DNA of 61,257 nucleotides from an uncultured Trueperaceae bacterium (GTDB lineage: Bacteria; Deinococcota; Deinococci; Deinococcales; Trueperaceae): contig CAJXNS010000006.1 in the NCBI GenBank assembly GCA_913057165.1, positions 1-61,257 of the forward strand, written 5' to 3'. Positions 1-61,257 of this stretch are shown one piece after another. The position numbers and the translations under genes were made by a program. The notes below the pieces were generated by a model that was not told where the DNA came from, searched no databases, and saw only the letters and a list, made by a program, of their open reading frames with translations. The first letter of the stretch is position 1. Each line of letters opens with the position of its first letter.

Positions 1-2
1 AT

Positions 3-314
3 CTGATTGTGACGTTCACATCATCGGGTCGGACCGCGCTTCGGGTGTCTAGGAATCGGCCAGCCAGCGGAATCCTCGCGATCACCCCAAGCGAACGCGC
101 GTACCGGCAACTGGCGGTGGCGTGGGGTGTCATTCCGCACATGAGCGACGACATTCACAACACCGACGAAATGGTTGAAGTTAGTACGGCCGCCATTCGC
201 GAGCTAAATCTCGTGGCCCCAGGAGGGCGTTTCGTCATCACCGCCGGCGTACCGTTCGGCATGCGTGGCACCACCAACCTCATCCGCATCGAACGCTACC
301 GGGACGCCGACTGA
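3..314 (+). CDS. pyk: Pyruvate kinase, C-terminal part (partial)
   Basis: This frame is open from the left edge and ends at TGA 312-314, so only the last 103 or so residues are visible. They match the regulatory alpha/beta C-terminal domain of pyruvate kinase: a TxSGRTA segment, then VSRNRP, then the ITPSERAYRQLAVAWGV stretch, ending in a VITAGVPFG-type loop. The enzyme converts phosphoenolpyruvate and ADP to pyruvate and ATP in glycolysis. The catalytic barrel lies outside the window. The gene converges with the CDF transporter, with one base between the two stop codons and no room for a separate terminator. Confidence 0.9.
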   Translation: MIVTFTSSGRTALRVSRNRPASGILAITPSERAYRQLAVAWGVIPHMSDDIHNTDEMVEVSTAAIRELNLVAPGGRFVITAGVPFGMRGTTNLIRIERYRDAD

Positions 315-315
315 A

Positions 316-1218
316 CTAACGCCCAAACTCATCTTTGGGACGACTGGTTGTATCCCGCACACCTGGCTCGTACGGTTCGGCATGCAGCGTCACCGTGGCG
401 CCACCCAAATCGCTTGAGATGGCATCCTCAACAGCGGTCACGATCTCGTGCGCTTCATGCACCGTAAGGGCAGGGTCAACGAAGACGTCGGCGTCAACAA
501 AACGAAGCCTGCCAGCTTGGCGGGTTCTAAGGCGATGAAAACCAAGCACGTCTGGATGGGCGTCAAACCGTCGCATGACGGCGGCTTCGTCGTCATCGCT
601 CAAACGGACGTCCATAAGGTTCGAGGCGGCACGCTTAAGCAGCAAGATCCCTTCACGCCCGACACCCACAGACACCACGAGGGCGACGGCGGCGTCCACA
701 CGAAACCAACCGGTCGTTGCCACAAGGATCACCCCTAGACCGACGCCTGCCGACGTCCAAACATCGGTGCGGAGATGGCGCGCGTGAGCCACCAAGGCAG
801 ACGAGTCAAGTTGAACGCCGGCACGCGCAAACCCGCGAGCGGCCATAAGGTTAATCAACGTCGCCACTAGCAGCAGCCCTAAGCCCACCCCCGTCTGTTC
901 AAGCGGTTCTGGCTGAATGAGTTTCGGAGCCGACGTGACCACAATCCAAACGGCTGAACCGAGTACCAACGCCCCTTCTAAAGCGGACGACAGGTACTCC
1001 GCTTTGGCGTGTCCGTACGGATGTTCGTAGTCAGGTGGGCGTGCGGCCAACCGTACGGCCAACACCACCGACAGCGCCCCCGTGACGTTGACAAGAGACT
1101 CAGCGGCATCCGATAAGAGCGCCATCGACCCGGTCAGCAAGAACGCACCGAGCTTTAAGGCCAACACCGCCCATGAGACCACCAACGCCCACAAGGCCAC
1201 ACAACGCGATCGGTTCAT
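316..1218 (-). CDS. Cation diffusion facilitator (CDF) metal efflux transporter
   Basis: A 300-residue protein from the ATG at 1218, a typical length for a bacterial CDF. It has about six hydrophobic segments, the HPYGHAKAE motif near residues 66-74 between TM2 and TM3, and a cytoplasmic ferredoxin-like C-terminal domain with paired His and Asp residues. TM5 carries the usual H148-x3-D152 pair. In TM2 the positions that are normally D-x3-D appear as E40-x3-N44, which may alter metal choice. CDF proteins export Zn, Fe, Mn or Co by proton antiport at the inner membrane. The gene lies 19 nt downstream of a P1B-type ATPase on the same strand, so the two probably form one metal-efflux operon. Longer in-frame starts would overlap the ATPase gene. 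The metal is not determined. Confidence 0.88.
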   Translation of the reverse strand: MNRSRCVALWALVVSWAVLALKLGAFLLTGSMALLSDAAESLVNVTGALSVVLAVRLAARPPDYEHPYGHAKAEYLSSALEGALVLGSAVWIVVTSAPKLIQPEPLEQTGVGLGLLLVATLINLMAARGFARAGVQLDSSALVAHARHLRTDVWTSAGVGLGVILVATTGWFRVDAAVALVVSVGVGREGILLLKRAASNLMDVRLSDDDEAAVMRRFDAHPDVLGFHRLRTRQAGRLRFVDADVFVDPALTVHEAHEIVTAVEDAISSDLGGATVTLHAEPYEPGVRDTTSRPKDEFGR

Positions 1219-1237
1219 GCCATTAATGTAGCGGACG

Positions 1238-3229
1238 CTAAGCGGAAGCGGCAGGTTGAAGCGGCCGCTCTGGCATGCGTGAGCCACCGCCAGGACCACG
1301 ACCCGAGCGCGACTGGTTGCCCACCAGGAGCCGCAAACCGTTGGCCACCACCAAGATGGTGCCGCCTTCGTGGCCCAACACACCAAGCGGTAACGGCAGG
1401 TCGCCCACCAGGGTCCACACCACCATGATCGCCATCACACCAAGCGCAAATGCAAGGTTTTGGCGGACGATTCGCTGGGCGCGCTTGGCAAGCTGGTGGG
1501 CTTCAGGTAACCGCGTCAAATCGTTTGAAAGAAGCGCCACATCGGCCGTTTCAAGGGCCACATCGCTGCCGGCGACACCCATGGCGATTCCTACGTCCGC
1601 GGTGGCTAGCGCGGCTGCGTCGTTCACGCCGTCTCCAACGAACGCCACGTGTCGACCTTCCTGCTGAAGGGAACGTACCTGCTCAACCTTTTGTTCGGGA
1701 AGCAGCTCGGCGTGAACCTCGTGTTTCTTGAGCCCAATCTTCTTCGCCACAGACGCCGCCACGTTCGGGTGGTCACCCGTCAGCATGGCCAGGCGGTCAA
1801 CCCCTCCGCTCCTCAGGGCCGTTACAGCCGATGCCGCATCCTCTCGTGAGACGTCCTTGATGCCAACCACCCCGCGTACGGACGTGTCATCCCCCATCAG
1901 GACGGCCGTCTCACCGCGTTCGGTGAGGGTGTCGATCAGCGATTGGTGGTGATCACTCAGGGTGATGTGACGCTTTTGCGCCATGGTGGGGTTGCCTGCC
2001 CATAGCGATGCACCGTCAACGGTGCCTTCCACACCACTACCGCTATTGGTGGCCACATCTTCAGGCTCCGTTAAAACCAACCCGCGTTCGCGTGCCCCTT
2101 CCACGATGGCGACGGCGAGCGGGTGGTCACTATGGCTCTCAAGGCTCGCCAAGCGCCCAACCAGCGTCGCTTCATCGTCGCTAAACGCATGGACGGACGT
2201 GAGTGTCATCTTGCCTGTGGTGAGCGTGCCGGTCTTATCAAACGCGAACGTATCCACCTGACCGAACGCCTCCAGCGCCCCGCCGCCTTTAAAGAGCACC
2301 CCACGGCGGGCGGCGGCAGCCAAGGCAGAAAGCACGGAAGCGGGCACGCTAATCACGACCGCGCAGGGGCTGGCCACCACAAGCAACGTTGCTGTTTTGT
2401 AGAAGGCGTCATCCCACGACGGCCCAAAGAACCCAAACGCAAGAAGGGCCAGGAGCGACCCACCAAGGACGCCGAGGGTGTAACGCTGACCAAACCAGTC
2501 ACTGATGCGTTCGCTAGGGGCTTTCGCTGCTTGCGCTTCGGTGACCAGGTCGATCATGCGTGCCAGGGTGGACCCCTCAGGCTCGGTTTGGACCGAAACC
2601 TCCAGCGTGCCGTTTTCGTTGACGGTGCCCGCGAATACGTCGTCACCGACCGCTTTATCGACCGGGACCGACTCGCCCGTTAGGGTGGATTGATCCACCG
2701 CAGCACCGCCTTTTTCAATGCGCCCATCGACCGGAATGCGTTCGCCAGCGCGAACACGAACGCGGTCACCAACCGTGAGCTCACCGACGGCAACGGTTTC
2801 TTCTCCGCCGTCTGAAATACGGCGCGCTTCATCGGGACGAAGGTTCATGAGCCCGGCAACCGCGCGTTTGGTGGTGCCCATGGCGTAGTCCTCAAGGGTT
2901 TCTGCTAACTGAAAGAGGAAGAGGAGGATCGCCCCATCGCGTGCTTCGCCGACAGCAGCGGCGGCCAGGGCGGCGAGCACCATTAACAGGTCGATGTTGA
3001 GTTTGCCCTTAAGGAGGGAGGAGACCGCATCCTTGGTGGCGGTAAACCCGCCGCTGAGGTACGCCACGAGGTAAGCCCAGCCTGCGTACGCCTCAAGCCC
3101 GAAGAGGGGGGCGAGGAGGCCTGACAGAAGGCCTACGCCCGTGATCGCGGTCAACGCGACATTACGCTTTAACGCCGCGCGTTCTTCGTTGAGGTCTTGG
3201 CGAAGCTGTTTGGCTGCGGCTGTTTCCAT
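1238..3229 (-). CDS. P1B-4-type heavy-metal transporting ATPase
   Basis: A 663-residue P-type ATPase. Visible motifs are TGES (184-187, actuator domain), SPC (287-289, TM metal site), the phosphorylated Asp331 in DKTGTLT, HP (369-370, nucleotide-binding domain), GDGVND (532-537) and HEGGT (620-624) in the last TM region. SPC together with HEGxT defines the P1B-4 group (CoaT, CtpD, PfeT-like), which exports Co(II), Fe(II) or related ions rather than Cu. No N-terminal CxxC metal-binding domain is present. The ATG at 3229 follows a TATACT -10 box by 7 nt with no Shine-Dalgarno, so the mRNA is probably leaderless. A Fur-family-like palindrome lies just upstream. Fe(II) or Co/Zn export is likely but unproven. 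Confidence 0.92.
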   Translation of the reverse strand: METAAAKQLRQDLNEERAALKRNVALTAITGVGLLSGLLAPLFGLEAYAGWAYLVAYLSGGFTATKDAVSSLLKGKLNIDLLMVLAALAAAAVGEARDGAILLFLFQLAETLEDYAMGTTKRAVAGLMNLRPDEARRISDGGEETVAVGELTVGDRVRVRAGERIPVDGRIEKGGAAVDQSTLTGESVPVDKAVGDDVFAGTVNENGTLEVSVQTEPEGSTLARMIDLVTEAQAAKAPSERISDWFGQRYTLGVLGGSLLALLAFGFFGPSWDDAFYKTATLLVVASPCAVVISVPASVLSALAAAARRGVLFKGGGALEAFGQVDTFAFDKTGTLTTGKMTLTSVHAFSDDEATLVGRLASLESHSDHPLAVAIVEGARERGLVLTEPEDVATNSGSGVEGTVDGASLWAGNPTMAQKRHITLSDHHQSLIDTLTERGETAVLMGDDTSVRGVVGIKDVSREDAASAVTALRSGGVDRLAMLTGDHPNVAASVAKKIGLKKHEVHAELLPEQKVEQVRSLQQEGRHVAFVGDGVNDAAALATADVGIAMGVAGSDVALETADVALLSNDLTRLPEAHQLAKRAQRIVRQNLAFALGVMAIMVVWTLVGDLPLPLGVLGHEGGTILVVANGLRLLVGNQSRSGRGPGGGSRMPERPLQPAASA

Positions 3230-3236
3230 GAAATAA

Positions 3237-3259
3237 AGTATAACTCGGAATGATTCCGA
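3237..3259 (-). promoter_or_regulatory. Leaderless promoter and 7-1-7 palindromic operator of the metal-efflux operon
   Basis: Read on the minus strand, a TATACT -10 box (3237-3242) ends 7 nt before the ATG at 3229. Directly upstream lies the perfect 15-bp palindrome TCGGAATGATTCCGA (3245-3259). Its 7-1-7 geometry matches Fur, PerR and Zur boxes, and it covers the region between -35 and -10 where a repressor would block polymerase. The geometry and position are seen directly. The regulator family is inferred, since the half-site sequence differs from the classical Fur and PerR consensus. Confidence 0.65.
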
Positions 3260-3271
3260 TTAATGCATGGG

Positions 3272-3325
3272 TGGGGATAAAAGAACACGCCCTGGCCACG
3301 TCCGTTTTGGATCGGCCAGGGCGTG
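3272..3325 (-). terminator. Rho-independent terminator after rplI
   Basis: A perfect 12-bp stem is formed by 3286-3297 (CACGCCCTGGCC) and 3314-3325. On the minus strand it is followed by TTCTTTTAT. It lies 18 nt past the rplI stop and separates the ribosomal operon from the metal-efflux promoter. Confidence 0.85.
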
Positions 3326-3343
3326 AACGGTCAGACCGATAGG

Positions 3344-3787
3344 TTAATCGGCTTGAACGATGACTTTCAGGTCAATCTGCACTTCAGGGTGCGGACGGTA
3401 CGGCAGGGTGTACTCACCCAAGGTTTTGATCGGCTCCGTGAGCTCAATCTTGCGCCGGTCGATGTCCACGTCGTAAGCCGCTTTCAAAGCGTCGGCCACA
3501 TCGGCGTTGCCAACGGAACCGTAAATGCGTTCTTCGCCGGCCTTGACGCGAATTTCGACTGCGGCATCGGCAAGCATTTCAGCCAAACGTTCGGCGTCGG
3601 CTTTGCGTGCAGCAAGCTGCTTCGCGCGTTGGGCCAAGCGGGCGTCCAGCTCGGCGCGGTTGGCGGAGTTTTCAGGCAACGCCAAACCGTTGGGAACCAA
3701 GTAGTTCCGCGCGTAGCCAGGTTTGACGCTCACCACGTCACCCGCTTCCCCGAGATTATGAACGGGTTCAAGCAGGATGACGTTCAC
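3344..3787 (-). CDS. rplI: 50S ribosomal protein L9
   Basis: A 147-residue protein matching bacterial L9 in length and sequence. The N-terminal RNA-binding domain begins NVILLEPVHNLGEAGDVVSV and contains the GYARNYLVP loop. A long connecting helix follows, then a C-terminal domain with the GSVGNADVADAL motif. L9 binds domain V of 23S rRNA near the L1 stalk. I chose the GTG at 3787, because it gives the canonical N-terminus and a 4-nt overlap with the rpsR stop, which suggests translational coupling. It is the last gene of rpsF-ssb-rpsR-rplI. Confidence 0.97.
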   Translation of the reverse strand: MNVILLEPVHNLGEAGDVVSVKPGYARNYLVPNGLALPENSANRAELDARLAQRAKQLAARKADAERLAEMLADAAVEIRVKAGEERIYGSVGNADVADALKAAYDVDIDRRKIELTEPIKTLGEYTLPYRPHPEVQIDLKVIVQAD

Positions 3788-4056
3788 TTGCGCACCAGCG
3801 TTTCTTTGATCGGCACAAGCGCCAACACACGCGAACGCTTGATGGTGGTCGCGAGACGCCGTTGGTGCTTCGCGCACACGCCCGTACGACGGCGCGGAAG
3901 GATCTTGGCGGTATCGCTAATAAAGCGCCGCACCATGCGGGAGTCGTGGTACGCCGTGATTTCCATTTCACCCGTACAGAACGGGCAAACCTTGGGCCGA
4001 CGTCCACGCCGGCCGCCGCCACGACGGCGGTTTTTAGAATCGCGTTCTCTTGGCAT
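3784..4056 (-). CDS. rpsR: 30S ribosomal protein S18
   Basis: A 90-residue S18. The basic N-terminus is followed by a CPFC pair, which in many S18 proteins belongs to a zinc site, then the core that ends KRSRVLALVP. S18 binds S6 on the platform of the small subunit, which fits the presence of rpsF in the same operon. The ATG at 4056 overlaps the ssb stop by one base, and the gene overlaps rplI by 4 nt. Confidence 0.97.
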   Translation of the reverse strand: MPRERDSKNRRRGGGRRGRRPKVCPFCTGEMEITAYHDSRMVRRFISDTAKILPRRRTGVCAKHQRRLATTIKRSRVLALVPIKETLVRK

Positions 4057-4913
4057 TAAAAGGGAAGGTCCTCTTCTGGTGGGAATTCTTCATCGATATC
4101 CAAACGACTTTCAGACGGCGCAGGGGCCGGCGGGTTGGGGCTGGCAGCCGGTTGGCTGCGGCCACCACCACCCGCGGGGGTTCCGGATCCACCGCTCTCG
4201 GAACCGCGCGTCAGAAATTCAATGCGCGACGCTTCAATCTTCGTCGTGCGTCGTTGGTTGCCTTCTCGGTCTGTCCACGAATCGTTTTTAAGGCGTCCCG
4301 TCACGAACACAGGCGCGCCCTTTTGCAGGTCGGCTGATGCTTCAGCCAGTTCGCGCCACAAGTCCACATCCACAAAGTGGGTGCTTTCCTGGTCCTGTCC
4401 GCTGCGGTCACGGTAGCGCTCGTTCACCGCCACACTCAAGCCGAGCACCGCGTCACCGGAAGGGGTGTAGCGAAGTTCAGCATCGCGGGTCAGGTTGCCG
4501 ATGATGCGCGCTTCGTTCAGCGCGAACCGCAAGCGGTCCTGCCCGCGGGCGTCTTGCACGGTTGGTTGATCGCTGCGGGTGCCGTACGTGACGCGCTCCA
4601 CGCGGTTGGCGTTCAGGCTCAACATGCTGCGCCGTTGGCCTTCGGGGGTTTCCCAAGAGCGGAAGTTCAAGCGAGCGTCGATAAACACAGGATCACCGGC
4701 GTTGAGCTGGTCGGCCATCATTTCGGCTTGGTTGCCGAAGAGCGAAACGCGGTGGTACCACGCAAGCTCGCGTTCTTGACCGTCGCTGCCGACGACGTGG
4801 TCGTTTCCGGCCACGTTGAGTTCAAGAATCGCTAAACCGTTTGCGGTGTACCGCATTTCGGGCGCTTGGGTCAGCGTCCCGACAAGGTTCACGGAGTTCA
4901 ATCCTCGTGCCAT
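4056..4913 (-). CDS. ssb: Single-stranded DNA-binding protein with two OB folds
   Basis: A 285-residue SSB from the ATG at 4913. It contains two successive OB folds: OB1 at about residues 4-109 (starting NSVNLVGTL) and OB2 at about 133-234 (starting NEARIIGNLTRDAELRY). A Gly/Pro-rich linker follows, then an acidic tail ending EEDLPF that would recruit partner proteins. Most bacterial SSBs have one OB fold and form tetramers. The two-fold form that acts as a dimer is the hallmark of Deinococcus-Thermus, so this gene is strong lineage evidence. It coats ssDNA in replication, recombination and repair. It sits between rpsF and rpsR, the usual order. Confidence 0.96.
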   Translation of the reverse strand: MARGLNSVNLVGTLTQAPEMRYTANGLAILELNVAGNDHVVGSDGQERELAWYHRVSLFGNQAEMMADQLNAGDPVFIDARLNFRSWETPEGQRRSMLSLNANRVERVTYGTRSDQPTVQDARGQDRLRFALNEARIIGNLTRDAELRYTPSGDAVLGLSVAVNERYRDRSGQDQESTHFVDVDLWRELAEASADLQKGAPVFVTGRLKNDSWTDREGNQRRTTKIEASRIEFLTRGSESGGSGTPAGGGGRSQPAASPNPPAPAPSESRLDIDEEFPPEEDLPF

Positions 4914-4941
4914 GGGTTCCTCAAAACGATGGTGGGGGCGG

Positions 4942-5301
4942 TCAGCTGGCCGGGGCGGCCGCTTCGTCCGCGGGGGCTTCGGGCGCCTGCTTCTGGGTGC
5001 GCCATTCGGGTCGGTCCTTGACGACCAGCACACGCATCACGTTGTCGCGTTGACGCAGGCTGCCTTCGATCGTCTTGGGCGAATCGACGGGCAGTGTCAA
5101 GCGGTAGATCAGGTAGTACCCTTCGTTGAACTTGCGGATCGGGTAGGCCAACCGTTGGTTGCCCCACTCGTCAAGCTTGTTCTGGGTGCCTTTGTAACGC
5201 TCGATCAGCTGGTCGATTGCGTCTTTCTCGCTTTGAACCTGTGCTTCTGAGAGGTTCGGGGTGAGAATGACGTTGAGATCGTACTGAGCGGTATTGCTCA
5301 C
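4942..5301 (-). CDS. rpsF: 30S ribosomal protein S6
   Basis: A 119-residue S6 with the ferredoxin-like fold signature: YDLNVILTPNL at the start and YYLIYRLTLPVDSPKTI in the middle, then an Ala/Pro-rich tail. S6 pairs with S18 on the 30S platform. The start is the GTG at 5301, preceded on the minus strand by a strong AGGAGGG Shine-Dalgarno about 6 nt away. It is the first gene of the operon. The 118-nt gap upstream holds small GC-rich hairpins (GGCC-AACC-GGCC and GCCC-TTGC-GGGC types) that could host the S6:S18 autoregulatory RNA known in other bacteria, but I cannot confirm the motif. Confidence 0.97.
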   Translation of the reverse strand: MSNTAQYDLNVILTPNLSEAQVQSEKDAIDQLIERYKGTQNKLDEWGNQRLAYPIRKFNEGYYLIYRLTLPVDSPKTIEGSLRQRDNVMRVLVVKDRPEWRTQKQAPEAPADEAAAPAS

Positions 5302-5419
5302 GAAGTCCCTCCTTTCCACAAAAGTCTCCGCGCGGTGGCTGTAGGCCGGTTGGCCAAAACGCCGCCGCTGGGCGGGATGCCCGCAAGGGCAGTTGCACAC
5401 AGTAGCACGAACGGGCGGG

Positions 5420-6799
5420 CTACGCCTCAGGCAAGCGCTCAAGCCACGGCGTGACGGCTTCGTCAGCGGAGCGCACCGCATCGTTGACACCGACACCCCC
5501 GCCGTACGCCCCGCCGCATAGCGCCAGGCCAGGCAGGGCCGCTGCGTGTTGTTTCACGCGTTGCGCCCAGCTGTGGTGGCCTAAGCCGTACTGCGGGATG
5601 GCGTCAGACCAGGTGACCTGGTGGACGTGAACCGGTCGTGCGTGGATGCCTAACGTCCGCTGGAGGTCGCGGGTTGCCACAGCGAGCGCGTCCTCTCCGC
5701 TCAGTGTGACCGCGTCTGGGTCGCGTACGCCGCCCATCAGGACCCGCAGGTGGACATGCCCACGGGGGGCTTGGTTGGGAAACAGACTCGAGCTGAAGAG
5801 GACACCCAAACTTCGAACCCGTGGTTGTTCGGGCACCAAAAAGCCGTACCCATCTAAGGCGTGCGGCACGTCTTCGCGGCGGTAGCCAAGGCCGACCACG
5901 CGCATGGGTGCGTACGGAACCGACGCCAGTAACTCGGCCAGGGTTGGGTCCACGCTGCGGAGCAGGGAGGCTGAAACCTGCGCGCCTGTGGCCAGTAGGA
6001 CGTGAGAGAAAACCCCGTCACGCTGTTGCGCATCGCGGGCGACCCAGTCGCCTCCATCACGCCGGAGGCTGGTCACAGGGCGGCTTAGGTGCACACCATG
6101 GCGAACGTGCGCATGCAGACCCTCAACCAGCGCTTCCATTCGTCCTGGCCCAAAGGCGTGCAGCTTGCGTGGGCGCTTGCCTGCCTGCTTGCGTTGGGCG
6201 ATCAAGCCGCGAAGGAGGCTGCCGTGCGACCTTTCAAGCGTTCGCCAGGTTGGAAACATGGCGTCTACTGACGTGCTTCGTGGGTCACCGGCGGTGATGC
6301 CCACCAGGGCCACTTCGGAGAATGCGTCCGCCACCCCCCGTCCGAAGCGACGCGATAAAAAGGCGTGCACCGTTTCATCATCCTCACGCCCCACACGCCG
6401 CCACGGCTCAAGGAGTGCAGAAGCCGCCCGCCACGGTGGCAGGTGGTCGCCGTTGAACACCCCCAGTGGACTCGATGGGAAGGCTTTAAGGTGGCCGTCA
6501 CGCACCACCCAACGCCGTGTGGCATCCGGGTCGGCCGGCACCACCGGCACACCCAGCTCGCGTGCGAGGGGCACCGCACCGGTGTCGTCCTCAAGCACCC
6601 CAACAGGACCGGCTTCGGTTGTAAAACCGTCCTCATCGTGGCTGCCGACCATGCCGCCCGCCCGGCTTGAAGCCTCCCAGACTTCAAAGGGAACCCCGGC
6701 TTGCTGCAGCCGAAACGCCGCCGTCAAGCCGGCCACGCCGGCGCCAACGATGAGCACACGCCGGCGAGCATGCGGTTCTGCTGGGGAGCCCTCAACCAC
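5420..6799 (-). CDS. hemG: Protoporphyrinogen oxidase (FAD-dependent, HemY type)
   Basis: A 459-residue flavoprotein. A Rossmann FAD-binding motif GAGVAG lies near residues 19-24 and is followed by the Glu of VWEASSRAGG. The C-terminal GGAYGGGVGVNDAVRSADEA segment is typical of the oxygen-dependent protoporphyrinogen IX oxidase family, sometimes named hemY. It removes six electrons from protoporphyrinogen IX to give protoporphyrin IX for the adjacent ferrochelatase. HemY-type enzymes of Firmicutes act on coproporphyrinogen instead, but hemF in this operon implies the protoporphyrin route. It is the last gene of the heme operon, 9 nt after hemH. Confidence 0.92.
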   Translation of the reverse strand: MVEGSPAEPHARRRVLIVGAGVAGLTAAFRLQQAGVPFEVWEASSRAGGMVGSHDEDGFTTEAGPVGVLEDDTGAVPLARELGVPVVPADPDATRRWVVRDGHLKAFPSSPLGVFNGDHLPPWRAASALLEPWRRVGREDDETVHAFLSRRFGRGVADAFSEVALVGITAGDPRSTSVDAMFPTWRTLERSHGSLLRGLIAQRKQAGKRPRKLHAFGPGRMEALVEGLHAHVRHGVHLSRPVTSLRRDGGDWVARDAQQRDGVFSHVLLATGAQVSASLLRSVDPTLAELLASVPYAPMRVVGLGYRREDVPHALDGYGFLVPEQPRVRSLGVLFSSSLFPNQAPRGHVHLRVLMGGVRDPDAVTLSGEDALAVATRDLQRTLGIHARPVHVHQVTWSDAIPQYGLGHHSWAQRVKQHAAALPGLALCGGAYGGGVGVNDAVRSADEAVTPWLERLPEA

Positions 6800-6808
6800 G
6801 AACCAGGC

Positions 6809-7933
6809 TCAGTCCGTGGGGTACAGCCGGTTTTTCTTATCGGGCGTGACCGCCATGCGCTTGTACGGCGCGACCGGGTTGAGGATGTTGCGGCATTGCG
6901 GGTTGACGCAGCCGGGACAACGCATGCCGTACTGCGGCGAGCAGACCTCTCCTGACTGCAAGTGGTCACGCACGATTTCAGCCAAGGCATCTTGGAACAG
7001 TTCCATGCCGTTAAGGGCCGGGGCGCGCTTGTAGTTCTCGATGCCGACCTCTTCTGCAAGCTCGCCGTACTCGATGTCAAGCTCATGCAGCGTCTCGATG
7101 TGATCGCTCGTGAAGGCGATCGGGACGATCAGCACGTTCTTGCGTTTTTTCTTTCCAAGCTGCTCGATGACCGTTTCCGTGGACGGCCCAAGCCAGGGCA
7201 CGGGACCCACCTCGGATTGGTACGCCACCAAATGCTCGTACGGGCGGTCGAGGCGTTGCATCACCTCGTGCGTGGTGGCGCCCACCTCGGCTGGGTAGGC
7301 GTCCCCACGATTAACGACGCTCATGGGAAGCGAATGTGCGCTGAACACAATGAGGACGTCGTCGCGTTCTTCGTCGCTGAATTCAGCAAGCCCTTGGCGC
7401 ACCGTTTCCGTCATGGCTTCCACGAAGGTGGATTGGGTGGGCCAGCGGTCGATGACACTCCAGTCGAAGGCGTCTTGCAGGCCAACGCGGCGGGATGCGC
7501 GCCATAGTTCGTTGAGGGACGAACCGGTGGTGGCGCACGAGAATTGGGGGTACTGCGTAAACGCGACCGCGCGCTTCACGCCGTCTTCTTTCATTTGTTT
7601 CAGGGCGTCTTCACTGAACGGATTGATGTACCGAAACGCCACGTAGAACTTGTGTGGTGCCGTTTCTGGGGACATCCGGTCGAGCCGTTCAACCATCCCG
7701 CGGCCTTGCAGCTCGGTCCAATCCAAGATCGGGCTGCCGCCGCCGATGTCGTCGTAGTTTTGTTGCACGCTTTTGGTGCGGCGGTTGGCGATGAACGGCC
7801 CTAAGAAGTTTTGGGCGGGCAGCTGGATGATCTCCCGGTCGGCAAACAACTGCTTGAGGAACGGGTTGACCTCATTGAGGTTTTTGGGGCCTCCGAGGTT
7901 CATCATCACGATTCCGGTGGGTCCTTGGCTCAT
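6809..7933 (-). CDS. hemH: Ferrochelatase with mitochondrial-type [2Fe-2S] ligands
   Basis: A 374-residue enzyme inserting Fe(II) into protoporphyrin IX. The catalytic His200 lies in FSAHSLPMSVVNRGD and Glu280 in DHIETLHELD. Four cysteines match the [2Fe-2S] ligands of human ferrochelatase: Cys133 in YPQFSCATTGSSLN (human C196) and C339-x2-C342-x4-C347 in RCPGCVNPQC (human C403, C406, C411). A further Cys331 is nearby. The local sequence resembles animal enzymes more than the short cluster-free enzymes of Bacillus or E. coli. The cluster could tie heme output to Fe-S or redox status. It lies between hemF (15-nt gap) and hemG. Confidence 0.95.
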   Translation of the reverse strand: MSQGPTGIVMMNLGGPKNLNEVNPFLKQLFADREIIQLPAQNFLGPFIANRRTKSVQQNYDDIGGGSPILDWTELQGRGMVERLDRMSPETAPHKFYVAFRYINPFSEDALKQMKEDGVKRAVAFTQYPQFSCATTGSSLNELWRASRRVGLQDAFDWSVIDRWPTQSTFVEAMTETVRQGLAEFSDEERDDVLIVFSAHSLPMSVVNRGDAYPAEVGATTHEVMQRLDRPYEHLVAYQSEVGPVPWLGPSTETVIEQLGKKKRKNVLIVPIAFTSDHIETLHELDIEYGELAEEVGIENYKRAPALNGMELFQDALAEIVRDHLQSGEVCSPQYGMRCPGCVNPQCRNILNPVAPYKRMAVTPDKKNRLYPTD

Positions 7934-7948
7934 GGTTACGTCCTTTCT

Positions 7949-9004
7949 TTACGTTGAGGATGGCGTGGAGTGGGCGGCGGTGAGGACTTCGTGTTCAACG
8001 TCGGCTGCGGTGCGGCCGGCGTAGGCGCGAGGTTGGAAGTACGGCAGTGCGTTGGCTTCAGGCGTGCCGGGCTCGGGGTGGTGATCGAACGCCCAGGAGG
8101 CGTTGCCGGGCATGCTCATGAGGATGGCTTCAATATTGCCGCGGGTTTCAAGGCCGAAGCGGGTACCGCGGTCGTACACCAGGTTGAATTCCACGTAACG
8201 CCCGCGGCGGATCCGCTGCCAGTGAACCTGGCTGTCGTCGTAAGGGTCCGCCACGTGCCGTTCAGCGATCGGTAGGTAGGCGGGCATGAGGGTGGACAGC
8301 AGGTCTTCGCTGGCGGCAAAGTCTGCCTCGAAGTCGCCTGAACCGGGGGTGCTGAGTTCGTCGTAGAAAATGCCGCCAATGCCGCGCATTTCGTTGCGGT
8401 GGCGGACCGTGAAGTAGTCGTCACAGACGGCCTTGATCGTGTCGTAATCGGGTTGCGGGTGGCGGTCGCAGAAGGCTTTGAGTTCGTCGTGGAAGGCGAC
8501 CGCGTCGGCGGCTTGCGGGTAGTTCGGGGTTAGGTCGGCACCCCCACCGAACCACCACACCCCGGATTGTTCACCGAGGCCGATCTCGAAGTAGCGCACG
8601 TTGGCGTGGAAGCTTGGCACGTGCGGGTTGATGGGGTGTAAGACCATTGATAAGCCCGTTGCGAAGTACGGCTGCCCGGCTACCCCATCGTGCTGCTTGG
8701 CGATGGCATCGGGCGCCCGTTCGCCATGCACCGCGGAGACGTTGACACCCCCGCGTTCAAACACGCCACCCTGTTCGATCACTCGGGCGCGACCTCCGCC
8801 GCCACCGGGGCGGTCCCAGGCGTGCTCTTTAAAGCGTGACTGGCCGTCAAGGGCTTCAAGTTGCGAGACGATGCGTTCCTGCCAGGTGCGCATCATGACC
8901 GCCACGCGTTCACGGCGGCTGCCGGGCGCGGCAGCCAGCGCGCGCATGTCGTCAATTTGCGGTTCAGTGGCGTCCCTTGGGGCACGCCGTGCGTTTGGGT
9001 TCAT
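7949..9004 (-). CDS. hemF: Oxygen-dependent coproporphyrinogen III oxidase
   Basis: A 351-residue HemF. Recognisable segments are RARVIEQGGVFERGGVNVS, VPSFHANVRYFE, WWFGGGADLTPNY, IGGIFYDEL, RGRYVEFNLVYDRGT and the closing MSMPGNASWAF. It uses O2 to convert two propionate side chains of coproporphyrinogen III to vinyl groups, giving protoporphyrinogen IX. Use of the O2-dependent enzyme implies an aerobic lifestyle; an O2-independent HemN is not present in the window. The ATG at 9004 overlaps the hemE stop by 4 nt. Confidence 0.96.
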   Translation of the reverse strand: MNPNARRAPRDATEPQIDDMRALAAAPGSRRERVAVMMRTWQERIVSQLEALDGQSRFKEHAWDRPGGGGGRARVIEQGGVFERGGVNVSAVHGERAPDAIAKQHDGVAGQPYFATGLSMVLHPINPHVPSFHANVRYFEIGLGEQSGVWWFGGGADLTPNYPQAADAVAFHDELKAFCDRHPQPDYDTIKAVCDDYFTVRHRNEMRGIGGIFYDELSTPGSGDFEADFAASEDLLSTLMPAYLPIAERHVADPYDDSQVHWQRIRRGRYVEFNLVYDRGTRFGLETRGNIEAILMSMPGNASWAFDHHPEPGTPEANALPYFQPRAYAGRTAADVEHEVLTAAHSTPSST

Positions 9005-10044
9005 GCAGAGTCTCCGTGTTCGCTTGGGTTGTGGCGGTTGAAGCGGTGAACCTCATCGATGAGGGCGTGCACGCGCTCCGGTGAAGCAGCGGGCAGCATG
9101 CCGTGACCGAGGTTGAAGACGTGCGGACCACCAAGGCCGGCACGCAAGGTGGTTCGCACCTCGCGCCTTAATGCATCTTCGGGCGCCAGCAGGGCGGTGG
9201 GGTCAAGGTTGCCCTGCAGGGCGGTGACGCGCGGTTGTGTGAGCGCGCGTGCTTGGTCAAGGGGTGTCCGCCAGTCGACACTTAAGGCGCTCAGCGGCAG
9301 GTCGGCCATGGCGTCAAGCAGGTGTTGGGCGCCCACGGCAATCGCGAGCGTGGGTACCCCGCGGTCTATCACAGCCTGCAAGATTTCGCGTGCGTAAGGC
9401 AGACCGAACGTCTCGTAGAGCGGCCTTGGGTAGAGGCCAGCCCACGAGTCGAACAGTTGCACCGCGTCCACCCCTGCGTCGATCTGGTGGTTGAGGTAAC
9501 CGATGGTCGCGTCGGTCAGGGTGCGCATGAGCGCGTGGGCGTCGTTTGGGTTGGTGCGAAAAAACGCGCGGGCGTGCGGGTAGTCCTTGCTTCCAGCGCC
9601 TTCGATCAGGTACGTCGCGACGGTTAGTGGAGCCCCAGCAAAGCCGATCAGTGGCACGGACAGTTCAGGCTTGATGAGGCGGATGGCTTCACCCACGAAC
9701 GGCGCGATTTCGTCCTGATGGGGCACGCGTAACGCGGCCACCGCGGCGGCATCACGTATCGGTGCGTCCATCACGGGTCCGGGGTTGAACGCAAGCGGAG
9801 CGCCCATGCCCGGCAGGGGGGTCATGATGTCTTGAAAGACAATGGCGGCGTCAAGGGGGTAGCGGCGTAGCGGCTGGAGGGTGACTTCGGCCGCCAGTTC
9901 GGGGGTGCGCGCAAGCGTCCAAAAGTCGTGTTTGGCTTTAAGGTCACGGTATTCGGGCAGGTGCCGTCCGGCTTGCCGCATCAACCAAACGGGGGCCCGT
10001 TCTTCGTTCGCGCCGGCGAGCGTGCGGAGTAGGAGGTCGTTCAC
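9001..10044 (-). CDS. hemE: Uroporphyrinogen decarboxylase
   Basis: A 347-residue protein of the usual length. The substrate-binding N-terminus PVWLMRQAGRHLPEYR is intact, as are the catalytic Asp in IVFQDIMTP and the GFAGAPLTVATYLIEG loop. The C-terminal FNLGHGMLP segment is the family signature. It removes the four acetate carboxyls of uroporphyrinogen III to give coproporphyrinogen III. The GTG start at 10044 overlaps the stop of the preceding response-regulator gene by 4 nt, so translation of hemE is probably coupled to that of the regulator. Confidence 0.96.
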   Translation of the reverse strand: MNDLLLRTLAGANEERAPVWLMRQAGRHLPEYRDLKAKHDFWTLARTPELAAEVTLQPLRRYPLDAAIVFQDIMTPLPGMGAPLAFNPGPVMDAPIRDAAAVAALRVPHQDEIAPFVGEAIRLIKPELSVPLIGFAGAPLTVATYLIEGAGSKDYPHARAFFRTNPNDAHALMRTLTDATIGYLNHQIDAGVDAVQLFDSWAGLYPRPLYETFGLPYAREILQAVIDRGVPTLAIAVGAQHLLDAMADLPLSALSVDWRTPLDQARALTQPRVTALQGNLDPTALLAPEDALRREVRTTLRAGLGGPHVFNLGHGMLPAASPERVHALIDEVHRFNRHNPSEHGDSA

Positions 10045-10736
10045 GGGTTGCCTTCCGGAGTGAAGCGGTAACCCACACCCCAGACGGTGTGAATGAAGGT
10101 GGGTTCGCTTGGGTTGGGTTCGAACAGCTTGCGGAGTTTGACGACCACGTTGTCCACCGTTCGGCTGGAGGGGAAGACGTCATCGCCCCATACTTCATCG
10201 AGGATGTCGTCGCGAGGGACGACCTCCCCAGGACGCGACGCGAGTAGTTTGAGAAGCCCCATCTCGCGTTCGCTTAGGTTTTCGTGTTGGCCGTTCGCCA
10301 GCGTGACCCGCCACGCAAGCAGGTCCACCTCATGCCCACCGAACGTGAGCGTCCGCTCCGGTGCGCTGCGACCACGGCGGAGCAGGGCACGCACCCGCAA
10401 CAGAAACTCAGGCAGGTGGAACGGTTTCGCGAGGTAATCATCCCCACCTGCTTCTAGGCCAGCGACACGTTCGTCGGCCTGCCCCAACGCCGACAGGAAC
10501 AACACCGGGGTGTCGTCGCCTTCGCTACGCCGTGTCTTACAGACATTGAGTCCGTTCATGGCCGGCAGCATCACGTCAAGCACCACCAAGTCAGGCGCGC
10601 CATCCCGCCAGGCCGTGAGTGCTGCATGCCCGTCGTGCGCCACTTGCACGTCATGACCTTCGTCACGAAGGTTGTCCGCCAGCACGTCCGCCAACGCCTG
10701 CTCATCCTCGACGATCAAAACCTTGCTTCCACTCAT
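10041..10736 (-). CDS. OmpR/PhoB-family response regulator within the heme operon
   Basis: A 231-residue protein with an N-terminal receiver domain (acidic Glu10-Asp11-Glu12, phospho-acceptor Asp54 in VVLDVMLP, Lys104 in LAKPFHLPE) and a C-terminal winged-helix DNA-binding domain (ERTLTFGGHEVDL through SRTVDNVVVKLRKLFEP and the VWGVGYRF end). It is encoded directly after its kinase (4-nt overlap) and directly before hemE (4-nt overlap). It very likely controls transcription. The target may be this operon or heme-related genes, but that is inference from position only. Confidence 0.92.
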   Translation of the reverse strand: MSGSKVLIVEDEQALADVLADNLRDEGHDVQVAHDGHAALTAWRDGAPDLVVLDVMLPAMNGLNVCKTRRSEGDDTPVLFLSALGQADERVAGLEAGGDDYLAKPFHLPEFLLRVRALLRRGRSAPERTLTFGGHEVDLLAWRVTLANGQHENLSEREMGLLKLLASRPGEVVPRDDILDEVWGDDVFPSSRTVDNVVVKLRKLFEPNPSEPTFIHTVWGVGYRFTPEGNP

Positions 10737-11851
10737 CCGGCCGCCCCCTCTGCCGCCGACGGCGCCTTTGAGGCGACCACCCTGCGAGGCAGCGTAATGG
10801 TGAAGCGCGCACCCCCTTCAGGCGACACGCTGGCCGACAACCAACCGTTCATGCCCTCCATCGTTTTGCTGGCCAGATGCAAGCCCAGGCCGGTCCCAGC
10901 GGCCTTACGGACACTTTCGTCTTGGCTGCGGTAGAACCGCTCAAAGATCCGCGAACGTTCACCTTCGGCCACACCCGGTCCGTCATCATCGATATGCAAC
11001 CTGAGAAGGTTGCCGTCCTGCTCGCTTCGTACGTGAATACGTGCGTCAGCACCGGCGTACTTCACGGCGTTGTCCAGCAGGTTGCTGAGCACCAATGCGA
11101 ACGCGTCTTGATCGAGCGACACAGGGGCGGGTTCGGAGCCTAAGTCAAGTTGGAGGCGCACCCCTTGCGTTTCAGTTCCAGGCCGCAGGCGCCGCACGAT
11201 GGATTCTGTGGCGTCACGCAAGTCCGCAGGCTCCAAAATGGGTGGCGAATCCTGCTCTTCAAGGCGGGCGGCGGCCAACACTTGGTTGCTGGTCCGTTCG
11301 ATCCGGTTTAATTCCGACGCCATGCGGGTGAGGTACTCCGTGCGCTTGTCGGCGGTGAGCTCCCGCATTTGGTGGGTTTCCACCAGCAGCCGTAGCGTCG
11401 CGAGAGGGGTTTTGAATTCGTGCGTTACAGCCGCTAAAAAGTTTTGTTGCTGTTTTTTAAGCTGCCGTTCCTGCCGCAGGCTTTGGTAGATCAAGCCAAG
11501 CATGGCCAGCACGACCAGCACAAAGAACGGACCTTCAAACGCGAACATGCGTAAGACGCCTTGCTGTTCATCAAGGTAGGCCGCTTGCGCACCGGGGTTG
11601 ATTTCAAACTGGCCGTTCACCAACCGCAAGTGCGGGTAGGTGTTCAGGAGTTGCTCGCTGAGGGCGTCTGGGTTGCGGCTCACGTCAAAGCTTGCTTGGG
11701 CGGCCTGTGCGTCCGCTTGCCAAGCAGCCATCGTGGCGTCGACGGTTCGTTCAACGTAATTGCGTTGAAAGATAATCCACCACACCACCTGAGCCAACAC
11801 GAACACGATGATGACGGTGAATGCCACGCGGGTGACCTGCCGCCGGTTCAT
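10733..11851 (-). CDS. Membrane sensor histidine kinase within the heme operon
   Basis: A 372-residue kinase from the ATG at 11851, chosen because it gives the same ATGA overlap with hemB that recurs through the operon; an ATG 12 nt earlier is also possible. A TM helix near residues 8-28 is followed by an extracytoplasmic region of about 75 residues and a second TM near 103-122. Then come HisKA with His144 in VTHEFKTPLATLR, and HATPase_c with the N-box NLLDNAVKYA and the DDDGPG and GTGLGL glycine boxes. There is no HAMP or PAS domain. The short sensor domain has no CxxCH heme site or other motif I recognise, so the signal is unknown. Confidence 0.92.
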   Translation of the reverse strand: MNRRQVTRVAFTVIIVFVLAQVVWWIIFQRNYVERTVDATMAAWQADAQAAQASFDVSRNPDALSEQLLNTYPHLRLVNGQFEINPGAQAAYLDEQQGVLRMFAFEGPFFVLVVLAMLGLIYQSLRQERQLKKQQQNFLAAVTHEFKTPLATLRLLVETHQMRELTADKRTEYLTRMASELNRIERTSNQVLAAARLEEQDSPPILEPADLRDATESIVRRLRPGTETQGVRLQLDLGSEPAPVSLDQDAFALVLSNLLDNAVKYAGADARIHVRSEQDGNLLRLHIDDDGPGVAEGERSRIFERFYRSQDESVRKAAGTGLGLHLASKTMEGMNGWLSASVSPEGGARFTITLPRRVVASKAPSAAEGAAG

Positions 11852-12873
11852 GCGTCCGTCCATCCCTCTTCCGCGGCGGTGACCGCGTGATACGAGAGGA
11901 TCAAGTCCGCCCCAGCGCGGCGGATGCCGATCAGGGTTTCGCGGACGGCAGCGGCGCGGTCGAGGAGGCCGTGTGCAGCGGCGTGCTCAAGCATGGCGTA
12001 CTCACCGCTAACGTGGTACGCCACGACCGGCAGATGCGTTTGCTCCCTGACCGAGCGAATGACGTCAAGGTAGGGACCGGCAGGCTTCACAATCAGCATG
12101 TCAGCCCCTTCGCGCACATCAAGCTCCACCTCGCGCCGTGCTTCACGCACGTTCCGAGGGTCCATCTGATAGGTCTTTCGGTCGTCGGGCGGTCGCCACG
12201 CCTGGGTTTCACCACCACCACCAGGAGCGCTCCCAGCGGCATCCCGAAAGGGACCGTAGAACGCACTGGCGTACTTGACGGCGTAACTGACAATCCCGAC
12301 GTCGGTGTGGCCGGCCCCGTCCAATCCCGCGCGGATGGCAGCCACGCGGCCGTCCATCATGTCGCTAGGGCTGACAAAATCGGCGCCTGCGCCGGCGTGC
12401 ACGGCAGCCATGGCTGCCAGCCTAGGCAGGCTTGCGTCGTTATCGACGGTGGCACCATGAGGTCCGGACGCGAGCACCCCGCAGTGGCCGTGGTCGGTGT
12501 GCGCGCATAAGCAGACGTCCGTCATGAGGGTGAGGTCTTGACCAAACGCTTCACGTGCGGCCCGCAAAGCGGTGGGTACCGGACCGTTTGGGTCTTCGGC
12601 ACTGCTGCCGCTTGCGTCCTTGCGGTCTTCTTGAAGCACCCCGAACAGCATCACGGCGCGAATACCAGCCTTGGCGGCACGCTCTAGCTCGGAAAGCAGC
12701 TGGTTTACACCAAGGCGCGCCACGCCAGGAAGGCTCGCGACAGGCGTGCGCTCGTCGGGCTGGGACGTCACAAAGTACGGCATGATCAGGTGCCTCGGTA
12801 GCAGCGTGGTTTCAGCCGCAAGGTCGCGGACGGCGGCATGACGCCGCAAGCGTCTGGGGCGTTCAACCGTCAT
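11848..12873 (-). CDS. hemB: Delta-aminolevulinic acid dehydratase (porphobilinogen synthase)
   Basis: A 341-residue HemB. The zinc-binding triad Cys121, Cys123 and Cys131 lies in DVCLCAHTDHGHCG, which marks the Zn-dependent class. The two active-site lysines are in SYAVKYASAFYGPFRDA and MLIVKPAGPYLD. It condenses two 5-aminolevulinate molecules to porphobilinogen. It follows hemD with a 4-nt overlap and is followed by the histidine kinase. Confidence 0.96.
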   Translation of the reverse strand: MTVERPRRLRRHAAVRDLAAETTLLPRHLIMPYFVTSQPDERTPVASLPGVARLGVNQLLSELERAAKAGIRAVMLFGVLQEDRKDASGSSAEDPNGPVPTALRAAREAFGQDLTLMTDVCLCAHTDHGHCGVLASGPHGATVDNDASLPRLAAMAAVHAGAGADFVSPSDMMDGRVAAIRAGLDGAGHTDVGIVSYAVKYASAFYGPFRDAAGSAPGGGGETQAWRPPDDRKTYQMDPRNVREARREVELDVREGADMLIVKPAGPYLDVIRSVREQTHLPVVAYHVSGEYAMLEHAAAHGLLDRAAAVRETLIGIRRAGADLILSYHAVTAAEEGWTDA

Positions 12874-13586
12874 GCTTCAAGCCCCCGCCCAAACGCGTGG
12901 GGGTGCGACTCAGAGGCGTTTTGCACCGCCTCGTATAAGCCTTGGGTGTTCGGTTGTGTGGCCACCACCGGCATGACGCCGCGCTCCATGATCGCCCCAC
13001 CGGTCATTGACCCGATGGCCACAAGGGTGCACCGCCTGAGCATCTCGTCTGGGACGGCACTGGCCGCCGAGGGGCTCGCCACGACAATCACGTCTGGGGT
13101 GAGCCCTTCAGGCCAGTCTTTGACGTGCGTGTCGTACAGCGTGACGGGGTGAACGGTGTGCCCTGAGTCGTGCAGGCTGTCAGCCAGCGTGGTTCGCGCC
13201 AGGCTGCCTTGCGGCAAGCCGACGGGCCCGCGGGCGTGCGGGTGGCGCATGAACGCAACGGCAAGCCCTTCAGCCCGTTCGGGAAACCCGACCACGTCGA
13301 CCCGGCCGCCGGCTTCCTCCAGGCTGCGTTTGGTGGCGCGACCGACCGCGCCCAGACGGGGGCCGACCAGGGGAAGTTCAAGAGCCTTCCAAGCCTTCAC
13401 GGCGGCGCGGCTGGTGAACAGGATCCACGGATCGTCCAGCAACGCTTCGGCGTGACGGTGCGTGCCGTCGTCCAGGCGAGGCTCGATGCGAATCAGTGGG
13501 GTGTGTTGCACCTCATGCCCTTGGTCTTCTAGGCGGCTTTGCAGGTCGGTCAGGGTGCCGGGTGCGTGGGTGAGTAAGACCTTCAT
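12870..13586 (-). CDS. hemD: Uroporphyrinogen-III synthase
   Basis: A 238-residue protein of the poorly conserved HemD family. It has two alpha/beta domains, with the N-terminal DDPWILFTSRAAVKAW segment and the C-terminal VVASPSAASAV and VAIGSMTGGAIMERG segments that line the cleft in known structures. It closes and inverts ring D of hydroxymethylbilane. Position between hemC and hemB, with 4-nt overlaps on both sides, supports the call. Confidence 0.9.
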   Translation of the reverse strand: MKVLLTHAPGTLTDLQSRLEDQGHEVQHTPLIRIEPRLDDGTHRHAEALLDDPWILFTSRAAVKAWKALELPLVGPRLGAVGRATKRSLEEAGGRVDVVGFPERAEGLAVAFMRHPHARGPVGLPQGSLARTTLADSLHDSGHTVHPVTLYDTHVKDWPEGLTPDVIVVASPSAASAVPDEMLRRCTLVAIGSMTGGAIMERGVMPVVATQPNTQGLYEAVQNASESHPHAFGRGLEA

Positions 13587-14473
13587 GCGGCGTCACCTTC
13601 GGGTGTGTGGAGGATCTGGTACACGCGCATGGCGGCCTCTTCGGCGTTGCGTTCGTGCGCTTCGGCGCGGCGACCTCGGTACCACGCCGCCAGGTGGACG
13701 CGACCGTCTTGCTTGCGGGCGTGGGCGCCAAGCTCAAGCTGGCAGCCGCCTTCAAGCATCGCCATCAGGCCACGTTCAGCAGCGATGGCGGGGTGCCCTT
13801 GGACGTCGTGCAGGTCGCTCAAAATGCGGTCAAGTTCATCATCGCTGCGGCGGATCTCAAGCGCCAGGGCGCCCTGGGCTGGGGCGGGCATGAACACGTC
13901 CGGCTCCAGTGGCATGACGTGTAAGCCTGTCAGGTCGGGCTTGAGGCGTTCCAGGCCCGCCATGGCGAGCAGAAGCGCGTCGGCTTGCCCTTCTCTGAGT
14001 TTCCGTAGGCGCGTGTCAAGGTTGCCTCGCATGGGAACGGCCTGCACGTCGGGTCTAAGTTGCGCCAGTTGGGCCCGCCTGCGGGCGGCGCCGGTGCCCA
14101 CGCGGACCCCTCCTGCGAGAGGAAGTCCGGGTTGGGTGTCGAGGATGACCCCTGCTGGCGCGACGATGGCGTCGCGCGCGTCGGCACGGGTGGGGACGGC
14201 GGCGACGTGAAGCCCGTCTGTTGGGGCGCTGGGGAGGTCTTTGTAGGAGTGCACCGCGAGGTCGGCGTCGCCCGTCAGGACGGCGTCTTGAACGGCTTTG
14301 GTGAAGATGCCAACCGTGCCGAGACTGCCGAGTGGGGCGTCGCTTTTGTCCCCTTCGGAGAGCACCTCAATGCGTTCGGTGGTGTGACCGAGCGCGTGCA
14401 GCATGCCTGCGACATGGTCGGCCTGCCAGAGGGCGAGGCGGCTGGCGCGGGTGGCGATCCGGACGTGACTCAT
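13583..14473 (-). CDS. hemC: Hydroxymethylbilane synthase (porphobilinogen deaminase)
   Basis: A 296-residue HemC. It starts with IATRASRLALWQ, contains the HSYKDLP motif (75-81) and the GTGAARRRAQL loop, and carries the dipyrromethane-cofactor attachment Cys244 in LEGGCQLELGA. It polymerises four porphobilinogens into hydroxymethylbilane for HemD. It overlaps the hemA stop and the hemD start by 4 nt each. Confidence 0.96.
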   Translation of the reverse strand: MSHVRIATRASRLALWQADHVAGMLHALGHTTERIEVLSEGDKSDAPLGSLGTVGIFTKAVQDAVLTGDADLAVHSYKDLPSAPTDGLHVAAVPTRADARDAIVAPAGVILDTQPGLPLAGGVRVGTGAARRRAQLAQLRPDVQAVPMRGNLDTRLRKLREGQADALLLAMAGLERLKPDLTGLHVMPLEPDVFMPAPAQGALALEIRRSDDELDRILSDLHDVQGHPAIAAERGLMAMLEGGCQLELGAHARKQDGRVHLAAWYRGRRAEAHERNAEEAAMRVYQILHTPEGDAA

Positions 14474-15612
14474 TCTTGAATGCCTGTCTCTTGGAGGTAG
14501 GTTCGTGCGACGTCAACGCCGTGTTCGCGAGCGATCGCGCGCAGGCCCTTGATGGGGTCGTGGACAAGGCGGCCGACCAGCCGGTCGGCGTCTTCTTGGC
14601 CGAGGCGTTCTTCGAGGGTGCTGCGCATGCGCTCCTTCATCTTGACGATGGACGGCCCAAGCTGGCGTTCGTTCCATTCGTTCATGGCTTCGTCAAGTTC
14701 GGCCAACAGTAGCCGTTCTGCGCGCCCGAGTTCTGTCTCGATGGATGCACGCCGGGTTCGACCCATCTTTTCAAGCTGTTCTGCGTCGATAAGTTCGGCG
14801 TCTGCAGCGGCGTCTGGGTGGACGTTGCGTGGCATGCCAAGATCGACGATGGCCACAGCGCCGGTGTTTTCGATGGTGCTTCTGGGTAGCAGGTCTTTGG
14901 CGGGGGTGGCCGTGACGATGACGTCGTAGGCACCAGGGTTTTTAAGGACGTCCCCGAGGGGCAAAAAGCGCGCGTTCAGGGCGGCTGCGGCTTCCTGGCC
15001 GCGTGTTTCGCTGCGGTTGGCGAGGTCAACGTCGAAGCCGATGGAGGCAAGGCTGCGCGCCGCCAGTTGCCCCATCTCGCCAGCGCCGATCACCAGTGCG
15101 GCGGTGGCGCCCTTCGCGTGCAGCGCTTCAAGGCGCGGACGGGCCAAACTAAAGAGGCTGGTGTTGACGGGGGCGAGTGCGACGGTGCGACGGATCCGTT
15201 TGGCGGCCTGCATGCTTCGTTCAAACGCGAACGAGAGTTCGTGGTTGATGCGGCCGGCATCGCGGGCGGCAAGGTAGGCGTGTCTGACCTGCTGCATGAT
15301 CTGGTCTTCGCCGGGGTTGAGGCTGTCGAGGCCAGCGGCGATGCGCATGAGGCGCTCGACGGCGGCCTCACCGACGTAAGCGTAAGGGGGTTTATCGTCG
15401 TTTGCTTTAAGGGCGTCGCGTAATGTGCGAACGTCCAGTTCGGCCGGCAGGGCCGTGACGACCTCCCAGCGGTTGCACGTTGCAAGCGTGACGTGATGCG
15501 TCAGCCCGTACGCGTCCGCGAGGTCAAGGTTGAGGTGGCGTTCGTGCCAGTCCGCCAACCGGGATGACCCGTGGCGGCGTTGGGAGACGCCCAGGAGGGC
15601 AAGCCGTTTCAC
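14470..15612 (-). CDS. hemA: Glutamyl-tRNA reductase
   Basis: A protein of about 380 residues whose catalytic Cys lies in LATCNRWEV. It has the LNPGEDQIMQQVRHAY segment, the NADPH-binding GAGEMG motif and the C-terminal dimerisation helix. It reduces Glu-tRNA to glutamate-1-semialdehyde, the first committed step of C5-pathway heme synthesis. The partner hemL (aminomutase) is not in the window. I chose the GTG at 15612; a TTG at 15615 is the alternative. Its GGGAGG Shine-Dalgarno lies inside a stable hairpin. As first gene of the heme operon it is the likely control point. Confidence 0.95.
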   Translation of the reverse strand: MKRLALLGVSQRRHGSSRLADWHERHLNLDLADAYGLTHHVTLATCNRWEVVTALPAELDVRTLRDALKANDDKPPYAYVGEAAVERLMRIAAGLDSLNPGEDQIMQQVRHAYLAARDAGRINHELSFAFERSMQAAKRIRRTVALAPVNTSLFSLARPRLEALHAKGATAALVIGAGEMGQLAARSLASIGFDVDLANRSETRGQEAAAALNARFLPLGDVLKNPGAYDVIVTATPAKDLLPRSTIENTGAVAIVDLGMPRNVHPDAAADAELIDAEQLEKMGRTRRASIETELGRAERLLLAELDEAMNEWNERQLGPSIVKMKERMRSTLEERLGQEDADRLVGRLVHDPIKGLRAIAREHGVDVARTYLQETGIQE

Positions 15613-15613
15613 C

Positions 15614-15645
15614 AACCTCCCATGCTAGACCGCATGGGCCAGGTT
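15614..15645 (-). promoter_or_regulatory. Hairpin that buries the hemA ribosome-binding site
   Basis: On the minus strand AACCT-GG-CCCATGC, a six-base loop and GCATGGG-AGGTT form a 12-bp stem with a two-base bulge (15614-15625 pairs with 15632-15645). The 3' arm contains the whole GGGAGG Shine-Dalgarno and ends 1 nt before the GTG. A TAGCAT box within the same segment could act as a -10 for a short or leaderless transcript that lacks the 5' arm. The structure is seen; a role in translational control is inferred. Confidence 0.5.
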
Positions 15646-15669
15646 TTGTGTCACAAGACTGTCACGCGC

Positions 15670-16590
15670 TCAACCGACCAGGCCGCGCAGCACAAACCCT
15701 AGGTTTGCGGGACGTTCAGCCAGCCGGCGGGTGAAGTAGCCGTACCAGTCCGCCCCAAACGGAAGGTATATGCCGACCGACTCACCAGCGTCCACCAAGC
15801 TTTTTTGCAGGTTGGGTTTGACGCCGTACAGCAATTGGAAGGTGACGCGTTCTTTGGGCACCCCGAGTTTGTCTCGTTGCTGCTGAACGTGCCGGATGAT
15901 GCCTTCATCGTGCGTGGCGATGTGCACCAGGCCGCCACCGACCAGCATCCGGTCGGCCAGTTCGACGTACGCACGGTCGACGTCGTTTTTCTTTGGGTAC
16001 GCCACGTCGGCAGGTTCTTTGTAGGCGCCTTTCACGAGGCGAAGTTCCGGCACTGGGTTGCGTTCAAGCAAGCGGTCAAGGTCGCTTGGTGTGCGGTAGA
16101 GGTAGGACTGAAGCACGGTGCTTACGTGCGTGTGGCCTTCGTCATGCAGTGCGGTCAGCATCCGCAGGGTGGCGTCAACGCGTGGGTGGTCCTCCATGTC
16201 CATCGCCAGGTGCACGCCCGCTTCGCGGGCCACCTCAGCCAAACGGCGCATGTGGTTGAGGGTGAGGTTTTCATCGATCCCAAGGCCGATCTGGGTGGGT
16301 TTGACGGATAACCGGCGGGGTCCCGGGACATCTGCGAAGGCCCGTAAGGCGCTTGCGACACCGTCGGCCATGGTTTGTGCGTCTTCTTGGCGGGTGACGA
16401 ATTCGCCGAGCAGGTCAAGAACGGCGTGTTTGCCTTGCGCGTGGAGTTCGCGTGCGACGCGAATGCCGTCTTGAAGTTGTTCGCCAGCCACAAACCGGTT
16501 CGCGCCGAGCGATAGGCCGCGCCGGCGGGCGAAGCGTTCGAGGGGTCCCCAACCTGCAATGCCCAAGAGGGTGTTGCGGTAGATGCTCAT
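15670..16590 (-). CDS. Proline dehydrogenase (monofunctional)
   Basis: A 306-residue FAD enzyme of the PRODH barrel family, the same length as the well-studied Thermus and Deinococcus enzymes and without the PutA aldehyde-dehydrogenase fusion. Signature segments are LAMDMEDHPRVDATLRML, VLQSYLYRTPSDLDRLL, RLVKGAYKEPADVAYPKK and the C-terminal YLPFGADWYGYFTRRLAERP, whose paired Arg residues bind the proline carboxylate. It oxidises proline to P5C, feeding the P5C dehydrogenase encoded upstream. It overlaps the GntR gene by 4 nt, so P5CDH-GntR-PRODH form one operon. Confidence 0.95.
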   Translation of the reverse strand: MSIYRNTLLGIAGWGPLERFARRRGLSLGANRFVAGEQLQDGIRVARELHAQGKHAVLDLLGEFVTRQEDAQTMADGVASALRAFADVPGPRRLSVKPTQIGLGIDENLTLNHMRRLAEVAREAGVHLAMDMEDHPRVDATLRMLTALHDEGHTHVSTVLQSYLYRTPSDLDRLLERNPVPELRLVKGAYKEPADVAYPKKNDVDRAYVELADRMLVGGGLVHIATHDEGIIRHVQQQRDKLGVPKERVTFQLLYGVKPNLQKSLVDAGESVGIYLPFGADWYGYFTRRLAERPANLGFVLRGLVG

Positions 16591-17282
16591 GGGACGGCCG
16601 CCGTGGCGTCAGCGGTCACCGAGTCTGGGGCGCGCTGTTGAAACCGGTCGATGAGGAGCGTGCGGAAGTAGCCCACGTGTTCACGCATGGCCTGCTCGGC
16701 TTGGTCGGCGTCGCCCGCCAGGATCGCTTGGGCGACGGCGCGGTGTTGTTTGGTGGTGACTTCGTTGGCGTTTTGGTCGCGGGTGAGGACCTTGAGGGGG
16801 GTGACGTGACCTGAGATGGTCTCAAGCGCGCGGATGAGGGCCGCGTTGCTGGACATGGCAGCGACCTGCTGGTGGAATTCAAGGTCAGCCTCGACCTGGA
16901 CGGCTTCATCCTCACTGGCGCTGGCTTCAACCGCCTGAAGGACCGCCATCAGGGTTTCTTTGTCGCGGTCATCGCCGCGTTCTGCTGCGAGGCGGGCGGC
17001 TTTGGCCTCAAGGTCTTCACGGACCTCGTACGCATCCAGGGCGTCTTGCCAGGTGGGCTCGCGCACTTGAACGCCTTGGGTGAGGCGCGACTCGAGCAAG
17101 CCTTCGTGTAGCAGGCGTCCAACCGCTTCACGTACCGGCGTGCGGGACACCTCAAAGCGTTCGGTGAGTTCAACCTCACGTAGGCGTGTGCCTGGCGGCC
17201 AGCTGCCAAGAAGCAGCTCGTGGCGCAGGCGCCTATAGACCTCGTCAGCAACGGTGGGGGCGCGAACGATGGGTCGTGTCAT
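16587..17282 (-). CDS. GntR-family (FadR subfamily) regulator of proline catabolism
   Basis: A 231-residue regulator. The N-terminal winged helix has the GntR signature (LRHELLLGSWPPGTRLREVEL, then VSRTPVREA). An all-helical FCD-type ligand domain follows, with the D-x3-H motif ADLEFHQQVA and later histidines in KQHRAV and REHVGYF that usually bind a metal and an acid ligand. It lies between the P5C dehydrogenase and proline dehydrogenase genes. The most likely function is control of this operon through the TGTATACA palindrome upstream of the P5C dehydrogenase gene, with a proline-derived ligand. The ligand is inferred. Confidence 0.9.
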   Translation of the reverse strand: MTRPIVRAPTVADEVYRRLRHELLLGSWPPGTRLREVELTERFEVSRTPVREAVGRLLHEGLLESRLTQGVQVREPTWQDALDAYEVREDLEAKAARLAAERGDDRDKETLMAVLQAVEASASEDEAVQVEADLEFHQQVAAMSSNAALIRALETISGHVTPLKVLTRDQNANEVTTKQHRAVAQAILAGDADQAEQAMREHVGYFRTLLIDRFQQRAPDSVTADATAAVP

Positions 17283-17291
17283 GCGACTGCC

Positions 17292-18842
17292 TTAAAACCG
17301 CTCCGTGACGGTTTTGGCTTCCATGAACAACCGCAGGTAGTCGGGTCCGCCCGCTTTGCTGTTGGTGCCGCTCATGTCGAAACCACCGAACGGTTGCGTG
17401 CCGACCAGGCTTCCGGTGATCTTGCGGTTGATGTAAAGGTTGCCGACGCGCACCTCTTGGCGGGCGCGTTCGATGCGGTCGCGCAGGCGGCTGAACAGCC
17501 CGCCGGTGAGGGCGTAGCGGGTGCCGTTTGCGAGTTCGATGGCGTGATCGAAGTCGCGAGCGCGCAGCATGGCGACCACGGGACCGAATACCTCTTCTTG
17601 GGCGAGTTCGCTGTCAGGGTCGACGTTGCTGAAGAGGGTGGGTTGGATGTACCAGCCGCCTTCGCGGGCGGGTGCGCCGCCGAGCTCAAGGGTGGCTGTG
17701 GCCTTGGCGCGGTCGATAAACCCTAGGATCTTTTGGTACTGGGTTTCGTCGATGACGGCGCAGACGTCGGCGTTGTCGGTGGCTTCGCCGACGGTGAGTC
17801 GTTCCATGCGTGTTTTGACGCGTTCCAGCAGGGCGTCGTGGACGGCGTCGACGACAATCAGGCGGCTCATGGCGGAGCACTTTTGGCCTTGGAAACCGAA
17901 GGCGCTTGCGACCGCTGCGTCGGCGGCAGCGTCAAGGTCTGCGGTTTCGTCAACGATGAGGGCGTCTTTGCCGCCAAGTTCCAGGAACGTCTTTTTAAGG
18001 AACTGTTGGTTGGGGCGTATTTTGGCGGCCTTTTCGTGGATTTTGAGGCCGGTGGCCACGGAGCCTGTGAAGTTGATGAAGCGGGTGTGTTCGTGCTCCA
18101 CGAGGGCGTCACCCAGGACGGCATCTTCGCCGGTGAGGAGGTTGATGACGCCTGCTGGGAAGCCGGCTTCGTGCACGATGTCCATAAAGACGCCAGCGAT
18201 GATGGGTGTTTTGGGGCTGGGCTTCAGGACGACGGTGTTGCCGGTGACCACAGGCGCCACGGCGGTCCCGACCATGATGGCCAGCAAGAAGTTCCACGGT
18301 GGGATGACGACGCCAACCCCGACGGGTTGCAGGGTGGTGGTGTTTTCTTCGCCTTTGAAGTCGTGGGTGGGGAGGATGTCATCAAGCGTCATCGCTTGGC
18401 GGGCGTAGTAGTCGCAGAAGTCGATCGCTTCAGCGACGTCCGCTTCGGCCTCCAGGTAGTTTTTGCCGGCTTCGTAAACCTCCCAGGCGGCCAGTTCCCA
18501 CCGGCGCCTACGCATGATGGCGGCGAGTTTGGCGAGCGCGCGGGCGCGTTCCACCATGGGCCGCGCGCCCCATGCAGGCTGGGCGTCTAGGGCGGCTTGG
18601 ACGGCTTGGTCGACGTGTTCAGCTTGCGCGGCAGCGGCGCGGCCGACGAGCCTGGATGTGTTGCACGGGTCATGGGATTCGATCCAGTGACCGGTGGTGA
18701 TGTGTTCCCCGCCAATCACCAGCGGCCAGTCTTGGCCGAGTCGGGTGGCGCCTTCTTGGAGGTGGGTTTTGAACGCTTCTGCGACCTCGGGCTTTGTGAC
18801 GGTGTACGGCTCGTTGATGTACGGCTCAAACGGGTTTTGCAT
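17292..18842 (-). CDS. pruA: 1-pyrroline-5-carboxylate (L-glutamate gamma-semialdehyde) dehydrogenase
   Basis: A 516-residue aldehyde dehydrogenase of the P5CDH subfamily. The catalytic Cys322 lies in GFQGQKCSAMSR and the general base Glu288 in LELGGKDA. The NAD pocket contains IPPWNFLLAI and FTGSVATG. The C-terminal TGSLVGTQPFGGFDMSGTNSKAGGPDYL is typical of P5CDH. It oxidises glutamate semialdehyde to glutamate with NAD+. The ATG at 18842 was chosen for its GAGGAG Shine-Dalgarno and normal N-terminus; upstream in-frame codons run into the promoter. It is the first gene of the proline operon. Confidence 0.95.
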   Translation of the reverse strand: MQNPFEPYINEPYTVTKPEVAEAFKTHLQEGATRLGQDWPLVIGGEHITTGHWIESHDPCNTSRLVGRAAAAQAEHVDQAVQAALDAQPAWGARPMVERARALAKLAAIMRRRRWELAAWEVYEAGKNYLEAEADVAEAIDFCDYYARQAMTLDDILPTHDFKGEENTTTLQPVGVGVVIPPWNFLLAIMVGTAVAPVVTGNTVVLKPSPKTPIIAGVFMDIVHEAGFPAGVINLLTGEDAVLGDALVEHEHTRFINFTGSVATGLKIHEKAAKIRPNQQFLKKTFLELGGKDALIVDETADLDAAADAAVASAFGFQGQKCSAMSRLIVVDAVHDALLERVKTRMERLTVGEATDNADVCAVIDETQYQKILGFIDRAKATATLELGGAPAREGGWYIQPTLFSNVDPDSELAQEEVFGPVVAMLRARDFDHAIELANGTRYALTGGLFSRLRDRIERARQEVRVGNLYINRKITGSLVGTQPFGGFDMSGTNSKAGGPDYLRLFMEAKTVTERF

Positions 18843-18868
18843 GGTGGTCTCCTCACAAGAAGTAACTT

Positions 18869-18905
18869 TGTATACAGAATACCGTTGTTGGGCTACCGGT
18901 TTCAA
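18869..18905 (-). promoter_or_regulatory. Promoter and GntR-type operator of the proline operon
   Basis: On the minus strand a TTGAAA -35 box (18900-18905) and a TATTCT -10 box (18876-18881) are separated by 18 bp. The perfect palindrome TGTATACA (18869-18876) covers the downstream edge of the -10 and the expected start site, where a repressor would block initiation. The GTATAC core matches the TnGTnnnACnA pattern of FadR-type GntR regulators, one of which is encoded in this operon. Confidence 0.65.
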
Positions 18906-18964
18906 GCCCAAACGAGGCGTGTTTCACGCGGTTTGCTGGCGGTTGGCCTTATGCTGAGCGGGCC

Positions 18965-19516
18965 ATGCGTCAACTCTCCGCCCTGCTGCTCACGTGTGCC
19001 GTGCTGACGGCCCTGGTGATCCCCCAGCCTGCGTGGGCTCAGTCGGACCTCACCGCGCCGGCTGTGGCCAACGACTTGGTGCTGCCGTTCAATGTGGCGA
19101 TCGGCCGGGATCAGCAGCCACGGTTGGTCTTGGGTGTCAACTCGTTCCTGCCGTCGCAGTTGGCCCGCTTTCTCGCCGGCCTCGACACGTTCCTCGAGCG
19201 TGCCGGACGGGAGACCATCCAACGTCAAGTGGTGTGGCAGGTCAACGGCGAGCGTGGCTACATCAGCGTTTCCACCACGCCCTTTGATAGCGGCCCGGCG
19301 TTTTTGTTGACCCTCCGCGGGGAAGAAGTCCGGGGTTATCAAGACGAAGCAGCGCTGCTTGTGTCGATGACCCGGCTGGCATCGCGGGTATTGACCGCCA
19401 TTGAAGTCGTGGGCGTCACACCCACGTCGCCCGTCACCCCAGAGGGCAGCGAAGCGCCAGAAAACACCGATGCCAACGGCGTTTCTACAAACGAGACGTT
19501 AGACTCCGCCCCATGA
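18965..19516 (+). CDS. Secreted protein of unknown function
   Basis: A 183-residue protein with a clear signal peptide (MRQLSALLLT to about WAQ at residue 26). The mature part has alternating strands and helices, including a stretch near residues 90-115 that reads VVWQVNGERGYISVS, and a low-complexity Thr/Glu/Asn tail. I recognise no domain. A TATGCT box ends 9 nt before the ATG and there is no Shine-Dalgarno, so the transcript probably begins at or next to the start codon. It overlaps the CinA-like fusion gene by 4 nt, so the two are co-translated, although one is exported and the other cytoplasmic. Confidence 0.75.
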   Translation: MRQLSALLLTCAVLTALVIPQPAWAQSDLTAPAVANDLVLPFNVAIGRDQQPRLVLGVNSFLPSQLARFLAGLDTFLERAGRETIQRQVVWQVNGERGYISVSTTPFDSGPAFLLTLRGEEVRGYQDEAALLVSMTRLASRVLTAIEVVGVTPTSPVTPEGSEAPENTDANGVSTNETLDSAP

Positions 19517-20670
19517 GCCACGGCGCCAAACCCAACGACCCGCGCGCCTTGGTTGAGCGCCTGCATGCGACACCGCACCGCCTGGTGTACGCCTTCGCGG
19601 GTGCTGGCGCGAAGGTCTTGTACTGGCTTCATGACGTGCCCGGCAGTAGCCGCACGGTGCTTGAGGCGGCCGACCGCTACCACCCGAGCAGCCTTCGTGA
19701 CGCCCTGGACGGCGCAGCGGACGGTTCGGCAAGCGGCGGCGTGGCTGGCGCGCTGGCGGCCGTGTCGCATCGCCGGGCCCAACAGCTCACAGTGGGGGAC
19801 GACGAAGCGACCCCAACCTTTGGTGTGGGGGTGGCGGCGGCGCTGACGACCGACCGGCAGCGCCGCGGTGAGGACCGGGCGCATATCGCGTCAAGGGATG
19901 TCCTTGGGACGTCGGGTTTGACGTTGCGTTTTGAGAAGGGTGCCTGGTCGAGACACGACCAGGAGACGCTGGTCAGCCGCTGGGCGCTGACCGAGATGGC
20001 ACGCTCGTCAGGGTTGATGGGCCCGTTCCAGCCGGCCACGCAAGCGGGGGTGGTGGTCGAGCCGTGGTTCACCCCAAGCGAGGTGTACCGGACGTTTTTA
20101 GACGACCCGCAAGCGCTGCTGGTGTTGAACACCACCGGCCATGTTGCCGAAGCACGCGAGCCGCAAGAGACGACGGCATGGGTGTCGGGTAGTTTTCATC
20201 CCATGCACGAAGGCCACCGGCTGTTGGCTGCACGCGCAGAAGCGCATTTGGGCCGCAAGGTGGGCTACGAGCTAGCCCTCAAAAACGCCGAGAAGGCCGA
20301 GACAGACGCCCTTGAGGGCCGCCGGCGGGCACAGCAAGCGTGGGGTGACCGGCCGGTGGCCCTGAGCCACGCGGCGTTGTTTCACGTCAAGGCCGAACGG
20401 TTTCCAGGCGCGGTGTTCGTGGTCGGCGTCGATACGGCACGGCGGGTGCTTGACCCCTCGTTCTACGGTGGTGAGGATGCCATGGCCTCGTCGCTGGCGC
20501 GTATTCAAGCGCTGGGTTGCCGCTTTTTGGTGGCCGGTCGCTACGCCGAAGGGTCGTTTCGAACGCTGGCCGATCTGGCGGTTCCTGAGGTTTGGTCGCC
20601 GCTGTTTGAGGCCCTTCCGGATTTCCGAAAAGACCTGTCAAGCACCGAAGTCAGGGCCGGTTGGTCGTAA
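19513..20670 (+). CDS. CinA-like (NMN deamidase-type) domain fused to a NadD-like nucleotidyltransferase
   Basis: A 385-residue two-domain protein. Residues 1 to about 165 resemble the CinA C-terminal/PncC amidase domain: a YAFAGAGAKVLYWLHDVPGSS segment, then VSHRRAQ, then FGVGVAAALTTDRQRRGEDRAHIA. Residues about 220-385 form a HIGH-superfamily nucleotidyltransferase, with GSFHPMHEGH at 226-235 and the closing LSSTEVR at 375-381, which matches the ISSTxIR motif of NMN/NaMN adenylyltransferases. PncC converts NMN to NaMN and NadD adenylates NaMN, so one protein may carry out two consecutive NAD-salvage steps. The substrates are inferred; cytidylyl transfer is an alternative. Confidence 0.72.
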   Translation: MSHGAKPNDPRALVERLHATPHRLVYAFAGAGAKVLYWLHDVPGSSRTVLEAADRYHPSSLRDALDGAADGSASGGVAGALAAVSHRRAQQLTVGDDEATPTFGVGVAAALTTDRQRRGEDRAHIASRDVLGTSGLTLRFEKGAWSRHDQETLVSRWALTEMARSSGLMGPFQPATQAGVVVEPWFTPSEVYRTFLDDPQALLVLNTTGHVAEAREPQETTAWVSGSFHPMHEGHRLLAARAEAHLGRKVGYELALKNAEKAETDALEGRRRAQQAWGDRPVALSHAALFHVKAERFPGAVFVVGVDTARRVLDPSFYGGEDAMASSLARIQALGCRFLVAGRYAEGSFRTLADLAVPEVWSPLFEALPDFRKDLSSTEVRAGWS

Positions 20671-20870
20671 CGGCTGGGCGTTGCCCCACACCACCTTGGC
20701 TTGTGCCTAGAGGTGCGCACAGCCACACACCACGCGGCTTACCCTACGTCACGTGATGCCAGCGCCATAGGGCGCGAGCGGGTTCTTCGGCGAGTGTCCG
20801 CTTGATTCGCCTGCTGGCCTCGCGGGACGTGCATCGGTCCGGCATATGCCGATCACGCCCTCCGGTTGAG

Positions 20871-20901
20871 GTCGCCCGCCATAGCGCGGGCGACTTTCAT
20901 T
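20871..20901 (+). terminator. Probable terminator in the convergent gap
   Basis: A 9-bp perfect stem GTCGCCCGC/GCGGGCGAC (20871-20879 and 20886-20894) with a six-base loop is followed on the plus strand by TTTCATTAA. It lies about 200 nt past the fusion gene and 6 nt from the end of the TolC-like gene on the other strand. A separate 12-bp palindrome CGGCATATGCCG occurs at 20840-20851. The rest of the 229-nt gap shows no gene. Confidence 0.55.
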
Positions 20902-22075
20902 AAGGCAAAACAACGACCTGCTCAACGGCATCCCAGGCGCGCTGTGTATCGCGGACATGCCGCAGCCATGCGCGACGCGCCCGATCCTCTAGTTGGCTTA
21001 CGTTGTTGGCACCTTCGCTTTGAGCGTGCCGGAAGCGCGCCTCGGCAATCCGCCAGTCTTCAAGCGACAACCTGGCCTGCTCTAAATCCAACGCTTGGGC
21101 GTCCTGCCGGAGTTCGGCTTCGCGTGCATCAAAACGCGCCAGGTCGGCCCGCGCGGCAGCCCGCTCGTCAAGCCGCCTACGGCCATCCAACGAGAACGCC
21201 ACGCTTCCGCGCAGCCCAACCCAACTTCGCTCACGGTCGCTGCCCACGACGCTTGCACCTGCCGTGACGGAAGGCCTCCCCGCATCAAAGCCCACTTCGG
21301 TTTCAAGCCTGCCATCTGAGCCTGCATGGCCCCACCCGACCAACCAGCCCCCCACCGTCTCATCGCGGTAACGCCGTTCGGCCCGAAGCACGCGTGCGAC
21401 CAGCCGATGGCGGTCCGCTCGGTACGACCGAAGGGTCGTCACCTGCACGGCTGGCGGTAGCGGCAGCGCCACACGACGCTCTGCAGGCAGGTCTGGTGGC
21501 AGGGCGGCGAGCCCCAAGCGCGCCTGTTGGGCGTCGAGCCGTGCCGAGGCAAGATCAAGCTGCCATGCAGCCACGGCATCACGGCCTGCTTGTGGGGCAC
21601 CGTTCTCTAACGCCGCAAGCTCATGTTCAGCCTCACGCAGATCGCTGGTGAGCCGCTCCCGCCTTACCGCGTTCGCGAGAGGGGCGAGGATGACCTCGTT
21701 CCAAGCCTCAATGAGATCCACCTCCAACTCCGCCAGTCGTGCCGTCTCACGTGCGATGCGGTCGGCGACCGGCGACCATGACGCCGTCACCTGCGGGGTG
21801 ATGCGCCCTTCTGTGGTGGCGGGGCGTGGTGGGTCAAAACGACGAAGACGTTCGGCGTCGATGTCCATCTCAACTGCCAAGGAGACACCACGGCGTTCGT
21901 GCTGAAGCGCGCGGGATTGAAACCGCCAGGCGTCTTCAAGGACGCGAATGTCGGCTGGGACAGGGCCCGACCAAGCCTGCGGGGCCAAGTCGCGCGGGGA
22001 CTGGGTCAAAGCCGACTCGGCCTGCGCCCCACCAAGCAGGCCTATGGCGACGGCCAGGGAGCTTTTAAGCAGCAT
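20900..22075 (-). CDS. Exported coiled-coil protein resembling the TolC family
   Basis: A protein of about 391 residues with a signal peptide (MLLKSSLAVAIGLLGGAQA). The mature part has two long amphipathic helical blocks separated by shorter segments: RIARETARLAELEVDLIEAWNEV and LTSDLREAEHELAALEN, then RRLDERAAARADLARFDAREAEL and LEQARLSLEDWRIAEARF. This paired layout, with about the right length, suggests a TolC-type outer membrane efflux protein. The match is by pattern only, and a periplasmic coiled-coil protein is possible. No pump or adaptor gene adjoins it. The ATG at 22075 was chosen because it begins the signal peptide. Confidence 0.55.
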   Translation of the reverse strand: MLLKSSLAVAIGLLGGAQAESALTQSPRDLAPQAWSGPVPADIRVLEDAWRFQSRALQHERRGVSLAVEMDIDAERLRRFDPPRPATTEGRITPQVTASWSPVADRIARETARLAELEVDLIEAWNEVILAPLANAVRRERLTSDLREAEHELAALENGAPQAGRDAVAAWQLDLASARLDAQQARLGLAALPPDLPAERRVALPLPPAVQVTTLRSYRADRHRLVARVLRAERRYRDETVGGWLVGWGHAGSDGRLETEVGFDAGRPSVTAGASVVGSDRERSWVGLRGSVAFSLDGRRRLDERAAARADLARFDAREAELRQDAQALDLEQARLSLEDWRIAEARFRHAQSEGANNVSQLEDRARRAWLRHVRDTQRAWDAVEQVVVLP

Positions 22076-22196
22076 GAAAGGCCTACAACGTGACATGCGG
22101 GACGCTACAAAGGTGGCGGCACGCGTCACGACCAACACGCAGGTTTGCGCCTAGGCCACCTGGGCGTGGGCCCAGGCCACTTACAGGCCGTGTGTG

Positions 22197-22226
22197 TTGG
22201 CAGCGCGCGGCCGCTGGCGTTACCAT
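22197..22226 (+). promoter_or_regulatory. Leaderless promoter of azlCD
   Basis: TTGGCA (22197-22202) and TACCAT (22221-22226) are spaced 18 bp apart. The -10 ends 6 nt before the azlC ATG and no Shine-Dalgarno is present, so the mRNA should start at the AUG. A 7-bp hairpin (CCTGGGC/GCCCAGG, 22159-22176) lies upstream in the gap shared with the divergent TolC-like gene. Confidence 0.6.
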
Positions 22227-22232
22227 CCGCGA

Positions 22233-22940
22233 ATGCCGAATCCAGGCCGCCCCTACCTCCAAGGCATACGCGACGTCCTGCCGATGCTCTTAGGGGTCCT
22301 GCCGTTCGGACTCATCACCGGCGTTACCGCCGTCGGCGTGGGCGTCAAACCCATCGACGCCACCGTCATGTCCGTCTTGATGTACGCCGGTGCTTCGCAA
22401 CTAAGCGTCCTCGCGTTACTTCAAGACGGTGCCGCCGTCGCCGTCATGGTCCTCACCGCCACCCTCATCAACCTCCGCCACATCATGTACAGCGCCTCTC
22501 TAGCCCCGTGGCTCAAACCGCTACGGGCAACCACCCGCGCGGCCATGTCCGCCGTCATGGTGGATCAGGTGTACGCCTTCAGCTTGCTTCGCTACCGCCG
22601 CCAACCCGACCTGACACCCAACCAACGGCGCAATTACTACTTAGGCGTCGCCACCCCCCTAATCATTGGGTGGCCCGGATCGACCGCTGTCGGGGCGTTC
22701 CTAGGCGCCCAAGTCCCACCCTCCTGGCAGCTTGATTACGCCATCCCGCTGGTCTTCCTAGCCCTCCTCGCGCCCGCCGTGACCGACCGCCCCAGCCTGC
22801 TGGCCGCCGTAATCGGAGGAACGCTCGCTTGGGCCTTACAGGGCCTGCCGTACAACCTCGGGCTGGTGGTCGCCGCCACCGCCGGTATTGCTGCAGGCGC
22901 CCTTGCGGAAACCCAAGTCAGCAAGAAGGCGCAAGCGTGA
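22233..22940 (+). CDS. azlC: AzlC-family branched-chain amino acid exporter, large subunit
   Basis: A 235-residue membrane protein from the ATG at 22233. It has an AzlC signature (LPMLLGVLPFGLITGV, MYAGASQLSVLALLQDG, TLINLRHIMYSASLAPWL) and several TM segments. AzlC works with the small subunit AzlD to export branched-chain amino acids or analogues such as 4-azaleucine. The stop codon overlaps the GTG start of azlD. An ATG 39 nt upstream in frame would place the -10 box inside the coding region, so I prefer 22233. Confidence 0.9.
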   Translation: MPNPGRPYLQGIRDVLPMLLGVLPFGLITGVTAVGVGVKPIDATVMSVLMYAGASQLSVLALLQDGAAVAVMVLTATLINLRHIMYSASLAPWLKPLRATTRAAMSAVMVDQVYAFSLLRYRRQPDLTPNQRRNYYLGVATPLIIGWPGSTAVGAFLGAQVPPSWQLDYAIPLVFLALLAPAVTDRPSLLAAVIGGTLAWALQGLPYNLGLVVAATAGIAAGALAETQVSKKAQA

Positions 22941-23269
22941 CGCTTCAACGTCCCGAACTGCTCGCGCTGTTCGTTCTCCTCGGCGTGATCACCTTCGCGC
23001 TCCGCGCATCGTTCGTGTTGCTTCAAGACCGGGTCACCCTTCCCGCGTCCATCCGGCGGGCCCTCACGTACGTTCCCTCCGCCGTGATTGCCGCCATCGT
23101 GACGCCCGCCCTGCTTGAGCCCAGCGGCGTCACCCTTGCAAACGTGGACGTGCGTTACCTCATCGCCCCCGTCGCGATTCTTGTGGCGTGGCGCAGCAAG
23201 AACGTGGTGATCACCATCGTGTTCGGCATGACGGCACTGTGGATCCTGACCGCCCTCGCGGGTGGTTAA
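22937..23269 (+). CDS. azlD: AzlD-family branched-chain amino acid exporter, small subunit
   Basis: A 110-residue protein with about four TM helices. It has the AzlD pattern of LGVITFALRASFVLL early, then LTYVPSAVIAAIVTPALL, and a C-terminal WRSKNVVITIVFGMTALWIL. It is the membrane partner of AzlC. The GTG at 22937 overlaps the azlC TGA (GTGA), a translational coupling signal. It converges with the guanylyltransferase gene: the two stop codons share four bases (TTAA, 23266-23269), so no intergenic terminator exists. Confidence 0.88.
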   Translation: MTLQRPELLALFVLLGVITFALRASFVLLQDRVTLPASIRRALTYVPSAVIAAIVTPALLEPSGVTLANVDVRYLIAPVAILVAWRSKNVVITIVFGMTALWILTALAGG

Positions 23270-24318
23270 GGCACCCACTCCCGCAAACGCTCGTCCTCCA
23301 GGACCGCTTTGATGTCACCCACCCGCGACTTCGGCAGCACCAACACCGTATCGCCCCGCTTGACGATCACGAGATCCTTCACGCCGTACGCCACCAGCAC
23401 GTCGTCCGCCCCATCGGTGTAGACGATGTTGCCTTGCGCGTCGTGGCCGGCATGCGGACCGAACACCGCGCCACCCGCACCATCTGCAGCAGGAAGCAAC
23501 CGCTCCAGGGCAGCCCAATCGCCGATGTCATCCCAACCAAAGTTGCCTTCCACCACGAACGCCCGGTCGGTCTTTTCCATCACGGCGTAATCGATGCTGA
23601 TTTTGGGTAGACGCCCGAAGGCTTGATCCACACTCCCGTCAGCAAACGCACGATCGAGTGGGTTCATCAGGTCCGCGGCGTGCAAACGCAGTTCATTGAG
23701 GATGGTGTCGACCGGCCATACGAACATGCCGGCGTTCCACAGGTGCCGCCCGCCTGCGACATACGCTTCCGCCTTGGCGCGGTTGGGCTTCTCAACAAAC
23801 CGGACGACTTCAAAGCCGGCCCCGCTCGGGTCGCCACGTTCGACGTAGCCGTAACCGGTCGCTGGACGTGTTGGGGTGACCCCAATGCTGACCAGGCCCT
23901 GTTGCTGTTCGGCAAGGCTGACGGCATCGGACACCACCCGATGAAAGGCCGCAGCGTCCTCGACGCGGTGGTCGCTGCTGAACACCCCCATCGTGACGTC
24001 CCCAAGGCGCGCCTTAATGCGGAGTGCCGACAGGGCAATGGCTGGCGCCGAGTCACGCGCCTCAGGCTCGACCAGCAGGTTGGCTTCAGGGAGTTCTGGA
24101 AGTTGCTCACGGATGAGTGGCAGGTAGCGCGTCCCGCTGGCGACAAACAGGCGTTCTGGCGAGCCCAGCAGCGGAAGCACCCGATCGACGGTGGTCTGCA
24201 GCAGCGTGCGCCCTGTCTGCTCAAGATCCAAAAACTGTTTGGGTCTGGCCTCGGTGGACAGCGGCCAAAACCGTTGCCCGCGACCGCCAGCCATGATTAA
24301 CGCAACGGGTTGCGGCAT
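23266..24318 (-). CDS. manC: Mannose-1-phosphate guanylyltransferase
   Basis: A 350-residue sugar nucleotidyltransferase. It has the N-terminal signature AGGRGQRFWPLS (10-21), then the ARPKQFLDL stretch with the catalytic Lys, the FVEKPN motif and an ENFGWDD-like segment (EGNFGWDDIGDW). It makes GDP-mannose from GTP and mannose-1-phosphate for polysaccharide or glycan synthesis. The isomerase domain of bifunctional ManC/AlgA enzymes is absent. A TACACT box ends 6 nt before the ATG, indicating a leaderless mRNA. Confidence 0.93.
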   Translation of the reverse strand: MPQPVALIMAGGRGQRFWPLSTEARPKQFLDLEQTGRTLLQTTVDRVLPLLGSPERLFVASGTRYLPLIREQLPELPEANLLVEPEARDSAPAIALSALRIKARLGDVTMGVFSSDHRVEDAAAFHRVVSDAVSLAEQQQGLVSIGVTPTRPATGYGYVERGDPSGAGFEVVRFVEKPNRAKAEAYVAGGRHLWNAGMFVWPVDTILNELRLHAADLMNPLDRAFADGSVDQAFGRLPKISIDYAVMEKTDRAFVVEGNFGWDDIGDWAALERLLPAADGAGGAVFGPHAGHDAQGNIVYTDGADDVLVAYGVKDLVIVKRGDTVLVLPKSRVGDIKAVLEDERLREWVP

Positions 24319-24324
24319 GCGCCG

Positions 24325-24330
24325 AGTGTA
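24325..24330 (-). promoter_or_regulatory. Leaderless -10 box of manC
   Basis: TACACT on the minus strand is separated from the manC ATG by six bases and no Shine-Dalgarno lies between them. No convincing -35 hexamer is visible upstream, so the call rests on the -10 spacing that recurs at other genes in this window. Confidence 0.45.
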
Positions 24331-24348
24331 CCCAGCCCGTCCGCGCGT

Positions 24349-25041
24349 TTACTTGGTGACCGGAAGCCGGTGGTGCGCATTGACGGTGCGGCGTACGCCC
24401 TTCTCCGTCTCGGCTTCGGCGACGACCGTAGGCACGACCGTTTCGAATCCTTGCCCTGCAAACCAGGCATCCAGCGTGGCTGCATCCGGCATGATCATCT
24501 GGCGGTCTGGACCGCCAAACCCACGAAAGGCGTACGGGACGCCCTCAACGGGGGTGAGTGGCACGCCATCGGGATTAGACGACGCCTCAAAGTTGGCGGT
24601 CAACACGTGCCCACCAGGCTTAAGCGCCTGCGCGGCCAAACCCAGCGCTGCCTTAAACGCCTCGGCGGTCGGCAGGTCTTGCAGCACCCCAAGGAACAAC
24701 ACGAGATCGAGGCTCTCTTCTGGGATGGCCTCCCAGGCATCAGGGTCGTTCGCGCTACCGAGCCACACCCGCGACTGCGCCTCCTCCGCTCCCACATGCG
24801 CCGCAAGACGCGCCCGCGTGGCGTCCACCATGACCGGCATCAGGTCAAACGCGTAGCAATCCAACCCACGTTCCGCGGCATGGTGGGTATTGCGACCGCC
24901 AGCGCAGCCAACATCAAGCACGCGCTGGATGTCCGGATGCGCGTCCAAGAGGGCTGTGAAGCGGTGGTCGGCGGGACGGTCGCCCATACGTTTTGCCATC
25001 TCTGGGTTGTTCCAGAACGCCGTCAGCTCTCCTGTCGTCAC
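24349..25041 (-). CDS. Class I SAM-dependent methyltransferase
   Basis: A 230-residue methyltransferase of the Rossmann type. Motif I is VLDVGCAGGRNTHHAAERG (about 41-59), motif II the following Tyr-Ala-Phe-Asp, and a motif IV-like segment is SLDLVLFLGVLQDLPT. The acceptor is not identifiable; the fold is shared by small-molecule, lipid and protein methylases. The GTG at 25041 overlaps the stop of the aldo/keto reductase gene by 4 nt, making it the third gene of the ferredoxin-AKR-methyltransferase operon. Confidence 0.85.
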   Translation of the reverse strand: MTTGELTAFWNNPEMAKRMGDRPADHRFTALLDAHPDIQRVLDVGCAGGRNTHHAAERGLDCYAFDLMPVMVDATRARLAAHVGAEEAQSRVWLGSANDPDAWEAIPEESLDLVLFLGVLQDLPTAEAFKAALGLAAQALKPGGHVLTANFEASSNPDGVPLTPVEGVPYAFRGFGGPDRQMIMPDAATLDAWFAGQGFETVVPTVVAEAETEKGVRRTVNAHHRLPVTK

Positions 25042-25856
25042 GTTCGCTCCCAGGTGGGCGCGAAGGTCGGGTTCACCAAGCGGCGTTCCGACTCCAGATC
25101 GAACAGCGCCACCATCTCATCCTCCCGCAGGTTGAAATCGAGCGCGCCGAGGTTGGCTTCGCGATGCTTGGCGCTGGCAGCCTTCGGAATCGCCGTCACG
25201 CGCGGTTGCTGCAGCAACCAACGCAGCGCCACCTGTGCGGGGGTTTTGCCGTGCGCGTCAGCAATCTCCATGATGACTGGGTCTGACACGACCTCCCCTT
25301 GCGCCAAGGGACAGTAGGCCGTCAGGAGCATGTCGAGGTCGTGCATGACGTCAAGCAGGAAACGCTGGTGAAGGTACGGGTGGTACTCCACCTGGTTGAC
25401 CAAGACAGGCGCCAACGATCGCGCCGCACGCGTCATGGTGGGCGTAAAGTTCGACACCCCTAAATGGCGCACCCGACCGTGATCAACCAGGGGTTTAAGG
25501 GCAGCGAAGGTTTCCTCAAGGGGCACGTTCTCGTTTGGCCAGTGCAGCAGCAACAGGTCAACGTAATCCACACCGAGCGCCTGCAAACTGGCTTCGGTTT
25601 TGACAGCGGCGTCCGCTGCACCAAACCACTCAGGCTTCAGTTTGGTGGTGAGCCACACCTCGTCGCGCGGCACGCCGGAACGCGCCAGCCCTTCACCGAC
25701 CTCACGCTCGTTGCCGTAACCCTGTGCGGTGTCGATGTGCCGGTAGCCAAGCGCCAACGCATGTTCAACCCCGTTGCGGCATTCATCCCCCACCATTCGG
25801 GAGGTCCCAAACCCGAGCGCTGGTACGCGCACGCCTTGGGCGCTGCGCTCAATCAC
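25038..25856 (-). CDS. Aldo/keto reductase
   Basis: A 272-residue AKR from the GTG at 25856. It carries the AKR tetrad: Asp in GYRHIDTAQGYGNE, Tyr of the same segment, Lys in WLTTKLKPEWF and His in LLLHWPN. The NADPH site includes IPKAASAKHREAN. The GTG overlaps the ferredoxin stop as GTGA, like other couplings here, while a longer ATG start would run 34 nt into the ferredoxin gene. A close paralogue of identical length lies at 56655-57473. The substrate is unknown; such enzymes reduce 2,5-diketogluconate, methylglyoxal and other carbonyls. Confidence 0.88.
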   Translation of the reverse strand: MIERSAQGVRVPALGFGTSRMVGDECRNGVEHALALGYRHIDTAQGYGNEREVGEGLARSGVPRDEVWLTTKLKPEWFGAADAAVKTEASLQALGVDYVDLLLLHWPNENVPLEETFAALKPLVDHGRVRHLGVSNFTPTMTRAARSLAPVLVNQVEYHPYLHQRFLLDVMHDLDMLLTAYCPLAQGEVVSDPVIMEIADAHGKTPAQVALRWLLQQPRVTAIPKAASAKHREANLGALDFNLREDEMVALFDLESERRLVNPTFAPTWERT

Positions 25857-26227
25857 CCGTCCGGTTGAACGTCGTCCTGCGTCAGCCACGCCGCAGGCGG
25901 TTCAATCGTCTCGCTGGTGTCTGGGCCGGTATCGCTCCAACCTTCCGATTCAAGCGTCATCAGCGGTGTGACTTCCATGTCGTGATCAAGCAGGATCTGG
26001 CACGATAGGCGCGCCTCCCCTAAAAGCCCACTGTCTTTGAGCTTGGCTGCCTCGGCCTCGGTCAGGACGTTCGGTTCACCCGACTCAAACGTGACCCGGC
26101 AGGTGGTGCAGCGCGCCTTGCCGCCACAGCGGTGGCCGATGTCCACCCCAAGGGCTTCAATGGCGCGAACCAAGCGGGTGCCTTCTTCAAACGTTCCGGT
26201 TTTATCTCCGACCTTTAAGGTGGGCAT
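25853..26227 (-). CDS. [2Fe-2S] ferredoxin
   Basis: A 124-residue plant/Fdx-type ferredoxin. The cluster ligands are Cys34, Cys40 and Cys43 (C-x5-C-x2-C in RCGGKARCTTC) and Cys76 in RLSCQILL. The C-terminal 30 residues are an acidic and Pro-rich extension beyond the fold. It transfers single electrons and is the first gene of an operon with an aldo/keto reductase and a methyltransferase, although AKRs normally use NADPH directly. The ATG at 26227 has a GGAGG Shine-Dalgarno. Confidence 0.92.
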   Translation of the reverse strand: MPTLKVGDKTGTFEEGTRLVRAIEALGVDIGHRCGGKARCTTCRVTFESGEPNVLTEAEAAKLKDSGLLGEARLSCQILLDHDMEVTPLMTLESEGWSDTGPDTSETIEPPAAWLTQDDVQPDG

Positions 26228-26258
26228 AGGGCCTCCATCGTGCGTTTGGATTTCATGA

Positions 26259-26279
26259 ACCCTACCGGTGATTCACCGG
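26259..26279 (-). promoter_or_regulatory. Promoter and 7-1-7 palindrome upstream of the ferredoxin operon
   Basis: The perfect palindrome CCGGTGATTCACCGG (26265-26279) directly abuts a TAGGGT -10-like box (26259-26264) on the minus strand, placing it over the -35/-10 spacer. This is the arrangement of a repressor operator. The gene start at 26227 is preceded by a Shine-Dalgarno, so a leader of roughly 25 nt is expected. The -35 is not clear, and the palindrome could also form a short RNA hairpin after murJ. Confidence 0.4.
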
Positions 26280-26299
26280 CGGCGGCGTGGTGTAGGTAT

Positions 26300-27823
26300 C
26301 TAGACGCTGCGGCGTGGGAGCCGCGCCTCATCAAGGCGTAAGGCACGACCAGCGAGCAGGTACACCACCAGGCCGGTGATACCGCCGGCCGTGAGGCGTG
26401 CCAGCCACCCCCACCAGTTCGCTGCTGGTACAGCGGAGGCAGCCACCCAAGCGGCCGCACTGGCGGCCGCGGTGAGCACCACGACCCCTAAGACGAATCC
26501 TGCGAGTGAGGCCAAGTTAAGCCGTTCTTGACGCGCGGTGAGCGCGCCCATCAGCAGCAGTTGCACCCACGCTGCCGCTGCGGCCCCCCACGCCAAACCG
26601 GCCACACCCAAGACCGGCCCAAGGTTAAAGAACAACACACCCTGCAGGGTCAAAAACACGAGCGCCACAGCGATGGGCGTGCGCACCCGACCACGGACGT
26701 ACCAAGCGCGGGTGAGAAGTTGATGCAAACCGAGCGGTAGGACCGCCAGCCCGATCGGCCGTGCAGCCTCAACGGTCAGGCGTAACCGCGCGTCATCCAG
26801 GCCACCGCCGACAAGCGATAACCAGTCGAACACCACACGCACGGCCGGCTCGGCAAGCGTCAGCAGTAACCCGCCCGCCAGCGCGGACCAGAAGGCGATA
26901 AAACGCAAGCCGGCCTGGAGGGTGCTACCGAAGTCGTCGCTTCGTCCCTCCCGCTCCAGGTTCGAAAGCCGCGCGTACCACGCAACGGCAGGACTGACGG
27001 CGAACAGCCCTAACGCCAAAGACAAGAACAGGTCGGCGTTGAACCACGCGGTCTGACTGCCGGCGGGGAGGTCGTTCAGGACGCGTGTGGCGACCACATT
27101 GAGGGCCTGTCGGCCGCTGGTGGTGAACGCGAAGGGCAGCATCAGCACCAGCACCGGCACGAGTTGCGGGTGCCATGGCCATGCCGGTCGCGGCAGCGCC
27201 CCTAGACGCGCAAGGGCCGGCAGTTGCACGAGGAACTGCGTTAAGCCACCTAGGGCGAACGCCACAGCCAACGGGACGGCAGCGCCGGGGTAGGCCAGCA
27301 TGCCGGCCACCGCAACGACGTTGAGGGCGACCGGCGCCCAGGCGGGCGCCAGGAAACGTTCGCGAGCTTGCAGGATGCCCATCGCCCACGCCGACAGGCT
27401 GACCGCCAGCAGGAACGGAAAGACAGCCCGCGTCAGAAGGATGGCCAGGTCGCGGTCAACACTGCCAGGCCCACCGAGAAGCAGGTCCACAATCCATGGG
27501 GCGGCCAGCACCGCCACCAACGTTAAGGCACCGTTGATCAGCAGCAGCAGGCTGAATAGCGCACGTGCGATGGCGTTGCGGGCTTCAGAATCGGCTTTGG
27601 CGTAGGTGGGCACAAAACTGTTCGCGAGGGCGCCTTCGGCCAACAGTTCACGGAACAGGTTGGGGACCCGCACGGCCACGGTGAACGCGTCGGTGACGCG
27701 CGAGTCGAACAGCTGGTTGAGCAGCGATGTGCGTAGCAGACCGGTGATGCGGCTCGCCAGCGTGCCGCCCATCATGACGACCGCCCCCCGTCGTGCCGAA
27801 GGAGGGCGGTTGCCTTGACTCAT
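26300..27823 (-). CDS. murJ: Lipid II flippase MurJ
   Basis: A 507-residue polytopic membrane protein of the MOP/MVF family with about 14 TM helices. The N-terminus GTLASRITGLLRTSLLNQLFDSRVTDAFTVAVRVPNLFRELLAEGALANSFVP is characteristic of MurJ, including the conserved Arg residues needed for flipping. It moves lipid-linked peptidoglycan precursor across the inner membrane. The ATG at 27823 gives the usual N-terminus; in-frame codons upstream overlap fabF. It follows fabF by 13 nt, so it is probably the last gene of the fatty-acid operon. Confidence 0.93.
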   Translation of the reverse strand: MSQGNRPPSARRGAVVMMGGTLASRITGLLRTSLLNQLFDSRVTDAFTVAVRVPNLFRELLAEGALANSFVPTYAKADSEARNAIARALFSLLLLINGALTLVAVLAAPWIVDLLLGGPGSVDRDLAILLTRAVFPFLLAVSLSAWAMGILQARERFLAPAWAPVALNVVAVAGMLAYPGAAVPLAVAFALGGLTQFLVQLPALARLGALPRPAWPWHPQLVPVLVLMLPFAFTTSGRQALNVVATRVLNDLPAGSQTAWFNADLFLSLALGLFAVSPAVAWYARLSNLEREGRSDDFGSTLQAGLRFIAFWSALAGGLLLTLAEPAVRVVFDWLSLVGGGLDDARLRLTVEAARPIGLAVLPLGLHQLLTRAWYVRGRVRTPIAVALVFLTLQGVLFFNLGPVLGVAGLAWGAAAAAWVQLLLMGALTARQERLNLASLAGFVLGVVVLTAAASAAAWVAASAVPAANWWGWLARLTAGGITGLVVYLLAGRALRLDEARLPRRSV

Positions 27824-27836
27824 CGTGGGGTGGGCG

Positions 27837-29069
27837 TTACGCGAGACGTTTGAACACCAGTGCGGCGTTCTGACCGCCGAACGCAAAGTTTTCGCTGACC
27901 GCGACGTTGACGGACTGTTCACGGGCTTCGTTTGGCACGTAATCCAAGTCCAGTTCAGGGTCCGGCTCGGTCAAGTTTCGGGTGGGTGGCAGCACGCCGT
28001 GATGGACCGCTTGGATGGTGGCGATCGCTTCGATCCCCCCAGCGGCCCCCAACGTATGGCCCGTCATGCTTTTGGTGCTGCTGACAGGCGGTGCTTCGCC
28101 GCGCTCACCAAAGATGCTTTTGATGGCCAGGGTCTCGTTCAGGTCGTTCGCAGGCGTACTGGTGCCGTGGGCGTTGACGTAGCTCACGTCACCGGCATCA
28201 ATGCCGGCATCGTCAAGCGCCCAGCGAATGCTGCGGGCCGCGCCGGCACCGCCCGGAGCGGGGGCGGTGATGTGGTGCGCGTCGGCACTGGTGGCGTAAC
28301 CCACGATCTCGGCGTAAATGCGTGCCCCACGAGCACGAGCATGCTCAAGCTCTTCAAGGACGACCATGCCGGCACCTTCACCAGCCACAAACCCGTCGCG
28401 GCTGAGGCTGAACGGCCGGCTGGCGGTTTCGGGATCGTCGTTGCGGGTCGACAGGGCCTTCATGACCGCGAAGCCGGCAATGCCAGGAGGGTTGATGGGG
28501 GCTTCAGCCCCGCCGGTGACCATGACGTCTGCCTCACCGCGCTGAATGATGCGGAAGGCATCACCAATGGCGCCGCTGCCACTTGCGCAGGCGGTGACCA
28601 CGCTGGTCGATGGGCCGGTCAGGCCGTGCCGCATGGCCACGTGGCCCGACGCCATGTTGGGGATGACCATTGGAATAAAAAACGGGCTGACGCGCATCGC
28701 GCCTTTGGAGAACATCTTTTCGGTTTCTTGGTACCAAGAACCAAGGCCGCCAATACCCGTGCCGACGGCTGTGCCGGACCGTTCCCCCGCCACGTCATCA
28801 GCGCTTAGACCCGCGTCGGCGAGGGCGAGATCGCTGCCAATCAGGGCGAACTGCACGTAGCGGTCCAGCCGCCGGGCTTCTTTTTTCTCAAGCCACTGGT
28901 GAATGTCTAGATCAATTTCGCCCGCGATTTGGACGCTCAGGTCGGAGGCGTCAAACGATTCGATACGCCGAATGCCACTTTTTGCGTCGTGTTGGCCTTG
29001 CAGGAAGGCTTCAGCGCCGACACCGATGTTCGTGACGGGACCCAGCCCAGTGATGACAACTCGCTTCAT
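27837..29069 (-). CDS. fabF: 3-oxoacyl-ACP synthase II
   Basis: A 410-residue KAS II. The active-site triad is visible: Cys in VVTACASGSGAIGDA, one His in YVNAHGTSTPANDLNE and the other in STKSMTGHTLGAAG. It elongates acyl-ACP with malonyl-ACP in type II fatty acid synthesis. It follows acpP by 60 nt with an intervening stable hairpin and precedes murJ. Confidence 0.96.
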   Translation of the reverse strand: MKRVVITGLGPVTNIGVGAEAFLQGQHDAKSGIRRIESFDASDLSVQIAGEIDLDIHQWLEKKEARRLDRYVQFALIGSDLALADAGLSADDVAGERSGTAVGTGIGGLGSWYQETEKMFSKGAMRVSPFFIPMVIPNMASGHVAMRHGLTGPSTSVVTACASGSGAIGDAFRIIQRGEADVMVTGGAEAPINPPGIAGFAVMKALSTRNDDPETASRPFSLSRDGFVAGEGAGMVVLEELEHARARGARIYAEIVGYATSADAHHITAPAPGGAGAARSIRWALDDAGIDAGDVSYVNAHGTSTPANDLNETLAIKSIFGERGEAPPVSSTKSMTGHTLGAAGGIEAIATIQAVHHGVLPPTRNLTEPDPELDLDYVPNEAREQSVNVAVSENFAFGGQNAALVFKRLA

Positions 29070-29088
29070 GCCTGCCGTCCATTCACCG

Positions 29089-29117
29089 GCAGGGCGGTCC
29101 TAACCGAACCGCCCTGC
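29089..29117 (-). other. Intercistronic hairpin between acpP and fabF
   Basis: A perfect 10-bp stem (GCAGGGCGGT, 29089-29098, with 29108-29117) and a nine-base loop lie between the acpP stop and the fabF start. No T-run follows, so it is unlikely to end transcription. Such hairpins often protect the 3' end of the abundant acpP message or trim read-through. Confidence 0.55.
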
Positions 29118-29129
29118 GCAGTTGTGGGG

Positions 29130-29369
29130 TTACTGCTTGCCTTCGATGAACTGGATGGCGTCGCCGACGGTGCGGATGCCTTCCGCTTCTTCGTCGCTGA
29201 TTTCGATATCGAACTCGTCTTCGAGGCCCATCACCAGCTCGACCACGTCGAGCGAGTCGGCGCCAAGGTCGTCAATAAACGAGGCGGTGTCGGTGACGTC
29301 GTCGGCGTTCGCGTCAAGCTTCTCTACGACCACGTCTTTGATCTTGGCAAGAATGTCAGCTTTTTCCAT
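29130..29369 (-). CDS. acpP: Acyl carrier protein
   Basis: A 79-residue, highly acidic protein with the 4'-phosphopantetheine attachment Ser in [14 protein letters not shown]. It carries the growing acyl chain for the Fab enzymes encoded around it. The start at 29369 has a GGGAGG Shine-Dalgarno. An internal -10-like TAGACT on the minus strand (29409-29414) could give acpP its own extra promoter, as its abundance would require. Confidence 0.97.
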
Positions 29370-29454
29370 GGTGTTCCTCCCAATGGTGGCGTCTCTTGGA
29401 CGGTTTGAAGTCTAGCACGGGTGCGACCCGGCCGATTTTGGCCGTATTGGGGCG

Positions 29455-30210
29455 TTACCGCATCACCATCCCACCATCGACGGACAGGGTTTGGCCGGTG
29501 ATGTAACCCGCGTTGTCTGACGCCAGGAATGCAATGGCGTGCGCAATGTCTTCAGGATCACCGAAACGGCCGGCAGGGATTTGCTGCAGGTACGCCTCGC
29601 GTAGGGTCTCGTCCAAGCCTGCGGTCATGTCGCTTTCAATAAACCCGGGCGCCACCGCGTTGACGGTGACCCCACGGGCGGATACCTCGCGCGCCAGGGC
29701 TTTGGTCAGCCCGATCAAGCCCGCTTTGGACGCCACGTAGTTGGCTTGACCGGCGTTGCCCATCAGGCCGACCACGCTGGAGACGTTGATAATCCGTCCG
29801 AACCGGCGTTTGAGCATGCCGCGCAGCACCCCCCGCGCCAAGCGGAACGCCCCAGACAGGTTGGTATCGATGACGGCGTCCCAATCGTCGTCTTTCATGC
29901 GCATCGCCAACGTGTCACGGGTGATGCCGGCGTTGTTGACGAGCACATCAATCGGCCCAAGTTCCGCTTCAACCTGCGCGAGCAGCCCTTTGGTGGCGTC
30001 TGGTTCCGCGACGTTCGCACCGAAGGCAGCGGCTTGAACACCCAACTGGCTGGCTTCAGCGACCACCTCCCGGGCGGCCTCTTCGCCGCGCACGTAATGC
30101 ACCGCCACCGCATGCCCGCGGCGGGCTAACTCAAGGGCGGTGGCACGGCCAAGGCCGCGGCTGGAACCGGTGATCAGCGCAACGCGTGCACCGTTCGTGG
30201 TTTCGCTCAT
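29455..30210 (-). CDS. fabG: 3-oxoacyl-ACP reductase
   Basis: A 251-residue SDR. The NADPH motif is TGSSRGLG, NNAG is present, and the catalytic set is Ser in NVSSVVGLMG and YVASKAG (Tyr and Lys of YxxxK). The C-terminus ITGQTLSVDGGMVM is typical of FabG. It reduces 3-ketoacyl-ACP with NADPH. It overlaps the fabD stop by 4 nt. Confidence 0.95.
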   Translation of the reverse strand: MSETTNGARVALITGSSRGLGRATALELARRGHAVAVHYVRGEEAAREVVAEASQLGVQAAAFGANVAEPDATKGLLAQVEAELGPIDVLVNNAGITRDTLAMRMKDDDWDAVIDTNLSGAFRLARGVLRGMLKRRFGRIINVSSVVGLMGNAGQANYVASKAGLIGLTKALAREVSARGVTVNAVAPGFIESDMTAGLDETLREAYLQQIPAGRFGDPEDIAHAIAFLASDNAGYITGQTLSVDGGMVMR

Positions 30211-31127
30211 GAGGACTCCTTTTCCAAGGCCTGGCTGAGGGTGTCAGGGTCGTGCACAGGCGCTGCCTCCCGGCCGTCCACAATGCGGCCGACCAGGCCG
30301 GTGAGTACCTTGCCGGACCCAAACTCTAAGAAGCGTTCTGTCGGGTACGTGCCAGCAAGGAACCGCACCGTGTCGGTCCAACGTACGGTGCCGGTGACCT
30401 GTTCCGTAAGCCGCTTCGGGGCGTCTTGAGGGTCTGCGAGAGGGGCTGCTGTCACGTTGCACACGATCGGGGCGCTGGCGGCATGAAACGACACGGCCGC
30501 AAGGTCGGAGGCCAACCGCTCGGCGGCAGGCTCCATGAGGGGGCAGTGAAACGGCGCGCTCACCGCGAGCGGAACCGCCCGCCCACCCGCCGTTTTGGCG
30601 GCCTCTGAAACCGCGCCAACAGCCTCCGCCTCGCCAGAGACGACCTGCTGGGCAGGCGCGTTGTCGTTGGCGATGGTGACCAGGCCGGGGGCTTGGTCGC
30701 AGAAGGCTTGCACCTGCGTCGCATCCAACTTCAAGACCGCCGCCATGGCCCCCTCACCCGCTGGAACGGCGTCCTGCATGTACCGGCCGCGGGCGTGCAC
30801 GAGGGTGATGGCGTCCTCAAGGGTCAGGCTGCCGGCGGCAACATGGGCGGTGAACTCACCCAGGCTGTGCCCCGCAAAAGCGGTGGCATCCGACCCGCCG
30901 CTGGCTTTCCATGCGGCGTACGCTGCAGCGCCGGCGGCCACCAAAGCCGGTTGCTGCCACGCCGTCATGGTGAGGTCTTCCATAGGGCCTTCGAACATCA
31001 ACCGCTTCAGACCGGGCAAGGCAGCATCGCTGCGGTCGATCACGTCCTGTGCGGCGGGATGCTGGTCGTACAGGGCCCGTCCCATGCCGACAGCATGCGA
31101 GCCTTGCCCTGGAAATAACGCAATCAT
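30207..31127 (-). CDS. fabD: Malonyl-CoA:ACP transacylase
   Basis: A 306-residue FabD. The N-terminus is ALFPGQGSHAVGMG, the nucleophilic Ser lies in FAGHSLGEFTAHVAAG, and the catalytic His in VSAPFHCPLMEPAAERL. It loads malonyl groups on ACP. The ATG at 31127 overlaps the fabH stop by 4 nt and gives the canonical start; a longer in-frame start would extend into fabH. Confidence 0.95.
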   Translation of the reverse strand: MIALFPGQGSHAVGMGRALYDQHPAAQDVIDRSDAALPGLKRLMFEGPMEDLTMTAWQQPALVAAGAAAYAAWKASGGSDATAFAGHSLGEFTAHVAAGSLTLEDAITLVHARGRYMQDAVPAGEGAMAAVLKLDATQVQAFCDQAPGLVTIANDNAPAQQVVSGEAEAVGAVSEAAKTAGGRAVPLAVSAPFHCPLMEPAAERLASDLAAVSFHAASAPIVCNVTAAPLADPQDAPKRLTEQVTGTVRWTDTVRFLAGTYPTERFLEFGSGKVLTGLVGRIVDGREAAPVHDPDTLSQALEKESS

Positions 31128-32131
31128 GCGGACTCCTTCGCGGTCTTGTAGCGTCCCCCACCCCAGGTGATCACGCCTGCAGCCCAACTAAGGCCACCCC
31201 CGAACGCCACCATGAGCAGCCGGTCACCGTCTTGGATGCGGCCGTCATCAAGGGCGTGCGTCAGGGCCATCGGAATGCTGGCGGTGGAGTTGTTGCCGTA
31301 CTCGTCAAGCGTGACCACGACACGGTCTTCGCTGAGCCCCAACCGTTCGCGGGCGGCGTCAATGATCCGCGTGTTGGCCTGGTGCGGCACGAACAATTCG
31401 ATGTCATCGGGCGTGAGGCCGGCCTTATCAATCGCTTCCAGCGTGCTGGTATTCATCACCCGCACAGCAAACTTGAAGACCTCACGGCCGTTCATGGTCA
31501 GTTTTTCCTTGAGTTCCGTGCCGCTCGGTAGGCGTTTGGCGGTCCCACCCACGGTGAGATGCTCCGCGCCTCCGCCGTCCGCACCGATCACCATTGGGGC
31601 GAGGCCGTAGGGCGCCTCTACTGCCTCCACGATCGCGGCGCCAGCACCATCCCCAAAAAGCACGGCCGTGCGCCGGTCGGTCCAGTCCACCACCTTCGTG
31701 AGGGCGTCCGAACCGATCGTGAGAACCTTGCGAGCTTGGCCACTTTCGATGTACGCCTTGGCGACGCTGACGGCATAAAGCCAACCTGGGCAGGCTGCGA
31801 GCAGGTCAAACGCGCCAGCCTGAAGCCCAAAACGGTGCTGCACCAAAGCAGCGGTTTGCGGAAACATCGCGTCAGGCGTGTCGGTGGCGACGATCACCAT
31901 GTCCGTGCCGTCCAGTGCCTCTTGGCCGTAGCGGCGAACGAGATCTTCAACGGCGGAGAACGCCATGTCGCTCGTGTACTCGTCCTCACCGGCGACATGG
32001 CGGCGGCGGATGCCGGTACGCGACCGAATCCACTCGTCGCTCGTATCCATGATTTTTGAGAGATCGTCGTTCGTGAGGACCTTCGCTGGAGCGTAAGCCC
32101 CAAGCGCGGTGATGCCAGCTCGTCGCGTCAT
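31124..32131 (-). CDS. fabH: 3-oxoacyl-ACP synthase III
   Basis: A 335-residue KAS III. The catalytic Cys is in DLLAACPGWLYA, the His in VPHQANTRIID and the Asn in EYGNNSTASIP. It starts fatty acid synthesis by joining acetyl-CoA, or branched acyl-CoA in many Deinococcota, to malonyl-ACP. It has an AAAGGA Shine-Dalgarno and a TATGAT -10-like box on the minus strand at 32165-32170. It heads the fabH-D-G-acpP-fabF run, after a terminator that follows rpmF. Confidence 0.95.
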   Translation of the reverse strand: MTRRAGITALGAYAPAKVLTNDDLSKIMDTSDEWIRSRTGIRRRHVAGEDEYTSDMAFSAVEDLVRRYGQEALDGTDMVIVATDTPDAMFPQTAALVQHRFGLQAGAFDLLAACPGWLYAVSVAKAYIESGQARKVLTIGSDALTKVVDWTDRRTAVLFGDGAGAAIVEAVEAPYGLAPMVIGADGGGAEHLTVGGTAKRLPSGTELKEKLTMNGREVFKFAVRVMNTSTLEAIDKAGLTPDDIELFVPHQANTRIIDAARERLGLSEDRVVVTLDEYGNNSTASIPMALTHALDDGRIQDGDRLLMVAFGGGLSWAAGVITWGGGRYKTAKESA

Positions 32132-32167
32132 GGGTGTCCTTTACGGGCGCGGTGGCGCTTGCGCATC

Positions 32168-32196
32168 ATAACGAAAGGGACCGCCGTAGCGGTCCC
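32168..32196 (-). terminator. Rho-independent terminator after rpmF
   Basis: A perfect 8-bp stem GGGACCGC/GCGGTCCC (32177-32184 with 32189-32196) and a CGTA loop are followed on the minus strand by TTTCGTTAT. It separates rpmF from fabH. A -10 for fabH may overlap the T-rich end. Confidence 0.75.
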
Positions 32197-32219
32197 CAAA
32201 TTCGCATTGGCAGGCGCGA

Positions 32220-32408
32220 TTACGCCTCGACGTTAATGACTTGCTTGCCGCCGTAGTACCCGCAATCGGGGCACACTTCGTGCTGCGGTTTTTTCGACGA
32301 GCACTGCGGGCAGGTGGTCAGGTTTTTCGGCGTCAGCGCGTGGTGGCTGCGGCGTTGGTCGCGGCGTGCTTTGGACGTCCGCTTCTTCGGAACGGGATGC
32401 TTGGCCAT
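32220..32408 (-). CDS. rpmF: 50S ribosomal protein L32
   Basis: A 62-residue L32 with the canonical MAKHPVPKKRTSKARRDQRR N-terminus. It keeps an intact zinc ribbon: CPQC, then CPDC 13 residues later. This makes it the zinc-containing (C+) form. It is encoded just after a DUF177 gene and before fab genes, the widespread rpmF-fab arrangement that links ribosome and membrane synthesis. Confidence 0.97.
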   Translation of the reverse strand: MAKHPVPKKRTSKARRDQRRSHHALTPKNLTTCPQCSSKKPQHEVCPDCGYYGGKQVINVEA

Positions 32409-32456
32409 GATTCCTCCAGGTCTTGCGTCTCAGCCGGAGAAGCGTACCAGAAAACC

Positions 32457-33074
32457 TCAGTCATTACCAAGGTCTAGGTCGCGAAGGGCTTCAAACGGTG
32501 AGGCTTCGGGTTCGACTTCCGTCGCGTCATCGGCACGGTGGTCGGGATGCTCGTTGAGGTTGACGCCGTCGGTTGAAAGTCCACGGCAGTCTTCGCGGCA
32601 CAGGACCGTCAACGGCTGCTCAATCGCAAAAAGTTGCAGCAGCAGCGGCGCGAAATCCACCTCGGGTGCCGCGAAACTCAGGCGGTCTTCACCGGTTTCA
32701 TCAAGCCCTTCAAGGTCCTCCACCTCATCAGGAAGCGGGGCTTCGATCAACGTCAGGTTGGCGTCCTGGCTTGGTTGGTAATGCATCGGGTAGAGAAACT
32801 CCGCTGCGACGGGCGTCTCAACGTCCGTGAGGCAGCGACGGCATTCCATGATGCTTTTGCCTGCCACGCGCCCTTCGGCGATGAAGTCGTCGTCACCACC
32901 GGTGCTGCGTACGGTGACCGACCACTCAAGCGGCCCAGCGAGCGTCACGCCAACGCCTTCGAGCTCGGCCGTCAGGGGCATTAACAGGCCCTCACCTTCC
33001 ACCTCCAGCGGCGCGCCGGGTGCGGAGGTAAGCAGGCTTGACAGGTTGAGAAGCGCTTCGTTTGACGTCGTCAC
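32457..33074 (-). CDS. DUF177/YceD-family protein
   Basis: A protein of about 205 residues. It has the DUF177 signature, a C-x2-C pair in SIMECRRCLTDVETPV and a second pair in LTVLCREDCRGLSTDGVNLN. The family is usually encoded next to rpmF and is linked to 23S rRNA maturation or accumulation in E. coli and plants. The C-terminus is acidic. The start is uncertain: I chose the GTG at 33074, 5 nt after a TACGCT box, which suggests a leaderless transcript. An upstream ATG at 33137 is possible but gives an extra N-terminus not seen in the family. Confidence 0.85.
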   Translation of the reverse strand: MTTSNEALLNLSSLLTSAPGAPLEVEGEGLLMPLTAELEGVGVTLAGPLEWSVTVRSTGGDDDFIAEGRVAGKSIMECRRCLTDVETPVAAEFLYPMHYQPSQDANLTLIEAPLPDEVEDLEGLDETGEDRLSFAAPEVDFAPLLLQLFAIEQPLTVLCREDCRGLSTDGVNLNEHPDHRADDATEVEPEASPFEALRDLDLGND

Positions 33075-33216
33075 GCCTGAGCGTATGGGCGCAGCGTGGC
33101 GGCTGTCAACAACGTTGACCCAGCCGGTCTGGTGCAAGCCTCACGCCGCTTTGCTAGCTGTGCCCCTACAGTCGGACTCCACGGTCGCTTAAGCGGCCTA
33201 GAGAGGAGAGTGAAGC

Positions 33217-33720
33217 ATGAAAATGATTCGTTTCTTTTGGATGGTCGGTCTGCTGGCGTTGCCGCTGGCGTTCGCGTCGCAGGTGGCGTGGGATGCCAGT
33301 GCTTTTGATCCGTACGAGGACGATGTCGCGTACCTTGACCTGGCGCTTGAGGGGGACACCCTCACGGTGTCCATCGCCTCAACGGAAGGCAACCTGCCGT
33401 ACACCATGGAAGGCACACAACTTCCCCTTTACGAGGACTTTTCCGAGTCGTTGTTGAACAGCGATACGACCCTTGCCGAGGTCGGAGGGTTGCCGTACGA
33501 GATTGAACCCAGGTACGTCAGCGTGACCGTCGAAGGCGACCGGGAGGTGATCCCTTCGGCCATGATGGCGCGACTCACGGCTCTCGGGCTGACCGTGACG
33601 CCCACGTCTGAGGGTGGGCCGGTGGAGACGTACGACCTCACCAGCGACGGCAACCGCTGGGCCCTGGCGGTCATCGATCGCGGCCTGTCGGCCACCTTCA
33701 CCTTCACGCAATACCGCTAA
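33217..33720 (+). CDS. Exported protein of unknown function
   Basis: A 167-residue protein with a signal peptide (MKMIRFFWMVGLLALPLAFA) and a predicted beta-rich mature part containing many Asp, Glu and Thr residues. The mature sequence has no Cys and no lipobox. I recognise no family. A strong AGAGGAGAG Shine-Dalgarno precedes the ATG. It is divergent from the DUF177/rpmF genes and precedes hisA, from which it is separated by a long palindrome. Confidence 0.78.
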   Translation: MKMIRFFWMVGLLALPLAFASQVAWDASAFDPYEDDVAYLDLALEGDTLTVSIASTEGNLPYTMEGTQLPLYEDFSESLLNSDTTLAEVGGLPYEIEPRYVSVTVEGDREVIPSAMMARLTALGLTVTPTSEGGPVETYDLTSDGNRWALAVIDRGLSATFTFTQYR

Positions 33721-33745
33721 CACCCCACCTTTGGTGCCTCCCGGT

Positions 33746-33778
33746 AGCCCCGCATGCCTAGGCTTGCGGGGCTATGCT
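33746..33778 (+). promoter_or_regulatory. 28-bp palindrome overlapping the leaderless hisA promoter
   Basis: Positions 33746-33773 form AGCCCCGCA / GCCTAGGC / TGCGGGGCT, a 28-bp near-perfect palindrome with a single T-T mismatch pair. Its last base is the first base of the TATGCT -10 box (33773-33778), which ends 7 nt before the hisA ATG. As RNA it would be a 9-bp hairpin that could end the upstream transcript; as DNA it could be an operator. No T-run follows the stem. Confidence 0.5.
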
Positions 33779-33785
33779 TGGCCGC

Positions 33786-34487
33786 ATGCTGGAGATCATC
33801 CCCGCCGTGGATGTGCAACGCGGCCGCGCCGTCCGTCTGTTTGAAGGCGACCCCAACCAAGAAACCGTGTACTTCGATACCCCGCTTGAGGCTGCCCGTC
33901 ACTGGGCCGACCTAGGCGCGCGCACCCTCCATTTTGTGGACTTGGATGCCGCCCTTGGTTCGGGTGACAACCGCGAAGCGATCGAGGCGATGGCCGCTGC
34001 GGTTGACGTGACCACCGAGGTTGGCGGTGGCGTGCGCAGTGTCGAAACGGCCGAACGTTGGTTAGAGGTTGTGGACCGGGTGGTGCTTGGCACGGTCGTT
34101 CTTGACGACCCGAGCGTGGCTGACCGGCTGATCGAACGGTTCGGCCCGGAGCGGGTGGTCGTGTCGGTCGACGCGAAACATGGCCGTGTCGCGGTCCGTG
34201 GCTGGAAGGACGTGACCGACGTGGACGCCACCGACCTGGCGCGCCAAATGGCGGAACGCGGCGTGCGTGAACTGATCTATACCGACGTGACGCGCGACGG
34301 CACCTTGCAAGGCGTCGACGCGGAACCGGTGCAAGCGATCCGTGACGTGTTTCCGCACCGGCTGGTCGCCGGTGGTGGCGTGGCAACCGATGACGATGTG
34401 ACGCTTTACGAACGTCTTGGACTTCAAGGCGCCATTGTGGGACGCGCCTTGTACGAAGGAACGATCACCTATCCCCGAGCTTCCTGA
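33786..34487 (+). CDS. hisA: Phosphoribosylformimino-5-aminoimidazole carboxamide ribotide isomerase
   Basis: A 233-residue (beta/alpha)8 barrel. The first catalytic Asp lies in IIPAVDVQRGRAVRL, the second in IYTDVTRDGTL, and phosphate-binding Gly-rich ends VGGGVRS and VAGGGVATDDD are present. HisA carries out the fourth step of histidine synthesis. No other his gene is nearby. The ATG at 33786 is preferred over 33774 because the TATGCT box lies 7 nt before it and would otherwise fall inside the gene. The 3' end reaches 15 codon-lengths past the apparent mutM start region; the stop is at 34485-34487. Confidence 0.95.
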   Translation: MLEIIPAVDVQRGRAVRLFEGDPNQETVYFDTPLEAARHWADLGARTLHFVDLDAALGSGDNREAIEAMAAAVDVTTEVGGGVRSVETAERWLEVVDRVVLGTVVLDDPSVADRLIERFGPERVVVSVDAKHGRVAVRGWKDVTDVDATDLARQMAERGVRELIYTDVTRDGTLQGVDAEPVQAIRDVFPHRLVAGGGVATDDDVTLYERLGLQGAIVGRALYEGTITYPRAS

Positions 34488-35346
34488 AGTCGAAACCGTC
34501 CGGCGGGAGCTTGAGCCGTGGCTGACCGGTCGGCGCATCTTAAGCGCGGCGTTGGTTGACGCCCAGCCCGGACCGAAGTACGCCAACTTAAAGCACGCCG
34601 AAGGACAGCAGATCGTTCGCGTGGACCGGCGAGGAAAGTTCCTGCTGCTACCCCTCGCGTCCCCCGACCCGCAGCGGGACGGCACGGAGCGCGACGTGCT
34701 GGTCATTCACCTCGGCATGACAGGGGTCGTGACGCACGTCCAACCGGCTGCGCATGAGCGCGTGCGGCTGACGCTGGACGGTCGCGACAAAACCACCTTG
34801 CACTTTCAGGACGTCCGCCGCTTCGGGCGGTTTTTGTTGCTTGAGGAAGGCAATCCTGCCGCCCTACCGACGCTGGCTGCGATGGGTCCTGAACCACTGG
34901 CGGACGACTTCACGACGGAGGCGTTGTGGCGCGGTGTTCGCGGTCGGGAGGCCGCGATCAAAACGTTGCTTCTCTCGCAACGACCCGTCGCCGGCGTGGG
35001 CAACATTTACGCCGATGAGGCGCTCTGGCGGGTTGGGATTCACCCCAGGCGCCCTGCGCGGCAGCTCACCAAAAAACAGGTCGCTCACTTGCATGGCGCC
35101 ATCCGTGACGTCCTGCAAGCCTCGATTGAAGCGCAAGGCACCACCTTGTACGACTACCGCACGGTCAACGGTGAGGTCGGCGCGTACCTAGAGAAACTGG
35201 ATGCGTACGGCCATGAAGGCGAACCCTGCCGCCGCTGCGGCACGACGATTGAACGCATTGTGGTCGGGCAGCGCAGTTCGCACGTCTGCCCTACCTGCCA
35301 GCGCCCACCCCGCGCACGCCGAAAACAGCGCCCAACCCGCCGCTGA
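34471..35346 (+). CDS. mutM: Formamidopyrimidine-DNA glycosylase, probably with an AUC start codon
   Basis: A 291-residue Fpg. The catalytic N-terminus PELPEVETVRREL, the Lys in VDRRGKFLLLPL, the H2TH segment with GVGNIYADEALWRVGIHP and the zinc finger (CRRC, then CPTC 20 residues on) are all present. It removes 8-oxoguanine and other oxidised bases. The enzyme needs Pro as residue 1 after Met removal, and the codon before this Pro is ATC (34471-34473), not ATG, GTG or TTG. A GAAGGA Shine-Dalgarno lies 10 nt upstream. In-frame TTG codons at 34417 and 34435 would bury the catalytic Pro 18 or 12 residues inside. It overlaps hisA by 17 nt. Confidence 0.9.
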   Translation: MPELPEVETVRRELEPWLTGRRILSAALVDAQPGPKYANLKHAEGQQIVRVDRRGKFLLLPLASPDPQRDGTERDVLVIHLGMTGVVTHVQPAAHERVRLTLDGRDKTTLHFQDVRRFGRFLLLEEGNPAALPTLAAMGPEPLADDFTTEALWRGVRGREAAIKTLLLSQRPVAGVGNIYADEALWRVGIHPRRPARQLTKKQVAHLHGAIRDVLQASIEAQGTTLYDYRTVNGEVGAYLEKLDAYGHEGEPCRRCGTTIERIVVGQRSSHVCPTCQRPPRARRKQRPTRR

Positions 35347-35378
35347 ATGCGCCGGTGGCGCGGTACGCTGAGCCGACC

Positions 35379-35819
35379 ATGACAACCACCAATGAGCGCG
35401 GTGCACCCCCTGCTGGGACACGCACGCACGAACTTCCCATCCAACTGCGTTTCCGTGATGCAGACGCGTACGGGCACGTCAACAATGCCGTCTACAACAC
35501 TTGGGCGGAGTCGGCCCGCATTGCGCTCGCGCGTGACATCAACCCACCCCTAGGGGACCTGATTCTGGCCCGCATCGAGATCGACTTTGTAGAACAGGTC
35601 CGCCTCGAGGACACAGTGACGGTCCAAACGTGGCTTGAGCGCATCGGGACGACCAGCATGCACGTCCGCCACCGCGTCCTCGCGAACGGTGTGGCGGCCG
35701 CTCAGATCCGGACGGTTGTGGTGCTGTACGACTATTCGGCCATGGCCAAACGCCCCTTCACGGACGACGAACGGGCCGCCCTCGCGCCGTACCTTGCCCC
35801 ACACGCCGGCGACGCTTGA
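35379..35819 (+). CDS. Acyl-CoA thioesterase, 4HBT/YbgC-like hotdog fold
   Basis: A 146-residue hotdog protein. The 4HBT signature is RFRDADAYGHVNNAVYNTWAESAR, whose Asp (near residue 31) is the catalytic residue in 4-hydroxybenzoyl-CoA thioesterase-type enzymes. It probably hydrolyses acyl-CoA; the physiological substrate is unknown. A TACGCT box ends 9 nt before the ATG and no Shine-Dalgarno is visible. A GTG 24 nt upstream in frame is the alternative start. Confidence 0.85.
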   Translation: MTTTNERGAPPAGTRTHELPIQLRFRDADAYGHVNNAVYNTWAESARIALARDINPPLGDLILARIEIDFVEQVRLEDTVTVQTWLERIGTTSMHVRHRVLANGVAAAQIRTVVVLYDYSAMAKRPFTDDERAALAPYLAPHAGDA

Positions 35820-35835
35820 CCGTCCCGAAGGCCGG

Positions 35836-35841
35836 TAGGGT
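35836..35841 (+). promoter_or_regulatory. Leaderless -10 box of the 79-residue gene
   Basis: TAGGGT ends six bases before the ATG at 35848, with no Shine-Dalgarno between. No clear -35 hexamer can be assigned upstream. Confidence 0.4.
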
Positions 35842-35847
35842 TCAACC

Positions 35848-36087
35848 ATGAACGGCACCGAACTGCGCATTCAACAACCGGGCTCACCCTTCGCCCAACG
35901 CCTGTTCGTGGGGTACCTGCCTGGCGTCAGCGATCCCGTCATTGCGTTTCTGACCGACGCGGGCCCGCGCATTCTTGGGGTCATGGTCGATGAGGATGCC
36001 GGCAACGCCTTGCTTGAAGCGATCGTGCAGCTCGAAGACGCCGCCATCAGCGTGCATGACGTCCAGGGCGGCGAGAGTGATCTTTAA
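35848..36087 (+). CDS. Small protein of unknown function
   Basis: A 79-residue soluble protein, mixed alpha/beta by eye, with the segment RLFVGYLPGVSDPVIAFLTD followed by an acidic amphipathic helix (DEDAGNALLEAIVQLED). No Cys or known motif. It sits between the thioesterase and an SDR gene on the same strand with its own likely leaderless promoter. Codon use matches its neighbours, which supports a real gene. The function is unknown. Confidence 0.65.
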   Translation: MNGTELRIQQPGSPFAQRLFVGYLPGVSDPVIAFLTDAGPRILGVMVDEDAGNALLEAIVQLEDAAISVHDVQGGESDL

Positions 36088-36170
36088 CCGATAGACTGAC
36101 CCCACGCAAGATTCACACCAGGCGGCCGCGGATACGCCGTATCGGGCGTGCGGCCCTAAGGGAGCCCACC

Positions 36171-36959
36171 ATGGATTTAGGTTTGAACGGAAAACGCGCC
36201 GTTGTGCTTGCCGCAAGCAGCGGGTTGGGTCGTGCCACAGCCACCGAACTGGCACGCGAGGGTGCACGCGTCGTGCTGTGCAGCCGCGATGAAGCCCGCG
36301 CCCAAGAGGCCGCCGCAGCGATCGCTGCTGAGACAGGGGGCGACGTGCAAGGCCGCCAAGCGGACGTCTCCGACGCGTCGTCACTCACCGCCTTTGTTGA
36401 GGACGCCGCAGCCACGTTGGGTGGTGTCGACATCCTCGTTTGCAACGCCGGTGGGCCTCCCCCCGGCAACTTTCAGTCCACCGCCGAGGACGCTTGGGAC
36501 AAGGCGTACCAACTCACGCTTCAAAGTGTCGTACGCAGCGTCCGGGTGGCACTCCCGCACCTTCAACGGTCGGACGCCCCAGCGGTGTTGATGACCGCCA
36601 GCAGCAGCGTGGTCCAAGGCATTCCTAACCTGTTGTTGAGCAACGTCTTCCGGCCTGCCGTGCGGGCGCTCGCCAAGCACCTCGCCGAAGAACTCGCGCC
36701 CGACGGCGTGCGGGTCAACGTCCTGTCTCCCGGCCGGGTGCATACCCCGCGGGTGGATCAGCTTGACCAAGCGAAAGCCGAACGCAGCGGCCAGTCTTTC
36801 GAGGCGGTGCGGGCCGACGCGGTCGCCAAGATTCCTTTGGGACGCCTGGGTGAACCGGCCGAGTTCGGGCGGGTGGGTGCCTTCTTGTGCAGCCCTGCCG
36901 CGTCGTACGTGACAGGCGAGCATCTGCTCGTTGACGGCGGTCTTGTTCGCGGGATGTAA
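36171..36959 (+). CDS. SDR-family oxidoreductase lacking the YxxxK active site
   Basis: A 262-residue protein with a classical SDR fold: an altered nucleotide motif AASSGLGRA, then CNAGGPPPG in place of NNAG, then MTASSSVVQG for the Ser strand, and a C-terminal VTGEHLLVDGGLVRGM. Where the catalytic YxxxK should stand the sequence reads LLSNVFRPAVRALAKHLAEEL, with neither Tyr nor the Lys in register. This resembles the BKR-like SDR subgroup known to lack the standard tetrad. Its activity is uncertain. It converges with the ABC importer operon; only 8 nt separate the stops. Confidence 0.85.
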   Translation: MDLGLNGKRAVVLAASSGLGRATATELAREGARVVLCSRDEARAQEAAAAIAAETGGDVQGRQADVSDASSLTAFVEDAAATLGGVDILVCNAGGPPPGNFQSTAEDAWDKAYQLTLQSVVRSVRVALPHLQRSDAPAVLMTASSSVVQGIPNLLLSNVFRPAVRALAKHLAEELAPDGVRVNVLSPGRVHTPRVDQLDQAKAERSGQSFEAVRADAVAKIPLGRLGEPAEFGRVGAFLCSPAASYVTGEHLLVDGGLVRGM

Positions 36960-36967
36960 GCCGGACC

Positions 36968-37972
36968 TTAGGCTTTAGTCGGCTCGGCGCTTCCTGCAAG
37001 CGCCGGGTCGTGCAAGTGGCAGCGTGACGCGTGCGTTGCCGACAGCTCGTGAAACGTAGGCGCCACCTCCCGGCAGGCGTCAAAGGCGTGTGGGCAGCGC
37101 GTCCTGAAGCGGCATCCGGACGGCACATTCGCAGGTGAAGGAATTTCACCTTTAAGGTGCCGCTGGGTTGGCTTGAGGGCCTCCTCAGCTTCAGAAACGA
37201 CAGGAATGGAAGCCAGCAGGCCTTGGGTGTACGGGTGTTGCGGCCGCAAGAACAGGTCATCTGACGTGCCCATTTCAGCCAGTTTGCCGAGGTACATCAC
37301 GCCAACGCGGTCTGAGAAGTTCCGCATCAGGCTCAGGTCGTGGCTGATGAACAGGTACGCCAAATCAAGCTCGTCACGGATGCGTAACAGCAACTCAATC
37401 ACTTTGGCTTGGACCGATACGTCCAGTGCGGACGTCGGCTCGTCCAGCACGATCAGTTCAGGTTGAACAGCCAACGCGCGGGCGATCGCCACGCGCTGCT
37501 TCTGACCGCCTGACAGTTCGTGTGGGTATTTCTGGGCAAAGGTGGCCGGTAGTTCCACCATCTCCAACAGCGAACGAATCCGCTCAGCCCACGTGCTGGA
37601 CGGCACGCCGTGCACCCGCAGCGGCACTTTGAGCGCGTCAGCGACCGAACGCCGCGGGTTGAGTGATGAGCCTGGGTTTTGAAACACCATCTGCACACGA
37701 CGCTTAAATGCCAGCGTCCCAAGCTGTTTGGAAACGTCCTCACCGTCGAACGTGACGGTGCCTTCCGTCGGCGTGAGCAGCCCAACGATCATGCGCGCCA
37801 CAGTGGATTTCCCTGAACCTGATTCGCCCGCCAGGCCGACAATCTCCCCGCGGCCGATGGTGAGGTCAACCCCGTCGACGGCGTTGACGTGCCCCACCAC
37901 CCGCTGAAACAGCCCTTTGCGGACGGGGAAGCGTTTACTGAGTTGGTTGAGTTCAAGCAGGTTACCGCTCAT
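36968..37972 (-). CDS. dppF: Peptide-type ABC importer ATPase (DppF/OppF-like)
   Basis: A 334-residue ATPase with Walker A GESGSGKST, the ABC signature LSGGQKQRVAIARAL, Walker B LIVLDEPTSALD and the switch His in FISHDLSLM. The C-terminal oligopeptide/dipeptide extension with CRFRTRCPHAFDAC is present. It powers an importer with DppD. It is the last gene of the eight-gene hyuA-DUF917-ABC operon and overlaps dppD by 4 nt. The dpp names reflect family only; the real substrate is likely the compound degraded by the co-encoded enzymes. Confidence 0.93.
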   Translation of the reverse strand: MSGNLLELNQLSKRFPVRKGLFQRVVGHVNAVDGVDLTIGRGEIVGLAGESGSGKSTVARMIVGLLTPTEGTVTFDGEDVSKQLGTLAFKRRVQMVFQNPGSSLNPRRSVADALKVPLRVHGVPSSTWAERIRSLLEMVELPATFAQKYPHELSGGQKQRVAIARALAVQPELIVLDEPTSALDVSVQAKVIELLLRIRDELDLAYLFISHDLSLMRNFSDRVGVMYLGKLAEMGTSDDLFLRPQHPYTQGLLASIPVVSEAEEALKPTQRHLKGEIPSPANVPSGCRFRTRCPHAFDACREVAPTFHELSATHASRCHLHDPALAGSAEPTKA

Positions 37973-38967
37973 GCGTGCGCCTCCGGTTCATGCAGCCAGC
38001 AGGCTGCGGTGTGCCCCGGACGGACCGTGAACGCCGGCGGCCGCGTGAGGCAACGGTCGGTGGCGTGCGGGCAGCGTGGGTGGAAACGGCAGCCGGCGGG
38101 CGGGTCTGTGTAGTCCGGGAGGCTACCGCCGATCCCTTCGTACGTGGCCGTCCCGTCCAGTTTCGGGACGCAAGCGAGAAGCGCCTTTGTGTAAGGGTGC
38201 GATGGGTTGTCAAACAGTTCCGCCGTGGGGCTATCTTCCACGACCGATCCGGCGTACATGACGTACACGTGATCGGTCATCTGCCGCACCACCCCTAAGT
38301 TGTGGGTGATCATCAGCAGTGACAGGCCTTCCTCGCGGACGAGGTCGTCCATCAGCCGCAAAATTTCGTCCTGTGTGGTGACGTCAAGCGCCGTGCCGGG
38401 CTCGTCGGCGATCAGCAGGCGAGGCTCGTTCAGCAGGGCCATGCCGATGATGATGCGCTGCCGCATCCCTCCTGAAAGCTGGATGGGAAACGCGTCGTAA
38501 ATCCGTTCACCGTCGGCGAGACGAACCATCTCCAGAACCTCAAGGACGCGCGCTTTGCGGGCCTTGTGGTTGCGCTGGATGCCGCGGCGGCGGTCCGACC
38601 AACGCACGATGTCTTCCATTTGGTGTCCCACTCGGAAGACCGGGTTGAGGGACGTGGTGGGGTCCTGAAACACCATGGACATGTCCGTGCCTTTCAGCCG
38701 GTTTCGTCTTGCGGCGGGCATGGTGAGCAGGTCTTGTCCGTCGAACATGATTTGGCCGTGGGTGACCCGCGCGGGCGGTGTAGCGAGCGTGCCCATGATC
38801 GTTTTCATGGTGACGCTTTTGCCGCAACCCGACTCACCGACCAAGCCGACGCGTGTGCCGCGTGGCACGTCAAGGTTGACGCCTTGCAGCACGTCCGCTT
38901 GACCGTCAAACGTTCGGAAGGAGACCCGCAGGTCACGCACCGACAGTAGAGGGGCGTCGTCTGGCAT
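37969..38967 (-). CDS. dppD: Peptide-type ABC importer ATPase (DppD/OppD-like)
   Basis: A 332-residue ATPase with Walker A GESGCGKSV, signature LSGGMRQRIIIGMAL, Walker B LLIADEPGTALD and His in MITHNLGVV. The C-terminal domain has the CRFHPRCPHATDRC cysteines that in some Opp/Dpp systems bind an Fe-S cluster. It pairs with DppF. Its start overlaps the dppC stop by one base. Confidence 0.93.
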   Translation of the reverse strand: MPDDAPLLSVRDLRVSFRTFDGQADVLQGVNLDVPRGTRVGLVGESGCGKSVTMKTIMGTLATPPARVTHGQIMFDGQDLLTMPAARRNRLKGTDMSMVFQDPTTSLNPVFRVGHQMEDIVRWSDRRRGIQRNHKARKARVLEVLEMVRLADGERIYDAFPIQLSGGMRQRIIIGMALLNEPRLLIADEPGTALDVTTQDEILRLMDDLVREEGLSLLMITHNLGVVRQMTDHVYVMYAGSVVEDSPTAELFDNPSHPYTKALLACVPKLDGTATYEGIGGSLPDYTDPPAGCRFHPRCPHATDRCLTRPPAFTVRPGHTAACWLHEPEAHA

Positions 38968-39842
38968 TAGTTCACCTCCACATCAAGCAGGTCACGCAGT
39001 CCGTCACCCAGGAGGTTGAACCCGAGGATGGTGAAGAGGATCGCCAAGCCGGGGAAGATGGACCCCCACCAGTACTCCGGCAGGTAGTTTGCTCCGCTTG
39101 ACACCATGGTGCCCAGGTCGGGCGTGGGTGGTTGGGCGCCCAGCCCGAGGAAGGAAAGGCCCGCACCGATGAGGATCACAAAGCCAGCATCGAGCGTGGT
39201 TTTGACGGAGATGACAGAGACGCAGTTGGGCAACAGCTCGCGAAACAGGATGTGGAAGTCGCTGGCGCCGGCCACCTTGGCGGCTTCGACGTACTCCTCA
39301 TGTTTCAGGCTGGCGACGGTCGTGTAGATCAAGCGCGTGTGCCAGTTCCACCACAGCAGCGCCAGCGCGATCATGGAGTTAAGCAGGGTTGGCGACAAAG
39401 CAGCCGTGATCGCGAGCGCCATGACGAGGGCCGGGATGGCGAGGAAGACGTCGGTCAGGCGCATGATGACGGTCTCAACCCAACCGCCGTAGTACCCGGC
39501 AAGAAGCCCGAGAAGCACCCCGAAAGGAACGGCCAGGCCGAGGACGAACACCACCAACGTGAGGGAAATGCGGTACCCAAAAATGACGCGCGAGAGGATG
39601 TCACGTCCAGCGTTGTCCGTACCGAAAGGGTGCGTCCAAGATGGTGGTTGGTGGCGATTTCGAAAGTCTACGAACCCACCGACATGTTCTGGGAAGGGCG
39701 CCACGAGCGGCGCGAAGATCGCGACCACGAACACAAGCAGCACCATGGCCAGGCCAACAACGGCGGCAGGATTGCGGCGGAAGCGGTACCAAGCGCGCCG
39801 TACGGCACGCAAACGGTCGGCGCGGGGGGTCGTCAGGCTCAC
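38967..39842 (-). CDS. dppC: Peptide-type ABC importer permease (DppC-like)
   Basis: A 291-residue inner membrane protein. It starts with the N-terminal OppC-type segment (WYRFRRNPAAVVGLAMVLLVFVV), contains the HPFGTDNAGRDILSRVIFG motif, and has an EAA loop (EEYVEAAKVAGASDFHILFRELLPN). It forms the channel with DppB. It overlaps dppB by 4 nt. Confidence 0.93.
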   Translation of the reverse strand: MSLTTPRADRLRAVRRAWYRFRRNPAAVVGLAMVLLVFVVAIFAPLVAPFPEHVGGFVDFRNRHQPPSWTHPFGTDNAGRDILSRVIFGYRISLTLVVFVLGLAVPFGVLLGLLAGYYGGWVETVIMRLTDVFLAIPALVMALAITAALSPTLLNSMIALALLWWNWHTRLIYTTVASLKHEEYVEAAKVAGASDFHILFRELLPNCVSVISVKTTLDAGFVILIGAGLSFLGLGAQPPTPDLGTMVSSGANYLPEYWWGSIFPGLAILFTILGFNLLGDGLRDLLDVEVN

Positions 39843-40864
39843 GATTGGCTTCCTTTGATACGAATGCGGGGGTCGACGTACCCAAGTAGGACGTCCACCA
39901 CGAGGTTGATGAGGACGAAGAAAAGCCCGGTGACCATCACGACACCCATGACGGCGTTGAAGTCGTTTTGCATGATGGCGCGCACGCCGTAACTGGCCAT
40001 GCCGGGCCAGCCAAAGACCATCTCGACCAGGAAGGCGTTACCTAACAGTGAGGCAAACTCAAGACCAAGCACCGTCAGGGTGGGAATAAACGACGGCCTG
40101 AGCATGTACGTGAAGGTGGTGATGCGGTTGGGAATGCCAAACGCCCGAGAGGCCTCGATGTAGTCCTTACGGCTGACGTCAATCATGGATGACCGGGTCA
40201 ACCGAGCGATCTGACCGATGGTAGCGGCAGCGAGGGCGATGGTAGGCAAAATAAGGTGGCGCACGGCGTCACCAAAAACGTCCATGCGTCCTGCGATGAG
40301 CGAGTCGATGAGCAGCAGGCCGGTGCGGTTGGCTTCAAACTCAAGGTTGGGTGAGAGGCGGCCACTGACGGGCAAGATTTGCAGCACGTAACCGGCCAAT
40401 AGTTGCAGTAAGAGGGCGATAAAGAAGCTCGGGGTGACCACCCCAAAGAGGGCCACGAAGCGTCCAAGATTGTCAAATAGTGAGTCTTTGTAGCGACCCG
40501 CGAGCACCCCGAGGGGTAGGCCGATAGCGAGCGCGAGGATGAGTGTGGCGAGCACCAACTCCAGGGTGGCTGGGAAGGTTTGCCGAACGTCGCTGTTGAC
40601 ACTCTGTTGCGTGAGCAAGGAGCGGCCTAAGTCGCCTTGTAGCAACCCACCTGCGTACCGGGCGTACTGCACAGGCAGCGGCGCATCGAGCCCCATCTCA
40701 GTCCGTAGTTTGTCGACTTGTTCTTGCGCAGCCAGTGGGCCAAGCGCAATGCGGGCTGGGTCACCTGGGACCACACGGGCGATGGTGAAGATGACGATCG
40801 ATAGCCCCAACAGGACGACCACCGACCAAAGCAGCCGGCGTACGACGAAGAAGAGGTATTCCAT
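39839..40864 (-). CDS. dppB: Peptide-type ABC importer permease (DppB-like)
   Basis: A 341-residue permease with the N-terminal VRRLLWSVVVLLGLSIVIF helix and the VPGDPARIALG segment of OppB/DppB, five further TM regions and an EAA loop (RKDYIEASRAFGIPNRITTFTYMLRPSFIP). It follows the binding-protein gene across a 65-nt gap containing a strong hairpin, and has a GGGAGGT Shine-Dalgarno close to the ATG. Confidence 0.93.
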   Translation of the reverse strand: MEYLFFVVRRLLWSVVVLLGLSIVIFTIARVVPGDPARIALGPLAAQEQVDKLRTEMGLDAPLPVQYARYAGGLLQGDLGRSLLTQQSVNSDVRQTFPATLELVLATLILALAIGLPLGVLAGRYKDSLFDNLGRFVALFGVVTPSFFIALLLQLLAGYVLQILPVSGRLSPNLEFEANRTGLLLIDSLIAGRMDVFGDAVRHLILPTIALAAATIGQIARLTRSSMIDVSRKDYIEASRAFGIPNRITTFTYMLRPSFIPTLTVLGLEFASLLGNAFLVEMVFGWPGMASYGVRAIMQNDFNAVMGVVMVTGLFFVLINLVVDVLLGYVDPRIRIKGSQS

Positions 40865-40888
40865 GCGGACCTCCCGTGGGGGAAAGGA

Positions 40889-40915
40889 GGGGCAAGCGGC
40901 TAGGCCGCCTGCCCC
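40889..40915 (-). other. Intercistronic hairpin between binding protein and permease genes
   Basis: GGGGCA-A-GCGGC, a TAG loop and GCCGC-C-TGCCCC form an 11-bp stem with one mismatch. It lies 15 nt past the binding-protein stop. Only a weak CTCCTTT follows on the minus strand. Such a stem would lower read-through and protect the upstream mRNA, giving more binding protein than permease. Confidence 0.55.
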
Positions 40916-40929
40916 TGTGCGGAGGGTGG

Positions 40930-42492
40930 TTAGTTACAGGTCCAGCTGTAGTTGCTGAAGTTGTAGTCGAAGCTTTGCATCGGCACGTAACGGAATCCTT
41001 CAAGGCAGTTATCCATCGCATGACGGACCGTTTGCAGGCCCAGGAAGGCGTTGGGTTGCAGTTCCATGATGCGTGCTTGTGCTTGCTGATAGAGCTCGTT
41101 CTGCTCGGAGACATCCGCGGTGCGGCGTGCCTGATCGATCAGCGAGTCCACCTGCTCGTCTTGTAGCCATTCCATGGACGCCCACGTGCCTGCGGCATCG
41201 GAGTGGTACTGCGTGAACAGCATGCTGTCGGCTGACGGGTAGGTTGGACCGAAGAAGATCTGGTTGACGTTCGGCGTTTGGTTCACGTCGGTCGCCATTT
41301 CGGTGATCAGGTTCCAAGGCTCCGCCATCAGCGTGACGTCAAAGCCGAGTTCGGTGAAGACCGCATCGAACATCAGGGCGATCTCTTCCTCAAACGGTGT
41401 GTTGGCGACGTACAGGTGGCTGATTGGGATGTTGTCCTGGCCGGCGTACTTCGATTGCGCCATTTCTTCACGGGCGCAGTCGAGATCGTACTCAGCCACT
41501 TCAATTGTGTCGAGAACGGCATCACCGAACGACGGCGGCAGCGGGCCGGCCATCGGGTCGCTTGGGAAGATGAACTCGCGAATGGTTTCGTAGTCCATGG
41601 CGCAGGCGATGGCGCGGCGGACGTGCACATCGTCGGTGGGTGCGACCTTGGTGTTGAGCTTCAGGGTGAAGCCGGTGGCGGTGGGTTCTTCCACCACGCG
41701 GAAGTTACCGCTGTTGGCCAGCGCGTCGTACGTCTCGTTGGACTGATACTGGCTGGTCATGTGAAGGTCACCCGCGGCGGCCAGCGAGCGGACGGTTGCT
41801 TCGTCGTTCGTGACGAGCCAGCGCACTTGATCGATCGCTTCGGCGTGCCACCCCATGTGCCAGTCTTCGTAGCGTTTGACGGTCATGCTGCTGCCGCGCG
41901 TCCAGCTGTCAAGCATGTACGGGCCGGCGCCGGCGGCGTTGTTGTTCAGGTACTCCTGACCCCAGTCACCATCGACCGCGTTGGCTTCCACGACCTCTTC
42001 GTTGACGACGAACATCAGCGGAACGGTCGTCAGGAATGGCGAGAAGATTTCACTGAGCGTGAATTGCACGGTGTTGTTGTCGAGCGCTTGCACGCCGTCA
42101 ACATCAAGCACGTCGCGCACGAGGTACGACGGGCCTTGGTCGATGGTGAGCAGGCGGCGAACGCTATACACCACGTCGCTGGCTTCAACGGGGCTGCCGT
42201 CATGGAAGGTAGCGCCGTCTTTGAGGGTGAACGTGAACTGTTTGGCGTCGTCGCTGACTTCCCACGAGTCGGCCAGAAGCGGCACGATAGCGCCTGTTTC
42301 GTCGACGTCGACAAGACCGTCGTACAGGTTAGCGGCGGCCATGTACTCGGTGTAGTCCGTGACTTTGGCGGGGTCGATCGTGCCAAAGATTTGCACCGTG
42401 TTCATGGTGATGTTGACTTGGGCGAATGCCAAGCCGGCGCCCGCGATCAGGGTGGCCAACAGGGGCTTCAGCCATTTTGTTGCAGACTTCAT
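40930..42492 (-). CDS. Solute-binding protein of the peptide ABC importer (family 5)
   Basis: A 520-residue exported protein. Its signal peptide is MKSATKWLKPLLATLIAGAGLAFA with a probable signal peptidase I site; no lipobox Cys is present, unlike many Gram-positive homologues. SBP family 5 features are AAANLYDGLVDVDETGAIVPLLADSWEVSDDAKQFTF and VHVRRAIACAMD. It captures the substrate in the periplasm and delivers it to DppBC. The ATG at 42492 has a GGAGG Shine-Dalgarno and overlaps the second DUF917 gene by 4 nt, which ties uptake directly to the enzymes. Confidence 0.93.
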   Translation of the reverse strand: MKSATKWLKPLLATLIAGAGLAFAQVNITMNTVQIFGTIDPAKVTDYTEYMAAANLYDGLVDVDETGAIVPLLADSWEVSDDAKQFTFTLKDGATFHDGSPVEASDVVYSVRRLLTIDQGPSYLVRDVLDVDGVQALDNNTVQFTLSEIFSPFLTTVPLMFVVNEEVVEANAVDGDWGQEYLNNNAAGAGPYMLDSWTRGSSMTVKRYEDWHMGWHAEAIDQVRWLVTNDEATVRSLAAAGDLHMTSQYQSNETYDALANSGNFRVVEEPTATGFTLKLNTKVAPTDDVHVRRAIACAMDYETIREFIFPSDPMAGPLPPSFGDAVLDTIEVAEYDLDCAREEMAQSKYAGQDNIPISHLYVANTPFEEEIALMFDAVFTELGFDVTLMAEPWNLITEMATDVNQTPNVNQIFFGPTYPSADSMLFTQYHSDAAGTWASMEWLQDEQVDSLIDQARRTADVSEQNELYQQAQARIMELQPNAFLGLQTVRHAMDNCLEGFRYVPMQSFDYNFSNYSWTCN

Positions 42493-43586
42493 GCAGAACC
42501 TCCGGAGGAATGCTGCGCTTCGACGGGTTTGAAGTCGGTGTCGTAACCGAAATAGCGTGGACCAACGAGCTCCAGGCCTTCTTCGGTCCGCCACCGGGCG
42601 GGTGATGGGATGCCGAGGGCGACCACTCGAAAGCCGAAGCGCAAGGATTCGGTGGTCACGGGCTCGCCATCGTCGGCGTCAAGCAGGGTGATCAGGTCCG
42701 GGGTGGTGCACAGCACCGTGCCGCCGGCTTCACGGGCGATTAAGAATTCGTTTTGGAACTCGATTTCGAACGATTTGCCAGAGAAGGCGTCCACACCGTC
42801 TAGCTTGGCGGTGCCGCGTGCGAAGCCACCTTCAGTCCGGCGGTCAATGTCTGTGATTTTGCCGGAGAAAAGCTCGTAACCGCCAAGTAGCTTGCGGGCG
42901 GCTTCAATGGCAGGTTGTTTATCGCGCCGGGCCTGCCGGATCACCCGGCCGATATCGGCAGCCAACCCGACGGTGCCCGCGATGGCGGAGCGCTTGGCGG
43001 TGGCGCCATCCATGGCGTAGAAGGCAATGAGGGATGCCCCACCCATGTCGATCGTAAGTGAGCGCGCCAGCCGTTCCGTCCAGTGGTTGTTGACGGTGTT
43101 CATCAAAGCCGCATTGCCTTTGTCGTCGGCCATGGTGAGCGGGGTGGCTTCCACGCCTTCGAGGGTGAACGTGACCATCTGCAGTTCGGGGAATGCGCGA
43201 CCCATGCCGTCGGCATCAACCAGCGGCAGGTTGTTTTCAGCGGCGACCACAAACGGAATCGTGGAGTTGAGCCCGCCTGCCTCGCCGCAGAGGACCGCAT
43301 CGATCTTGCGTCCAAGGTACGCCTCAAGGGCCTGGAAGGCGGAGGTGGCCTCGGTACCGCTGGGGAGTTTTTCGAGCATGACCGTCGGTGCGCCCATCAT
43401 GGCGACCGGGACGACCAACGCGTCGTCATCCAGTTCGCTTAACTCCATGACGCGCACAGGGCCGTGCTTACGGATCGCTTCTTGGGCCATGAGCTTGCCG
43501 ATGTACGGGTCGCCCCCACCGCCCGTACCGAGCAGTGCGGCACCGAGAGCGACATCGTCGAGGTCTTGCGGGTGAAATTCACGCAT
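42489..43586 (-). CDS. DUF917-family protein, second copy
   Basis: A 365-residue protein of the DUF917 (S-methyl thiohydantoin desulfurase-like) family. It has the GTGGGGDPYIGK motif near residues 20-31, VDADGMGRAFPELQM near 120, and the C-terminal PDLITLLDADDGEPVTTESLRFG segment. It is a diverged paralogue of the preceding gene, which shares these motifs. The ATG at 43586 was chosen because it aligns with the start of that paralogue. It overlaps the first copy by 8 nt and the binding-protein gene by 4 nt. Two copies in tandem suggest a heteromeric enzyme. Confidence 0.88.
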   Translation of the reverse strand: MREFHPQDLDDVALGAALLGTGGGGDPYIGKLMAQEAIRKHGPVRVMELSELDDDALVVPVAMMGAPTVMLEKLPSGTEATSAFQALEAYLGRKIDAVLCGEAGGLNSTIPFVVAAENNLPLVDADGMGRAFPELQMVTFTLEGVEATPLTMADDKGNAALMNTVNNHWTERLARSLTIDMGGASLIAFYAMDGATAKRSAIAGTVGLAADIGRVIRQARRDKQPAIEAARKLLGGYELFSGKITDIDRRTEGGFARGTAKLDGVDAFSGKSFEIEFQNEFLIAREAGGTVLCTTPDLITLLDADDGEPVTTESLRFGFRVVALGIPSPARWRTEEGLELVGPRYFGYDTDFKPVEAQHSSGGSA

Positions 43587-44673
43587 GGGCAACTCCCCTT
43601 TCAAGCGGAACGTAGGTGACATCGGGGTACCCGAACGCTTCAGGGCCGACGACGTTGAGCGCTTCGGGCGTGCGAAGCAGGGGGTGGGCGGGCATGACGA
43701 TCGCGGTAGCGCGCATGCCGAACCGGAGTACTTCGGTGGTGATCGGCTCACCCGTGTCTTGGTCAAGCAGCATGATCAGGTCGGGGACCACAGCGGCGGC
43801 GTGACCATCGATGGTGAGGATGAGGTTTTCGTTTTGAATATCGATGCGCGCGGTCTTCCCACGGTCGTGGTCGGTGCCTTCAAGTTCAGCGTGACCCCGC
43901 GCAAAGCCGCCTTGGATGTGCCGCCGGACATCGACGACTTTGCCTTCAAAGGCGCGTTTTCCGTGGGTCCGTGCCACGATCGCGTCGATCGGGTTGCGGC
44001 GTTCACTGCGGGCTTGCAGGACCGCTTCGCCGATGCCGATGGCGGCACTGACGGTGTCGGGGATGGCGTACTTTTTGAGGAACGCGCCGCTCATGGGGGC
44101 GTCGGCGTACCCAGCGGCAGCGCCCATATCGACAGCGACGGTGCGAGCGAGGCGCTCAAGCCAGTACATGTCGTTGACGTGCTGAAGGACAACGGTGTTG
44201 CCCTTTTCGTCGGCCAGGGCCGCGGGTGAGGGCTCGTGCCCATAAATGAAGTACGTGCACATCTGCATTTCAGGAAAGGCACGGCCCATGCCGTCAGCGT
44301 CGACGATCGGAAGGCCGGACTGGGCGCCAGTAATCATGGGCTCCATGGAGTTCGCCCCACCAATTTCGGCGGGGATGAGGGCGTCGATGGTCTTGCCGGT
44401 GGTGCGCTCGATCGCTTTGAGGGCGCGGTAGCACTCATCACCCTTCTCAATTTTTTCGACACCAATCACGGGCGCGCCAATGCCGCCCACGCTGACGACG
44501 AGGGCGTCATCGTCGAGTTCGTCAAGGCCGATGATGTCGATGTGTTTGCCTTGCCGTAAGAGTTCCCTGGAGCGTAAGCGGCCGACGTACGGATTGCCGC
44601 CACCGCCGGTGCCGAGCACCGCTGCGCCGATCTCTAAGGCCTTTAGGTCTTGTTCGGTCAGGCGTTTAGGCAC
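43579..44673 (-). CDS. DUF917-family protein, first copy
   Basis: A 364-residue DUF917 protein. It has GTGGGGNPYVGR near residues 21-32, IGGANSMEPM, VDADGMGRAFPEMQM, and a C-terminal PDLIMLLDQDTGEPITTEVLRFGMR. Characterised members work on S-methyl thiohydantoin compounds, and family members are commonly encoded beside HyuA-like proteins. The GTG at 44673 overlaps the hyuA-like gene by 8 nt. Together with that protein it may replace the HyuB partner, which is absent here. Confidence 0.88.
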   Translation of the reverse strand: MPKRLTEQDLKALEIGAAVLGTGGGGNPYVGRLRSRELLRQGKHIDIIGLDELDDDALVVSVGGIGAPVIGVEKIEKGDECYRALKAIERTTGKTIDALIPAEIGGANSMEPMITGAQSGLPIVDADGMGRAFPEMQMCTYFIYGHEPSPAALADEKGNTVVLQHVNDMYWLERLARTVAVDMGAAAGYADAPMSGAFLKKYAIPDTVSAAIGIGEAVLQARSERRNPIDAIVARTHGKRAFEGKVVDVRRHIQGGFARGHAELEGTDHDRGKTARIDIQNENLILTIDGHAAAVVPDLIMLLDQDTGEPITTEVLRFGMRATAIVMPAHPLLRTPEALNVVGPEAFGYPDVTYVPLERGVAHA

Positions 44674-46216
44674 CGTTTAAGTCCCCTACGGCTTTGACGC
44701 GAATGCGGGTGGCGTTGCCCGGCAGGTACGCCAGTGGCACGTCTTCAACGTCCACAATTTCGGTCGCGTCTGGGTCGGCTCCGGCGTCCACCGCCCGTTC
44801 GATCGCTTCCGCTTTGGCTTGGCTGACCGCTTCGTCGCGAGGCATTTCAGCAAGCGAGAAGACGCGGTCGACCTCGCCGCTGATTTGGGCGATGGCAGCG
44901 CCGACGGCGTTGGCGACGGCGTAGTGGTCTGGTCTGAGGACGTTGAGTTCACCGACTTTGTCGGGGACGAGGATGCTTCCGCCCCCTACGGCGATGACAG
45001 GGATCGGTTCGGGGGTTAGTAGCATGCGTTCGACAGCCCGCTCGGTCATGGTGGCCATCGTGTCTAGGGCGCCTTGCACGAGGGCGGTTTCAAGGTCGGC
45101 GACTTGCTGTGCGTCGCCCACTTGGGCGCGTCCGCCGGCGACGGCAATGTCGGTGGCGGTCAGGTCGCTCCCGCCGAAGACGAGCCCGCGTTCGGGCAGT
45201 TGATAACCGACACTCATGGGGCCGACCGTGACCCCTTCGCTTCCGGATTCCACGAGGGAACCGCCGCCCAGGCCGATACTGAAGACGTCGGGCATACGGA
45301 AGTTGGTGCGAACGCCACCCACCTCAACAGCGGCGCCGGCCTCGCGTGGAAAGCCGCCATGCAGCGCACCAACATCGGTGGTGGTCCCACCGACGTCGAT
45401 GACAATGGCGTCCTTAATCCCGGAGAGGAAGGCTGCGCCGCGCATGGAGTTGGTTGGGCCGCTGGCGAATGTCAGGACGGGGAACCGCTCGGCCGTCTCG
45501 GCGTTCATGAGGGTGCCGTCGTTTTGGGTCAGGTAGAACGGCGCGTCGATGCCGACACCGATGAGGGCGTCACCGAATGCCTTGACGGTGGTCTTGGCGA
45601 GGTCGCGCAGACAGGCGTTCATGATGGCGGCGTTCTCACGTTCGAGCAAGCCAATGCGTCCAATATCGCTGGAGAGTGTGATGTGGACGCCCTCGCCAAG
45701 CTCGCTGGTGAAAATGGCGGCGGCTTGGCGTTCCATTTCGTCGTTGACTGGACTGAAGACGGTGCTGATGGCGACGCTTCGAATGCCGCGTTCTTTGATG
45801 GTCTTGGCGATGCCGCGAAGTTCGTCTTCGTCGAGGTTGCTGATCTTTCGGCCGTCAAACTCGAAGCCGCCGTGCGCCAAGAACGCGTGGTTGCCGATGG
45901 ATTCCCGCAGGTCTTCAGGCCAATCGACCATCGGAGGAAGGCTGGCGGTTGCGGGTAGGCCGAGTCGTACGGCCGCGGTGGAGGCCAACTCTTTGCGTTG
46001 CACGACGGCGTTGGTGAAGTGGGTGGTACCGATCATGACGACGTCGACGTCGTTGCGGTCCACTTCGGACTCGTCGAGCAGGGTGCGGAGGGCCTTCACG
46101 ACGCCGGTGAGGACATCTTCGGTGGTGTGCGCTTTGATGGAGTGAAGGACCTGCCGGTCGTTCATGATGACGGCGTCGGTGTTGGTGCCGCCTACGTCAA
46201 TGCCGATACGAATCAC
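44666..46216 (-). CDS. Hydantoinase/oxoprolinase-family protein (HyuA-like)
   Basis: A 516-residue protein with two ASKHA-type nucleotide loops: GIDVGGTNTDAVI near residues 4-16 and VIDVGGTTTDVGALHGG in the middle, plus an IGLGGGSLV motif. It matches the HyuA_N plus hydantoinase_A layout but is shorter than full HyuA (about 680 residues) because the C-terminal extension is missing. ATP-dependent members open hydantoin, 5-oxoproline or acetone-carboxylation substrates with a B subunit, which is absent here. The GTG start at 46216 has an AAGGAG Shine-Dalgarno. It is the first gene of the catabolic operon. Confidence 0.9.
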   Translation of the reverse strand: MIRIGIDVGGTNTDAVIMNDRQVLHSIKAHTTEDVLTGVVKALRTLLDESEVDRNDVDVVMIGTTHFTNAVVQRKELASTAAVRLGLPATASLPPMVDWPEDLRESIGNHAFLAHGGFEFDGRKISNLDEDELRGIAKTIKERGIRSVAISTVFSPVNDEMERQAAAIFTSELGEGVHITLSSDIGRIGLLERENAAIMNACLRDLAKTTVKAFGDALIGVGIDAPFYLTQNDGTLMNAETAERFPVLTFASGPTNSMRGAAFLSGIKDAIVIDVGGTTTDVGALHGGFPREAGAAVEVGGVRTNFRMPDVFSIGLGGGSLVESGSEGVTVGPMSVGYQLPERGLVFGGSDLTATDIAVAGGRAQVGDAQQVADLETALVQGALDTMATMTERAVERMLLTPEPIPVIAVGGGSILVPDKVGELNVLRPDHYAVANAVGAAIAQISGEVDRVFSLAEMPRDEAVSQAKAEAIERAVDAGADPDATEIVDVEDVPLAYLPGNATRIRVKAVGDLNGA

Positions 46217-46310
46217 GCTGCACGCTCCTTGGTGCGGGCGTCAAAAAACGCCCCAAAAGATATGCAGAGGAGTGTATGCGTATTCAGTTTGGGTTGGGTA
46301 GGAGCGGAAA

Positions 46311-46338
46311 GATAACCTCGTTATCTCCGAGGGATAAC
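46311..46338. promoter_or_regulatory. Three GATAAC half-sites upstream of the hyuA-like operon
   Basis: GATAAC-CTC-GTTATC (46311-46325) is a perfect 6-3-6 inverted repeat, and a third GATAAC follows at 46333-46338, 22 bp (about two helical turns) from the first. They lie in the 127-nt gap between the PucR-type regulator gene and the operon it probably controls. A weak -10-like TACACT lies at 46271-46276 on the minus strand and a GGGCGT/ACGCCC hairpin at 46237-46253. Binding by the PucR protein is inferred. Confidence 0.5.
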
Positions 46339-46343
46339 CGCGT

Positions 46344-47504
46344 TCACCGGCCTTTCCATAAGGCCACCTTGCAAGCCAAATGTATTATTACACGCCGATC
46401 TTCGTTGTGTGCTGCGTCACCAAGGACGTCCTCAATCCGGTCCAGACGGTAACGAAGCGTCTTCGGGTGAATGCCGAGGTGTTCTGCTGCGTCCTTCTGG
46501 GAGGATCCCGCATCCCAATACGCCGCGAGCGTTTCGATCAACGCGTACGGGTTGCCGTACTTAGCGTTGCGTAACGGTTCGATCTCTGCCTCAAGTAGGT
46601 TCACCAAGGCCGGCTGGCGTTCAAGCGTATTCAAAATGGCGTACCCCCGAAGCTCGTGGTAAGCCACAAACCGTGAACGCAGTTTGAGCCTGCGGCGTAA
46701 CTCAAGCGCTTGCTGCGCCTCTTGATAGGAGCGATGCAGACCGGTTGGCCCGTTACCGGTGCTGCCTGACGTCACCACCACCGGTGCTTGTTTCACGTCC
46801 CGCCGGATCGACTCAGCGATCGCCCGTCCCAGCGGTTCAGGATCGCGTTCCGTGAGGACCACGAGGCCGTCGTTGTGGCTCGCCACAACCGACCCATCCC
46901 GCCTCCGGCCCACTTCACGGCGCACCGTCATGGTCAGACTGGCACGGACCTGCTGAAAGAACGACTCGCCCCGATGCTCATTGGTTAAGAAGAAATGGTC
47001 GTAGTTCAAAAACCCGACCAGCAGAACGCCATGCAGGTCGGACAGGGGAATACCGAGCGCTTGGGCGCGACGCACGATGGCTTCGTTATCGCCATGACGG
47101 CCCTGAACGATCTCTTCAATCAGGTCATCGCGTGCTTGCGTTTGGGCATCCCCACCCGGTCGCACGCTGGGGTCGTCTTGGTAGAGGGTGCGCTCAACGA
47201 TCGCCGCGAAGTCCAGAGGGATACGGCCTTGCCACGCCAGCACGCACGCGCGCGCTTCAGAAAGTTGGGTTTGGGCGTACTCGGATGCATCCCAATCGTC
47301 TTGCGAGACGACGAGGGGGCGTGGTCCAAGCCGGGCTGCTTCGTCCAGGGACGCGAGGTCAGGCACGAGCAGCAGGGCGTTCCGGGGTGGCACGCGTCCC
47401 GTCTTGAATGCTTGCGATTCGATCACATGGAAGTCTCTGGCGTTACCCGTGACCACACGAAGGGCTTTGTGGTCGAGGGCCTCGAGAAGACGGTCCAGCC
47501 TCAT
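46344..47504 (-). CDS. PucR/CdaR-family transcriptional regulator
   Basis: A 386-residue regulator with a C-terminal HTH_30 domain (LAAYWDAGSSQKDAAEHLGIHPKTLRYRLDRIEDVLG). A GGDEF-like central domain typical of CdaR-type proteins precedes it, with RRDGSVVASHNDGLVVL. The N-terminal 120 residues have a PucR-type sensor pattern. PucR members sense purine-catabolism or sugar-diacid-type metabolites and activate catabolic operons. Its position directly upstream of the hyuA-like operon suggests it is the local activator. Confidence 0.9.
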   Translation of the reverse strand: MRLDRLLEALDHKALRVVTGNARDFHVIESQAFKTGRVPPRNALLLVPDLASLDEAARLGPRPLVVSQDDWDASEYAQTQLSEARACVLAWQGRIPLDFAAIVERTLYQDDPSVRPGGDAQTQARDDLIEEIVQGRHGDNEAIVRRAQALGIPLSDLHGVLLVGFLNYDHFFLTNEHRGESFFQQVRASLTMTVRREVGRRRDGSVVASHNDGLVVLTERDPEPLGRAIAESIRRDVKQAPVVVTSGSTGNGPTGLHRSYQEAQQALELRRRLKLRSRFVAYHELRGYAILNTLERQPALVNLLEAEIEPLRNAKYGNPYALIETLAAYWDAGSSQKDAAEHLGIHPKTLRYRLDRIEDVLGDAAHNEDRRVIIHLACKVALWKGR

Positions 47505-47565
47505 GTCTGCATCCGTATCACGCCGCAGTCCGAGAAAAGGTGCAACTGGGTGGTTTGGACCGTCG

Positions 47566-48672
47566 TCAGCCCACCGTCCTCACGTCTGTGGTGGCGTCTT
47601 CGATCACGCGCTCGTTGAGGTGCACCCCGAGGCCTGGGCCGTTTTCGGGGACCACCTGCAGGCCATTGCGTGCTTCAAGGGATTCCTCGATGATGTCGTC
47701 CGCCCAGTAGCGGCTGGCGCTGCTGGTATCGCCGGGCAAGCTGAAACCTTCGAGGGTGGACAGGTGCAGGTTGGCGGCCCGACCGATGCCAGACTCGAGC
47801 ATGCCTCCGCACCACACGGGCGCCCCGAACGCTTGCGCCACGTCGTGTACCCGCCGGGCGTCCCTGAACCCTCGAACCCGGCCGACCTTAAGGTTAATGA
47901 TGCGGCCCGAACCGAGTTGTAGGCCCTTGCGGGCGTCTTCAGGGGAATGAATCGACTCGTCCAAACAAACTGGGGTAGCCAACTGCCGTTGCAGCTCCGC
48001 ATGGTCGATCAGATCGTCGTGTGCGAGCGGTTGCTCAATGTAGTCAAGACCGAAGGCGTCAAGCTCCCGTAAGCGAGGCGTGTCGCTTAGGTTGTAGGCG
48101 CTGTTGGCGTCGACGGTGAGGTTGACGTCCGGCAGCGCCTCGCGCACGCCGGCCACCCGGTCGACGTCACGGCCTGGCGCGATCTTGAGTTTAATGCGGC
48201 CGTATCCGGCTTGCACGCCAGCGATGGCCTTCTCCACCGTGGCTTCGACGCTGTCTTGCAGGCCGATCGAAATGCCGACAGGAATGGGCCGCAGTTGACC
48301 GCCAAGAAGTTGCCACAGGGGGGTATCAAGTTGCTTGGCCCAGGCGTCCCAGAACGCCATCTCGACAGCAGCCACCGCCATGTTGTGACCCCGCACGTCC
48401 GCCAGGATGCTTAGCAGCGCATCGGGGGTGGCCACCTCGCGTCCCACCAGCCGTGGCGCTAGGACGTTCTCGATGATGGTTTTGCAGGTGTCGGTCGTCT
48501 CGTAGGAGTAGCCGGGCGTGTCGCCGGCCACGCACTCGCCGTACCCTTGAATGCCGTCTGCGTGCAGCGTGACGAGCAGGATACGGCGTGAGGTTTGGAC
48601 CCCAAAGCTGGTTTCAAAACGAAACTGCAGGTCCATTTTCATTTCACGAAGTTCAAACGAGTCGATGCGCAT
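47566..48672 (-). CDS. N-acyl/N-succinylamino acid racemase (enolase superfamily)
   Basis: A 368-residue protein of the o-succinylbenzoate synthase/NSAR family. All catalytic residues are visible: Lys161 and Lys163 in KLKIAPG, the metal ligands Asp188 (VDANSAY), Glu213 (IEQPL) and Asp238 (CLDES), and Lys262 (NLKVGRV). The numbering is within one residue of the well-studied Amycolatopsis racemase. No menaquinone gene is nearby, whereas hydantoin-type genes are, so racemisation of an N-acyl amino acid is more likely than OSB synthesis. The ATG at 48672 has a GGAGG Shine-Dalgarno. It is upstream of the PucR-type gene on the same strand, and divergent from the 115-residue gene. Confidence 0.9.
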   Translation of the reverse strand: MRIDSFELREMKMDLQFRFETSFGVQTSRRILLVTLHADGIQGYGECVAGDTPGYSYETTDTCKTIIENVLAPRLVGREVATPDALLSILADVRGHNMAVAAVEMAFWDAWAKQLDTPLWQLLGGQLRPIPVGISIGLQDSVEATVEKAIAGVQAGYGRIKLKIAPGRDVDRVAGVREALPDVNLTVDANSAYNLSDTPRLRELDAFGLDYIEQPLAHDDLIDHAELQRQLATPVCLDESIHSPEDARKGLQLGSGRIINLKVGRVRGFRDARRVHDVAQAFGAPVWCGGMLESGIGRAANLHLSTLEGFSLPGDTSSASRYWADDIIEESLEARNGLQVVPENGPGLGVHLNERVIEDATTDVRTVG

Positions 48673-48733
48673 GCGGCCTCCATGCCGGGGTCTAGGCTGA
48701 CGGTACGATATCGCGCACGGGAGGTTCGTTCCG

Positions 48734-49081
48734 ATGTGGATTCGAACGCTGGATGACAAGTTGGTGAATTTGGCCGTGTGCGAAGCGGTCGACATCATGG
48801 AAACCTTCGCTGATGAGGCTGCGGCTGAACGGGTTCGTCAAGCCCAAGATCGTGGCGAGCCGATGCCGGAAGACGCCCAACCTGACACGTTTGAGATTGT
48901 GGCGTTCATGTCGAGCGGATGGAGTTCACTGCTGTACGCCGCTGAGGATTTTGAGAGTGTCGAGCGGGCGTACGGGTACCTGGCGCGGATGCTGGCCAGT
49001 CCACGCAGCGATGTGATGCCAAGCCAGATCGTGACGCTTGCCGATTTGATGGATGGTGGCACGGTCCGCGGACCCAATTAA
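48734..49081 (+). CDS. Small protein of unknown function upstream of the sigma factor
   Basis: A 115-residue, acidic, soluble protein. The first half contains CEAVDIMETFADEAAAERVRQ and the second half a helical SVERAYGYLARMLASP segment. No recognisable domain. A GGGAGG Shine-Dalgarno lies 7 nt before the ATG. It is divergent from the racemase gene and precedes the principal sigma factor gene by 168 nt on the same strand, but that gene has its own promoter. Confidence 0.7.
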   Translation: MWIRTLDDKLVNLAVCEAVDIMETFADEAAAERVRQAQDRGEPMPEDAQPDTFEIVAFMSSGWSSLLYAAEDFESVERAYGYLARMLASPRSDVMPSQIVTLADLMDGGTVRGPN

Positions 49082-49133
49082 CCCAATTTTGGTGCGTACA
49101 AAACATCGTGTCATAGGCCTGTCAGGCACGTGC

Positions 49134-49160
49134 TTGACGGCGTTTATTGCATGGTATCTT
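49134..49160 (+). promoter_or_regulatory. Promoter of the principal sigma factor gene
   Basis: TTGACG (49134-49139) and TATCTT (49155-49160) are 15 bp apart. The -10 is preceded by TG (49152-49153), making it an extended -10, which could offset the short spacer. Start of transcription is expected near 49167, giving a leader of about 83 nt. Confidence 0.6.
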
Positions 49161-49170
49161 GGCGGTGAAC

Positions 49171-49238
49171 GTCCCTCCATATAGACGGCTTCACCTGGTG
49201 ACAGGAGGGACCCGCTCTCGACCGATGCTGCCGCATCG
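49171..49238 (+). promoter_or_regulatory. Structured 5' leader of the sigma factor mRNA
   Basis: Two stems lie between the promoter and the start codon. GTCCCTCC (49171-49178) pairs perfectly with GGAGGGAC (49204-49211) across a 25-nt loop, and CGATGC/GCATCG (49223-49228 with 49233-49238) closes a TGCC tetraloop right before the GAGGAG Shine-Dalgarno, sharing its first G. These could tune sigma-factor translation. It matches no riboswitch class that I recognise. Confidence 0.45.
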
Positions 49239-49249
49239 AGGAGCCAAAC

Positions 49250-50665
49250 ATGGCGAAAAAGGATCCCAAGGCCGCCAAACGACCTAAATCCAGCGCCAAA
49301 ACACCCCAAAAGGGTGCCAAGAAGGGCGCGAAGGCACCAGCCGGCCGCGCCACCAAAAAGCCGAAGGTAGACCCCACCGTGGCTTCAGAACCGCTGCAAG
49401 AAGCGCCCACAGCCGGCACGCTTGAACGCTGGATCCAGACAGATGCCCTAAAGACACTCGTCGAAAACGCCACACAAGCCGGCACGGCAGACACCAGCGA
49501 GATCACCGAAGCGTTCAACAAGGCTGAGGTCGAGCGCGAGCTGCCCGCCGATGATCACGACTTTGAATCGGTCGTCCAGCATCTTGAGTCGTTAGGCGTG
49601 ACCGTCAGCGACCTAAGCGATGAAGAATCGGCAGCTGCCGTCACCGCCGCCGGTGATGAAGACCCGTCCGAGGAGGACGCGCTGGCCATGGGCGGCATTG
49701 CTGCCCTTGAAGCCCAAGCCGAAGCGGCCGCCATCGCCCAGGTTCGCACCAACGATCCCGTGCGCCAGTACTTGCATGAAATCGGGCGTGTCAAACTCCT
49801 ATCCCTCGAAGAAGAAATCAGTCTTGCGCGCAGGATTGAAGAGGGCGAAGCCGCCAAAGCGGAGCTTGATGGCCCCAAACCACCCAAGGACGAGCGTGAA
49901 CGTCGGCGCCTGCAGCGGATACACGAAGATGGCGAGATGGCCCGCCAACACCTCATTGAAGCCAACCTGCGGCTGGTCGTCAGTATCGCCAAGCGGTACA
50001 ACAACCGCGGCATGGGCTTTTTGGATTTGATTCAAGAAGGGAACCAAGGCCTCATCCGCGCCGTCGAAAAGTTCGAGTATCGGCGCCGCTACAAGTTCAG
50101 CACCTACGCCACCTGGTGGATCCGGCAGGCGATCAACCGCGCCATCGCCGATCAGTCCCGCACGATTCGCATTCCGGTCCACATGGTTGAGACCATCAAC
50201 AAACTCACCCGCACCGCCCGCACCCTTCAGCAGGAACTCTCGCGCGAACCAACCCACGCAGAGATTGCCCGAGCGATGGGGCCTGACTGGACAGCCGACA
50301 AAGTCGAAGAAACCTTCAAGGTCACCCGCGAACCGTTTAGTCTTGAGACCCCCGTCGGTGATGAGGATGACAGCCTGTACGGCGACTTCATCCCTGACGA
50401 TCAGATCGATAGCCCCCTCGATGAGGCCAGCCGGACGCTGCTCAACGACCACCTTGAGGATGCCCTACATAAGCTCACCGAACGCGAGCGCGAGGTGCTG
50501 CGCTTCCGTAAAGGCTTGGTGGACGGTCGTGAACACACCCTTGAAGAGGTCGGCAAGCATTTTGGCGTGACGCGAGAACGCATCCGCCAAATTGAGAACA
50601 AGGCCCTACGTAAACTCAAGTACCAAGAGAGCCGCAGCCGCGCGCTACGTGACTTCTTAGAGTAA
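49250..50665 (+). CDS. rpoD: RNA polymerase principal sigma factor (sigma-70)
   Basis: A 471-residue group 1 sigma factor. Region 1.2 starts at about residue 167 ([15 protein letters not shown]). Region 2 spans about 233-303 with [29 protein letters not shown] and the -10-recognition helix. Region 3 is at about 310-388, and region 4 at about 405-465 with the -35 helix-turn-helix [23 protein letters not shown]. The first 40 residues are a Lys/Ala/Pro-rich basic tail (11 Lys) followed by an acidic region 1.1-like stretch. The non-conserved insert between regions 1.2 and 2 is short. It directs housekeeping transcription, including the promoters seen here. Confidence 0.96.
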
Positions 50666-50695
50666 AGACCGGCACGCCAAGACGGCGTACCGGTC
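50664..50695. terminator. Hairpin between convergent sigma factor and TRAP permease genes
   Basis: GACCGG-C-ACGCC, an AAGAC loop and GGCGT-A-CCGGTC form an 11-bp stem with one mismatch (50667-50695), beginning one base after the rpoD stop. On the minus strand it is followed by TTTACT, so it may better serve the permease transcript, but it could stop both. Confidence 0.6.
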
Positions 50696-50721
50696 CCCAA
50701 AACGTGCGTTGGTCCTCACGG

Positions 50722-52815
50722 TTAGGCGGCGGCCACTTGCCCCTGGCTGCCACGCGAGCGAATCCAGTTCACCAGCAGGACGGTCACAATCACACCAAAA
50801 CCGGCCGCTTGCACCCACAGGCTGCTGTACAGCACAGCCACCACGCCCAGGCCGACAGCAATGCGCGAAATAGCCACCATGCGCGTGAACAGGAAGCCTT
50901 CAAGGGCGGCAGCGAACGCACCCAGCGCGGCAATGGCCAAAAGGACAGCCCACACCACGCTCAGCCACGGCCCACCCAACACGATTTGCGGGTGAAACAC
51001 CATGAATAGTGGGACAAGGTAAAGCCCTTTGGCGAACTTCCATGCCTCCACGCCGGTACGCATCGGGTTGGAATTCGCGATGCCTGCACCCGCAAACGCG
51101 GCCAGGGCCACCGGCGGTGTGACGTTGGAGTCTTGGGAGTACCAAAACACGAGCAGGTGCGCCACGATCAAAGGAATGCCGAACTCTTGGGTAAGCGCCG
51201 GTCCGGTCAAGACGATCAGCACGATGTAACTCGCGGTGACCGGCAGGCCCATACCCAAAATCAGGCTCGCAATGATGACCAGCAGCAAGGCGGCGATGAT
51301 ATTCCCGCCCGATAAGGAGAGCATCAACGAGGAGAACTTAAGCCCCAAGCCGGTGAGCCCAACCACGCCGACCACCACACCTGCCACGGCGGTGGCGACC
51401 GACACGGGTACGGCATTGCGCGCACCAATTTCCAGCGCTTGAACGGTATGCACGAACCCTCGCGCTAGGGCGTTGACCCACGATTCGCTGCGTTTACGTT
51501 CTTCAACCTGCAGGCCCGCACCAACCGTGGTTTGTGGCACGCCAGGCTCAATACCCATGGTGGCGTCCTTATCAACCGTGGGCGCGTGCCCAAGTTGAAT
51601 GCGGCGCACGATATAACGCAGAGCCGACACCACCAGAATCGCCACAATCGATACGAAGCCGACGCGTGCAGGCGAAATGTTTTGCAGCAGGTACCAAATC
51701 AGGATGCCAAGCGGCACGAGGAAGTGCCACCCACGTGCAATGACATTTTTGAGTTTCGGTAGTTCTTCAGCGGCCATGCCTTGCATGCCGCGTTTGGCTG
51801 CGATGATGTCCACGAACAGGTACACCGTCGAGAAGTACAAGATGGCTGGGAGGATTGCCATCCGCACGATCTCCACGTACGGCACGCGGGTGTACTCGGC
51901 GATCAAGAACGCACCGGCTCCCATAATGGGCGGCATGATCTGACCACCCGTGGATGCGGCGGCTTCCACCCCACCCGCCTCCTCGGGTTTGTACCCCAGT
52001 TTTTTCATGAGCGGGATGGTGAACGCACCGGTCGTCACCACGTTGGCAATCGCGCTGCCCGAAATGGAACCCATAAAACCAGATGCAATGACCGACGCTT
52101 TGGCGGGCCCACCGCGTTGCTTGCCGGCGCCGGCATAAGCGAGGTCGATGAAGAACTGGCCTGCTCCCGTAATTTCCAAGAATGCGCCAAACAGGATGAA
52201 GATGTAGACAAACGTCGCTGCGACACCCAGAGGGATGCCGAAGATGCCTTCCTGGCCAAGCCACAGTTGTGCCACGATGCGATCCACGTCGTAACCGCGG
52301 TGCTGCAGGACGCCCGGCAGGGTGATGAAGTCAATCGGGCCGCGTGGGCCGGTCATCGCGTACAGGATGAAGACAACCCCAATGATGGAAATCGTCGGAC
52401 CGATCACGCGCCGTGCGGCCTCAAGGACCACCACCGTACCGATGGTGCCCATCACGATGTCCTGCTGAATGAAGAAACCTGCGCGGTTGATGAGCGTATC
52501 CAGATTGAAGATGAGGTAACCGGTTGCGGCCACACCGCCAAACATGAAGGTCAGGTCGACCGGCCAGCGCACCCAAGGTTTGGCGCTTGACGGGAACATC
52601 AAGAACGCCAGAATGAGGATAAAGAGCAGGTGGCCGCCCCGTTGATAGAAGAGGTTAAGGGGCGTCACCCCTGCGGTGTACAGCTGAAAAAGCGACAGGC
52701 TGATGCCGGCGAGTGCGATAAAGATAGCGACCGCTTTGGCGCCCTTCGAGACGGGAAGAGGTTCTTGCGGTGCCTGACCTTCGCTGCCACGTTGGGCGGC
52801 AAGATCGGGTCTCAT
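50722..52815 (-). CDS. TRAP transporter fused permease (4TM-12TM, TAXI type)
   Basis: A 697-residue polytopic membrane protein in which the small (4-TM) and large (12-TM) TRAP permease subunits are fused, as is usual for TAXI-type systems. Typical stretches are GVEAAASTGGQIMPPIMGAGAFLIAEYTRVPY and LILGMGLPVTASYIVL. It uses the Na+ or H+ gradient to import a substrate delivered by the binding protein encoded two genes upstream. The ATG at 52815 overlaps the DUF1850 gene by 4 nt. The ligand is unknown; characterised TAXI systems take up acidic amino acids or other carboxylates. Confidence 0.93.
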   Translation of the reverse strand: MRPDLAAQRGSEGQAPQEPLPVSKGAKAVAIFIALAGISLSLFQLYTAGVTPLNLFYQRGGHLLFILILAFLMFPSSAKPWVRWPVDLTFMFGGVAATGYLIFNLDTLINRAGFFIQQDIVMGTIGTVVVLEAARRVIGPTISIIGVVFILYAMTGPRGPIDFITLPGVLQHRGYDVDRIVAQLWLGQEGIFGIPLGVAATFVYIFILFGAFLEITGAGQFFIDLAYAGAGKQRGGPAKASVIASGFMGSISGSAIANVVTTGAFTIPLMKKLGYKPEEAGGVEAAASTGGQIMPPIMGAGAFLIAEYTRVPYVEIVRMAILPAILYFSTVYLFVDIIAAKRGMQGMAAEELPKLKNVIARGWHFLVPLGILIWYLLQNISPARVGFVSIVAILVVSALRYIVRRIQLGHAPTVDKDATMGIEPGVPQTTVGAGLQVEERKRSESWVNALARGFVHTVQALEIGARNAVPVSVATAVAGVVVGVVGLTGLGLKFSSLMLSLSGGNIIAALLLVIIASLILGMGLPVTASYIVLIVLTGPALTQEFGIPLIVAHLLVFWYSQDSNVTPPVALAAFAGAGIANSNPMRTGVEAWKFAKGLYLVPLFMVFHPQIVLGGPWLSVVWAVLLAIAALGAFAAALEGFLFTRMVAISRIAVGLGVVAVLYSSLWVQAAGFGVIVTVLLVNWIRSRGSQGQVAAA

Positions 52816-53324
52816 GGTGTCGCCTCCACGCCGATGACCACCCGGCGTCCAGCGGCCACCTCAGAAAGGTTCCATGCGTTATTGCCTTGCACGAGCGTGT
52901 GGTTCACCCGGTCGCTGCCGACACGGATGAGCAGCCCTGGTTGCGGGACTTTGCTGTTGATGTCGTAAACCCAGTAACCGCCGTTTCCGTCACTTTCAAG
53001 CCGTCCTCTTCCAGGAATGTGACCCAAGCCGGCGTCGAAGGCGGGCATATGGCTGTGCGTCAGCATGATTTCGTTCTCCTTCACGGTGAAATAGTCCCGA
53101 ACGCGAATGCCCGTCACGGAGTGGTTCCAAGCCAGGTGCCAGTCCGGAGGGTCATGGAGGTCAATCGCAAAATAGATTTCTTGGCTTTCAAAATCGCGAA
53201 CGGTGAGGGTGGGGTTGGCGGCCGCCCAGCTTGCGAACACGAGCAGGAGGCCGGTGAGGAGAAGCGGAGGGGTTGCAAGCAACCCCTCCGCCATCCAGCG
53301 TGGGCGGGTTTTGAGCGCCCACAC
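52812..53324 (-). CDS. DUF1850-family exported protein linked to TRAP-TAXI transport
   Basis: A protein of about 170 residues with the DUF1850 pattern: FAIDLHDPPDWHLAWNHSVTGIRVRDYF, then THSHMPAFDAGLGH, and a closing stretch ending RVVIGVEATP. Such proteins occur almost only beside fused TAXI permeases; their function is unknown. I chose the GTG at 53324, which lies 7 nt after the binding-protein stop and gives a signal peptide with a basic n-region (ALKTRPR) before the hydrophobic core. An ATG at 53294 would lack the positive charge. Confidence 0.78.
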   Translation of the reverse strand: MWALKTRPRWMAEGLLATPPLLLTGLLLVFASWAAANPTLTVRDFESQEIYFAIDLHDPPDWHLAWNHSVTGIRVRDYFTVKENEIMLTHSHMPAFDAGLGHIPGRGRLESDGNGGYWVYDINSKVPQPGLLIRVGSDRVNHTLVQGNNAWNLSEVAAGRRVVIGVEATP

Positions 53325-53331
53325 GACGTCG

Positions 53332-54315
53332 TTAGTTCGGCGGCAACAGGTCCGCAGGAACGTCGTAGCCGTTGTCTTGGTAGTACTGGACCGCGGCAGG
53401 GTGGAGCGGAATGGGTGACGCAGCGAGCGCAAGCTCAGGCGTCGTGTTGTTCGCGCTCGGGTGCACCGCGATGACTTCATCGATGTTGCTGTACAGCGCA
53501 TCAAGGAAGTCGTACGCCAGCTGGTCGTCCATTTCAGCAGCCACCAAGATCACGTTGGGCGTACCGATGGTGGTGACGTCCTCGTCCACACCTGGGTACG
53601 TACCGGCTGCGAGGGTGACGGGCGCAAACACTTCGCTGGCGCCAAGGCCGTTCTCGAGCTCATCGCCGGTGATGCTGACGATATGGATATCGCGGGTGGT
53701 GGCCAAATCCAAGATCGAGCTGGTGGGCGGGCCGACCGACCAGAAGCCAGCATCAATGTCACCGTCGCGAAGGGCAGCGGCGGTTTCGTTGAAGTTGAGG
53801 CGCTGTTCGCTGATGTCGTCGTAGGTGATCCCGTTGGCTTCAAGGATCGAGGCGGCGGACACTTCGGTACCACTGCCAGGAGCACCAACGGAGACGCGCT
53901 TACCAACGAGGTCGGCGAGGCTTTCAATGCCCGAGTCGGCAAGCGTCACCAGGTGGACGGTGTTGGCGTACGCCACACCAAGGGCGCGCAGGTTCGGCAG
54001 CTGGGGCGGTTCGCCTTCGCCACCGAAGTTGCCGGTGCCGGTGTAGGCCTGAAGCACCGTATCCGCCAGGGCGAGAGCGATGTCGGCGTCGCCACGGGCG
54101 ATGTTGCCCGAGTTTTCAACCGATGCGCCGGTCACCTCAGCGGCGGCGGTGTAGCCGTCCACGTGGTTGTTGATGATTTCGGCGTACGCCCCACCGGTTG
54201 GGTAGTACGTGCCGCCGGTACCACCGGTAGCAATCGACAGGCTGCCCTGAGCGGCGGCCATGCCTGCGAACAGAGACGTAGCGGCCAAGGCCGCGATCCA
54301 AGTGCGGATTCGCAT
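53332..54315 (-). CDS. TAXI-family TRAP transporter solute-binding protein
   Basis: A 327-residue protein with a signal peptide (MRIRTWIAALAATSLFAGMAAAQ) and the TAXI signature LSIATGGTGGTYYPTGGAYAEIIN. Later family segments are GKRVSVGAPGSGTEVSA and DAGFWSVGPPTSSI. It binds the substrate in the periplasm for the fused permease. The ATG at 54315 has an AGGAGG Shine-Dalgarno at 7 nt. It heads the TRAP operon and is divergent from the GH127 gene across a 318-nt gap. Confidence 0.93.
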   Translation of the reverse strand: MRIRTWIAALAATSLFAGMAAAQGSLSIATGGTGGTYYPTGGAYAEIINNHVDGYTAAAEVTGASVENSGNIARGDADIALALADTVLQAYTGTGNFGGEGEPPQLPNLRALGVAYANTVHLVTLADSGIESLADLVGKRVSVGAPGSGTEVSAASILEANGITYDDISEQRLNFNETAAALRDGDIDAGFWSVGPPTSSILDLATTRDIHIVSITGDELENGLGASEVFAPVTLAAGTYPGVDEDVTTIGTPNVILVAAEMDDQLAYDFLDALYSNIDEVIAVHPSANNTTPELALAASPIPLHPAAVQYYQDNGYDVPADLLPPN

Positions 54316-54384
54316 AACAAACCTCCTAAGTTTTTGCTTACGCCCGTTTTGTATCACATCAAATTGAGCTTCACCCGTTCGTAT

Positions 54385-54402
54385 TGTTGTCCAGGGACAA
54401 CA
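54385..54402. promoter_or_regulatory. 18-bp palindrome in the TRAP/GH127 divergent gap
   Basis: TGTTGTCC-AG-GGACAACA is a perfect 8-2-8 inverted repeat about 70 bp before the TAXI binding-protein gene. It is a strong candidate operator for the TRAP operon. The remainder of the 318-nt gap (54316-54633) contains A/T-rich blocks on the TRAP side without a confident -35/-10 pair, and the GH127 promoter and leader on the other side. No gene is seen in it. Confidence 0.5.
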
Positions 54403-54499
54403 GTCCTCCCGCGTGTTTTGCCGTGACGCAATAATTTTTTGCAGAACGAGGCAACTGGCGGCATCTTGCGGTCCAGGAGGGGCACCAGAGGCCACCCGG

Positions 54500-54528
54500 T
54501 TGCAATTGTGAGCGTTCACATATAGACT
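54500..54528 (+). promoter_or_regulatory. LacI-type operator inside the GH127 promoter
   Basis: TTGCAA (54500-54505) and TAGACT (54523-54528) are spaced 17 bp. Between them lies TGTGAGCGTTCACA (54507-54520), a near-perfect palindrome with a central CG and one mismatched pair, the form used by LacI/GalR-type repressors of sugar genes. The leader of about 100 nt also contains a 7-bp hairpin, CCGACCG/CGGTCGG (54580-54603). No LacI-type gene is in the window. Confidence 0.6.
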
Positions 54529-54633
54529 ATGCACACAAGTCATTACAGCCGAGCCATCACCCACGATTGTGGCCCGCTTCCGACCGCGCTTCATGCCGGT
54601 CGGGTTCGCCTGAATTGCCGAAAGGACACCGTC

Positions 54634-56568
54634 ATGCATCCCACCCTGCGTCCGATCCCCTTCCATGAAGTTGAACTACAAGACCGCTTTTGGAACGAGC
54701 GCTTAGAAACCGTCCTCAGGCGCACCATCCCCAGCCAACACCGTCAACTGGAACAACACGGCTACTTCGAAACGCTCGACGTCACCAAACCCGCACCCCC
54801 GTTAAGCATTCCCCGCAACGAGCACGGCTTCACCACCCAAATCTTTTGGGACTCCGACTTTGGCAAATGGATCGAAGCGGCAAGCTACGCCCTACGTCAC
54901 GAACGCGACAGCACCATCGAAGCGCAGGTGGACAGCCTCGTGGAGCGCCTTCAAGCCGCCCAAGCCGCAGATGGCTACCTCAACCTCTGGTACCAAGGTC
55001 GCGAACCTGACCAGCGCTGGACGAACCTTCGCGACAACCACGAGCTGTACAACGCCGGGCACCTACTGGAAGGCGCCATCGCCTACCACCAAGCCACCGG
55101 CAAACGCACCCTCCTCGACGTCATGGAACGCTACGTGGACCACATCCGCACCACATTCGGGCCAGAGGCCACCCAGCAACCCGGCTATCCAGGGCACCAA
55201 GAGATCGAACTGGCCCTCATCAAGCTATACGACCACACCGGCGACCGCCGACACCTCGACCTAGCGGTCTACTTCATTAACCAACGAGGCGCCCAACCGC
55301 ACTATTTCGATGAGGAAGCCACAGCCCGCGGAGAAAACCCCGACGACTTCCACCAACAAACCCACGAATACAGCCAGTCACACCTGCCGGTCCGTGACCA
55401 AACCAAAGCCGTGGGCCACTCCGTCCGCGCCATGTACATGTACGCCAGCATGGCCGACCTCGCGATCTTGACCGACGACGACAGCCTCAGGCAGGCCTGC
55501 GAAACCCTATGGGAGGACGTGACCCGCACACGCATGTACGTCACCGGCGGGTTTGGATCATCAGAAGCCAACGAAGGTTTCACCGAAGATTACGACCTGC
55601 CCAATGAAAGCGCCTACGCAGAAACGTGCGCGTCGGTCGCCATGGTGTTTTGGGCCAACCGCATGGCCAACATGACCCTCGATCGGAAGTACGCCGACAT
55701 CATGGAGCTCGCGCTGTTCAACGGCGCCCTCGCCGGCTTGTCACAAGACGGCGAGCACTACTTCTACGACAACAAACTCAGCAGCGACGGTGAGGACCGC
55801 CGCTGGGCGTGGCACCCATGCCCCTGCTGCACCATGAACGTCTCACGCCTCGTCGCATCCATCGGGCATTACTTCTACGCCGCCAGTGACGACGCGCTCG
55901 CCGTTCACCTGTACGGCAGCAGCGCCACAACCGTGGCGCTCGCCGGCACCAGCGTCCACGTCAAACAAACCACCGACTACCCATGGGGCGACCGTATCGA
56001 ACTCGAGGTTGAACCTGAACAAGCGGCTGAATTCACCCTGCATCTCAGGCTGCCCGCCTGGTGTGACGCGCCGGCGGTGACCCTGAACGGAGAAGCCGTG
56101 CCGTTAGAAGGCTCGGTCACGAACGGCTACCTTGCTTTAACGCGCACCTGGCACCCAGGTGACCGCCTCACATTGCACCTTCCCATGTCACCGAAACGCG
56201 TCTACGCCCACCCAAGCGTGAAGGCCGACCTCGGGCGCGTGGCCCTCAAGCGGGGCCCGTTCGTGTACTGCCTCGAAGCCGCCGACAACCCCGGCGTAGA
56301 CATTCACGGGGTTTCGCTCCCACCCACCACGGGTATCCAAGAAATGCGCAGCGACACTCCGGTCGCAGGCGCGATCGTTCTTAAGGCCCACGGTCTGCAG
56401 CCAGACATCGCGTCCTGGGGAGGCGAACTCTACGCCACGTCCACCCCAAGCACAAAAGAGGTCGCCCTCACCGCCGTGCCGTACTACCTTTGGGCCAACC
56501 GTGAGCCGGGACCCATGACGGTCTGGATTCGCGAAGATGGCCCGCGGCCTGGCGCATCAACTGACTGA
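54634..56568 (+). CDS. GH127-family beta-L-arabinofuranosidase
   Basis: A 644-residue glycoside hydrolase with an (alpha/alpha)6 barrel followed by beta domains. Residues matching the Bifidobacterium enzyme HypBA1 are visible: Glu314 (general acid/base), Glu330 and Cys332 (Zn ligands in YAETCASV), and Cys398/Cys399 in HPCPCCTMN, one being the nucleophile and one a Zn ligand. It has no signal peptide, so it probably acts in the cytoplasm on imported beta-L-arabinosides. The ATG at 54634 was chosen because it follows an AAAGGA Shine-Dalgarno and begins the family N-terminus; an upstream ATG at 54529 directly abuts the -10 box. It yields L-arabinose for AraA. Confidence 0.9.
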   Translation: MHPTLRPIPFHEVELQDRFWNERLETVLRRTIPSQHRQLEQHGYFETLDVTKPAPPLSIPRNEHGFTTQIFWDSDFGKWIEAASYALRHERDSTIEAQVDSLVERLQAAQAADGYLNLWYQGREPDQRWTNLRDNHELYNAGHLLEGAIAYHQATGKRTLLDVMERYVDHIRTTFGPEATQQPGYPGHQEIELALIKLYDHTGDRRHLDLAVYFINQRGAQPHYFDEEATARGENPDDFHQQTHEYSQSHLPVRDQTKAVGHSVRAMYMYASMADLAILTDDDSLRQACETLWEDVTRTRMYVTGGFGSSEANEGFTEDYDLPNESAYAETCASVAMVFWANRMANMTLDRKYADIMELALFNGALAGLSQDGEHYFYDNKLSSDGEDRRWAWHPCPCCTMNVSRLVASIGHYFYAASDDALAVHLYGSSATTVALAGTSVHVKQTTDYPWGDRIELEVEPEQAAEFTLHLRLPAWCDAPAVTLNGEAVPLEGSVTNGYLALTRTWHPGDRLTLHLPMSPKRVYAHPSVKADLGRVALKRGPFVYCLEAADNPGVDIHGVSLPPTTGIQEMRSDTPVAGAIVLKAHGLQPDIASWGGELYATSTPSTKEVALTAVPYYLWANREPGPMTVWIREDGPRPGASTD

Positions 56569-56654
56569 CATCGTCGAAGGTCAACCGTCTCGGCCCCAGG
56601 TTGATCCCGCCCCCGCCCCGAAACCGAAGCCCCCATTCCCGAAAGGAACACCCC

Positions 56655-57473
56655 ATGATCTACCAACACATTCAAGGCGCGAAGGTTCCTGCGCTCGGTT
56701 ACGGCACCTGGCAGATTGAAGGCGACACCTGCCGCGAAGGTGTAGAGCATGCGCTCGCCATCGGTTACCGCCACATCGACACCGCCCAAGGCTACGAGAA
56801 CGAGGATCAAGTCGGCACCGGCATCAAAAACAGCGGCGTGCCTCGCGACCAAATCTGGCTGACCTCCAAGTTGCGTCCCGATTGGTTTGACGCCGACACG
56901 GCACGCAAGCGCACCGAAGAGAGCCTGAGTAAGCTGCAGACCGACTACCTTGATCTGTTCCTGCTTCACTGGCCCAACGACGAGGTGCCGCTTGAAGAAA
57001 CCCTCGGCGTGATGCGCGAGTTTCAAGACGCCGGCCGCATTCGGCACATCGGCATTTCAAACTTCACACCGACGCAAATGCGCAAAGCCAACGACATTCT
57101 GCGGGTGTTCACCAACCAGGTTGAGTACCACCCCTACCTGCACCAGCGCTTCGTGCGCGAGACCGCCAAGGACCTCGGGATGCTCGTGACGGCCTACAGC
57201 CCCATCGCCCAAGGTGCCGTGTTGGATGACCCCACCCTGAACGAGATCGGTGCGGCGCACGGCAAGTCAGCCGTGCAAGTCACCTTGCGTTGGTTGATTC
57301 AGCAGGACGACGTCGCCGCCATCCCCAAAGCGGCCAGCGCATCACACCGCGAAAGTAACTTCGACATTTTCGATTTCGAACTTAGCGACGACGAGATGAA
57401 GGCTGTGCACGCCTTAGAACGCGAGCAACGACTTATCGAATCGCCCTATTCACCTGCCTGGGAGCGCGGTTAA
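56655..57473 (+). CDS. Aldo/keto reductase
   Basis: A 272-residue AKR with the tetrad Asp and Tyr in YRHIDTAQGYENE, Lys in WLTSKLRPDWF and His in FLLHWPND, and the IPKAASASHRESN cofactor segment. It is a close paralogue of the AKR at 25038-25856, with the same length and long identical stretches (VEYHPYLHQRF, GYRHIDTAQGY). It follows the GH127 gene by 86 nt on the same strand and has a GAAAGGAA Shine-Dalgarno. In this context it could reduce an arabinose-derived or other sugar carbonyl, but the substrate is not known. Confidence 0.88.
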   Translation: MIYQHIQGAKVPALGYGTWQIEGDTCREGVEHALAIGYRHIDTAQGYENEDQVGTGIKNSGVPRDQIWLTSKLRPDWFDADTARKRTEESLSKLQTDYLDLFLLHWPNDEVPLEETLGVMREFQDAGRIRHIGISNFTPTQMRKANDILRVFTNQVEYHPYLHQRFVRETAKDLGMLVTAYSPIAQGAVLDDPTLNEIGAAHGKSAVQVTLRWLIQQDDVAAIPKAASASHRESNFDIFDFELSDDEMKAVHALEREQRLIESPYSPAWERG

Positions 57474-57498
57474 AGACGCGCACCACCCCCATGCACAA

Positions 57499-57532
57499 CA
57501 CGAGGGGCGGGCCAGCAGGCCCGCCCCTCGTG
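57499..57532. terminator. Strong terminator between convergent sugar operons
   Basis: A perfect 15-bp GC-rich stem (57499-57513 with 57518-57532) with an AGCA loop lies 26 nt past the AKR stop and 17 nt from the end of the opposite dehydrogenase gene. It lacks a good T-run on either side, but the symmetric position between converging genes suggests a bidirectional stop. Confidence 0.7.
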
Positions 57533-57548
57533 CATAAGTTGCAGATGC

Positions 57549-58553
57549 CTACAGCTCGACGCTGCTTTTGATCACACCATCAGCCCGCGAGGCCTGAAGT
57601 TCAAAAGCCCGAGGTGACTCGTCTAACGAAAAGCGATGCGTGACCAGCGGCTCAAACGTCACGAGTTTGCGCTCAACGAGCTCAATGGCACGCGGGTACA
57701 CGTGCCCCATCCGTCGCGCCATCTTGATCGTCAGACCCTTGCGCCTAACCAGCGCGGCGTCCATGGAAAAGCGGTTGCCTTCAGGAATGCCAACCAGCAC
57801 CAGCTTGCCGCCGATACGCGTGAGCTTGGCGGCATCTTCAGGCCCACGCTGCGCGTCGGTGGCCTCGATCACCACATCAACCCCGCGCGGACCGAGGGCG
57901 TCTTTCGCCTCGTCAACACTGGCAAACGCATGCTCCGCACCGAGACGGAGGGCCAGTTCACGCCGCTCGGGGATCGGGTCCACCACCACACGCAAACCGG
58001 CACCGCTGGCCCCCGCCACCTGCAGGACCAGTAGGCCAATCGGTCCGCAACCCACCACCCCAACCGAATCAAGCGGCCGCAAGTGCGCTAAGTCCAGCGC
58101 GTGAAGGGCCACGCCGAGCGGTTCGAGCATGGCGGCGTCGGTCGGCGTGAACGACTCAGGGACCGCAACGATCTCTTCGGGTCGCGCGACCACGTACTCC
58201 GCGAGGGCGCCATGGTACGGCGGCACCCCTGAAAACTTCACGTTCGGACACAAGTTCGGGTGGCCTTCAGCACACCATTCACACGCCCCGCAAGCACGGT
58301 TGGGGTCCACCGCCACCAGGGTCCCTTTAGGCAGGGGACCGTCTTCCATCACCTCAGCGGCAAACTCGTGCCCAAGGATGTGCGGCTCGTTGGGTCGGTC
58401 GCTCCCGATGGCGCCTTCAAGGTAGTAGTGCAGGTCGCTACCGCATACCGTCACCGCGCGCGTGGCCAAAAGGATCTGGTCGGCGTCCGGTGTTGGGTCA
58501 GGCGCGGTCTCCACGCGAATATCTTTCACACCGTGCAGCCGCGCGGCCTTCAT
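57549..58553 (-). CDS. Zinc-dependent polyol/alcohol dehydrogenase (MDR family)
   Basis: A 334-residue medium-chain dehydrogenase. Catalytic zinc residues are Cys in VCGSDLHYY and His-Glu in LGHEFAAEV; the structural zinc site has four Cys in [17 protein letters not shown]. The NAD site is [12 protein letters not shown] followed by [12 protein letters not shown]. It resembles sorbitol, L-idonate or arabitol dehydrogenases. It is co-transcribed with araA (4-nt overlap), so an arabinose-related polyol or sugar acid is a plausible substrate. The exact substrate is unknown. Confidence 0.88.
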
Positions 58554-60049
58554 GCGTCCACCGACCCATACGCGGCATCGGATTGTTGCAGCTCGCTGCG
58601 GAACGACCGGAAATCGGTATTCGCATCAATCACGACACACTCAATACCAAGCATGTGGGCGAGATCTTCCACCAAAGCTGTTTTCACGTCGTAACTGTAC
58701 ACGGTGTGGTGCGCACCGCCCGCCTCCAACCAAGCCTTCAAGGCCGTCTTGAAGTCGGGCTTGCACTCCCATAGGGCACGCGCGACAGGCAGGTTGGGTA
58801 GGTCGGGAACCTCCACCGCCTCGACCTCATTCACCAGCAGCCTCAGGCGGTTACCGAGGTCCATGATGGAGACGTTAATCGCGTCACCGGCCGGGGCATC
58901 GAACACCAACCGAACCGGATCCTCGCGGTCACCAATCCCGAGGGGGTGAACCTCAAGGCGTGGTCGTTCCGCAGCGATGCTGGGGCACACCTCAAGCATG
59001 TGCGAACCGAGCACGCGGTGGCGTCCTGGTTCCAGGTGGTACGTGTAATCCTCCATGAACGACGTACCGCCCGGCATGCCTTCAGCAGCCACCTTAAGGC
59101 CACGCAGGAGCACCGCGGTTTTCCAGTCACCCTCCGCACCAAAGCCGTAACCGTCCGCCATCAGACGCTGCACCGCCAACCCTGGGAGCTGCTTCAAGCC
59201 CGCAAGGTTTTCAAACGTCGTGGTGAACCCTTTAAACCCACCCGCCTCAAGGAAGCTGCGGAGGCCAAGCTCGATCGCCGCGCCGTCGCGTAGGGCGCCC
59301 GCCTGCGCGCCACCAGGTTGCAACTCGCTGGCCACATCGTAGGCGCCTTGGTACTCGTCCACCAACGCATCCACCTGCGCAGGCGACACAGCGTTGACGT
59401 GCTCCATCAGGTCGGCCAGGCCGTACCCTTCAACCGACACGCCAAGCCTAATTTCCGCTGCGACCTTGTCGCCTTCGGTCACGCCCACGTGACGCATGTT
59501 GTCACCGAAGCGTGCGAACGAAGCGCCGTGCAGGTCGTGCTGCGCGCGGGCGGCTCGCACCCAAGTCACGATTTCGTTTTGCACCTCTTCGTCACTCCAG
59601 TGGCCAACCACCGACTTGCGGTTGCGTCGCATCCGCGTGAGTAGGGACGCGAACTCGCGGTCGCCGTGGGCCGCTTGGTTGAGGTTCATGAAATCCATGT
59701 CGATCGTGTCCCACGGAAGATCGCGGTTCGCCTGCGTGTGCAGGTGCAGCAGCGGCTTGCGGTAGTCGCGCAGGCCGCGGATCCACATTTTGGACGGCGA
59801 AAAGGTATGCATCCAAACGATCACGCCCGCGCAACGGTCGTCACTCGAGGCGTCACGCAAGGCCGCTTCAATCTCATCGCGGGTGGTCACCACGCCGCCG
59901 TCTTTGATCGGCAAGGGGTTGGACGCAATGCCATCTAATGCGGCAGCCACCTGCTGGGCGTTCTCGGCCACAACCTTAAGGGGGCCTGGGCCGTAAAGGT
60001 GCTGCGAACCGCAGATGAAGCGAATGTGGGCGTCTTTAAGATGAATCAT
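58550..60049 (-). CDS. araA: L-arabinose isomerase
   Basis: A 499-residue enzyme of the canonical AraA length. It has [11 protein letters not shown] near the start, [43 protein letters not shown], and [19 protein letters not shown] with one of the metal-binding Glu residues. It converts L-arabinose to L-ribulose with Mn2+. The ATG at 60049 gives the standard N-terminus. araB and araD are not in the window, so the next steps must be encoded elsewhere. Confidence 0.96.
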
Positions 60050-60137
60050 GGCGAACCTTTCATGCGACGTGTGGCGAGGCCGAAGGCCAGGGCGTGGGTG
60101 TGGTGGGACATGCGGAAGGCCGTGCAGCGTGGCGGAA

Positions 60138-61257
60138 TCAGGGCATACCTGCCCCCGCCTGTAGGTGTGTCTCAAGGCCGCTCGTGGCGACGCTTGGGAG
60201 CTCTAAGTCCATCGCCTTGGCGGCAGGATCGGTTAAGGCCTTGAGGAACGCGACCAGTTGTTCGATCTCGTCGTCATTTAGTGCAGGGACGCCCGACAGT
60301 TCAGGCGCAACGGACGGCAGCAGCCTCGGGCCAATACGGTCGGCAGGCCAGAACGTGGATTGCAGTTCCGCCGGCAGCCGTTGCGGGTCGAACGTCTCAA
60401 ACGCCACACTCGGTTGCGTCTTGTGCCGAATCACGTCCGCCAAGGTGTCGTACGCGCCGTTGTGCAGGTACGGACCGGTCAACTCAACGTTACGCAGCGG
60501 CGCGGTTCTAAACGCAAACGCTTCTTCGGGCGCCCCTGTCAGGTTGGCGCGGCCGGCGTCCAGCGGTGCAAGCACCCCTTTACCGGGCCCAAATTGCGGC
60601 ACGGCCAGGTTATGGAAGGCCTGGTCGCTTAGCAGGCTGCCGCGGTGGCAGGCCGCACAGCCAGCCTCACCAAAGAACAGCAGCGCTCCCTGTTTCTGCT
60701 CGGGGGAAAGGGCCCCGCTTTCGCCTGCCAAGTAACGATCAAACGGGCTTTCGAGGAACGTGAACGTTTCGGTTTGAAACGCCGCCAAGGCGTTGGCCAC
60801 GTACGTGTAGTCGAACGCTTCATCGGGTGTATTCGGGTTCAGACGCCTCAGTGCCGTGCGGTAGGCGTCCACCGCCCACACCTCGCGAAACAGCCGGTCC
60901 CAGGCGTCCGTAAAGGCATCTTCATGCAGGTTTGCGACGGCGTTGGTCTTGCCGTAGACGTCAACATCTCCCACGTGACCACGCATCTCGTCGCGACTGA
61001 AGACCGGAAACATCGATTGGGCGGCGAGCAGCGAGTCGAGGCCGGTGGGTAGCGACGCGCGAGCGGGCGTTTGAAACCGTCCGGCCTGACCGGAGCCAGG
61101 CGCTCCCGCCGGCACAGCACGCTGCACGCGCCCGTCCCACATCAAGGCGTTCCACTCAGGGAGCCCAACGTTGAATAGGGCCTGCGTGTTGCGTGGTGTT
61201 GGATCGTTGCGTGCCACATTGTCGCGGTTGGGGCCGATGCCAACCCCGCCGGTCCCA
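60138..61257 (-). CDS. Di-haem cytochrome c peroxidase/MauG-family protein (partial)
   Basis: The frame is open to the right edge, so the N-terminus is missing. The visible 373 residues begin [20 protein letters not shown] and continue [19 protein letters not shown], a segment typical of the family. One haem-binding CxxCH (CAACH) is followed by [26 protein letters not shown] of the C-terminal haem domain. The second CxxCH and signal peptide would lie outside the window. Members reduce H2O2 or make modified residues in the periplasm. It is 88 nt upstream of araA on the same strand, but a functional link is not evident. Confidence 0.85.

Follow-up and report, generated by a model that had tools for sequence, protein, structure and literature searches.

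The window, a stretch of 61,257 nucleotides, comes from an uncultured Trueperaceae bacterium whose genome (G000) is a 1.78-Mb MAG of 95% completeness. The locus of interest holds two overlapping genes, the second of which encodes two domains in a single chain:

18965 to 19516, forward strand: gene for a signal-peptide protein of 183 residues (signal peptide recognised by eye)
19513 to 20670, forward strand: fusion gene of a PncC/CinA-fold module and a predicted NMN/NaMN adenylyltransferase, 385 residues, ATG start
19534 to 20019, forward strand: N-terminal PncC/CinA-fold domain, residues 8-169 (VIA-align, hhalign and residue tallies)
19594 to 19611, forward strand: FAGAGA, residues 28-33, at the position of the PncC motif ESxTGG
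20164 to 20667, forward strand: C-terminal domain, predicted NMN/NaMN adenylyltransferase, residues 218-385 (VIA-align and hhalign)
20188 to 20217, forward strand: GSFHPMHEGH, the HxGH nucleotidyltransferase motif, residues 226-235 (residue tallies)
20638 to 20655, forward strand: SSTEVR, the C-terminal SSTxxR motif, residues 376-381 (residue tallies)

The stop codon of the upstream reading frame lies inside the ATG of the fusion gene (an ATGA overlap), which bears out the translational coupling to a secreted protein that a preliminary description of this DNA had proposed. The secreted protein had no match in Pfam or NCBIfam, and its homologues stand upstream of the fusion, among the loci searched, in the window's genus only (G000, G002, G003 and G004, which are all of the sampled fusion-bearing members of that genus). 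No neighbour family common to most of the 18 cellular fusion loci compared was found, and a homologue search of the window's assembly returned a single copy of the fusion.

Domain architecture in sequence and predicted structure

Both domains are barely visible to sequence profiles and clear in the predicted structure. In Pfam, the window protein gave PF01467 at E 0.014, below the cut-off, and no CinA match, and against the NadD model TIGR00482 it scored 12.8 bits compared with a curated cut-off of 112.45. At E values of up to 1, PF01467 was recovered in all 21 homologues (best 2.2e-7) and PF02464 (CinA) in 7 of the 21 (best 0.0012), the window protein not being one of the seven. A Pfam match to Shadoo, and matches to antibody light chains on residues 27-114, were set aside as composition artefacts. 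With hhalign, the protein family aligned to a canonical PncC profile of Trueperaceae and other Deinococcales over 107 columns (E 2.2e-6), and to a Deinococcales NadD profile over 53 columns (E 5.7e-7).

A first AF2 model, based on the window protein and three homologues (two from planctomycetes, one from an unclassified bacterium), reached a pLDDT of 73.9; a second, to which 14 viral homologues were added, reached 86.3 with a pTM of 0.84. In VIA-align comparisons, residues 7-169 of the second model matched PncC (2a9s_A) with Z 17.6 over 151 aligned residues (rmsd 2.6) and 4cta_A with Z 16.5, and residues 218-385 matched NadD (5vir_B) with Z 12.9 (153 aligned, rmsd 2.9) and the human NMN/NaMN adenylyltransferase (1nup_A) with Z 12.1 (156 aligned, rmsd 3.0). 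The folds at Z 17.6 and Z 12.9 bear out the initial view that a CinA-like and a NadD-like domain are joined in one protein.

PF01467 also spans nucleotidyltransferases for phosphopantetheine, sugar phosphates or phosphocholine-type compounds, and with sequence scores as low as these the C-terminal domain might be assigned to one of those substrates. We consider this extremely unlikely: NadD and NMNAT structures score above the best phosphopantetheine adenylyltransferase (Z 8.3) and CTP:phosphocholine cytidylyltransferase (Z 7.2), CoaD and RibF are encoded separately in both G000 and G020, and the exclusion of NadD and the NadV neighbourhood described below also count against it. A wide PF01467 search returned two proteins in G000, CoaD and RibF, with the fusion below threshold there, and three in the single-contig genome G020, CoaD, RibF and the fusion; among these matches there was no alternative pyridine-nucleotide adenylyltransferase in either genome.

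Residues at the two active sites

In AtCinA, catalysis depends on the Ser31/Lys63 dyad, and the phosphate is bound by Gly46, Ser48, Tyr58 and Arg145, according to the available parts of PMC5384747 and, for TtCinA, of PMC4246079; the former reports that S31A, Y58A, K63A and R145A lose activity, with none detectable in S31A and K63A. These sites were mapped onto the window protein through alignments A1 and A3. Residues were tallied in A1 (21 rows, cellular) and A5 (18 rows), which have four rows in common and together hold 35 distinct sequences, the window's included.

The Ser/Lys pair needed for PncC activity, whose presence the preliminary description had proposed to check, is not there: by alignment mapping, Ser31 becomes Ala29 and Lys63 becomes Leu61. 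The lysine position is Leu, Met, Val or Ile in 21/21 rows of A1 and Leu, Ile, Trp, Phe or Thr in 18/18 rows of A5, and the catalytic Lys is absent from all 35 distinct aligned sequences. At the serine position, A1 has Ala in 18 rows, all from Trueperaceae, Thr in two and Ser in one, and A5 has Thr in 15, Ala in two and Ser in one. Gly46, Ser48 and Tyr58 correspond to Gly44, Ser46 and Tyr56, all retained in the window protein; Ser46 and Tyr56 are invariant in both alignments and Gly44 is found in 21/21 and 17/18 rows. Arg147 is likewise invariant in A1 and A5, but hhalign aligns column 145 (Trp in the window protein, Arg in 19/21 rows) to the conserved PncC Arg, and the counterpart of AtCinA Arg145 is placed only to within about two residues. 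FAGAGA falls outside the hhalign match and was therefore placed by its spacing to G[SA]S, which is that of canonical PncC, ungapped in A1 and A3.

In the C-terminal domain, the HxGH and ISSTxIR-like motifs noted earlier were recovered as GSFHPMHEGH and SSTEVR. No variation was seen in A1 or A5 at G226, P230, H232, G234, H235, K261, G305, D307, R343, S377 and R381, and S376, the first residue of SSTxxR, is present in 21/21 and 17/18 rows respectively. Because of these tallies in A1 and A5, the deamidase dyad is judged to be gone, with the phosphate-pocket residues and adenylyltransferase motifs retained.

Two readings of the N-terminal domain as an enzyme have to be weighed against these residues. 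The first, put forward in the preliminary description, is an active NMN deamidase whose product, NaMN, is adenylylated to NaAD by the C-terminal domain, so that one chain would carry out two consecutive reactions of the pyridine nucleotide cycle. The PncC fold and the conserved phosphate-site residues are in its favour, but with Ala and Leu at the dyad positions, no Lys in any row of A1 or A5, and the abolished activity of the matching AtCinA mutants, it appears very unlikely, and the gene content discussed below weighs further against it. The second is an enzyme of other chemistry, neither deamidation nor mere binding, acting on a phosphorylated substrate. Gly30, Ser46, Tyr56 and Arg147 are invariant in A1 and A5, and Thr occupies the nucleophile position in 15/18 rows of A5; in most viral homologues, and in L022 and L023, this Thr may be catalytic. 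That position is Ala in 18 of the 21 A1 rows, all Trueperaceae, and such chemistry would therefore be lost at least in the window's family; on balance we regard it as unlikely.

NAD genes and the distribution of the fusion

Sixty-one genomes of one order were searched, 37 from Trueperaceae and 24 from outside the family. A fusion homologue, partial in some cases, was found in 30/61, made up of 30/37 Trueperaceae and 0/24 elsewhere in the order. NadD exceeded its cut-off in 21/61 genomes, five of them Trueperaceae (G001, G012, G015, G016 and G024). No Trueperaceae genome carries both genes (0/37), all five NadD genomes falling among the seven without the fusion (P 4.8e-5 for this placement if genomes were independent, which Trueperaceae genomes are not). 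G018 and G027 have neither gene; an assembly gap is possible in G027, whose sampled genus-mates carry the fusion. To judge from gene content, the fusion seems to have displaced NadD in Trueperaceae, a reading of gene absence that is weakened by MAG incompleteness. G001 is the only sampled member of the window's genus without the fusion, and its NadE, NadD and PncB genes lie together on the 3.2-kb contig 97 (L053), which may reflect a native replacement or else a misbinned contig.

The fusion also occurs in planctomycetes and in viral contigs. Planctomycete genomes G061 and G063 carry both the fusion and NadD, and G062 carries the fusion with no NadD over the cut-off; displacement of NadD is therefore not universal. 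The survey of taxonomic spread that had been called for at the outset thus extends from Trueperaceae through the rest of the order to planctomycetes and viral contigs, and the statement that such fusions are not standard in bacteria stands for the order outside Trueperaceae and fails for Trueperaceae, where the fusion is the rule. In a midpoint-rooted tree, the Trueperaceae sequences cluster together (a single clade, support 1.000) within a cellular group (0.998) that is itself surrounded by viral sequences, a branching that fits transfer in either direction. Arabidopsis and fungi may have a relative; a literature search on At3g27610 returned unrelated material only, and one on PTHR31285 found nothing. 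A plasmid search gave no match.

The remaining NAD genes of Trueperaceae indicate which substrates would be available. NadC was over its cut-off in 0/37 genomes and PncB (TIGR01513) in 11/37; PF04095, which missed the PncB of G001 and G018, was discarded as a test of nicotinate salvage and TIGR01513 used instead. Among the 30 fusion genomes, NadE was found in 11, was not detectable in 18 (G000, G003, G007, G009, G020 and G030 among them) and was a fragment in one (G035). In G025 it lies in pieces on two contigs, and a second type, PRK00876, was recognised in G010 (L055, 491 bits) and assigned in other genomes by the same two-piece match pattern. Five fusion genomes (G014, G019, G025, G026 and G034) carry PncB and NadE with no NadD over the cut-off; in these, NaMN must therefore be adenylylated by something, for which the fusion is the best candidate. 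In the 18 without detectable NadE, NaAD would be a dead end, and NMN to NAD+ is the sensible route. With NaMN to be used in some genomes and an NMN route in others, dual substrate use is therefore predicted. G000 itself, at 95% completeness, yielded no NadC, PncB, NadV or PnuC that might supply NMN, a point against the adenylyltransferase reading, and no NadD or NadE either; its organism is possibly an auxotroph for a NAD precursor such as NMN or NR. NadV-size strong PF04095 matches occur in two fusion-bearing Trueperaceae, G006 and G021, the G021 protein serving as a NadV query.

Gene content also bears on the deamidase. Within Trueperaceae, strong PF02464 matches, of at least 141 bits, were confined to four NadD-bearing genomes, and a second good PncC therefore seems to be missing from the fusion genomes. 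The separate CinA, read in three of the latter, has DQGTGG (G000; L056, 4250-5503, contig 73), EWATGG (G006; L115) or EAASGG (G020; L116), the PncC Ser being gone and, by eye, the Lys also; EVASGG in G018 (L114) shows the same losses. A vacant PncC role of this kind favours an active deamidase in the fusion, but 18/30 fusion genomes, the window's included, are without the detectable NadE that its pathway would call for. An NMN-deamidase function of the N-terminal domain was consequently rejected, on the lost dyad residues and the missing NadE. Of the proposed route from NMN through NaMN to NaAD, an adenylyltransferase role in pyridine-nucleotide metabolism is supported and the deamidation is not.

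Viral homologues, proposed function and related systems

Scanning IMG/VR with alignment A1 gave 29 loci, the viral identity of whose contigs rests on IMG/VR. The two domains are fused in 17, encoded by neighbouring genes in six (the pairs L197/L198, L199/L200 and L202/L203, with CinA-like and NMNAT genes overlapping or adjacent) and reduced to the C-terminal domain in six. Split genes, and NadM/Nudix-like genes lying between the CinA-NMNAT (or C-domain) gene and NadV, are placed as follows:

L197, 9447 to 10603: split CinA-like/NMNAT genes
L199, 9427 to 10618: split CinA-like/NMNAT genes
L202, 9448 to 10477: split CinA-like/NMNAT genes
L180, 11007 to 12116: NadM/Nudix-like gene
L185, 11034 to 12149: NadM/Nudix-like gene
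L202, 10467 to 11354: NadM/Nudix-like gene

NadV lies within 10 kb of the homologue at 17/29 viral loci compared with 0/22 random viral stretches, the former being longer (12.8-21.1 kb, 573 kb in total) than the latter (4.1-13.2 kb, 185 kb in total). On whole contigs, PF04095 was found in 18/29 homologue contigs against 0/21 controls, which are again smaller (4-46 kb against 20-448 kb). The available text of PMC9503650 places NadV in 33% of jumbo phages; given this frequency and the smaller controls, it is therefore the short same-strand distances, not the count alone, that carry the argument. NadV was on the same strand as the homologue in 16/16 cases measured, from overlapping to 2.3 kb apart (2 bp in L176, overlapping in L181). 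It is about 80 kb away in L204; in all, 12/29 loci lack NadV within 10 kb of the homologue, and 11/29 lack it over the entire contig. Merging six near-duplicate pairs (L177/L178, L179/L180, L182/L183, L197/L198, L199/L200 and L202/L203) leaves 23 loci, 12 with NadV within 10 kb. The NadV assignment is supported by PRK09198 over the cut-off in L188 and L181, and by NAMPT_N matches, one above the cut-off (L181) and one short of it (L176). Queries for NadE, PncB and PnuC were negative at all 29 loci, and a homologue adjoining NadV, rather than NadE or PncB, is a further point against an active deamidase.

In L176 and L192, NadV has a Nudix gene next to it. The NadM/Nudix-like genes of L180, L185 and L202 have a good Nudix C-terminal part and sub-cut-off NadM/Nudix matches, and a GRFQ motif with no HxGH after it, as if, on sequence grounds, the fusion took over that step. 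In L199 an R2K ATP-grasp gene lies between NadV and the split CinA-like/NMNAT genes. The C-domain-only homologues of L190, L191 and L195 (around 10000; 4500 in L195) are on contigs without NadV, beside ThyX-like and, in two of the three, PurE-like genes (by eye), and possibly have another role.

The homologues are carried by large viruses, probably mostly phages. Phage GenBank records gave one match (LR745208.1, 72% of the query covered), and PHROGs gave a terminase match in one of ten neighbouring proteins scanned (L188). Seven proteins compared with PHROGs at E values of up to 0.1 gave two weak matches (0.055 and 0.06), neither of them from the window protein or from a CinA-like half of the split loci. 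In a viral structure library the best match was A0A6J5RR79 of an uncultured tailed phage, over the whole length (E 2.5e-24), followed by a protein of the giant virus Terrestrivirus, at E 7.6e-6 with 8% identity, and by PncC or CinA-like proteins of a marine phage and a marseillevirus; from the modelled structure, relatives in eukaryotic viruses are conceivable.

Taken together, modelled structure, conserved motifs, NAD gene content and the viral NadV neighbourhood strongly support an adenylyltransferase role of the C-terminal domain in pyridine-nucleotide metabolism. We put at roughly 0.8 the probability that the protein is an NMN/NaMN adenylyltransferase joined to a dyad-less PncC module, which displaced NadD in Trueperaceae and acts downstream of NadV in viruses. 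The C-terminal domain would bind ATP through HxGH and SSTxxR and adenylylate a pyridine mononucleotide, in the window's organism probably by NMN + ATP to NAD+ + PPi; where relatives retain PncB and NAD synthetase, the domain would have to accept NaMN too. The N-terminal domain may still bind a pyridine mononucleotide and regulate or feed the adenylyltransferase. In large viruses, the homologue would act after NadV in a route from Nam through NMN to NAD+.

The fusion is real, and its interest lies in the displacement of NadD and in its place in viral NAD salvage. If the reading is true, the missing NMN/NaMN adenylyltransferase step is filled in most of Trueperaceae, in genomes without NadD; the phage NAD+-salvage repertoire, as given in the available text of PMC9503650, gains an NMNAT type beside NadM and NadR; and this is a case of an enzyme domain that became a ligand-binding partner. 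A bolder proposal, offered tentatively and slightly more apt to fail than to hold, would see here a third class of NMN adenylyltransferase, found in the NadV clusters of large phages and as the sole NAD-synthesis adenylyltransferase of Trueperaceae, with the former deamidase as a sensor or delivery module for pyridine mononucleotides, and with phages restoring NAD+ against NAD-depleting defence.

Four known systems offer points of comparison. With the PncC/CinA C-terminal domain (AtCinA 2A9S, TtCinA 4CT8/4CTA), the fusion shares the fold over about 150 residues and the phosphate-site Gly/Ser and Tyr; it differs in lacking the catalytic Ser and Lys, and in being joined to an adenylyltransferase and not to a COG1058 domain. 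Other CinA fusions are set aside in the available part of an NMN deamidase classification (PMC3855486). NadD (TIGR00482) has the same fold, HxGH and SSTxxR, and the fusion stands at the NadD step in the five genomes with PncB and NadE; unlike NadD, it scores far below the family cut-off, has an extra N-terminal module and probably also uses NMN. The human cytosolic NMN/NaMN adenylyltransferase (1NUP) is tied with NadD in fold (Z 12.1 against 12.9), and its dual use of NMN and NaMN is what the fusion genome contexts call for, but the matched structure is single-domain, without a PncC module, at 14% identity. In the available texts, a cyanobacterial NMNAT-C paper (PMC13036487) names CinA once, as a separate enzyme, and a yeast Pof1 paper (PMC13191266) does not mention it.

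The fourth system is phage nicotinamide salvage by NadV with NadM or NadR, related to NARP2 (as cited in the available part of PMC11984713). Section 3.6 of Iyer et al. (PMC9503650) names NadM and NadR only as phage adenylyltransferases, a search for the word CinA in the main text came back empty, and a literature search combining CinA, NadV and phage found nothing. The window's gene has no NadV beside it, and G000 no PF04095 match. The viral homologues resemble the salvage systems of PMC9503650, as far as its available text describes them, in the nearby NadV and in the predicted step from NMN to NAD+; the difference is that the fusion-bearing viruses would take this step with an adenylyltransferase of another type.
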